From Gammaproteobacteria bacterium (GTDB lineage Bacteria; Pseudomonadota; Gammaproteobacteria; Ga0077536), in assembly GCA_009692265.1 (NCBI GenBank), contig SHZM01000036.1, forward strand, positions 1-33,913: a stretch of 33,913 nucleotides of DNA, given 5' to 3'. The first letter of the stretch is position 1, and every line of letters begins with the position of its first letter. The notes beneath the pieces are model-generated. The model made no database searches. It was not told the DNA's origin and was given only the letters and a program-made list of their open reading frames with translations. This document shows positions 1 to 33,913 of this stretch, piece after piece. The position numbers and the translations under genes were made by a program.

Positions 1-373
1 TCTCAATGCGAGCGGCTTCTTCTTCGGCGACAACACTACGCTTTACGTAGGTCCGCTTCCGCCGAAACTCCACACTGACGGTCTTCGCCACAGTTGGCTT
101 CGCCGTAACCCATAGTCGTCCCTTTGCCTTGTCGACCGGAATTTTGATTTCGCTGACGGTCTTTCGCTTCAAAGTGATCTTGCTGGGCTCCGGGGTTTGA
201 TCATCCTTGCCATGCAGGCGCCGCAGGTAGGTCAGCAGCTGGCTCTTTTCGCTTTCAGAAATAATATCTGCAGCGACCTTATTCAGAAGCCCTGCCTCGC
301 CCAGCTGAGTAATTAGGCGGTCAACCGAAATTCCAACGGTGTTGGCAAAATCACGGACAGATATCTCAGCCAT
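1..373 (-). CDS. infB: translation initiation factor IF-2, N-terminal part (cut by window edge)
   Basis: This encodes the first 124 or so residues of IF-2, the GTPase that brings initiator tRNA to the 30S subunit. The visible protein starts [15 protein letters not shown] and holds the small IF2_N domain, followed by the lysine/arginine-rich linker with KITLKRKTVSE and RRKRTYVKRS, both typical of proteobacterial IF-2. The GTPase domains lie beyond the left edge. The ATG at 373-371 shares one base with the nusA stop (TGATG), so translation is probably coupled. Identification rests on the N-terminal signature plus the rimP-nusA-infB order. Confidence 0.93.
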   Translation of the reverse strand, partial: MAEISVRDFANTVGISVDRLITQLGEAGLLNKVAADIISESEKSQLLTYLRRLHGKDDQTPEPSKITLKRKTVSEIKIPVDKAKGRLWVTAKPTVAKTVSVEFRRKRTYVKRSVVAEEEAARIE

Positions 374-1920
374 CAGTGACCACCCGCTTGAGTTGCGTCG
401 ACGAACCAGGGCTCCCTTGCAACCATAATCAGTTCGGCTGCTCGCGTGGCGTCAAGCCCTTCTATCTCAAGCAGATCATCGACCGCCTGCTCGGCTAAGT
501 CTTCCATGGTCACAATGCCGTGCGCAGCAAGTTGGCGGGCTAAATCTTCGTCCATTCCGCGCATGCCGAGAAGATCCTCTGCGGGCCTGGCGTCACCAAG
601 CTTTTCTTCCGACGCGATCGCACGCGTGAGTAGCAGATCCTTCGCACGTTGGCGTAACTCGGATACCAAGGTTTCATCGAACTCTTCGATGTTCATCATT
701 TCGTGATCGGGAACGTAGGCGATTTCCTCGATTGACGTAAAACCCTCCTGTACCAGGATCGCGGCAATCTCCTCATCGACGTCCAGGAGATCCATAAAAG
801 TCTTCTGCGACTTCTGAGTTTCGGCTTCGCTTTTCGATTCGGCATCCGATTCAGTCATCACGTTCAGGTCCCAGCCGGTTAATTGGCTGGCTAAACGGAC
901 GTTTTGCCCATTACGTCCGATCGCCTGCGACAGCTGGTCTTCGACCACGGCGACATCCATGCTCGAAGACTCCTCATCGACTAGTATCGAAACAACTTCG
1001 GCCGGCGACATTGCATTAATCACAAACTGGGCCGGGTTATCGTCCCACAGGATAATATCTACTCGTTCACCTGCCAGCTCATTTGAAACTGCCTGCACCC
1101 GCGATCCGCGCATACCGACACAGGCACCGACCGGGTCGATTCGAGGATCAGTGCTTTTCACGGCGATTTTGGCGCGTAAACCAGGATCTCGTGCGGCGCC
1201 GTGGATCTCGATCACCCTCTCCCCAATTTCGGGAACTTCGAGCTTGAAAAGTTCGATAAGAAGCTCGCGAGCAGTTCGGCTTACAAATAGCTGCGGCCCG
1301 CGCTTCTCGGGTCGCACGTCAAATAAGTAACCACGGATGCGATCTCCGGGACGCACGACTTCTCTTGGAATCATCTGTTCCTTATGGATAATCGCTTCCG
1401 CATTACCACCGAGATCGAGATAGACGCTGCCGCGCTCGACACGTTTCACGACGCCCATCACTAGGTCGCCAATCCGGGTTTGGAAGGCTTCCACCACTTG
1501 GGCTCGTTCCGCTTCGCGGACTTTCTGCACGATTACTTGCTTAGCGGTTTGGGCCGCTATGCGACCAAATTCCGCCGCTTCTAGGGATTCTTCGATAAAT
1601 TCGCCGGCCGTAATGCCGGATTCGCGGAGCACTGCGTCGGCTAACCAGATTTGGCGATCAGGAAATTCCAATGCGATGGGGTCATCATCATCTAGTTCGA
1701 AGCTCTCGCGATGGGCGACAGGATCGATAGCTTCCCAGCGACGAAACGCTTCGTAATCGCCACTCCCCCGATTGATTGCGACACGCACATCGATATCAGC
1801 GGTGTAGCGCTTTTTCGTCGCACTCTCTAATGCTGCTTCCAGGGCATCGAATATAACGTCTTTGCTGACGCCTTTTTCGTTTGAGACGACATCTACCACG
1901 GTCAGAATTTCTTTATTCAT
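373..1920 (-). CDS. nusA: transcription termination/antitermination factor NusA
   Basis: NusA binds RNA polymerase and nascent RNA and controls pausing, termination and antitermination. The 515-residue length is normal for the gammaproteobacterial form. Domains in order: the RNAP-binding N-terminal domain (about 1-125), an S1 domain (about 130-200, with [20 protein letters not shown]), tandem KH domains (about 225-345, with [13 protein letters not shown] and [18 protein letters not shown]), and two acidic C-terminal repeats (about 370-510, with [20 protein letters not shown] and [15 protein letters not shown]). It follows rimP by five bases and overlaps infB by one, so it is in one operon with both. 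Confidence 0.98.
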
Positions 1921-1925
1921 AGCAC

Positions 1926-2429
1926 TCAGCCTGTCTGCTTTTTGCGTGGCGCTTTACCCTTTGGCACCTGCTTGTCTGGCCATTCCGGCACCACTCGAGC
2001 ACGATCAATCGCGCTCAGCGGAACCGTAAAATTTTCGTTCTCAAACACCAACACCACTTGCGTATCATCCACCTGCGTTAACACCCCTTGCAGCCTTCGC
2101 CGACCTGCTACGGGCAGGCGTAGCCGCAACTGGACAGTAGCGCCGCAAAATCGCCGGTAGTGTTCTTGCTTGAAAAGGGGCCGGTCGAGCCCGGGTGAAG
2201 AGACTTCGAGCAGGTACTCACCGCGGACCAAATTGTCGACTTCGAACAAGTCGCGTACCTGTTTCGTGACCCGTTCGCAATCATGGAGTGTGATGCCCTC
2301 GGGCCCGTCGATATAAAGGCGCAGTAACAAACCCTGCGGTAAGCGTTGTCGCTCGATTCCCAATAGCTCATAACCCAAACCGCTCACGGTTGGGCTAATC
2401 AGCGGTTCAAGCGCGTCGCTCGCAATCAA
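1926..2429 (-). CDS. rimP: ribosome maturation factor RimP
   Basis: RimP assists 30S subunit maturation. The 167-residue protein has the family layout: an N-terminal alpha/beta domain with [12 protein letters not shown] and [19 protein letters not shown], the conserved [12 protein letters not shown] motif near residue 80, an Sm-like C-terminal barrel, and a basic tail. The start I prefer is TTG at 2429, because AAGGAATT lies just upstream and the protein begins where the family begins. It is the first protein gene after the initiator tRNA, the E. coli metY-rimP-nusA-infB order. Only about a dozen bases separate its start from a terminator T-tract, so its transcript probably comes by read-through from the tRNA promoter. 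Confidence 0.96.
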
Positions 2430-2441
2430 TTCAATTCCTTA

Positions 2442-2470
2442 CAAAACAAAAAGCCCCGTATACCCGGGGC
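2442..2470 (-). terminator. intrinsic terminator between initiator tRNA and rimP
   Basis: On the minus strand the stem GCCCCG/CGGGGC (plus-strand arms 2453-2458 and 2465-2470, six-base loop) is followed by TTTTTGTTTT and preceded by a matching A-run. It lies 14 bases after the tRNA CCA end and about 12 bases before the rimP start. It would end the tRNA transcript and allow partial read-through into rimP-nusA-infB. Confidence 0.85.
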
Positions 2471-2484
2471 CTTTTTTGCTTCGA

Positions 2485-2561
2485 TGGTAGCGGGGGCAGG
2501 ATTTGAACCTGCGACCTTCGGGTTATGAGCCCGACGAGCTGCCAGACTGCTCCACCCCGCA
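2485..2561 (-). tRNA. initiator tRNA-fMet (anticodon CAU)
   Basis: The 77-nucleotide cloverleaf includes an encoded CCA end (plus strand 2485-2487). The anticodon loop CTCATAA lies in a stem with three consecutive G-C pairs (GGG/CCC), which marks the initiator form and not elongator tRNA-Met. The acceptor stem pairs GCGGGG with CCCCGC, and the T-arm carries GGTTCAAAT. The first and last acceptor bases are unpaired, as required for formylation, but they read U1 and U72 and not the usual C1 and A72. Its position directly upstream of rimP-nusA-infB matches metY of E. coli. Confidence 0.97.
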
Positions 2562-2576
2562 CTTGCTAGGGCGCGC

Positions 2577-2605
2577 ATCGTACTGAGCCATTGGAGTTTT
2601 TTCAA
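2577..2605 (-). promoter_or_regulatory. sigma70 promoter of initiator tRNA, GC-rich discriminator
   Basis: On the minus strand TTGAAA (2605-2600) and TACGAT (2582-2577) are separated by 17 bases. The start site would fall near 2570, about nine bases before the tRNA 5' end. The bases after the -10 box read GCGCGCCC, the GC-rich discriminator typical of stringently controlled stable-RNA promoters. That control is inferred from the discriminator only. Confidence 0.7.
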
Positions 2606-2749
2606 GCTTTATTCCACCAAAGTAGCGCTGCGCCGTCGGTCAATGATGAGTGCAGCCTTGTGACGTTTGATTCTACCCGAGCGAATCGCTGGTGCAACTG
2701 CCGACCCAAGGCTTCGACGAGGGAAAAATTGGGGTAGATCAGTTCAAGA

Positions 2750-3591
2750 TTAGGGCGCGCCTAACAGCACACAGATCCCGACCGAGAGGGGAGCACATTG
2801 CGCCCCTGTAACCCACACCGCATTGCCCAATCGCGCGCCGGTTAGAGACGTTTCATTCAAAATTGCATTCGTTAGATCGGAAAATCGTAGGTCCGCGTTA
2901 TCGAGAACGGCTCTGCTGAGATCCGCGGCGTGGAGGTTTGCCCCATAAAAATTCGCGGATCGAGCTACACCACCGGCGAATTGAACTTCGTAGAGGTCGG
3001 CGTACGCTAGGTCCGCACTACTAAGATCGGCACCTGTCAACCTGGAACCAGCAAGCACTGTGTTACGTAAGCTCGCTCCCGTGAGTTTTGCGTCTTGCAG
3101 GTTTATCGCCCGCTTATCGCAATAGTCCCACGTCACCCGAGGCCGCGGATCACTCGCGCACAGTGGCGCGCCTTGGTCAATTTGTCGTCGGCTACTCCAA
3201 CCAATTACGCAAACCAGCGCCACGAGCACAAGCAAGCCTTTGAATACGGGGCGTCCCTTCAGTTCGGCGGGACGGAGGCCTTGCCACGCTTGGTGGGCGC
3301 GAACCCGTCGTTTAGTGACGGCCGTGTCTTCGGGGGTTCGACGATCGTCGCCGCGCGGCGCTCGACTTGACGTTCATTCATTCGCGCCGCGAGTACGGGA
3401 TCACGCGCATTGTTCGCGCGAAACGCAAAATCGGGGTACTCCGAGGCCGGTAACCACGACTCGCCCTCCGGGCTAACCCAATCGCTGACGTTAATCCGTC
3501 CGAGCCCGATATTGCGTTCGATCACTCTCGCCGGAAACGGGCCCCGTGTCTCCGTTCCTCGTCGTACGTACCATAAGTGTCCAATCGGCAT
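2750..3591 (-). pseudogene. GYF_2 - transmembrane - pentapeptide-repeat protein, split by a -1 frameshift
   Basis: Two minus-strand segments together make one coherent protein of about 280 residues. The first (ATG at 3591) begins MPIGHLWYVRRGTETRGPFP and has a GYF_2-like fold with conserved GPF and ending WLPASEYPDF. It runs into a stop at 3259. The second, in the -1 frame, holds a membrane segment with FKGLLVLVALVCVIGW, then pentapeptide repeats such as LTGADLSSADLAYADL up to the stop at 2750. Restoring one C in the run at 3332-3336 joins them through a natural-looking charged linker. Alternatively the pentapeptide part is a separate gene starting at the TTG at 3235. GYF_2 domains are suspected protein-binding modules and pentapeptide repeats form a right-handed beta helix; the function is unknown. 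Confidence 0.6.
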
Positions 3592-3690
3592 CCGCAACTA
3601 TCTCAATATCTCGATGTGTGATTGGGGCGCTAACCCACTTATTCCTCGATTCGATGTCAAGTTTCGGCGTGGATCGCCGCTGGAGTCGCT

Positions 3691-4280
3691 ATGCGAATCG
3701 AGAGCCTAAAACCAAGCATCGACAATGTTCCATCTCTAAATGAACCGGTCAGGTCTTGGACAGTCGGGCAACTCTTGACTGTCACTGTTATCGGCAAGGT
3801 CCGAGAAACCTTGTTCGCGCTCTATCAACAAGTCTGGATGGCCACCCCGCCCTGACCAAACTTACGGACAATCCTCTAGTCCAGGTTGATCTGCCAATAG
3901 CTACAGCCCGTGCATTGCGGCTGTCACAGCAGCAACCTCTGACCCCCGGCTTGCGAGCCCTCGAATCTTTGCTTCCTCACGCGATGCCAGTTGATCCAGA
4001 TGTCCCGGTGCACCGCAAGATTGCAAAATTAGCCACCCCAGAATTCTGAAAGTCACCGACACCAAGCAGCAATCCAGAGAAAGACCGTCCAGCATTGACT
4101 GACTCAGCTTCAATTCGCTCGACACTGAATCGGGTGCTGACCTCCGTCGAAAGCGTTGTCGCTCGGATAAGCACACGTCGCTTTTGCTTATTTCTCACGC
4201 GGCAAACACTTGGAGCCAACGCGTTAGCGGTTCGATTCCTGCCGTGCGCGTGCAATCACCGAGTTCGCCCTCGTCACTAG
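3691..4280 (+). pseudogene. decayed gene, weak resemblance to FliK-like proteins
   Basis: ATG at 3691 has GGAG five bases upstream and opens a 54-codon frame containing SWTVGQLLTVTVIGKVRETL before a TGA at 3853. The -1 frame carries on with LVQVDLPIATARALRLSQQQ and TPGLRALESLLPHAMP to a TGA at 4047. The same frame beyond that stop has IRSTLNRVLTSVESVVARI. The opening VGQ-L-TV pattern and the late LLxxVExxxARI pattern recall FliK-type hook-length control proteins, but no typical FliK C-terminal domain is visible. I read it as one gene broken by a one-base deletion and a nonsense change. It converges on the TPR lipoprotein gene and overlaps its 3' end. The assignment is tentative. Confidence 0.33.
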
Positions 4281-4793
4281 ATTAGAATCTCCAGCACTCA
4301 GACCGCGCGCACGGTCTGCGGCGACAATCGCCTGCTCATATTCTCCGTCTCCTAGATTCAATTCCGCCAGTCGGTACCAAATCTGAGCATCGTCTGTCTT
4401 AACTTTTAACGCACGTTCTAGAATTGCGCGAGCCCCTCCACGATCACCGCGATTGCTTGCTAGATCAGCTTTGGCAACCAACTCGGCGACAGCTAACGTT
4501 GATGGCGCCTTTGGCGCGGTCTCTTCCGCCGCTAACGGCGTCGTCGCCACAGGAGCCGGGTTGGTCGTGTCCAGATCAGGGAGCGCAAAAATTTTTGGCT
4601 TCGTCTCGAGTGTGATTGGAGCTGTCAGCTGTTTGCGCGTTGTTTGTACAGGTGAAGGTGTAGGTTTTTCCGTGAGCTGAGCGGGTGTGTGATCCTCTAT
4701 TAGAACGGGTTGCCTTGGACTCGATGCACATCCGGCTAAGCCGATTACCAAAATTGCAATAATGAGATTGGGAAGGTGACGGTGATAGCACAT
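4224..4793 (-). CDS. TPR lipoprotein downstream of PBP1b, possible LpoP-like activator
   Basis: This 189-residue protein has a lipoprotein signal with lipobox IGLAGC (Cys22), a long proline/threonine-rich linker (about 25-100), and a C-terminal tetratricopeptide region (about 105-180, with RAILERALKVKTDDAQIWYR and LGDGEYEQAIVAADRARGLS). The start is nine bases after the mrcB stop, so the two are co-transcribed. In Pseudomonas aeruginosa the outer-membrane lipoprotein LpoP, which has TPRs, activates PBP1b. The same architecture beside mrcB suggests the same role here, but this is inference from domain type and position. The gene could instead be a generic TPR lipoprotein. Confidence 0.8.
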   Translation of the reverse strand: MCYHRHLPNLIIAILVIGLAGCASSPRQPVLIEDHTPAQLTEKPTPSPVQTTRKQLTAPITLETKPKIFALPDLDTTNPAPVATTPLAAEETAPKAPSTLAVAELVAKADLASNRGDRGGARAILERALKVKTDDAQIWYRLAELNLGDGEYEQAIVAADRARGLSAGDSNLVTRANSVIARARQESNR

Positions 4794-4802
4794 AGGCTCT
4801 GC

Positions 4803-7118
4803 TTAATGGACGTACAGTCCGGGTTGTGGTGTGGCCCTTGCGCCAGGGACGCAAGGCGGAGCGACTGGCGGTAAAAAATTGACATTAACAGGCACTCGGA
4901 TTGCTCCGAAACAGCCACTTGTTGTCATTGCATTCCCGTCCGCTGTCAGCCAATGCCAAGCGACGTCGGCAGGGGGTACCAAGCTCACTGGTGTGGTGCC
5001 AAGACGTTTCATCGTCTGCGACCACACCCGCAGCGCGCCGGTTGCACCGGTTAGACCGGCGGACTGGTTATCATCGCGACCAATCCACACCGTCGCTAAG
5101 TCGCTCCCGCTAAATCCGACGAACCAACTGTCACGTGCGTCATTCGAAGTTCCTGTCTTTCCGGCCAGGGGTAAGGAGTCGGGGAAATCGCGGATCAGCG
5201 CGCGCGCCGTGCCGCGCTCGACAACCCGCGTTAGAAGATACCGGGTTAGAAACGCGGACGAGGCATCAATGACGCGTTCTACCCGCAACCCGTAGCGCTT
5301 AATCGGTTGATTGTGGCTATCTACCACCGCATTAATCGCGCGCAGCGGAATTCTGAAACCATCGGCCGCCACCACTTGGTAGAGTTGCGCAACATCATAG
5401 GGGCTCATATCCACGGCGCCCAAAAATAGCGCGGGGTAGTTCGGAATGTCTACCGACGCGCCAAGACGCCGCAAGGACTCTCGTAGCGCATTCGTGCCGA
5501 GCCTGTAACCAAGGTCGACCGTTGCTAAGTTCAACGACCTAGCAAGTGCATCTTCCGCCGATACCTCACCGTGATATCGACCATCGTAATTCTTAGGTGT
5601 CCACGCCTTACCGTTATCGCCATGCCAAGTTCGCGGTTCATCTTCGAGACGACTGAGAACATTAAAGGCAGGTAAGCGTTCCAAAGCTGTGAGATAAATA
5701 AACGGCTTGATCAGCGAGCCGATCTGGCGCTTGGCATCGAGCGCGCGGTTAAAACCCTGAGAATTCGCCGTTCGACTACCCACCAAGGCCTTGATATCTG
5801 CAGTGCTGGCGTCAGTGACGATGACTGCTGCTTGTAAAGCGCCTTTCAGTTTTGGTCGACCTACTTCCAAGGTCGGAACAATTTTTTGGACCGCCGCTTC
5901 GGCAGCGGATTGCGCGATCGGCTCCAACGTTGTGAAGACCTTCAAGCCGGCTGTACGCAGATCGGACTCTTGGTAATCACGCTTGAGTTGGCGTCGCACT
6001 AAATCAAGAAATGCGGCGTAACGCCCTCCTGTTCGCCATTCGCCTTGGCGTAAGCCCAGGGGGGTCGCGGCAAGCGCTCGGAACTGTGGCGCGTTAACGA
6101 CTCCGACATTGCTCAGCGCTTGCAGTACCACGTTACGTCGCGCGGTCGCGCGTTCTGGAAATCTAAAGGGGTTATACCGCGATGGCCCTCGAATCATCCC
6201 GACTAGCAGGGAAACCTCAGGGATCGATAGCTCTGTCAGCGGACGACCAAAATAATACTCCGCAGCCAAACCGAAACCATGAATCGCACGGTTCCCATCC
6301 TGTCCCAGGAATACCTCGTTGACATATGTCTCAAGAATCTCGTCTTTCGAATAATGTCGCTCCAACGATAACGCCATCATGGCTTCGTTGATCTTTCGCC
6401 AAAGAGTTCGTTGTCGAGTTAGATAAAGGTTCTTCGCGAGTTGCTGGGTCAGGGTACTCGCGCCTTGGGTAATCCTTCCGTGACGTAGGTTCGCCGAAGC
6501 GGCACGAAGGATCCCGAGCCAATCGACTCCGATATGGGAAAGGAAACGTCGATCTTCGATTGCCATGAGAATCTTGACGAACGTTTGAGACAGATTTTCG
6601 CGCGCCAGCAGAACCCGGTCTTCGAACAAATCGGAATGAACTCGCCCTATTTCAAGCGGTTCCAAACGTAGTACTCCGATTGGTTCCCCTGAATTCGAGT
6701 CCTCCACGGATTGAACGACGGATCCTTTTAGCAGGATCCGAGCACTGCGCGACGCTTCGGCACCATCCGCAAAAGTGAAGCCACGTGAATGAATTCTATA
6801 ATCGCCGTTACGGCGGGAATATTGGCCATAGCTGGATTCCTCAGAGACACGGCGATAACCGCTCTGCCGAAGGTATTCCGCGAAGTCATCACTGGAAAGT
6901 CGCAAATCCTGATAGATTTCCAGCGGTGCTGAGTAAATCCGAGACGGCAAATCCCAATGCCGACTATCGAAAGCGCGCACTACGTTGTGATCTATCCACG
7001 CCCAATACGCGACAAGACCAAGCGCACACCAAATAAACACATGGCGGGCGATAAATCCCAGCTTACGCCCCCATATCCGAGGCAACCAAAACTCCTTGCG
7101 CTGATCTTTTGCTTTCAT
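4803..7118 (-). CDS. mrcB: bifunctional penicillin-binding protein 1B
   Basis: PBP1b polymerises and cross-links peptidoglycan from lipid II. The 771 residues contain a cytoplasmic tail and a membrane anchor (about 22-42), then a UB2H-type domain (about 60-150). The GT51 glycosyltransferase follows, with EDRRFLSHIGVDW (catalytic Glu188), GASTLTQQLAKNLYLT and RKINE (Glu245). The transpeptidase has all three motifs: SLIK (Ser468), SLN (528-530) and KTGT (654-657). The short C-terminal extension is proline-rich. The UB2H domain separates it from PBP1a. It heads a two-gene operon with the TPR lipoprotein. Confidence 0.96.
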   Translation of the reverse strand: MKAKDQRKEFWLPRIWGRKLGFIARHVFIWCALGLVAYWAWIDHNVVRAFDSRHWDLPSRIYSAPLEIYQDLRLSSDDFAEYLRQSGYRRVSEESSYGQYSRRNGDYRIHSRGFTFADGAEASRSARILLKGSVVQSVEDSNSGEPIGVLRLEPLEIGRVHSDLFEDRVLLARENLSQTFVKILMAIEDRRFLSHIGVDWLGILRAASANLRHGRITQGASTLTQQLAKNLYLTRQRTLWRKINEAMMALSLERHYSKDEILETYVNEVFLGQDGNRAIHGFGLAAEYYFGRPLTELSIPEVSLLVGMIRGPSRYNPFRFPERATARRNVVLQALSNVGVVNAPQFRALAATPLGLRQGEWRTGGRYAAFLDLVRRQLKRDYQESDLRTAGLKVFTTLEPIAQSAAEAAVQKIVPTLEVGRPKLKGALQAAVIVTDASTADIKALVGSRTANSQGFNRALDAKRQIGSLIKPFIYLTALERLPAFNVLSRLEDEPRTWHGDNGKAWTPKNYDGRYHGEVSAEDALARSLNLATVDLGYRLGTNALRESLRRLGASVDIPNYPALFLGAVDMSPYDVAQLYQVVAADGFRIPLRAINAVVDSHNQPIKRYGLRVERVIDASSAFLTRYLLTRVVERGTARALIRDFPDSLPLAGKTGTSNDARDSWFVGFSGSDLATVWIGRDDNQSAGLTGATGALRVWSQTMKRLGTTPVSLVPPADVAWHWLTADGNAMTTSGCFGAIRVPVNVNFLPPVAPPCVPGARATPQPGLYVH

Positions 7119-7283
7119 AAGCGCGCCACGCCTAAAACTACCGTGTCATGCAGAAGCGCTAGGTACGAAGTTTCAGTTTGTGACGAATAGACTTGGCCGT
7201 GGCTCCGGAGGACCTCTCGGAGGTAGGTGTCTACTGGCGGTTCCGCGGAATAACGGTTAGGTGAGTTCGGGGTATTTGATATC

Positions 7284-7323
7284 GCGGAAGTGCTTGTCGA
7301 ACTTGGCGCCCAAGCACTTCCGC
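7284..7323 (-). repeat. 13-bp perfect inverted repeat downstream of the histone-like gene
   Basis: GCGGAAGTGCTTG (7284-7296) and CAAGCACTTCCGC (7311-7323) are exact reverse complements with a 14-base spacer. The hairpin lies 31 bases after the stop of the H1-like gene and 165 bases upstream of mrcB. No T-run follows on either strand, so it is not a standard intrinsic terminator. It may act as a 3' RNA structure or a Rho-assisted terminator. The rest of 7119-7354 shows no gene. Confidence 0.75.
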
Positions 7324-7354
7324 AGAAGGCAGTCTTTGGTATTGCTACCTCAGA

Positions 7355-7471
7355 CTACTTTTTCTTCGAAGCAGCCTTCTTCTTAGAAGCCTTCTTCTTA
7401 GCAGCCGGCTTCTTAGCCGCTGCCTTCTTGGCAGCTGGCTTCTTCGTTGCCTTCTTTTTCGCTGTCGCCAT
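7355..7471 (-). CDS. lysine/alanine-rich histone H1-like small basic protein
   Basis: This 38-residue protein starts MATAKKKATKKPAAKKAAAK and is made almost wholly of KKxA / KKPAA units, with no acidic or aromatic residue. Such tails resemble eukaryotic H1 and bacterial histone-like proteins such as AlgP and Hc1, which bind DNA or RNA non-specifically. It is far shorter than those and lacks any globular part. ATG at 7471 is supported by AAGGGGG about eight bases upstream, and the gene has a strong promoter with an operator-like repeat. It lies between adk and mrcB as its own transcription unit. A nucleoid or RNA-binding role is inferred from composition only. Confidence 0.82.
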   Translation of the reverse strand: MATAKKKATKKPAAKKAAAKKPAAKKKASKKKAASKKK

Positions 7472-7527
7472 ATTACGAGTCCCCCTTCAACAATGGTTTG
7501 AACAAAAAATGCAACACCACACTTGCT

Positions 7528-7557
7528 TATATACATCACCTTTAGGTGATATGTAAA
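7528..7557 (-). promoter_or_regulatory. promoter of the H1-like gene with an inverted repeat in the spacer
   Basis: On the minus strand TTTACA (7557-7552) and TATATA (7533-7528) are 18 bases apart. The spacer contains the inverted repeat ATCACCT-TT-AGGTGAT (7535-7550), seven-base arms with a two-base gap. A dimeric repressor bound here would block RNA polymerase directly. The predicted start near 7521 gives a leader of about 50 bases. Regulator unknown. Confidence 0.68.
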
Positions 7558-7699
7558 GGTTTATAGTAAAAAAATTCTTCGATGCCCTTTTTGATGTTCC
7601 GTCTGTGCCACAAGAATTCGTTTGATCAACACAACAATTTTTAAACCTATCGCCGCGTACATGGCGCTGCGTTCCTCGTTTTCATGTCGACTTCAATCT

Positions 7700-8365
<666 letters not shown>

Positions 8366-8431
8366 TTAGAATTCGTCACTGGCCGCCACCTCAATTGTGG
8401 AGGTCGATACGTCAATAACCGAAACGCCTCT

Positions 8432-8812
8432 ATGAAATTTGAACTCGACGCCACTGGTGGTTTGACTATTCGGTCGTACGATCACACTCATCTCACGATA
8501 GGTGGACAGCGCTACTCTGGGCCCATCGTGATTACCCCGGATGCCGTCCACACCACGCTGTTGCCGTTGCGCTTTACAGAACTAACGAGCGCACATTTCG
8601 CCGCCATCGCCGCGCTTGGCGCGGAAATTATTATCGTAGGTAGCGGCATCCGCCAGATTTTTATTCACAGTCAAATCGCGACTGAATTGGCGACGCGCGG
8701 AATCGGAGTTGAAAGTATGGATACCGCGGCGGCATGCCGCTGTTATAACGTGCTGGCGGCCGAGCATCGCGCAGTAGCCGCAGCCATATTTCCCGCAACG
8801 CACGTCCTGTAA
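8432..8812 (+). CDS. Mth938-domain (DUF498/NDUFAF3-like) protein
   Basis: The 126-residue protein matches the Mth938 fold family throughout. Visible signatures are LTIGGQRYSGPIVITPD near the N terminus, EIIIVGSGIRQIF in the middle, and the late block GIGVESMDTAAACRCYNVLA, close to the family consensus GIGxExMDTxAACRTYN. The human relative NDUFAF3 helps assemble respiratory complex I. The bacterial function is unsettled. It diverges from adk and converges on rpoS, with no obvious partner nearby. Confidence 0.88.
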   Translation: MKFELDATGGLTIRSYDHTHLTIGGQRYSGPIVITPDAVHTTLLPLRFTELTSAHFAAIAALGAEIIIVGSGIRQIFIHSQIATELATRGIGVESMDTAAACRCYNVLAAEHRAVAAAIFPATHVL

Positions 8813-8849
8813 CCCCTTCGCTGTTTCGGTTACTGCCGCGGACAACGAA

Positions 8850-9905
8850 TCACAGATCCGCAAACAATGCGTTCACGGAAAACCCTTCTCGCTCTAGGAT
8901 ATGGCGTAGCCGCCTTAGAGCCTCTATTTGAATTTGCCGCACTCGCTCGCGGGTAACACCGATTTCGATTCCAACCTCCTCAAGTGTCGCCGCTTCACGT
9001 CCGTCCAGACCATATCGTCGCTCGACGACTGCCCGCTGCTTCTCATTCAGTTGCGCGAGCCACGCCTCGATATGTCGCTGCATATCATCGTCTTGTAAAA
9101 GCCGCGCGGGGTCTGTGTTTTGTTCGTCCGCAATGGTATCGATTAAGGTTCGATCGGAATCGCGATCAATGGGGCTATCGACGGACGTGATCCGCCCGTT
9201 CAAGCCCAACATTCGCTTTACATCTTCTACTGGGCGGTCAAGGAATTGCGCAACATCTTCCGGGTTTGGTTCACGCTCCAACGTTTGCGCCAACTGGCGC
9301 GCAGCGCGCAAGTAGATATTGATTTCTTTGACGATATGGATCGGTAATCGAATCGTGCGGGTCTGGTTCATCAAAGCGTGTTCGATGGTTTGACGTATCC
9401 ACCATGTCGCGTATGTAGAAAACCGGAAGCCGCGCTCCGGGTCAAATTTCTCGACCGCGCGAATCAGACCGAGGTTGCCCTCTTCAATGAGATCCAACAG
9501 CGCGAGATCTCGATTCATGTAACGCCGGGCGATTTTCACGACGAGCCGCAAATTGCTTTCGATCATCCGCTGTCGGGCAGAAATCTCGCCTCGTTGCGCG
9601 AGACGCGAAAACTTTACTTCTTCTTCGGCCGTTAGGAGCGGGGAGAAGCCTATTTCGTTCAGATAAAGGCGAGTTGCGTCCAGTTCACCAACCGCAATCT
9701 CAGCGACTGCGGCCGCGACCAGCTCCGCTTCAGGCACTTCCGCCTCTACCAGCGCGTCGAATTCAGGATCCAGATCAAGCTCGGAACTGGCATTTTCGAA
9801 TTCTGGGGTTTCATTAGGAAGATTGTCGGCGTCAGTAAGCAAGGGGGGGGGCGGGTCGACCGACGTGCCAATTGGCGTCTCGCCTCTATTTCGATTACCG
9901 GCCAT
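8850..9905 (-). CDS. rpoS: RNA polymerase sigma factor RpoS
   Basis: This is the stationary-phase/general-stress sigma factor. Region 1.2 has [14 protein letters not shown], region 2 has [32 protein letters not shown] and [20 protein letters not shown], region 3 has [14 protein letters not shown], and region 4 ends [20 protein letters not shown]. It lacks the long region 1.1 of RpoD and is about 351 residues. The gene directly follows nlpD, as in E. coli. I start it at ATG 9905, with AGGTGAT upstream. Its acidic N-terminal segment (about residues 10-75) is longer than in E. coli RpoS, and its DNA contains a run of nine C that encodes prolines. Confidence 0.96.
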
Positions 9906-9915
9906 CAAGGATCAC

Positions 9916-10728
9916 CTAGCGCTGCGGAAGGTACTGCAAGGGTTCGACGGCCGTGCCACCCTTTCTTATCTCGAAATGTAGCATAACCTCCGTGGCGTCG
10001 GAATCGCCCATCAATGCTATCTCTTGCCCCGATTTCACGCGCTGACCTTCAGTCACCAAGAGCTTTTCGTTGTGCGCGTATGCGCTCAGGAATTCCTCGT
10101 TGTGCTTAATGATCAGTAGCTGCCCATATCCACGTAAGCCATTGCCGCCATAGACCACATCACCCGCTTCAGCCGCTTTGATTGGTTGTCCGCGTTGCCC
10201 TTTTATTTCAAGCCCGCGCGAGCCACTGGCCGAGACAGCAGGAACGACTTTGCCGTCCGCGGGCCAGCGCCATTTGAGTTGACCGCGCACCACAAAGTTT
10301 GGTGGGAGCTGCTTAGTCGTATTTCTATTTTTGACGACCGCGGTTTCCACGGTTCGCGGCTTTCGTGCCTGGTTAGTCGGTGCCGTCGTCGCGCGTTTTG
10401 AGATATCGCTCTTGGCGGGCCCTATTAGCCGCAGCGACTGACCCACGAATATTCGATTGGGATCCGAGAGGCTATTCCAGAATGCCAGCTGGCGGGGATC
10501 CAGGCCAAACCGCCAAGCGATCGAATAGAGGGTGTCTCCCGTGACCACGCGGTAGCTCGCGCTCTTATGCCTCCCCGCGACGCGACTGGAAGACAATTCT
10601 GTCGAAGCGGTTCGCGACTCGACGTAAGACTTCTGTTCGATCGGCGCGGGCGGTTGCGAGGAGCAGCTTACAAGCAACGCAAGAAAAACCAAGCTCGCAG
10701 ATAACCACGTCGGTCTGCTGCGCTTCAT
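9916..10728 (-). CDS. nlpD: lipoprotein NlpD, LysM plus degenerate LytM (M23) domain
   Basis: NlpD is an envelope lipoprotein that activates the amidase AmiC during septum splitting. The signal peptide ends in a lipobox (LLVSC, Cys22). A LysM domain spans about 59-102, with YRVVTGDTLYSIAWRFGLDP. The C-terminal M23-type domain (about 155-265) has lost zinc ligands: the usual HxHFE motif reads MLHFEIRKGG, and SRGLEIKG replaces the HxGxD motif. That fits an activator and not an enzyme. It lies between pcm and rpoS as in E. coli, where rpoS promoters sit within nlpD. Confidence 0.94.
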   Translation of the reverse strand: MKRSRPTWLSASLVFLALLVSCSSQPPAPIEQKSYVESRTASTELSSSRVAGRHKSASYRVVTGDTLYSIAWRFGLDPRQLAFWNSLSDPNRIFVGQSLRLIGPAKSDISKRATTAPTNQARKPRTVETAVVKNRNTTKQLPPNFVVRGQLKWRWPADGKVVPAVSASGSRGLEIKGQRGQPIKAAEAGDVVYGGNGLRGYGQLLIIKHNEEFLSAYAHNEKLLVTEGQRVKSGQEIALMGDSDATEVMLHFEIRKGGTAVEPLQYLPQR

Positions 10729-10734
10729 CGCGAA

Positions 10735-11391
10735 TTACCCAACACCATCGACAAGCGGAACAAAACTGACGCGCTCCAAGGATTCCTCGACAACCCCTTC
10801 GTCGGTCCGCCGTAGCAGAATCAACACTTGGTCTCCCGGAATGCCAACGGGCATGACGAGCCGTCCGCCAACCGCCAGCTGCTCGATTAACGCTGGCGGG
10901 ACCGTGCTCGCAGCGGCGGCGATTAGAATCGCATCAAACGGTCCATTAGCAGACCATCCGAGCCGTCCATCACCATGGCGCACTCGAACATTTGTCACCC
11001 GCAGCTCGTGTAGTCGTTCACGCAAACGGTTAGCCATCGCGGCTATCCGCTCAATGCTATAGACCTGCTGCGCGACCCGCGCCAACACCACTGTTTGATA
11101 TCCGCAACCGGCGCCGATTTCGAGTACTTTGGAAAGTGGCCCGGAAGCGATCAGCACCTCGGTCATCGCGGCGACAATGTAGGGTTGCGAAATCGTTTGC
11201 CCAAAACCAATCGGAAGCGCGGTGTTTTCGTAGGCACGGCTCGCGAGCGCTTCGTCAACAAAAAGGTGTCGCGGTGTGCTTCGAATAACATCGAGCACTG
11301 CTTCTGAGTGGATACCCATCTGCCGTAGCTGATCAACGAGCCTATTGCGTGCTCGTTGTGAGGTTAAACCAATCCCGTGCCTGTCTGTCAT
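10735..11391 (-). CDS. pcm: protein-L-isoaspartate O-methyltransferase
   Basis: Pcm repairs isoaspartyl damage in proteins using S-adenosylmethionine. Visible features are PRHLFVDEALASRAYENTAL and PIGFGQTISQPYIVAAMTE (substrate side), the SAM-binding VLEIGAGCGYQT motif, and VGGRLVMPVG near the end. The frame is open for 55 codons further upstream inside surE, but the protein proper starts at MTDRHGIGLTSQR (ATG 11391), giving 218 residues. That start is ten bases after the surE stop, which fits the tight operon. Confidence 0.95.
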   Translation of the reverse strand: MTDRHGIGLTSQRARNRLVDQLRQMGIHSEAVLDVIRSTPRHLFVDEALASRAYENTALPIGFGQTISQPYIVAAMTEVLIASGPLSKVLEIGAGCGYQTVVLARVAQQVYSIERIAAMANRLRERLHELRVTNVRVRHGDGRLGWSANGPFDAILIAAAASTVPPALIEQLAVGGRLVMPVGIPGDQVLILLRRTDEGVVEESLERVSFVPLVDGVG

Positions 11392-11401
11392 CACTGAGAT
11401 G

Positions 11402-12145
11402 TTAGCAAGTTCCCACAAGCCATTGCCCGACTTCTTCCATCTGTGCATACGCGGTAAGGTCAGTCTGAAGGGGCGTAACTGAAACGTATTGATTGGCGAT
11501 TGCAAAAAAATCCGTGCCCGGACCGGCGTCGAGTCCAGGAGGACCCACAGGACCAATCCAGTAAATCGGCTGGCCGCGCGGATCGGTTTGAACCACGCTT
11601 GTGGCTTCTCGATGTCGCTGCCCGAGCCTCGTCACAACCGTACCACGCGCGGTAATCGGAATATTCACGTTCAAGAGCCAGCCGTTCGGCATTCCTTGCG
11701 CGATACGCCGCTCGACGAGGGTGCAGACAATCGCAGCCGCGGTCGAATAACCAGCGACGTCATCGGTTCTAACCAAGGACGCCGCCAAAGCCGGACAACC
11801 CATTAAACAACCCTCCATCGCCGCCGCAACTGTTCCGGAGTACAGCACATCCTCGCCTAGATTCTCGCCGGCGTTAATTCCTGCAATCACCATTGCAGGC
11901 GGTTCTTCGAACAGCTCGGTTATCGCAAGATGGACACAGTCCGCTGGCGTCCCATCGACCGCGTAGACACCCGTCTCAACCTTGCGCAAACGTAACGGGC
12001 GCTCGAGGGTCAGTGAATTGCTCGCGCCGCTGCGATTACGTTCCGGCGCGACCACCGTCACCTTTGCAATTTTACGCAGGTGCTCTAGCAAGGTCTGAAG
12101 CCCCGGTGCGAGGTAACCATCGTCATTGCTTAGCAGAATATGCAT
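11402..12145 (-). CDS. surE: 5'/3'-nucleotidase SurE
   Basis: SurE is a divalent-metal nucleoside monophosphatase linked to stationary-phase survival. It starts with the diagnostic LLSNDDGYLAPGL (metal ligands Asp8 and Asp9), followed by VAPERNRSGASNSLT and AGINAGENLGEDVLYSGTVA, all conserved family blocks. The 247-residue length is normal. It begins 11 bases after argF and ends ten bases before pcm. Confidence 0.96.
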   Translation of the reverse strand: MHILLSNDDGYLAPGLQTLLEHLRKIAKVTVVAPERNRSGASNSLTLERPLRLRKVETGVYAVDGTPADCVHLAITELFEEPPAMVIAGINAGENLGEDVLYSGTVAAAMEGCLMGCPALAASLVRTDDVAGYSTAAAIVCTLVERRIAQGMPNGWLLNVNIPITARGTVVTRLGQRHREATSVVQTDPRGQPIYWIGPVGPPGLDAGPGTDFFAIANQYVSVTPLQTDLTAYAQMEEVGQWLVGTC

Positions 12146-12156
12146 GGAACCACGGG

Positions 12157-13062
12157 TTAGCTCCGCAACAGAAACTCAAGCAAAGCTTTCTGCGCATGTA
12201 ACCGATTCCCCGCTTCGTCCCAGACCACCGAGTTCACATGGTCGATCACTTCGGCAGTGACCTCCTCACCGCGGTGCGCGGGGAGGCAATGCATGAATAA
12301 GGCATCTGTCTTTGCGTGCGACATGAGCGCGGAATCGACTTGGTAGGGATTCAGGAGCGCGCGCCGATGATCGGCACTAGCTTCCTGGCCCATGCTAACC
12401 CAGACATCGGTAACAACGAGATCGGCACCGGTCACCGCGCTCTGCGGATCGCGATTCCACGATACGTTCGCATCACCACGCACAAAGTCTTGGATAGGGG
12501 GAACAAACTCAGGAGGTGTCGAGATCGCGAGTTCGAAATCGCAGACTTGCGCAGCTTCGATGTAGGTGTTGCACATGTTATTGCCGTCACCGATCCAGGC
12601 CACCTTACGTCCGGCGATTCCGCCTCGGTGTTCTTGGTAGGTTTGCAGATCGGCTAGCACCTGACAGGGATGTAAACGGTCGGTTAACGCGTTAATGACC
12701 GGCACACTGGCCTGCGCCGCGAGTTCTTCAACCGTTGAATGGGCGTAGGTTCGTGCAATGATGGCATCGCACATTTCCGATAACACGCGCGCGGTATCGC
12801 CAATCGGCTCGCCACGTCCGAGCTGAGAATCCTGTAATGAAAGGAATATCGCACCACCGCCACCCTCGATCATCGCCGACTCAAACGAGACTCGAGTGCG
12901 GGTCGATGATTTTTCGAAGATCATCGCGAGAACTTTCCGTTCAAAGAGCAAGGGGAGGATGTTTTGAGCGCGCAATCGCTTCAGTTCCGACGCGCGCGCG
13001 AGTACTTCTGCGGCCTCGGCGCGGGTTAAATCGAAAAAACTTAAGAAATGTCGGGACGCCAT
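12157..13062 (-). CDS. argF: ornithine carbamoyltransferase
   Basis: The enzyme makes citrulline from ornithine and carbamoyl phosphate in arginine synthesis. The carbamoyl-phosphate motif SSTRTRVSFE lies at about 52-61, with HCLPAHRGEE near residue 260 and the ornithine-side block VVTDVWVSMGQE at about 215. At 301 residues it is of the ArgF anabolic type. The surE-pcm-nlpD-rpoS run follows with 11-base spacing, so argF heads that transcription unit, an unusual partner for it. Its start (ATG 13062) has only a weak ribosome-binding site. Confidence 0.96.
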   Translation of the reverse strand: MASRHFLSFFDLTRAEAAEVLARASELKRLRAQNILPLLFERKVLAMIFEKSSTRTRVSFESAMIEGGGGAIFLSLQDSQLGRGEPIGDTARVLSEMCDAIIARTYAHSTVEELAAQASVPVINALTDRLHPCQVLADLQTYQEHRGGIAGRKVAWIGDGNNMCNTYIEAAQVCDFELAISTPPEFVPPIQDFVRGDANVSWNRDPQSAVTGADLVVTDVWVSMGQEASADHRRALLNPYQVDSALMSHAKTDALFMHCLPAHRGEEVTAEVIDHVNSVVWDEAGNRLHAQKALLEFLLRS

Positions 13063-13104
13063 AGACTCAAGTTATCAGCCAATGTAATACGCGTATAAAC
13101 GAAA

Positions 13105-13138
13105 ACGCCGAGCCCGGCGTCGTAGCCGGGCTCGGCGT
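13105..13138 (-). terminator. strong hairpin terminator after the PuuD-like gene
   Basis: ACGCCGAGCCCGGC (13105-13118) and GCCGGGCTCGGCGT (13125-13138) are perfect 14-base arms with a six-base loop. On the minus strand the stem is followed by TTTTCGTTTAT. It ends the PuuD-like transcript and insulates argF, whose start lies about 40 bases further on. Confidence 0.85.
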
Positions 13139-13168
13139 AAACCGAGCATGTTTCACTCGTTTTTCAGT

Positions 13169-13699
13169 TCATGAAAAAAATGGCAACCCGTGTGCGCCGG
13201 CCTGCATAAACATCAACATCGGGATAGACAAGGCAGTGTTAGTTCGTGAAGCAAGGAATGCCAAGCGTCGCGCACTGGCTTTTTCCGGATCGGTCGCAGG
13301 GACAATGCCAAGTATTTTTTTCTGATTCGGCCAGATCAAAACCCAAACGTTGAATAGCATGATCGTGCCTAGCCAGGCGCCGAGTCCGAGCGACGTGAGC
13401 CCAAGGTTCCCTGCACCCATGCTTAAACTGAACGCGCCGAGCAACGAATACTGGGGCGCCGCCATCAGGTAGTACGCGCCCGTGAGCCACGTCGCCAAGG
13501 CCGCCCATCGAAACCAGAACAATGCGCGCGGCGCGACATATTTCGTGATGCTGGCCGCGCCAGGACCACCGGTGCTCGCTTCGGCGTTCGCCTGCGCGAG
13601 CGCGCCGACCTGGACGAAGTTGAAATAGTAGAGCAAGCCAATCCACATCACCCCAAACACGATGTGGAACCACCGTACGAGTAAATCCAAAGCAATCAT
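13169..13699 (-). CDS. PuuD-type (urate oxidase N-terminal family) membrane protein
   Basis: A multi-pass protein of 176 residues. The N-terminal block with LLVRWFHIVFGVMWIGLLYY followed by FNFVQ matches the urate-oxidase N-terminal / PuuD family. Further helices include LFWFRWAALATWLTGAYYLM and TIMLFNVWVLIWPNQKK. In full PuuD proteins this membrane domain is joined to a cytochrome c domain that is absent here. Standalone copies occur in proteobacteria and their role is unclear, so urate oxidation is not demonstrated. ATG at 13699 is chosen for its GGAGGGG site, not the TTG-type start five codons upstream. It is followed by a strong terminator and preceded by a 31-residue membrane peptide gene. 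Confidence 0.82.
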   Translation of the reverse strand: MIALDLLVRWFHIVFGVMWIGLLYYFNFVQVGALAQANAEASTGGPGAASITKYVAPRALFWFRWAALATWLTGAYYLMAAPQYSLLGAFSLSMGAGNLGLTSLGLGAWLGTIMLFNVWVLIWPNQKKILGIVPATDPEKASARRLAFLASRTNTALSIPMLMFMQAGAHGLPFFS

Positions 13700-13754
13700 G
13701 CTCCCCTCCTCCAATAATTCTTTACGTTAGTTTCACACCACGCATTCGACAAAA

Positions 13755-13850
13755 TTAAACGCCCGCAACCGCCTTCGCCACATAGACTAAAACTACAGCT
13801 AAGACAACACCGAGAGTTACGGTTCCCCCTAAAGTATCTAATGGATTCAT
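13755..13850 (-). CDS. 31-residue single-span membrane microprotein
   Basis: ATG at 13850 is preceded by AAGGAAGGG seven to fourteen bases upstream, a strong ribosome-binding site. The peptide begins MNPLDTLGGTVTLG and then forms one hydrophobic helix ending YVAKAVAGV (residues 11-31). The shape resembles small oxidase-associated subunits such as CydX or CcoQ. The PuuD-like membrane protein follows 55 bases later on the same strand, so the two may form a complex. I do not recognise a named family. The evidence is the start signal, hydrophobicity and context. Confidence 0.68.
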   Translation of the reverse strand: MNPLDTLGGTVTLGVVLAVVLVYVAKAVAGV

Positions 13851-14088
13851 TGCGTTACCCTTCCTTACCTCGATTGTTTTGGGTCGAACTAAACATGCCG
13901 CTCCATTGTTATGTACGTGCCGTGAAGATTCAAGCCCGTGAGCTCTAACCGAGAACTTCGAACCAGCACCTGGCTCTCTCAGCGCTCGAGCGCGAGCTAC
14001 CCAACTTACACCGGAGCAAAGGAATTCTTTCCCCGTACCTGAGTGTCCCGTACACTATGCCGCACTAACGCACCTTAAGGGCTTCAAG

Positions 14089-14412
14089 ATGGACATCAAT
14101 CAACGTATCCAAGACGTAGTGAATGAGAATCGCATCGTGCTGTTTATGAAGGGAACACCACAATTTCCCCAGTGCGGTTTCTCGATGAAGACATCGCAGG
14201 CGTTAGCGGCCTGTGGCGCACAATTCCAGCACGTCGATGTGCTGGCGCAACCGGAAATTCGGCAGGCGCTTCCACAATTTTCACAATGGCCAACATTCCC
14301 GCAGGTGTTCATAAACGGCGAACTCGTCGGCGGCTGTGACATCGTGCTCGATCTATATCAACGTGGTGAGCTGCAAAAAATGGTTGCGGCAACAACCACC
14401 CAGACGGCCTAA
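14089..14412 (+). CDS. grxD: monothiol glutaredoxin GrxD
   Basis: GrxD binds and transfers [2Fe-2S] clusters together with glutathione and BolA-type proteins. The 107-residue protein has the CGFS active site (Cys29) in KGTPQFPQCGFS. It also has WPTFPQVFINGELVGGCDIV, which holds the glutathione-contacting TFPQVF and GGCD motifs. The length is usual. The gene is single, converges on dnaQ, and has a possible weak -10 TACACT at 14051-14056. No other gene is visible in 13851-14088. Confidence 0.97.
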   Translation: MDINQRIQDVVNENRIVLFMKGTPQFPQCGFSMKTSQALAACGAQFQHVDVLAQPEIRQALPQFSQWPTFPQVFINGELVGGCDIVLDLYQRGELQKMVAATTTQTA

Positions 14413-14428
14413 ACCTTGCGGTCTTCGC

Positions 14429-14491
14429 GGGCTCGGGGCGTCCCGCCAGGGGAAGCGGAGCCCTGCATAGGGCTCCTAGCTGCCCGAGCCC
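14429..14491. terminator. nested hairpins between grxD and dnaQ, likely shared terminator
   Basis: An outer pair GGGCTCGGG (14429-14437) / CCCGAGCCC (14483-14491) encloses an inner perfect pair GGAGCCCT (14457-14464) / AGGGCTCC (14469-14476) with loop GCAT. The structure covers the dnaQ stop codon and follows grxD by 17 bases, so it could end both convergent transcripts. There is no T-run on either side. Confidence 0.55.
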
Positions 14492-15195
14492 TCCAACTTA
14501 CGCCAGACACAGGCTCCACCGCTTTTTAGGTCGATCTGATCCAAGCGCAGTTGATGCTGTGCCAGTTCCTCAAGCGAGGCTGCAATCACTCGCCCACGTC
14601 GAGGTTGGTTGGACAGGGACGCCTTAACGAGCATCTCCGCTTCGCCGGTGTCCCGAGTATCGAGTCCAAGCGCGCCCTGACCGCCAGTCATCGCGAGGTA
14701 GACGTCGGCCAATAGTTCAGCGTCGAGCAAGGCGCCATGGAGAGTTCGATGCGCGTTCTCGATTTCGTATCGTTTGCACAACGCATCGAGACTGTTGCGC
14801 TGGCCGGGATGTAGCTCGCGAGCTTTTTTCAGGGTATCGAAGACGCTGCAGTAATCCTCGAATCTACCCCAAGCGTCACCGAGCTGTTGCAGCTCGTTAT
14901 TCAAGAATCCGACATCGAATGGCGCATTGTGAATGATGATTTCCGCGCCACGCACAAAATTGATGAATTCAAGGGCGATATCACGGAAGCGCGGACACTC
15001 GCGCAGTTTTTCCAGGGTGAGGCCATGCACCTCGCTAGCACCGAGATCGATCTCGCGCTCGGGATTCAAATAGCAATGGAATCGTCGATCGGACACTCGC
15101 CGATTGAGTATTTCGATACAGCCGATTTCAATGACCCGGTGCCCTTCTTCAGCGGAAAGGCCCGTGGTTTCGGTGTCGAGCACTATTTGTCGCAT
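14476..15195 (-). CDS. dnaQ: DNA polymerase III epsilon subunit (3'-5' proofreading exonuclease)
   Basis: The protein starts MRQIVLDTETTGLSAEEGHR with the ExoI motif (Asp7, Glu9). It then has IIHNAPFDVGFLN (ExoII) and AHRTLHGALLDAELLADVY (ExoIII, the DEDDh His and Asp). The C-terminal tail after about residue 175 is the expected linker and polymerase-alpha-binding part. It is 239 residues. It is co-oriented with rnhA (21 bases apart), whereas in E. coli the two are divergent. Confidence 0.96.
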   Translation of the reverse strand: MRQIVLDTETTGLSAEEGHRVIEIGCIEILNRRVSDRRFHCYLNPEREIDLGASEVHGLTLEKLRECPRFRDIALEFINFVRGAEIIIHNAPFDVGFLNNELQQLGDAWGRFEDYCSVFDTLKKARELHPGQRNSLDALCKRYEIENAHRTLHGALLDAELLADVYLAMTGGQGALGLDTRDTGEAEMLVKASLSNQPRRGRVIAASLEELAQHQLRLDQIDLKSGGACVWRKLEGSGS

Positions 15196-15216
15196 CGGCT
15201 ACCCTCGAAGTTGTGC

Positions 15217-15678
15217 TTAGGTTTCAAGCTGGCTCGCCTCGTTATGCATCCGATCGATCGCGGCGTTAGCGAGGCCGTCGACGATTTCATTGTCCGGCAC
15301 TCCCGAATGTCCTTTAACCCAGTGCCATCGCACGTCATGGTTCAAGGTCGCGGCGTGGAGACGTTGCCATAGGTCTACGTTCTTTACCGGTGCTTTGCCT
15401 GCGGTACGCCAGCTGCGCTTGATCCACGCCGGCAACCATTCGGATATTCCCTTGATGACGTATTGAGAATCCGTGTAGAGGTCTATCGAACTGCACCTAG
15501 TTAAGGCTTCCAGCGCTTGAATCGCCCCCATAAGTTCCATCCGGTTATTGGTTGTTTGTACTTCGGCACCACAGAGTTCTCGAACGTGATCACCGTAGCG
15601 CAGCAGCGCACCCCATCCGCCCGGCCCTGGATTTCCGCGACACGCGCCATCGGTATAAATGATGACACGAGTGGTCAC
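15217..15678 (-). CDS. rnhA: ribonuclease HI
   Basis: RNase HI cuts RNA in RNA-DNA hybrids. All four catalytic acidic residues fall at the E. coli numbers: Asp10 ([17 protein letters not shown]), Glu48 (NNRMELMGA), Asp70 (DLYTDSQYV) and Asp134 (NEIVDGLAN), with the loop His in VKGHSG. The 153-residue length is standard. The start is GTG at 15678, inside a four-base GTGA overlap with the methyltransferase stop, which suggests translational coupling. Confidence 0.97.
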
Positions 15679-16460
15679 GGATCCTCGCGCCGCAATTCCG
15701 ACCGCAACCCCGCCTGGCGGGCGGTCGGCTCAATGACGTTGCCCAGGCGAGTGCGCTTTGCCCAGCGCGCGCGAATGGGAGTCACAGTCGCAATCTGCTT
15801 ACGCGCAAGCACCACATACACGTTGCCGAAGATCGGCCAGAAATAACTGCCAAGGCGTTCAATGAATTCAAGGCGGTGGTGCCAGCGCGCACTGTTAATT
15901 GGGGGTCTGAAAGAGGTGCGCTCGATGCGTTCGATGTCAAAGCCAAGTAACCCTAACCAATCCTTGAGGCGAGCGAGGCTTAAAAATCGACCGGACCATG
16001 GCGCATGCCCACGCCAACCGAGCGCGTGTCGCCACAGACCAAAACTGCTCCACGGATTGAAGCCCAGGATGACGACATAGCCATCACCGATCAAGACCCG
16101 CTCGGTCTCGCGCAAGACACCGTGCGCGTTGCTCGCCAAGTCTAGAGTATGGGGTAGGACCACCACGTCAATCGAGTTAGGCTCAATCGGTAGCTGATCG
16201 GGAGTCGCGAGGAGCGAGACTTTTTCACCCTCTGCGACGGACCCGGCGATCACGACGCGGTGAGAGATCCGGCTGTGTTCAAGTAACGTTACAGGGCTTG
16301 GATCACCGAGCTGAAGGATGTGATAGCCGAACAAGTCGGCCAAAATCTCACGCGCGCTCTGCTGTTCAAGGATTGCGACCGCCGCACCAGGCGCCGTCGC
16401 GAACCAGCGACGTAGACCAATCCCACTGCTTAAACTGTCCGGCGATAAGTTACCCGGCAT
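15675..16460 (-). CDS. class I SAM-dependent methyltransferase, YafS-like
   Basis: A 261-residue protein with a methyltransferase core: ILQLGD near residue 50, [20 protein letters not shown] near 100 (type 11 pattern) and [20 protein letters not shown] before a [10 protein letters not shown] block. These features and the position between mltD and rnhA match E. coli YafS, whose substrate is unknown. The gene gloB, which lies between mltD and yafS in E. coli, is absent. It overlaps rnhA by four bases and diverges from mltD. Confidence 0.87.
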
Positions 16461-16641
16461 AGCACCGCCTACCCCGGTATCTGCTGGGCGGCGAGTTAGT
16501 CATTTGAGTTCGTTAATCTTCGGTGCATTCATGCATTCGCAACTCGAAATTCGAGACAGTGGATTGGTGTCACACATTGTTCGCTCAGCCGCAATGAAAA
16601 TGCACCACAGGTTGACCGCACCTCACCCGCTTCCCTAGCAT

Positions 16642-18084
16642 ATGGCAATGACTAGAAGGAACTCACACCACCGCCTTACTGGCGTGTTTGTTATCACTCT
16701 CTTCTGTAGCGCATGTTCCTGGCAAAACCTCGTGCGCTGGGACCACCAAGCACCCGCTGAGACTACTTCCGACGTGGTTCCGGCTGAGGCCGTGCCGCCT
16801 AAACCTGTGGTGAAACCCGCGCTCACCGAGCAACGCCAGACTCCGCGCCCTAAACTTCATCGACCGACCATTCCCAGTGACCTATGGGCCGCGATCGCGG
16901 ATGCCACGGTCCCTAGCGATCTTTCACGCCCTGAAGTCCAACAAGCACTTACCTGGTATCGCGGTCAGCGGAAGTATTTACGCGAATCCGCGACGCGGGC
17001 AACACCTTACCTGCATTTTATCTGGACCGAAGTGCGTCGGCGGGACTTGCCGATCGCGACCCTCTATATCCCACTGCTTGAAAGCGGCTACCGGGCCGAC
17101 GTCGTATCTCCGTATGGCGCGGCAGGATTATGGCAGTTCATCGGGGCGACTGGTACGAAATTGGGATTAGCGAAAAACGCCTGGCTAGACGAACGCTTAG
17201 ACATCGTCGCGTCCACCTGGGCGGCGACTGATTACCTTGCGGATCTGATGGCGCGTTTTGATGGCGATTGGTTGCTCGCAGTTGCGGCCTACAATGCCGG
17301 CTGGGGAAGTATTGAAAAAGCCCTAGAGAAAAATCGGCGCCTAGGCCGACCAACGGATTTTTGGTCACTCGATTTGCGGCGGGAAACTCGCCAGCTGGTT
17401 GCTAGAACCCTAGCCTTGAATGAAATTTTCCGGGACCCAAAAGCGTTTGGTTTGAACCTCGCCAAGGTCCCTGACGAACCATACTTTAAGCCCGTCGTTT
17501 TGCGCAAACCGACCGATTTGCGCCGCCTATCCCAAGTCGCCAAGATAGATCAGGCGACTTTCCAAACATTGAATCCTGCCTTTAAATCGTGGCATACGGG
17601 CCCAAATCTACCCAAACGAATTCTGGTTCCAGCAAACATAGAGCCGAATGTCGCCGCGCTCGCCCAGAATTTAGAACCCTCCCCATTGCCGCATGCGACG
17701 CCAGTGGATTCGCCGTTTATCGCCCGAAACTATTCTGCGCGAGACACCTATCACGTGCAAAAGGGAGATTCGCTGTGGCTGATTGCACGGCGATTCGATA
17801 TGCACGTTAGTGATTTGGAACGCCTGAATGCCATCAGCCGTACGCGCCCGCTGCGGCTCGGCCAACCACTAACAGTCTTGGCGCCTGCAGCTTCCGTCGC
17901 TCGCGAGTCGTCACGCGTTTCTGCCGCCACCGCCCAACGCTACCAGGTTCGGTCGGGCGACTCCCTATGGACGATCTCTCGCCGCTTTAAAGTAACGATC
18001 GCCCAACTAGTCGCGTGGAATAACTTGCGTAGTCCAAGCGCACTTAAGCTCGGCCAGGAATTGTTGGTCTCCAAACCAACTTAG
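16642..18084 (+). CDS. mltD: membrane-bound lytic murein transglycosylase D
   Basis: MltD cleaves peptidoglycan to 1,6-anhydro products from the outer membrane. The lipoprotein signal has lipobox FCSAC (Cys25). The SLT domain (about 120-260) includes LYIPLLESGYRADVVSPYGA with catalytic Glu147, then AGLWQFIGATGTKLGL and LLAVAAYNAGWGSIEKAL. Two LysM domains follow at about 370-413 (YHVQKGDSLWLIARRFDM) and 434-477 (YQVRSGDSLWTISRRFKV). At 480 residues it is a typical MltD. Confidence 0.95.
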   Translation: MAMTRRNSHHRLTGVFVITLFCSACSWQNLVRWDHQAPAETTSDVVPAEAVPPKPVVKPALTEQRQTPRPKLHRPTIPSDLWAAIADATVPSDLSRPEVQQALTWYRGQRKYLRESATRATPYLHFIWTEVRRRDLPIATLYIPLLESGYRADVVSPYGAAGLWQFIGATGTKLGLAKNAWLDERLDIVASTWAATDYLADLMARFDGDWLLAVAAYNAGWGSIEKALEKNRRLGRPTDFWSLDLRRETRQLVARTLALNEIFRDPKAFGLNLAKVPDEPYFKPVVLRKPTDLRRLSQVAKIDQATFQTLNPAFKSWHTGPNLPKRILVPANIEPNVAALAQNLEPSPLPHATPVDSPFIARNYSARDTYHVQKGDSLWLIARRFDMHVSDLERLNAISRTRPLRLGQPLTVLAPAASVARESSRVSAATAQRYQVRSGDSLWTISRRFKVTIAQLVAWNNLRSPSALKLGQELLVSKPT

Positions 18085-18128
18085 ACGCAACCAGCAACGG
18101 GTTTCGACCCTAACCCGAGGACGATAGT

Positions 18129-18644
18129 GTGGACCGCCTAAAAGCGACTATTCGCGATGTTCCAGATTTCCCGACTCCTGGGATACTGTTTAAGGATCTG
18201 ACACCTGTCATGGCGGATGCGGCACTTCTGCGCGCAGTCACCGATGCACTCGCGGCCCCGTATCAGACGGCCGGAATCACCCTAGTCGCGGGGATGGAAG
18301 CACGCGGCTTTATTTTCGGGAGTCTGGTCGCGGCCGCGCTCAACGCCGGATTTATTCCACTCCGGAAGCCTGGCAAATTGCCTTATCGCACCTACCAAGT
18401 TGGCTATTCACTAGAATATGGGAAGGCGGCATTGGAAATGCACATCGATGCAGTCGCGGCCCAAGATACCGTTTTGTTGGTAGATGATTTGATTGCAACC
18501 GGTGGAACCGCCGCGGCTAGCTGTGAACTGATTACGCGCAACGGAGCCCGCATCGCGGGCTGCGCGTTCGTCGTCGAACTGGATTTCTTACACGGTAGGA
18601 AGCTGCTGAGCGCCTACCCGGTCCATTCCCTCGTTCATTACTGA
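18129..18644 (+). CDS. apt: adenine phosphoribosyltransferase
   Basis: Apt salvages adenine to AMP using PRPP. The 171 residues include FPTPGILFKDLTPVMAD, GMEARGFIFGSLVAAAL and the PRPP-binding VLLVDDLIATGGTAAA. The start is GTG at 18129, with GAGGA five to nine bases upstream and the normal family N terminus MDRLKATIRDVPDFP. It lies between mltD and the NRDE gene on the same strand, 44 and 25 bases apart. Confidence 0.97.
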   Translation: MDRLKATIRDVPDFPTPGILFKDLTPVMADAALLRAVTDALAAPYQTAGITLVAGMEARGFIFGSLVAAALNAGFIPLRKPGKLPYRTYQVGYSLEYGKAALEMHIDAVAAQDTVLLVDDLIATGGTAAASCELITRNGARIAGCAFVVELDFLHGRKLLSAYPVHSLVHY

Positions 18645-18669
18645 TCAATTCGCTGAATCCCCTTGAGCC

Positions 18670-19404
18670 ATGTGCGTCCTCCTGCTCGCCTACCATGCTC
18701 ATCCCGACTATGACCTGATCGTCGCCGCGAATCGTGACGAGTTTTACGATCGCCCGACTGCGCACGCGCAGTTTTGGCGGGAGACGCCAACCCTGTTGGC
18801 GGGACGCGATTTAAACGCAGGCGGCACTTGGTTAGGCGTCAATGCTGCAGGCCACTTTGCCGCGGTCACTAATTTACGCGGCGGCATTGCGCCCTCGAAC
18901 CGGTTTTCACGCGGCCACTTAGTCAGGGATTTTCTCAATCATCCGCACACGACCCACGAATATCTCAGTAAAATTTCGCCGCTGGCCGCGAATTACGCCG
19001 GCTGTAACTTACTTATCGAAGATACCCAAACCTTGCATTGGTGGTCGCAGGCCGGGACTCGCGAACTCGTCGCTGGTGTGTATGGCATGAGTAATACCGA
19101 ATTGGACCACGAATGGCCAAAAGTTAGTCGACTGAAATCTGCCTTCGCAGGCTTCACGACCTTGGGTGGAGATCCGCTCGAAACAGCACTCATGGCTATG
19201 CTGCGTGATGCTGATTCAGCCGAAGAAGAAAATAAGTTACTGCCTGATTTGCGACTGGATGAGACGATCTTTGTCCGTAGCGCTGGCTACGGCACGCGGT
19301 GTTCGACGGTGGTACTTCGTCATCGCGAGGGTATGTTGCGATTCGTCGAGCGTAGCTTTGATCGCGAAGGGAACCCAACGGGCGACAACCGTTTTACCCT
19401 GTAA
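18670..19404 (+). CDS. NRDE family protein (TANGO2-like)
   Basis: The protein starts MCVLLLAYHAHPDYDL and has the family name motif in VAANRDEFYDRPT (about residues 18-30), followed by GRDLNAGGTWLGVN, VTNLRGG and a C-terminal GTRCSTVVL block. The conserved Cys2 is kept. The 244-residue length is normal. The human relative TANGO2 is linked to haem and lipid handling. The bacterial role is unclear. It runs with apt and converges on the SDR gene with a six-base gap. Confidence 0.9.
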   Translation: MCVLLLAYHAHPDYDLIVAANRDEFYDRPTAHAQFWRETPTLLAGRDLNAGGTWLGVNAAGHFAAVTNLRGGIAPSNRFSRGHLVRDFLNHPHTTHEYLSKISPLAANYAGCNLLIEDTQTLHWWSQAGTRELVAGVYGMSNTELDHEWPKVSRLKSAFAGFTTLGGDPLETALMAMLRDADSAEEENKLLPDLRLDETIFVRSAGYGTRCSTVVLRHREGMLRFVERSFDREGNPTGDNRFTL

Positions 19405-19410
19405 CCCAGC

Positions 19411-20166
19411 CTAACTCACCACGCCCCCATTCACCATTAAGGTCTGGCCCGTAATAAAAGCTGCTTCGTTCGAGGCTAAGAACACCACGGCATCGGCCAC
19501 GTCTTGAGGTTGTCCGAAGCGCTTCAAAGGTGTGCTGCTGATTACCCCGGCGCGGTAATCAGCGCTCATCGTGGTCCGGGCAAATTCGGTTTCAATCCAG
19601 CCTGGGGCGACCTCGTTCACCCTAACCTTGGGTGCAAGTGAACGCGCGAGCGCGCGGGTAAAACCGGTGATGCCTGCTTTGGTCGCCGCAAACATCTCCG
19701 GATTACGACCAGCCATCCCATGCAATGCAAGATCCCAGGAGGTATTGATGAGGCAACTGTTGGGATGCTTAGAGAGTTCGTCGGCCGCCGCCCACGAGCA
19801 AAGAATCGTGCCGCGCAGATCCGTGTCGAGCAAACGCACTAGTTTTTCTTCGTCGGCGAGCTCGGCGCCGGCATCGGTCAAAATATCCGCCCCAGCCATG
19901 TTCACCCACAGATCGATACCACCGAGCCGATGGCAACCGTCAGTTACCAGGCTTCGAATGGCGGCGGAACTGGTGACATCGGCGGCAACGGCGTGCGCAG
20001 TGCCGCCGCGCTCGCGAATTTCCGCGACACAGGCCTCTGCCGCCGATTGCGAATGGCAATAGCTAACAATCACTGCAGCACCTTCCCCGGCAAGTGCGCA
20101 CGCGACCGCTCGCCCGATCCCAGAGCTCGCGCCTGTGACCACCGCCCGCCTGCCACCCAATTTCAT
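19411..20166 (-). CDS. SDR-family protein with substituted catalytic residues
   Basis: A 251-residue Rossmann protein with the SDR cofactor motif TGASSGIG (12-19), NMAG in place of NNAG (89-92) and VNEVAPGWIETEF. The active site is atypical: the YxxxK motif reads FAATK, with Phe159 replacing the catalytic Tyr and Lys163 kept. The Ser strand reads NTSWDLALHG. It looks like a divergent SDR subgroup and may not be a normal oxidoreductase. Its ATG is 12 bases after the upstream exported-protein gene, so the two are probably co-transcribed. Confidence 0.88.
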   Translation of the reverse strand: MKLGGRRAVVTGASSGIGRAVACALAGEGAAVIVSYCHSQSAAEACVAEIRERGGTAHAVAADVTSSAAIRSLVTDGCHRLGGIDLWVNMAGADILTDAGAELADEEKLVRLLDTDLRGTILCSWAAADELSKHPNSCLINTSWDLALHGMAGRNPEMFAATKAGITGFTRALARSLAPKVRVNEVAPGWIETEFARTTMSADYRAGVISSTPLKRFGQPQDVADAVVFLASNEAAFITGQTLMVNGGVVS

Positions 20167-20178
20167 CGGACTCGTGTC

Positions 20179-20490
20179 TTACTTGGTACCGTTAGGTGGA
20201 GCAAGAATCGGTTGTGGCCATTCCTGTTTCAACACCACATCGCCGATTTCGTTGCCTGGAACAAGCAGACCTTGATAGATAATGTAGCGCCCACCCGGCT
20301 CGTCCTCGGTCGCCGGGCTTTCGGTCCAGATCCACATGTGCCCGGCAACGGTATCAAGGATCAGCGCTTTCTCCGTTCCAAAATCCGCGCCCGAACCGAT
20401 CGACACGGCTTGGTAGCGTTGATCCGCGTTCGCCGACGCGAGCAGTCCTACCCATAGCCCAACGGCGACAATGCAGCGGAAAATTTTCAT
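20179..20490 (-). CDS. small exported protein of unknown function
   Basis: ATG at 20490 gives a 103-residue protein with a Sec signal (MKIFRCIVAVGLWVGLLASA, cleaved near NADQRY). The mature part of about 80 residues has LDTVAGHMWIWTESPATED, which resembles the one-strand "H-W-W" pattern of small periplasmic proteins, but I recognise no family. The site AGGTG lies three to seven bases upstream. It lies between the 322-residue exported protein (62 bases before) and the SDR (12 bases after), all minus strand. Confidence 0.72.
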   Translation of the reverse strand: MKIFRCIVAVGLWVGLLASANADQRYQAVSIGSGADFGTEKALILDTVAGHMWIWTESPATEDEPGGRYIIYQGLLVPGNEIGDVVLKQEWPQPILAPPNGTK

Positions 20491-20552
20491 ACACCTACTC
20501 ACTTTGCTATTAAAATTTAGCGTTAGCGCGAAAAAATCGTGAGGCGATCACC

Positions 20553-21521
20553 CTAGGGTTCGGAATATGCCACGCGCGCAAGGACTTTAATCAAGTAAGT
20601 TGCACGGTAACCGCGTAACCGCGCCTGCAACCAGGGAATGGCACCCCGCCAAACGCTCTCAAGAGTGCCCAGCTGCGGCAAGGCGAGGTCGAAACTTGTC
20701 CCGGTACTGTCAAAGATCACCTGTTGGCCGTGCCCGTTTTCCAGCTGCACGATTTTAAAAGCACGCCAGTTAATCCAACCACCATGTTGGACCAGTGCGC
20801 GTAATCCTTCGGCGGTTAACCGGAGCTCCTGCATCAAGGCATCACAGGCAATTTCTTTTAACTGTAAATGCTGGTTGTCGGCAAACACGCAACGCAGTCC
20901 ATCGGACGCCGACAGCATTGGCGGATCTTGATCGCTAAAGCTCCATTCATGGCGGATCTCGCGTGCCTGCACCGCGATCGCAGTCGCTAACGACGTTGGC
21001 GACTCGGGACAGACGACCACTTCACAGGCGGCTTCAAGTATCGAGTGATCTAGCACGGACTGTTGCGATAGCCGCGGAGTACTCAAAATAACCTGCGCTT
21101 GATCGATGCTCAATCTTACAACACCATAGGCTTCGTATATAACTTCTAGTCGCCCGGCGGTTGGGATCGCCGCCGCGATCTGTTCAAGATCCAAAACATA
21201 GGCCTGCGCGCCGATTTCCCACTGCGCCTGTGCACGATACTCCGGGTTGAGTTGCCGCGCGCGCTCGATCTCAAATCGGTTCGCGCGAATTAATTCGGCG
21301 AGTGCGATCTGTGCGTACAACCGTTTACCTTCGAGATCACCGGTGCGGACCAACTCAACCAAAGCGGCATACTGCTGCGCTTCTGGCGCCATTGAGATTG
21401 TCGCCGCCGATGCGACGCTTGTTCCGCTGGCAAGCACGGCCAAGAAAAATAACGGCACAAATCGGCTCAATCGCCCGCACGTACGCGCAGGGGCTGGAGT
21501 GATAATGTTGATCGGAGCCAC
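20553..21521 (-). CDS. exported protein of unknown function
   Basis: A 322-residue protein with an N-terminal signal segment (RFVPLFFLAVLASGTSVASA, cleavage near residue 39), then an alpha-helical start with ALVELVRTGDLEGKRLYAQI. Four cysteines cluster in the middle (ACEVVVCPES, LRCVFAD, EIACDAL), which suggests disulfides in the periplasm. The start is GTG at 21521. I do not recognise a family. It lies between a HisN-like gene upstream and the small exported protein downstream. Confidence 0.75.
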   Translation of the reverse strand: MAPINIITPAPARTCGRLSRFVPLFFLAVLASGTSVASAATISMAPEAQQYAALVELVRTGDLEGKRLYAQIALAELIRANRFEIERARQLNPEYRAQAQWEIGAQAYVLDLEQIAAAIPTAGRLEVIYEAYGVVRLSIDQAQVILSTPRLSQQSVLDHSILEAACEVVVCPESPTSLATAIAVQAREIRHEWSFSDQDPPMLSASDGLRCVFADNQHLQLKEIACDALMQELRLTAEGLRALVQHGGWINWRAFKIVQLENGHGQQVIFDSTGTSFDLALPQLGTLESVWRGAIPWLQARLRGYRATYLIKVLARVAYSEP

Positions 21522-21551
21522 GTTATCTGAATATTCCGACCTGTCCGCCCG

Positions 21552-22349
21552 TTAAGGGTCCCCTAGCGCAGCCAGCGCGAGCGCGTGGATTACCGGGTTC
21601 GCGGCCGCAATGATTCGGCCGCCTCCGGTCACGGCGCGCCCTTGCCAATCAGTAACCACACCACCGGCACCTTCGACAATCGGAATTAGAGCTGCGATAT
21701 CGTAAAACCCCAGTCCGGCCTCGACGACTAAATCAAGTTGGCCCGCGGCCAGCGCGCAGTAGGCGTAACAGTCAGCGCCATAGCGCGTCATTCGGACTTG
21801 CTCCGATAAGCGCTTAAAGGCGGGTGCCTCGCTGTCAGGTCCGAACATTTCAGGAGCCGTCGCGAACAGGGTCGCCGCCCTCAGACTTGTTGTTGCACGC
21901 GTGGTCAATATTCGACTTTCGGCGCCGCGCCGCCAGTGGGTTTCACGATTGCCGCCGATGTAACGCTCACCGATGTACGGCTGACTCATCATCCCGTACA
22001 AGGGCATTGTGCCATCCCACAGGCCGATTAAGGTCCCCCAGATCGGGATCCCGGACATGAACGAACGTGTGCCGTCGATCGGGTCAATAATCCACCGTAA
22101 GCTCGAAGTGCCGAGCTGCTCGCCAAATTCTTCGCCGAGGATTGAGTGGCTCGGATAGCGCTGCGAAATCGCGCTGCGTAGCGACTGCTCAGCGGCGCGG
22201 TCGGCGGCGGTAACGGGATCGAACCCCTCGCGCGCTTTATTGTCGACTTCCAGCGCGGTGTGGAAGTAGGGAAGCACCGCCTCGCCAGCAAGTCGTGCAA
22301 GTTCCGCGAAAAAGTCCCCGACTTCGGTTGCGAATCCAATGGCCGACAC
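21552..22349 (-). CDS. hisN: inositol monophosphatase family, histidinol-phosphatase HisN-like
   Basis: A magnesium-dependent phosphatase of the IMPase fold. The metal motifs are HSILGEEFGE (Glu-Glu), IIDPIDGTRSFMSG (DPIDGT), and the late GLGFYDIAALIPIVEGAGG (usually WD; here YD). The GTRSFMSGIPIWGTLIGL block is typical of HisN-type histidinol phosphatases. The frame is open to a TTG at 22421, but the GTG at 22349 (MSAIGFATEVGDFF) has AGGT upstream and gives a usual 265 residues. No other his gene is in view, so the substrate is inferred. Confidence 0.83.
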   Translation of the reverse strand: MSAIGFATEVGDFFAELARLAGEAVLPYFHTALEVDNKAREGFDPVTAADRAAEQSLRSAISQRYPSHSILGEEFGEQLGTSSLRWIIDPIDGTRSFMSGIPIWGTLIGLWDGTMPLYGMMSQPYIGERYIGGNRETHWRRGAESRILTTRATTSLRAATLFATAPEMFGPDSEAPAFKRLSEQVRMTRYGADCYAYCALAAGQLDLVVEAGLGFYDIAALIPIVEGAGGVVTDWQGRAVTGGGRIIAAANPVIHALALAALGDP

Positions 22350-22599
22350 GGAATCTACCTCGCTGCGAATTACTCCTACGCATGATGGCACTGGGTACTT
22401 CGCGAGTACATCGCCGGGCAACGCACACCTAAGTAATGCCCTCAGTATCCCCCCTATTGCGGACCCACGATCACCGATAGTGAGAAGCCGAACTTCAGGC
22501 TATCATGCGCCGCCGCCATTCATCATCTATAGATGGCGCGCGTGCGCGGAGGGGTGACTCTTCGTCCGAACATAACTGAACAATACTTCTCTCTCCCAC

Positions 22600-25071
22600 A
22601 TGAGACCGACGCTGGTTGATTTCTACGATCGCTTCGTCCTGCAACAGCCGCGGCTGACTTTGTTGATCCTGTGTTTTACGCTCGCGCTGTTCGCGCTCGG
22701 ATTACCACAATTCCGTCTTGATGCCTCCGCTGATTCCCTTCTATTGGAGAGTGACCCCGAGCTAAAGCATTTTCGTGAGCTGTCCAAGCGCTACAGCTCT
22801 CGCGAATTTTTGTTTGTCACCGTCACCCCAAACGAGGACTTATTCGCTCCCACGACGTTTAAGTTGTTGACTGAGCTACGCCAGGCATTGAAAGAATTTC
22901 CCGCGGTATCTTCGGTGGTCACCCTACTTGATGTTCCACTCGTGAAAAACATTCCTGGAAAGCTTTCGGAGGTCGTTACCAAGTACCGCACTCTCGAGTC
23001 ACCCGATGTCAATCTGTATAACGCGCGCAAGGAACTTACTGAAAGCCCGTTGTATCGCAATGTGGTCGTGAGCCCCGATGCAAAAACCACGGCAATGCGT
23101 GTAATCCTGGAGGACGTTCCGGAATTTCGCGCGCTAGAACTAGCGCGCGGTGACCTGCTCTATAAGCGCGCTACCGGCACCTTGGACGCCAGCGAAATCG
23201 CTCACCTGGCGCAAATTGAGCCGCTCTATAAACGCGAGAAGGATCGGGTAGATCTCGCTAACCACGCTGCGTTGGCGGGCTTGCGGGAATTGCTGGAACG
23301 CTTCAATTCACGCGCGGAAATTCATCTCGGTGGGATCTCGATGATCGCCGACGACATGATTTCGTTTGTCCGCGCCGATATTGTCATCTTTGGGATCGGC
23401 GCGATGGTGCTCGCGATCGGCATGCTGGGCTATATATTTCGCGAATTCCGATGGGTGCTGACCCCTATGATCACCTGCGTTTATTGCACTGCGTTGATCC
23501 TCGGTTTACTAGGACACGTCGGCTGGCATCTAACGGTTATTTCGTCCAACTTCATTGCACTTACGTTGATTCTTACGATCTCCATCAACATTCACTTGAT
23601 CGTCCGCTATCGCGAACTTGTGCAAGAACACCCGACCTGGACTCAATATCAGCTTGTTCAAGGCGTGTCCCACGACATGGCGCGTCCCTGCCTGTACACA
23701 TCGCTAACCTCAATCATCGGTTTTGCGTCGCTGGTTACAAGCGATATTAAACCGATTATTGATTTCGGCTGGATGATGACCGTGAGCCTGCTCGTGCTGT
23801 ATTGCGTCGTGTTTACTTTGGTCCCCGCCCTCATGTTGTTGATGAGCAAACGAGAATCACGGACGCATGACGATGGGAGCTTCGGCTTCACCGAAGTGTT
23901 GGCACGCATAACGGATCGACATGGCCGCGCGGTGGTTGGCATCGCCATCGTTATTGCAATCATTAGCGGCCTGGGCGTTACCCGGCTCGAAGTCGAAAAC
24001 AGCTTTATCAGCTATTTCAAAAGTGATACCGAAATTTATCAAGGACTGAAGAAAGTTGACGAAACCCTGGGCGGTACCACGCCGTTGGACATAATCCTGA
24101 AGTTTCCACCGCCGGAAGCCGTGGCCGATGAGACCTCTGAAGGTGGTGAGCTTGCCGAGTTCTATGCGGATGAAGAGCCCGCCGCCAAATCGGAATATTG
24201 GTTCACGCCGCAAAAAGTCGACCGCATTAAGCAGGTGCATGACTATCTTGAAAAAATCCCGGGCGTCGGCAAGGTCACATCTCTTGCGTCATTAGTTCGC
24301 GTTGCTGAAGACTTGAACAAAGGTCGTGAGCTCGATCCCTTCGAATTAAACGTTATTTACAAACGCCTTCCCGAGCACCTGAAGCGCGAAATGCTGTCGC
24401 CCTATATTTCCATTGAGGACGACGAGGCTCGCATTTCGCTACGCATTCTGGATTCGACCCCGGGCTTGCGCCGACAGGCGCTCATTGAACACATTCGCAC
24501 CGGGTTGACGACAGATCTTCATCTCAAGACTACGGACTACGAAGTCGCTGGTCTACTCGTGCTCTACAACAACATGTTGCAGAGTCTGTATTCGTCGCAA
24601 ATTCAATCCATCGGCGGCGCAATGCTCGGTGTGGTGCTTACCTTATGTGTTCTGTTCCGAAATATTCGTGCGGCGATTATCGGCGTGCTCCCGAATTTGC
24701 TCGCCGCCATATGCGTGCTCGGCTTCATGGGTTGGGCGGGGGTGCCGCTCGACATGATGACAATCATGATTGCGGCTTTGACGATGGGGATCGCGGTCGA
24801 AGATTGCATCCATTATTTATATCGTTATCAACTCGAATACGCTCGCCTAGGTGACGGATTGAAGACGATGTATCAATGCCACTCAAGCATCGCTAAGGCC
24901 GGTTTCTACACCACGTTAGTGGTATGTGTCGGGTTCTCGATCTTGGTCTTGTCGAATTTTATTCCAAGCATATTGTTCGGCTTGCTCACGACGGTCGCGA
25001 TGACGATCGCGATACTCGCGGCACTAACGTTGATGCCCAAGCTACTGTTAATGTGGCGACCGTTCGGTTAA
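22600..25071 (+). CDS. RND superfamily exporter (MMPL/HAE3 type)
   Basis: An 823-residue transporter with two similar halves. Each has one helix, a large periplasmic loop, then five helices: TM1 at about 17-37, first loop 38-255, a helix bundle at about 258-415 (IVIFGIGAMVLAIGMLGYIF), TM7 near 445-465, second loop to about 670, and a final bundle ending before residue 820. SLTSIIGFASLV and MTMGIAVEDCIHYLYRYQ-like blocks match the MMPL / HAE3 group, which includes hopanoid and lipid exporters. There is no adjacent membrane-fusion or outer-membrane gene. mtoX follows 87 bases later on the same strand. Substrate unknown. Confidence 0.88.
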   Translation: MRPTLVDFYDRFVLQQPRLTLLILCFTLALFALGLPQFRLDASADSLLLESDPELKHFRELSKRYSSREFLFVTVTPNEDLFAPTTFKLLTELRQALKEFPAVSSVVTLLDVPLVKNIPGKLSEVVTKYRTLESPDVNLYNARKELTESPLYRNVVVSPDAKTTAMRVILEDVPEFRALELARGDLLYKRATGTLDASEIAHLAQIEPLYKREKDRVDLANHAALAGLRELLERFNSRAEIHLGGISMIADDMISFVRADIVIFGIGAMVLAIGMLGYIFREFRWVLTPMITCVYCTALILGLLGHVGWHLTVISSNFIALTLILTISINIHLIVRYRELVQEHPTWTQYQLVQGVSHDMARPCLYTSLTSIIGFASLVTSDIKPIIDFGWMMTVSLLVLYCVVFTLVPALMLLMSKRESRTHDDGSFGFTEVLARITDRHGRAVVGIAIVIAIISGLGVTRLEVENSFISYFKSDTEIYQGLKKVDETLGGTTPLDIILKFPPPEAVADETSEGGELAEFYADEEPAAKSEYWFTPQKVDRIKQVHDYLEKIPGVGKVTSLASLVRVAEDLNKGRELDPFELNVIYKRLPEHLKREMLSPYISIEDDEARISLRILDSTPGLRRQALIEHIRTGLTTDLHLKTTDYEVAGLLVLYNNMLQSLYSSQIQSIGGAMLGVVLTLCVLFRNIRAAIIGVLPNLLAAICVLGFMGWAGVPLDMMTIMIAALTMGIAVEDCIHYLYRYQLEYARLGDGLKTMYQCHSSIAKAGFYTTLVVCVGFSILVLSNFIPSILFGLLTTVAMTIAILAALTLMPKLLLMWRPFG

Positions 25072-25158
25072 CGCGAAAATTCCGCTATGGTTGGCGCCTG
25101 ACAACGCGTTAGAATGCCCGCGCGCTCCCCACGTCGGCAGCAGTATTAAGGAGGTCTC

Positions 25159-26520
25159 ATGACACTAAAAGCCACTCGCGCGCTACTGGTTTCGGCGCTC
25201 GCAACTTTCACGCTAGGGCTCAGTCCCGTGGTGAGCGCGGATGAAACCTGCTATTCGCCCTACATGGCGAAAATCGTTGGGCAAGAAGATTTCATGTACA
25301 TCTGGACCTTGGGCGTCCAGGGTCTAGGGGACGAACAGGACAAGCTCGTCACAGTCGACGTGAACCCTTCCTCGAAAACCTACGGCAAGGTTACCAACTC
25401 ACTGTCGGTTGGCGGCCGTAATGAAGCGCATCATTCCGGCTTTACTGACGATCGCCGCTTCCTCTGGGCCGGTGGTCTGGATACCAGCACCATCTTCATT
25501 TTCGATGTGCATAGCGATCCGGCGAAGCCGAAACTGGTTAGAACCATTACCGATTTCGTCGCTGCCACGAAAGGCGTGGTCGGGCCTCATACGTTTTACG
25601 CAATGCCGGGCCGGATGTTGATCACTGGTTTATCGAACAACCAGGATCACGGCGGCCGCTCGGGCATGGCCGAATACAGTAACGAAGGCGAGTACCTCAC
25701 AACCCACTGGATGCCGACCGACGACGCCCTCGAAGGTGCCGCGAAATCAGGCAAGATTGCGGACGGTTATAGCTATGACGTCCGCGTCCAACCCCGCTTG
25801 AACGTCATGTTGACGTCGTCGTTTACGGGTTGGAACAATTACATGATGAACTTAGGCAAGATGATGGGTGACGCCGAAGCCATGAAGCGCTTCGGTAACA
25901 CCGTGGTGGTGTGGGATCTCCATACTCGTAAGCCGAAGAAGATTTTCGATGTGCCGGGCGCGCCGCTTGAAATCCGTTGCGCGTGGGGAGTCGATCACGA
26001 TTATTGCTTTACCACCACCGCGCTGACCTCCAAGATTTGGTTAATTCATCGGGATGGTAACGGCGAATGGCAGGCTAAGGCGGTTGCCGATATCGGCGAT
26101 GCCGCCAAGATCCCGCTGCCTGTGGATATTTCGATTTCGGCCGACGACACCCGGCTATGGGTTGACACCTGGAATGACGGGACGGCGCACTTGTTTGATA
26201 TCTCCGATCCGCATGCACCGAAAAAAATTTACAGCCAGAAGATCGGCGAACAGTTGAACATGGTCTCCCAAAGCTGGGACGGCAAACGCGTGTACTTCAC
26301 GTCGTCACTGCTTGCGAATTGGGACAAGACCGAGGGTCCGGAAGGCGATGTGCAGTACTTTAAAGCCTATGACTGGGACGGCAAAGCGCTGAAGCCTAGG
26401 TTCAATGTGAACTTCGTCGCCGAGAAACTGGGCCGACCGCATCAGATGACGGCTGGCGCCTATGCCTTATTCGCCAAGGCACCAACCGCCGCTAGAACGG
26501 GACTCGCCGCACGCGAGTAA
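25159..26520 (+). CDS. mtoX: methanethiol oxidase, SBP56 family, periplasmic
   Basis: SBP56/MtoX enzymes oxidise methanethiol to formaldehyde, hydrogen sulfide and hydrogen peroxide and depend on copper. The 453-residue precursor has a Sec signal peptide (cleavage after VVSA, residue 27), then CYSPYMAKIVGQEDFMYIWT, VGGRNEAHHSGFTDDRRFLW, GPHTFYAMPGRMLITGLSN and SADDTRLWVDTWNDG, all strong family blocks. The histidine-rich HHSGF and GRPHQM sites are the likely metal region. A perfect AAGGAGGT site ends three bases before ATG, so expression may be high. The SCO1-MauG fusion gene follows after 14 bases. Confidence 0.93.
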   Translation: MTLKATRALLVSALATFTLGLSPVVSADETCYSPYMAKIVGQEDFMYIWTLGVQGLGDEQDKLVTVDVNPSSKTYGKVTNSLSVGGRNEAHHSGFTDDRRFLWAGGLDTSTIFIFDVHSDPAKPKLVRTITDFVAATKGVVGPHTFYAMPGRMLITGLSNNQDHGGRSGMAEYSNEGEYLTTHWMPTDDALEGAAKSGKIADGYSYDVRVQPRLNVMLTSSFTGWNNYMMNLGKMMGDAEAMKRFGNTVVVWDLHTRKPKKIFDVPGAPLEIRCAWGVDHDYCFTTTALTSKIWLIHRDGNGEWQAKAVADIGDAAKIPLPVDISISADDTRLWVDTWNDGTAHLFDISDPHAPKKIYSQKIGEQLNMVSQSWDGKRVYFTSSLLANWDKTEGPEGDVQYFKAYDWDGKALKPRFNVNFVAEKLGRPHQMTAGAYALFAKAPTAARTGLAARE

Positions 26521-26534
26521 TCCATTTCCAGCGC

Positions 26535-28403
26535 GTGCGGAACCGCCTGCTCTACGCGGTACTAGCTAGCTTGCTCATAGTCTCGTGCACGCTAGACGCA
26601 CACGAGGATATGCACGGCGGTACCCAACGTACCGCGCCCGCAGCGGATGGTTTCATAGCGCCGATACCTGGATCGTACGAGCTACCGGTCGTCAGTGCCG
26701 CCGCCGACGGTGCGGTGCTCGACGATACCGGCGCTACCAGCAGCCTGCACGCGATCTATGACGAGCGAATCGTTCTCCTCAGTTTTGTCTTCACCCACTG
26801 CGTTGATCCTGACGGCTGCCCGCTCGCCTCGTTCGTCTTAAGCCAGGTCGGCCGGCAGGTGCTGCGCGATCCCGCGCTACGGTCCAGTGTGAGACTTGTG
26901 ACCTTCAGTTTCGACCCCGTTCGCGATACTCCAGCAGTCCTTGCTGCTTACGCAAAATCATTCCGTCGCCCCGAAATGGATTGGAAATTCGTCACCACCA
27001 AAGATGAAGCCGCGCTTGCGCCGATTCTGGCGAGTTATGGGCAGACGATTCAGCGAGACCCAGACGGTTATGCCTTTTCACACCAGTTACGGGTGTTTCT
27101 GCTCGACTCTCAGGGACAGATTCGCAACGAATACAGCGCCGCCTATTTGCGACCCGAAGTCGTACTGGCGGATCTAAAGACTCTGACCTTAGCGACCCCA
27201 GATCCCACGCCCATCAAGCCACAGTCGCACCTCGCGCGAGCCGGGGACGATAAGACTGGTTACGAAAATCACGATTATCAAACGCAATCACGCGCGATTT
27301 CGGCGCGAGGAGCATTTCCTCGCACTCCGCTGAATTTTGACGCCCCGCCACTCGGCTTACCGCCTTTCTCCGCGCTCAACGGACCGGTTCCCTTGCCCTC
27401 CCATGCGGCGCTTGGTCGGCGACTGTTCTTCGACCGTCGACTCTCGCATAACGACACGATTGCGTGCGCCAGCTGCCACCTCCCTGATCAGGGCTTTACC
27501 AATCAGGAACTGAAAACACCGATCGGGATCGAGGGTCGGTCCGTGAAGCGTAATGCGCCGTCGCTGTTTAATGTTGGCTATCAGCACCGACTGTTCCATG
27601 ACGCGCGCGAATCGCGACTCGAACAACAGGTGTGGGGTCCATTATTGGCGATGAATGAGATGGGAAATCCCGCGGTTGGGTTCGTCTTGGATAAAGTCAC
27701 CGGGCTTGCGGACTACGCAGCCGAATTTGCCAGGGTATTTCCCGACCAGGGGATCACGATGGAGACTCTCGGCGCGGCGCTCGCGGCGTACCAACGTACA
27801 CTCGTCTCCGGCAATAGCGTGTTCGATCGATGGTATTTCGGTGGCGATACCGCGGCACTGGCCCCATCGGCGCAGCGCGGCTTCGAACTCTTTCGCGGCA
27901 AGGCACGCTGTGTCGCGTGCCACACGATCGATAAGACTTTCGCGCTATTAACCGATCGCGAGTTACACAATACAGGTCTTGGCTTTGAGCGCTCGATGCG
28001 CAAGAAGCCGGCCAGTGACGTCATCGTCGGGCCCGGCCTCGTGATGAACCTTAAAGCGGAAGCCAGTGCCGGTCTTAACGAACCGCCCGTCAATGATCTA
28101 GGTCGTTACGAAGTCACCCAGGAGCCGTCCGATCGCTGGAAATTTCGCACGCCGTCTTTACGCAACGTCGCGCATACCGCGCCCTACATGCACGATGGAT
28201 CGCTCGCGACCCTGGCCGATGTTGTTAGGTTTTATAACCAGGGAGGGATCGCGAACGAGGGACTGGATCCTAAGATTGCACCGTTGTATTTAACCAACCT
28301 GGAAATAGGGGAGTTGGTCGCGTTCTTGAACGCACTAACGGGCGACAACCTCGAAGCGCTGACCCGCGATGCCTTTGCGCAGCCGATTGGGGATCGGCAC
28401 TAA
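26535..28403 (+). CDS. SCO1/SenC - di-haem MauG/cytochrome c peroxidase fusion
   Basis: The 622-residue protein has a lipoprotein-like signal (LLIVSC, Cys18) and a His-rich mature start (DAHEDMH). An SCO1/SenC thioredoxin fold spans about 45-215, with FVFTHCVDPDGCPLASFVLS (Cys89, Cys95, spaced CX5C and not the usual CX3C) and conserved His183 in SHQLRVFL. A MauG/CCP domain spans about 255-610, with haem motifs CASCH (311-315) and CVACH (459-463). SCO proteins deliver copper and MauG proteins make tryptophan-derived cofactors or reduce peroxide. Separate genes for both are known beside mtoX, and here they are one chain. GTG start. Confidence 0.9.
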   Translation: MRNRLLYAVLASLLIVSCTLDAHEDMHGGTQRTAPAADGFIAPIPGSYELPVVSAAADGAVLDDTGATSSLHAIYDERIVLLSFVFTHCVDPDGCPLASFVLSQVGRQVLRDPALRSSVRLVTFSFDPVRDTPAVLAAYAKSFRRPEMDWKFVTTKDEAALAPILASYGQTIQRDPDGYAFSHQLRVFLLDSQGQIRNEYSAAYLRPEVVLADLKTLTLATPDPTPIKPQSHLARAGDDKTGYENHDYQTQSRAISARGAFPRTPLNFDAPPLGLPPFSALNGPVPLPSHAALGRRLFFDRRLSHNDTIACASCHLPDQGFTNQELKTPIGIEGRSVKRNAPSLFNVGYQHRLFHDARESRLEQQVWGPLLAMNEMGNPAVGFVLDKVTGLADYAAEFARVFPDQGITMETLGAALAAYQRTLVSGNSVFDRWYFGGDTAALAPSAQRGFELFRGKARCVACHTIDKTFALLTDRELHNTGLGFERSMRKKPASDVIVGPGLVMNLKAEASAGLNEPPVNDLGRYEVTQEPSDRWKFRTPSLRNVAHTAPYMHDGSLATLADVVRFYNQGGIANEGLDPKIAPLYLTNLEIGELVAFLNALTGDNLEALTRDAFAQPIGDRH

Positions 28404-28654
28404 CCGCCCTTGAGGGGTGGAACGAAAACGATTTTATCGCCGTCCTTAATCACGGTGGTGTCGAGCACCGAGTCGACAACGCGATCTCCGTTTTGCATTG
28501 TCATGAACGGGGTCTCCGTGCGAAACCCGAGAGTATTAATGAGCTCGCCTAAGGTATGCCCTTCGGCGAGCTCAAAGTCTTTGTCATCAAAATGCGCGAT
28601 CCCATCGCCTAGAAATTCGCGCATCCATCCGAGAAGCTTGACGTTGACCTGCAA
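28400..28654 (-). CDS. MoaD/ThiS-family ubiquitin-like protein
   Basis: An 84-residue beta-grasp protein with VNVKLLGWMREFLGDG, LAEGHTLGELINTLGF and the C-terminal VFVPPLKGG, ending in the diglycine that becomes a thiocarboxylate sulfur carrier in molybdopterin synthesis. The start I prefer is TTG at 28654, two bases after the AOR stop, with AGGAA upstream. The frame is open further inside AOR, but that part has no family match. Pairing with AOR suggests it supplies the pterin dithiolene for that enzyme. It converges with the SCO1-MauG gene and overlaps its stop region by a few bases. Confidence 0.87.
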   Translation of the reverse strand: MQVNVKLLGWMREFLGDGIAHFDDKDFELAEGHTLGELINTLGFRTETPFMTMQNGDRVVDSVLDTTVIKDGDKIVFVPPLKGG

Positions 28655-28656
28655 AA

Positions 28657-30483
28657 CTAGCTCATTCCTAAGCGTTCCAACGTGGCCGCCGTCGGTTTCC
28701 CGTCTTCGCTCCAACCGCGTTGTTTGTAGTACTCGGGCAGCATTACCTTGAGCTGACTGACGAGACCCTTTGCGACCCCGCTCGGCGCCGGCTCTTCGAG
28801 GATCCGCTTGGGCAAGGTGTCATCCTTCGCGGTTAGTCCCGCCGCCAGATTGAACTGGCGTTCCAGATTCCAGATCCGCTCACCCGTCTCGTTAAGCCTC
28901 GCAACATCCCAGCCCCCTTCGCACGCGCCATCGAGTTGGGTCGCATAGTGCTCCGGGGTTCCACCGGAGTGCGCGGTAAACAGACACAGACCAGAGGCAT
29001 CGATCGCCGCGATCAAGTCCTGGGTTGTGCGGACCACTTCCGGCTTGTCCTTGGTCTCGGTGGTGGTGAAGTCGCTCGCATACGGATTCGCACGGAGGTG
29101 GCAGGCACCCCGGTTACTCGTGGCATAACCCAGGCCCATGCCCTGCATTGCGCGACCATCGTACGCCGCGAACTCTTGGCCTTTAACAGCCATCGACAAT
29201 TCGGGCCGCCCGTATTTCTCAGTGAGCCGTTTCGAACCCATGCCGATATCGCGACCAAAGCCCTCGCCTTTACCCGTCAACTCAGCCATTAGGCACAGCG
29301 CTTCGGCGTTGCCCCAGACGAGATCGACGCCGCCGGTCTCCGCTTTGGTGATCGCACCGACTTGATAAAGCTCCATAGCCGCAGCCAGCGAGCCACCGAA
29401 GGAAATTGGGTCCATGCCATATTCATTGCACAGGAAACCGGCATACGTTGCAGCGTCCATGTCATCGACCCCAACGGCCGAACCCAGGGCATACGCCGTT
29501 TCGTATTCGAGACCGCCGGAGGCTTTTTGGTATTGTGGTTTGTCCTTGACCGAAAAATGTTGGGGATCGATATGCGAGATTCGGCCACAGCCGATCGTGC
29601 ATGAAAAGCAGGCACCGTTTTGAATCAAATTGGTGTGCCCGTTCTCGTTCGGCGACTTCATCGCCTTGGCATTGAGCTTATGCGCACCTTCGAATTGCAC
29701 CTGCTGATTATTCCGCGTGGGCAGCGCGCCGAATGCTCCGGTGACATCCATCATCGCGATGGTGCCGTCAGAGGTCATCCCCTTGCGGCCTTTGTTACTG
29801 GCCAGCGCCGCAGTGGCGATTTTAGCCGCGGCGAAGAACTTCGCGGGATCGTGGAGCTTGACTCCCTTAGTGCCACGTACCGCGATTGCCTTGAGATTCT
29901 TTGAGCCCATTACCGTCCCGACTCCAGAGCGGCCAGCGGCACGGTGGAGATCGTTGACGATGCAGGCGTAGCGACAGCCGTACTCACCTGCTTGGCCGAT
30001 GGAGGCGATCCGGATTAAGGGATCGTTGTGGCGTTGCTTGATCGCAGGCTCGATTTCCCACACCGAGCGACCCCACAGGCCGTCGGCCGATAGTAACTGC
30101 GCATCATCGTCTTGAATGTAGAGATAGACCGGTTGGGACGAACGGCCTTCGAAGATAATTAGATCGTAGCCGGCCATCTTCAGCTCGCCACCGAACTGAC
30201 CGCCCGAATTCGAACTGGCGATCGCACCAGTTAAAGCACCTTTGGTCACTGCTGTCCACCGACCACCAGTGGACGCGATGGTACCAGTGAGCGGCCCGGT
30301 CGCGATCACAAGTTTATTGTCCGGACTTAGCGGATCGACTTTAGGGTCGATCTCTTCCATCAAATACTTGGTCGCCAGCCCGCGTGACCCCAAGTATTGC
30401 TGAGCCCACGCCATGTTGAGCGGCTCGTGAGTGCAGGTTCCGGCAGTGAGATTGACGCGTAGGATTTTCTTTTGCCAGCCCAT
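28657..30483 (-). CDS. aldehyde ferredoxin oxidoreductase family (tungstopterin enzyme)
   Basis: AOR enzymes oxidise aldehydes to acids with a tungsten bis-pterin and a [4Fe-4S] cluster. The 608 residues start MGWQKKILRVNLTAG, include ATGPLTGTIASTGGRW, SSNSGGQFGGELKMAGYDLI and RAAGRSGVGTVMGSKNLKAI, and hold the cluster ligands CFSCTIGC (Cys292, 295, 299) with a later Cys in SGLCLF. ATG at 30483 has GAGGAGC upstream, and the open frame seven codons earlier is not needed. It is the first of two genes with the MoaD-like gene. It diverges from the AlkA-like gene. Substrate unknown. Confidence 0.93.
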   Translation of the reverse strand: MGWQKKILRVNLTAGTCTHEPLNMAWAQQYLGSRGLATKYLMEEIDPKVDPLSPDNKLVIATGPLTGTIASTGGRWTAVTKGALTGAIASSNSGGQFGGELKMAGYDLIIFEGRSSQPVYLYIQDDDAQLLSADGLWGRSVWEIEPAIKQRHNDPLIRIASIGQAGEYGCRYACIVNDLHRAAGRSGVGTVMGSKNLKAIAVRGTKGVKLHDPAKFFAAAKIATAALASNKGRKGMTSDGTIAMMDVTGAFGALPTRNNQQVQFEGAHKLNAKAMKSPNENGHTNLIQNGACFSCTIGCGRISHIDPQHFSVKDKPQYQKASGGLEYETAYALGSAVGVDDMDAATYAGFLCNEYGMDPISFGGSLAAAMELYQVGAITKAETGGVDLVWGNAEALCLMAELTGKGEGFGRDIGMGSKRLTEKYGRPELSMAVKGQEFAAYDGRAMQGMGLGYATSNRGACHLRANPYASDFTTTETKDKPEVVRTTQDLIAAIDASGLCLFTAHSGGTPEHYATQLDGACEGGWDVARLNETGERIWNLERQFNLAAGLTAKDDTLPKRILEEPAPSGVAKGLVSQLKVMLPEYYKQRGWSEDGKPTAATLERLGMS

Positions 30484-30612
30484 AGTTCGCTCCTCGTGAT
30501 TCAATGGTGGTCAGGGCACCTTGGGACATTCTACTGGCTTTAGCCGCGAGTTGAAGCAGCGCGCGCATTCGTTGTTATCATCTGGGCCCCCTAACTCCCG
30601 GCTTGCACCCTT

Positions 30613-31239
30613 ATGCGCCAGCTTACTCCCGAACTTCACGCAACTTTTAAGACCGCGGCCAAACGTTTTTCGCCGACGCTGGCGCGCGAAATCAGCGCAA
30701 TTGGGCCGATCGGGTACCAGCGCCGCACCAGTACCGATCTCGGGGTTCATCTGGCTCGGATCGTCGTGGGTCAACAGTTGTCGACCTTGGCGGCCCGGTC
30801 GATTTGGGCGCGTGTAGAAACCGCCGGGAGCGCCAAGGGTCGGGTTCTCGACTTCTGTACCGAGCAGAATCATGAAACCTTGCGCGCGTGCGGGTTATCC
30901 AACAACAAAGTGAAGGCACTGATCGGTCTTCGCGCCGCCGAGGCCGACGGGGCGCTCGACGAACGCAAATTAAAGCGCTTGAACCCGTTTGAGCGAAGCC
31001 AGGCACTTACCGCCCTGTGGGGGATAGGCGCGTGGACGGCCGATATGGTGTCGATGTTCTATTTTCATGAACCGGATATCTGGCCGCTCGGGGACCTTTC
31101 CGTGCGCAAAACCTTCGAACGCTTTGTCGCCACTCAAGAACGCTACGATCTTGAAGCCGCCGCCAACCTGTTTGCGCCCTATCGTTCGTTTCTTGCGATC
31201 TACATGTGGCGGATCGCGAATAACGGTCCGGATGAATAG
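30613..31239 (+). CDS. AlkA-type DNA-3-methyladenine glycosylase (HhH-GPD)
   Basis: A base-excision glycosylase for alkylated purines. The HhH-GPD core is clear: ARIVVGQQLSTLAARSIW, CGLSNNKVKALIGLRA, the helix-hairpin-helix LTALWGIGAWTADMVSMFYF, and the catalytic Asp in WPLGDLSVRKTF, followed by YRSFLAIYMWRI. At 208 residues it lacks the N-terminal domain of E. coli AlkA, like many bacterial short forms. It diverges from the AOR gene and has its own start region. Confidence 0.9.
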   Translation: MRQLTPELHATFKTAAKRFSPTLAREISAIGPIGYQRRTSTDLGVHLARIVVGQQLSTLAARSIWARVETAGSAKGRVLDFCTEQNHETLRACGLSNNKVKALIGLRAAEADGALDERKLKRLNPFERSQALTALWGIGAWTADMVSMFYFHEPDIWPLGDLSVRKTFERFVATQERYDLEAAANLFAPYRSFLAIYMWRIANNGPDE

Positions 31240-31382
31240 GATCCCAACCATCGCGATAACCCCTCGTACATTGCGCTAGCCAACGCTTTCGTATCACGTT
31301 AGGCTTTGCCGGTGGCGTAGCGTGCTCGTTGCGCTGGATGAGTTCCCAATACGCTGGTAATAAAAAACGGCAGTAAATGCCA

Positions 31383-31408
31383 GCCGGATAGCAACTTTAC
31401 TATCCGGC
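31383..31408. repeat. 9-bp inverted repeat between glycosylase and SDR genes
   Basis: GCCGGATAG (31383-31391) and CTATCCGGC (31400-31408) are exact complements with an eight-base loop. There is no T-run on the plus strand. On the minus strand a second short stem GGCA-TTTAC-TGCC followed by TTTTTT adjoins it, but no minus-strand gene ends here. The rest of 31240-31488 shows no gene. Confidence 0.6.
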
Positions 31409-31488
31409 GCCTCTTAAGCTCAACCACCGCTCTCCGGCCGTTCACTGCACCCGTGATCTAAGTAGCTGCGGCAGTTTCAGGAAACTCC

Positions 31489-32235
31489 ATGAATAAAATT
31501 GTCGTAGTCACGGGAGGCAGCCGAGGCATCGGCGCTGCAAGCGTGCGACTCGCGGCCGCCGCGGGCTACTCAGTCGTTTTTAGTTTTCTCAAAGCGTGCA
31601 ACGAAGCTGTCGCACTTTGCACTGAAATTGAGCGCGCCGGTGGCACCGCCCTCGCCGTTCAAGCTGATGTCGCAGTCGAGGCGGATGTCCTGCGTTTGTT
31701 TGAAACCGCGGACCGCGAAGTCGGGACGTTAACGGCACTAGTAAACAATGCCGGTATCGCAGATCTTAGAATGCGCTGCGATGAAATGAACGCCGCGCGC
31801 CTGACCCGCGTCTTTGCCACCAATGTGATCGGCAGCTTTCTATGCGCGCGGGAAGCGGTGAAGCGAATGTCGACCCGACACGGCGGTCACGGCGGCGCGA
31901 TCGTTAACGTCTCCTCAGCCGCGTCACGCCTCGGCTCACCCGGCGAATTCGTGGACTACGCGGCGTCGAAAGGCGCAATCGATACCTTCACTTTAGGACT
32001 CGCCAAAGAAGTTGCAACCGAAGGGATCCGCGTTAACGCCGTCCGCCCAGGTATCATCTACACCGATATTCATGCGAGTAGCGGCGAACCCGGGCGTGTT
32101 GATCGGTTGAAAGACGCAGTACCAATGCGTCGTGGCGGTTATCCAGAGGAAGTCGCCAAAGCCATTTTATGGCTGCTGTCGGACGAGGCTTCTTATACGG
32201 TCGGCAGCTTTATCGACGTATCTGGTGGGCGCTAG
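31489..32235 (+). CDS. SDR-family oxidoreductase
   Basis: A classical SDR of 248 residues: cofactor motif TGGSRGIG (8-15), NNAG (about 84-87), the Ser in VNVSSAASRLG, the catalytic YAASK pair, and VNAVRPGIIYTDIH. All active-site residues are kept, in contrast to the SDR at 19411-20166. It ends with the Rossmann C-terminal block SFIDVSGG. Such proteins (FabG-like) reduce sugars, steroids or acyl carriers, and the substrate is not readable. It stands alone, with AGGAAAC before the ATG. Confidence 0.9.
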   Translation: MNKIVVVTGGSRGIGAASVRLAAAAGYSVVFSFLKACNEAVALCTEIERAGGTALAVQADVAVEADVLRLFETADREVGTLTALVNNAGIADLRMRCDEMNAARLTRVFATNVIGSFLCAREAVKRMSTRHGGHGGAIVNVSSAASRLGSPGEFVDYAASKGAIDTFTLGLAKEVATEGIRVNAVRPGIIYTDIHASSGEPGRVDRLKDAVPMRRGGYPEEVAKAILWLLSDEASYTVGSFIDVSGGR

Positions 32236-32521
32236 CTCCGACAATTAGAAGCTGACATCGCAGAGACCCTTAAACGGTCGGCAAATTTTCGCCGAACAAC
32301 GCACCGTTCTTTGCATTCGTTTTGTCGCGCCGAAGTTTTGCCATGTCGTACGTACCGACGAGTCATAAATAAAACCCAGGCAAAACGGAATACGAATATC
32401 TCAGGGCGAGTAGAGACAGACGAACCGTGCCAATTGTTCGTCCTGTTCAGCACCAAGATGAGCGGGAACGCGATCGCGAGGTGTTAGCCGAAAACTCGAG
32501 GTGGATTTTCTCTGGCGTCAA

Positions 32522-33604
32522 CTAAAGTTGCTCCGCAACCGCCTTCGCGACAAGCCCTATCGCGGTCGGATTCCAGTGGCCATCGCGAGGAGAAACTTCC
32601 AGCTTAGATCCGGTCGCGGCAAGATGAGATTTAAATGTCTGGGTCAGATCGACGATTTCGGTGCCGTGATGCCGCGCATCCGCAATGAAACGCCGCTTCG
32701 TTTCGCTGCTGGCGTTTTTTCCCCTATTTGAGTGCTTTTCGATTGCAGTCGAGCACAAAAACTAAGCGTTCAATTGGATAGGGCGCGATTCGTTCGAAAA
32801 ACGCGCGGTGAACCGCGCTTGACACCTCAGCAGAAACTTCCCCAGGCGAAGTTTGCGGTTGCTCCTGCAGTGTCTCCGGTAATGGTACCGCGGGTTTCGA
32901 CGATTCAACTAGTGCCGGAATAAGCCGCGCCGACGTAGTTTTTGCTGTGAGAATAGGTATTCAGCTAAGGCACTTTGTCGCAATAAGCGTTTGGCGAGCG
33001 ATGGCGTCTCACGTAGGGTCTTCATCGGTGCCAATGTTGTCGGCTCCAAACATGGGCCGTGATTGTTAGCGGACCCGCACAGACTTTGTTTGATATCCCT
33101 GTTTTCGAGAACCACTACGAATCTGCGAATCCCGAATCGTTGATAGGCAAAGCGAATTCGTTCGGCGTAATCCAACAGGCTTGAACCAGGGCCACCGAAC
33201 GGGTAGATAGTGCGATTGTGAATTCGAGCAGAAAGTTGGGCCGCGAGGCGTTGATCTTCTCGCAGCATTGAGGCCTCTACAAAGCTATCGCCAACTAGGC
33301 CAATGGCGTTAGCATCTGGTTCGAACTCGATGGAAGTCAAATAGCCATAATTGTTACTGCGTTGGTACTGGACGTTCTCGAGATTCCAACCAGTTGCAGA
33401 TACGAAGCGATGATGCGCAGGGTAAGTCAGAATCAAATCATCGGTGTAATAGCCGACTTTAGTAGGGGTCGAAACCGGCAGCACACAAAAAACGAACTCA
33501 GCACCTATCAAGAATAGGAACGCCCCTGAACCCCATAAGCTGATCAGCCTTACCATACTAGAAATTGAAATAAATAAAGCTGCTGACGGAAGCCCTGAGC
33601 GCAT
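32522..33604 (-). pseudogene. SGNH/GDSL hydrolase-like membrane protein with two frameshifts
   Basis: Read on the minus strand, ATG 33604 (or 33556) gives a membrane helix (LWGSGAFLFLIGAEFVFCVL), then the SGNH block I motif AIGLVGDSFVEASML and FGGPGSSLLDYAERI, before a stop at 32909. A -1 change near 32912 continues the protein as LIPALVESSKPAVPLPE and FFERIAPYPIERLVFVLDCN to a stop at 32724. A +1 change just before that stop restores the first frame, with GTEIVDLTQTFKSHL and the C-terminal Asp-His motif DGHWNP, to 32522. Together they form one SGNH hydrolase of about 360 residues of the kind that transfers or removes acyl groups on polysaccharides. Gene decay or indel errors are both possible. 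Confidence 0.62.
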
Positions 33605-33700
33605 TTATCAGGATTAACAGCACGATGGCACATGCGGTGGCACCTCCCCAAACATGCCTCTTGTTCGTTGCGTCGCCGCATAGGTGTTGAATTTTAATTC

Positions 33701-33913
33701 CTATTTGATTGCTGTTTGGGGCCACCCAGCACACGACGCAAAGAATGGCGCAATATAACTATCCATCGACGAAGTATAGACCCTCGTTCCGAAGTAGCGG
33801 GTGCACCGAAGAAGGCCCAAATGCGCTAGACAGATCCACCATTGCACCAAGGATACTAAGCGACCCTGAAAACGTCGTGGCAGAGCTGGCCCCAATCGTC
33901 TGCACAGTGGGCC
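33701..33913 (-). other. possible C-terminal remnant of an MBOAT acyltransferase (window edge)
   Basis: The minus-strand frame open at the right edge reads ALPRRFQGRLVSLVQWW and stops at 33701. Another frame of the same DNA contains IWAFFGAPATSERGSILRRW. The two pieces recall the end of MBOAT proteins, where a basic LPRR segment leads into a W-FFRA helix. MBOAT and SGNH genes often form pairs for polysaccharide O-acylation. No continuous frame supports this and the gene is cut by the edge, so it is only a hint. Confidence 0.22.

Follow-up and report, generated by a model that had tools for sequence, protein, structure and literature searches.

Methanethiol oxidases (MtoX) encoded near a MauG-type gene carry two tryptophans, Trp225 and Trp334, that vanish where MauG is missing: both are present in 58/58 MauG-linked MtoX, Trp334 is Phe in all seven MauG-less MtoX, and Trp225 is replaced in six of these. 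This co-occurrence supports a MauG-driven modification of tryptophan and points to Trp225-Trp334 as its probable target. In the openly licensed literature, neither the link of these two residues with MauG nor the CX5C signature described below was found. Residue numbers are those of the window, the whole stretch of DNA analysed (33,913 nucleotides). Methanethiol oxidation is a main step in the sulfur cycling of DMS and DMSP. The gene cluster, copper and proposed TTQ of the enzyme (MTO) have been published (PMC5739008); for bacterial MTO, TTQ was proposed in 2017 and chemical proof was not found in the literature. The relevant features of MtoX are:

25159..26520, + strand: mtoX (ATG start, 453 aa), encoding a methanethiol oxidase of the MtoX clade in the SBP56 family
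25429..25434, + strand: His91-His92, copper ligands according to the literature (His88/89 in R. pomeroyi)
25588..25590, + strand: His144, copper ligand according to the literature (His141 in R. pomeroyi), in 55/56 MtoX-clade rows
25831..25833, + strand: Trp225, a TTQ candidate in the literature (Trp223 in R. pomeroyi) that co-occurs with MauG
26158..26160, + strand: Trp334 (R. pomeroyi Trp332), proposed partner of Trp225, co-occurs with MauG
26320..26322, + strand: Trp388, the second TTQ candidate in the literature (Trp386 in R. pomeroyi), present with or without MauG
26440..26442, + strand: His428, copper ligand according to the literature (His424 in R. pomeroyi), in 56/56 MtoX-clade rows

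The mtoX Gene and the Adjoining Fusion

MtoX reaches 740.2 bits against the NF052453 profile (cut-off 650) and matches PF05694 (E 4e-48). All four copper-ligand histidines of R. pomeroyi MTO (88, 89, 141, 424) have aligned counterparts, with His91 present in 56/56 and His92 in 55/56 MtoX-clade rows; their role in binding copper has been proposed (PMC5739008, PMC10936201). Copper-dependent methanethiol oxidation is the predicted activity. A search for MtoX in viral contigs gave no match.

The product of the gene that follows begins with a SCO1/SenC domain and ends in a MauG-type di-haem domain:

26535..28403, + strand: SCO1/SenC-MauG fusion gene, GTG start, 622 aa, 14 bases after mtoX
26586..26588, + strand: Cys18 of a possible lipobox (IVSC), a simple pattern match not conserved in the family
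27177..27326, + strand: low-confidence linker between SCO and haem domains, residues 215-264 (pLDDT <50)

The preliminary description had read this gene as a single chain of 622 residues joining both functions, and ORF coordinates and Pfam matches agree with it. The frame is free of stops throughout, including the suspected boundary around residues 225-255, and 35 further intact fusions occur in the genomes fetched, some of which are closely related among themselves; chance and an artefact of frame or assembly are therefore ruled out. The same description had placed the protein at the membrane as a lipoprotein. The pattern at Cys18 is there, but a simple pattern search finds it in only 4/36 intact mtoX-linked fusions, and it is absent from the four other fusions of the same genus (L137, L141, L148, L149), so that anchoring is unsupported as a family trait. 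An MMPL transporter gene lies upstream, and convergent moaD/AOR genes lie downstream; the latter are left out of the system because they adjoin mtoX in just one of the 69 fetched loci (L148, same genus).

Distribution of Fused, Separate and MauG-less Loci

The survey covers 70 mtoX loci, 69 of them fetched and one being the window. SCO1-MauG fusions occur in 37 (36 intact, one frame-broken, L169), separate SCO and MauG genes lie nearby in 19, MauG alone in one (L174) and SCO alone in seven; four loci are cut by contig ends and two are extra copies. The novelty implied earlier for the fused architecture is rejected, both by this frequency and by published descriptions of SCO1-MauG fusions adjoining mtoX (PMC5739008, PMC6548844). 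On the MtoX tree (L156 and L184 left out, six SELENBP1-type rows as outgroup), fused and separate forms interchange with at least three changes, counting L169 as fused and leaving out L174; labelling both as split gives five. Because the forms interchange in this way, the fusion in itself probably alters little.

The MauG-less branch is alphaproteobacterial, including Skermanella, Microvirga and others. Its six intact MtoX form one clade (SH-aLRT 99) and therefore represent a single event; the seventh locus, L258, has no MauG within 14 kb and a broken mtoX frame. A MauG-domain search of two MauG-less genomes, each 99% complete, found no match at E 1e-10. The orders to which G851 and G817 belong, tried as a source of further MauG-less lineages, contain two genomes and one genome, respectively; two Azospirillum plasmid matches of ~31% identity lie outside the survey.

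Tryptophans That Accompany MauG

Loci L256-L258 were added after the tree and the fixed-column comparison, and their MtoX rows are included in the 58/58 and 7/7 tryptophan counts. Where Trp225 is replaced in MauG-less MtoX, the position is K, F or L; the frame-broken L258 retains Trp225. At position 388, all six intact MauG-less MtoX have W, as does the second portion of the seventh, and so do 17/21 SELENBP1-type SBP56 proteins (20 without nearby SCO or MauG and one inside L165, which itself has a fusion).

Fixed columns were defined on 59 MtoX rows (57 MauG-linked, two cut), with one extra copy (L155) and two partial copies (L156, L184) excluded. Of the 80 such columns, 225 and 334 are the only ones at which every one of the six intact MauG-less MtoX departs from the fixed residue. 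Tryptophan accounts for 8/80 columns, and the chance that both changed columns would be Trp is ~0.009 if columns are exchangeable. A scan of 36 clades of 3-20 rows, from which L155, L156, L184 and L256-L258 were absent, revealed no other clade that had lost an otherwise fixed tryptophan. The 20 SELENBP1-type SBP56 loci carry Pro and Tyr at the columns of Trp225 and Trp334, and neither SCO nor MauG was found in the ~5 kb fetched to either flank (shorter where two contigs end); these loci are too distant from MtoX for a clean test of the co-occurrence.

The SCO Domain

26748..27122, + strand: SCO1/SenC copper-chaperone domain, residues 72-196 (PF02630, E 2e-14)
26799..26819, + strand: Cys89-X5-Cys95 motif (C-x-D-x-x-G-C-P), CX5C
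27081..27083, + strand: His183, at the third metal-ligand site of Sco proteins, matching a conserved His in Blr1131

The PF02630 match reaches 53.9 bits (gathering cut-off 22.8), and phmmer matches the domain to Sco structures. His occupies the third-ligand column in 75/78 SCO rows. The structural model of this region is of mixed confidence, with pLDDT <50 in residues 20-86, 88-94, 120-126, 143-148 and 174-182; the thioredoxin-fold comparison uses this model, and its remaining alignment rows are haem-domain proteins. The CX5C pair, singled out earlier in place of the CX3C copper motif of generic SCO1/SenC, is indeed present but is no oddity of the window: it is found in 56/56 mtoX-adjacent SCO domains of the MauG-bearing loci that have SCO, while the SCO domains of all seven loci without nearby MauG have CX3C. 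Since it is common to the whole set, CX5C is a subfamily variant, a sequence signature of the MauG-linked SCO group.

The MauG-type Di-haem Domain

27402..27842, + strand: di-haem domain of MauG/CcP type (PF03150, CCP_MauG, E 1e-48, above the Pfam cut-off), with its Pfam core at residues 290-436
27465..27479, + strand: haem c motif 1, C311-A-S-C-H315
27597..27599, + strand: His355, at the column of Trp in CcPs (CcP alignment)
27909..27923, + strand: haem c motif 2, C459-V-A-C-H463
28233..28235, + strand: Tyr567, at the position of MauG Tyr294 (Met in CcPs)

Homology extends beyond the Pfam core to about residue 617, and Foldseek matches the domain to 6e1c and to CcP and MauG chains. The two CXXCH motifs required of MauG-type di-haem enzymes are in place (311-315, 459-463). 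Tyr567 stands where CcPs use Met as the distal haem ligand, a MauG-type trait: it aligns with Met in CcP 4aal and with Tyr in 6e1c, corresponds to residue 294 of 3l4m by the range end (query 569 to 296), and its column holds Tyr in 54/55 MauG ORFs of mtoX loci. The inter-haem Trp of MauG-type enzymes (Trp93 in MauG) is missing; the CcP Trp column instead holds His355, and H in 43/55 and W in 1/55 of the MauG ORFs. The best NCBIfam match, TIGR04039 (MbnH family), reaches 226.5 bits against a cut-off of 362.85, and TIGR03791 (MauG of methylamine dehydrogenase) 194.7 bits against 443.85. A TIGR03791 search for true MauG in 299 genomes at E 1e-110 gave no match, and none in control genomes; P. denitrificans mauG was not found in two stretches of NC_008688 chosen by estimated position. 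In a haem-domain-only scan of genome contigs, the best 80 of 133 matches were kept and 33 entered an alignment; no SCO or MtoX ORFs lie near the haem-domain matches of these best 80 of 133 loci.

Proposed Maturation of MtoX and Alternatives

The reading that we favour, and consider reasonably likely, is that an exported MtoX is served by an exported one-chain maturation factor, which would first supply copper and then oxidize tryptophan, most plausibly Trp225 and Trp334. The SCO domain (Cys89, Cys95, His183) would pass copper to the four-histidine site of MtoX. The di-haem domain, with its MauG-type Tyr rather than the CcP Met, would then be oxidized by peroxide and in turn oxidize side chains of MtoX, yielding a TTQ-like tryptophan-derived cofactor or another oxidized Trp near the copper. 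Mature MtoX would finally oxidize methanethiol, as published for other MTOs. The fusion unites two functions encoded elsewhere by neighboring genes, and its flexible linker may allow the domains to act in turn. Gene order, domains, key residues and the joint occurrence of MauG, Trp225, Trp334 and CX5C are observed; copper transfer, tryptophan modification and contact between the proteins are predictions from sequence. Of the earlier proposal that copper loading and haem-based maturation act together on MtoX, a joint role is likely, and we infer that the haem domain acts on MtoX, for which the co-occurrence offers new comparative support. Both Methylophaga fusion genes are induced on dimethylsulfide and have been proposed to process MTO (PMC6548844).

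A strict need of MTO for MauG or other partners is doubtful. MTOs of R. pomeroyi, R. denitrificans and R. lacuscaerulensis produced from pET28a in E. coli degrade methanethiol, with partner genes unmentioned in the accessible text (PMC10936201), and copper alone reactivates recombinant human SELENBP1 and worm SEMO-1 (PMC10362175); MauG is thus not needed for all MTO activity. The favoured reading is also weakened by the single origin of the MauG-less clade, by L258, which keeps Trp225 although in a broken frame, and by the CcP Trp column, which is mostly His. In a stronger version of this reading, Trp225 and Trp334 (Trp223 and Trp332 in R. pomeroyi), and not the published Trp223/Trp386 pair, give rise to a tryptophan-derived cofactor through the fused haem domain, and the MauG-less branch is cofactor-free and copper-only; this is a tentative possibility.

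The published assignment, in which the MauG partner makes TTQ from Trp225 and Trp388, seems quite improbable. Trp223 and Trp386 of R. pomeroyi are named in PMC10936201, a TTQ near copper is proposed in PMC5739008, and both residues are present in the window, yet it is Trp334 that tracks MauG; Trp388 does not, because it is still W in MauG-less MtoX and in most SELENBP1-type SBP56 proteins. The haem domain might instead oxidize one or both tryptophans singly (e.g., to kynurenine), making or tuning a copper ligand without a cross-link. Such MbnH-like chemistry would fit the closest solved structure, 6e1c, titled "MauG-like protein associated with microbial copper homeostasis," and the best NCBIfam match, TIGR04039, although that match is below its cut-off. 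Proteins of the MbnP family bind copper in a kynurenine-dependent manner. Two tryptophans rather than one track MauG, however, and the published copper ligands are four histidines, which leaves this chemistry rather unlikely.

It is also unlikely that the MauG domain is a peroxidase that clears H2O2 made by MTO and leaves MtoX unmodified. The domain is homologous to bacterial CcPs, and H2O2 is said to be produced by the MTO of Methylophaga (PMC6548844) and by SELENBP1 (PMC10362175), but the ligand position holds Tyr instead of Met, the co-occurrence with Trp225 and Trp334 would be unexplained, and the MTO of R. pomeroyi, which has a separate MauG in its operon, and those of two other Rhodobacteraceae are reported to produce no H2O2 (PMC10936201). 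Hitch-hiking, in which the loss of MauG and the change of two tryptophans were unconnected events in one ancestral lineage, would agree with the single well-supported MauG-less clade. That both changed fixed columns are Trp, that position 225 drifted to three different residues and that no other clade lost a fixed Trp all argue against it, making it somewhat improbable. The single-sequence model of MtoX (pLDDT 41.8) is unusable for the Trp225-Trp334 distance.

The fusion itself adds little, and the MauG-less branch permits a direct enzyme comparison. The two tryptophans that vanish with MauG move the question from the 225/388 pair to residues 225 and 334. If the stronger version holds, periplasmic methanethiol oxidases would join the natural substrates of MauG-type enzymes as a further class, and one protein would both mature them and load copper.

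Comparison with Known Systems

The window protein has the features of the published fusions: it follows mtoX directly and carries an SCO and a MauG domain in one chain. In the two mto clusters of Methylophaga thiooxydans, a single SCO1-MauG gene likewise lies directly 3′ of mtoX (PMC5739008, PMC6548844); these fusions, likened to the window protein by description, are predicted to be exported and proposed to act in MTO maturation. Those clusters add tlpA-like, pdo and sqrB genes, in contrast to the MMPL transporter and moaD/AOR genes of the window. In Ruegeria pomeroyi DSS-3, the mtoX operon (SPOA0269-0271; L189) has the same order, a CX5C SCO and a MauG-type domain ~52% identical to that of the window, but encodes SCO (SPOA0270) and MauG (SPOA0271) as two genes. 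Generic Sco1/SenC chaperones (e.g., Blr1131, 4wbj) share the domain, cysteine pair and His ligand but have CX3C. The MbnH-type protein 6e1c, the best match of the haem domain in both sequence and fold, has Tyr at the same ligand position but lacks an SCO domain, and its partner is MbnP, not MtoX. MauG of methylamine dehydrogenase (3l4m) shares the di-haem fold and the Tyr294 position, whereas the window protein falls below the TIGR03791 cut-off and carries His355 at the CcP Trp column.

The mtoX-fusion gene pair and its neighbors

The genes considered here are arranged as follows:
13169-13714, minus strand: 181-aa protein with a match to the urate oxidase N-terminal domain PF06181
22600-25071, plus strand: MMPL/HpnN-like RND transporter, 87 bases 5' of mtoX
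25159-26520, plus strand: mtoX, methanethiol oxidase (MTO; NF052453, 740 bits, cut-off 650)
26535-28403, plus strand: SCO1-SenC + CCP_MauG fusion gene (GTG start, 622 residues)
28400-30504, minus strand: MoaD/ThiS-like protein and AFOR-type aldehyde:ferredoxin oxidoreductase, convergent with the fusion gene

The fusion gene follows mtoX after 14 bases. The preliminary description of SCO and MauG in one chain beside mtoX is borne out: the frame has no internal stop, and both domains are found (SCO1-SenC at residues 72-196, CCP_MauG at 290-436), their identity being well supported. Key residues are Cys89 and Cys95, His183, the haem motifs at 311-315 and 459-463, and Tyr567. In the AlphaFold model most of the haem domain is confident, residues 215-264 fall below 50 and form the linker, and the SCO part is of mixed to low confidence, with small alignment depth there. 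By inspection of its N-terminus, the protein is likely exported. The window's genome holds a further SCO-like frame (L002, G000:C56:4015-4368) with 36% identity to fusion residues 78-197.

Formaldehyde is an MTO product. The MoaD/ThiS-AFOR pair recurs near mtoX at one of 69 fetched loci (L148, from the window's genus), and homologs of the transporter at 13 of the 69, ten with 48-76% identity. The PF06181 gene adjoins an aspartate/ornithine carbamoyltransferase gene. Judging by the gene order surE-pcm-nlpD-rpoS, the host is probably a gammaproteobacterium.

Fused and separate partners

mtoX was searched in overlapping genome sets: 40 relatives (21 positive, E 1e-50), 369 genomes of the window's class (33, E 1e-150) and 398 of its phylum (5, E 1e-150), each counting the window's own genome, together with 385 genomes of the class of genome G488 (8, E 1e-120) and 158 of the order of genome G559 (4, E 1e-120). 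All listed matches were fetched, and named plasmid cases were added (5 of 7 records with an mtoX match). The search for SCO1-MauG fusions next to SBP56 genes, as the preliminary description had proposed, found them at 37 of the 70 classified mtoX loci, window included (36 intact; L169 frame-broken). Separate SCO and MauG genes lie nearby at 19 loci, MauG without SCO at one (L174) and SCO without MauG at seven (L190, L191, L244-L247, L258); four are cut by contig ends (L139, L140, L184, L257) and two are partnerless extra copies (L155, L156).

Mapped onto an MtoX tree of 72 rows, built by a quick method with SH-aLRT as its sole support measure, the fused and split states require at least three changes with L169 scored as fused and L174 left out, or five under the original labeling of both; fusion or fission thus probably recurred. 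At L135, L165, L180 and L182 the fusion is followed by a complete, stand-alone second MauG gene. Two of these fusions, those of L180 and L182, show divergence of the haem domain near residues 355-376. Within one genus, L135 carries mtoX, fusion and extra MauG, whereas at L174 mtoX is accompanied by MauG but by no neighboring SCO.

The CX5C motif noted in the window's SCO domain was correctly seen, though it is not specific to the window: C-x-D-x-x-G-C-P occurs in all 56 mtoX-adjacent SCO proteins of MauG-bearing loci, fused or separate (L174, with no SCO, lies outside the count; for L243, whose row would not align, the motif was read directly), and also in L140, where a contig end leaves the SCO incomplete. 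SCO is CX3C at all seven MauG-less loci and in 14 of 14 other SCO genes of the surveyed loci. Judged from these sequences, CX5C is a family signature.

The haem domain

Foldseek with the fusion model ranked 6e1c, a MauG-like protein of copper homeostasis, first, followed by CcPs and MauG chains; the structure titles include Y294H MauG and Y463M BthA variants. Tyr stands in place of the CcP Met in 54 of 55 MauG ORFs taken from the window and L135-L188, as it does in 6e1c; the one ORF without it is a piece of the frame-broken gene at L169. The CcP Trp column holds His in 43 of the 55 and Trp in one, whereas Trp is near-invariant across an alignment of 34 di-haem proteins from the wider family, the window's among them. 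The mtoX-linked enzyme therefore looks like a distinct subfamily. The window's fusion protein scores below the cut-offs of both the MauG and MbnH families.

Two tryptophans of MtoX follow MauG

Trp225 (window numbering) is missing in L190 and L191, the first MauG-less loci found. The prediction drawn from this, set down before the next loci were analyzed, held: Trp225 is absent from MauG-less L244-L247 (4/4, with only L244 and L245 from fresh genera, L246 and L247 sharing those of L190 and L191) and present in MauG-linked L239-L243 (5/5). When 59 MtoX (57 MauG-linked, two at contig ends) were compared with the six intact MauG-less sequences, 7 of 453 columns had no residue in common, and only Trp225 and Trp334 of these were fixed in all 59. 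They are also the only ones of the 80 columns fixed in the 59, eight of them Trp, to be altered in all six; Trp49, 103, 252, 304, 373 and 388 are retained in 6/6. At 225/334/388, MauG-linked MtoX reads W/W/W (58/58), and the intact MauG-less proteins read K/F/W, F/F/W or L/F/W (two each). In the broken frame of MauG-less L258, the first part retains W at 225 and the second part carries F at 334. The extra copy L155, with the fusion elsewhere in its genome, keeps all three tryptophans. As a control, 36 clades with 3-20 rows each were screened for private changes; nine clades showed them, at 16 columns in all, with no Trp loss beyond Trp225 and Trp334.

No MauG-domain match at E 1e-10 was found in the whole MauG-less genomes G851 and G817 (each 99% complete); for the four plasmid-borne cases the absence refers to the plasmid, and for L258 to 14 kb. 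At the Skermanella plasmid loci L190 and L246, in both species, mtoX and the CX3C SCO are directly followed by a cobalamin-dependent protein gene (opposite strand) and a PhoX-family phosphatase. The partnerless L155 (G001:C83), whose genome also has a normal mtoX-fusion pair, has Cys31 replaced by Arg and the copper ligand His92 by Gln.

The six intact MauG-less MtoX form a single clade (SH-aLRT 99), so the pattern represents one event and zero independent contrasts. As the outgroup branch is long, MauG may have been lost in this clade or gained later elsewhere. SELENBP1-type SBP56 has Pro at 225 and Tyr at 334, and its 20 loci show no SCO or MauG in the flanking ~5 kb on either side, a stretch shortened by a contig end in two cases. 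PMC5739008 describes its TTQ tryptophans as conserved across the three domains; since aligned SELENBP1-type examples have Trp three columns before 225, that paper may mean other positions. When produced recombinantly in E. coli, MTOs show activity (PMC10936201, PMC10362175).

A proposed maturase and its known relatives

The fusion is most likely an MtoX-specific maturase; that MtoX is its client is suggested by gene order, by the induction reported in print and by the pattern of tryptophans. The SCO part would deliver copper to MtoX and the haem part would oxidize tryptophan in it, by a chemistry that we infer; a shared client would be the reason for their being joined. An SCO1-MauG fusion beside mtoX is an architecture already known, from Methylophaga thiooxydans (PMC5739008, PMC6548844). 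It is a good example of that arrangement; the Trp225/Trp334 pattern is a new refinement that can be tested.
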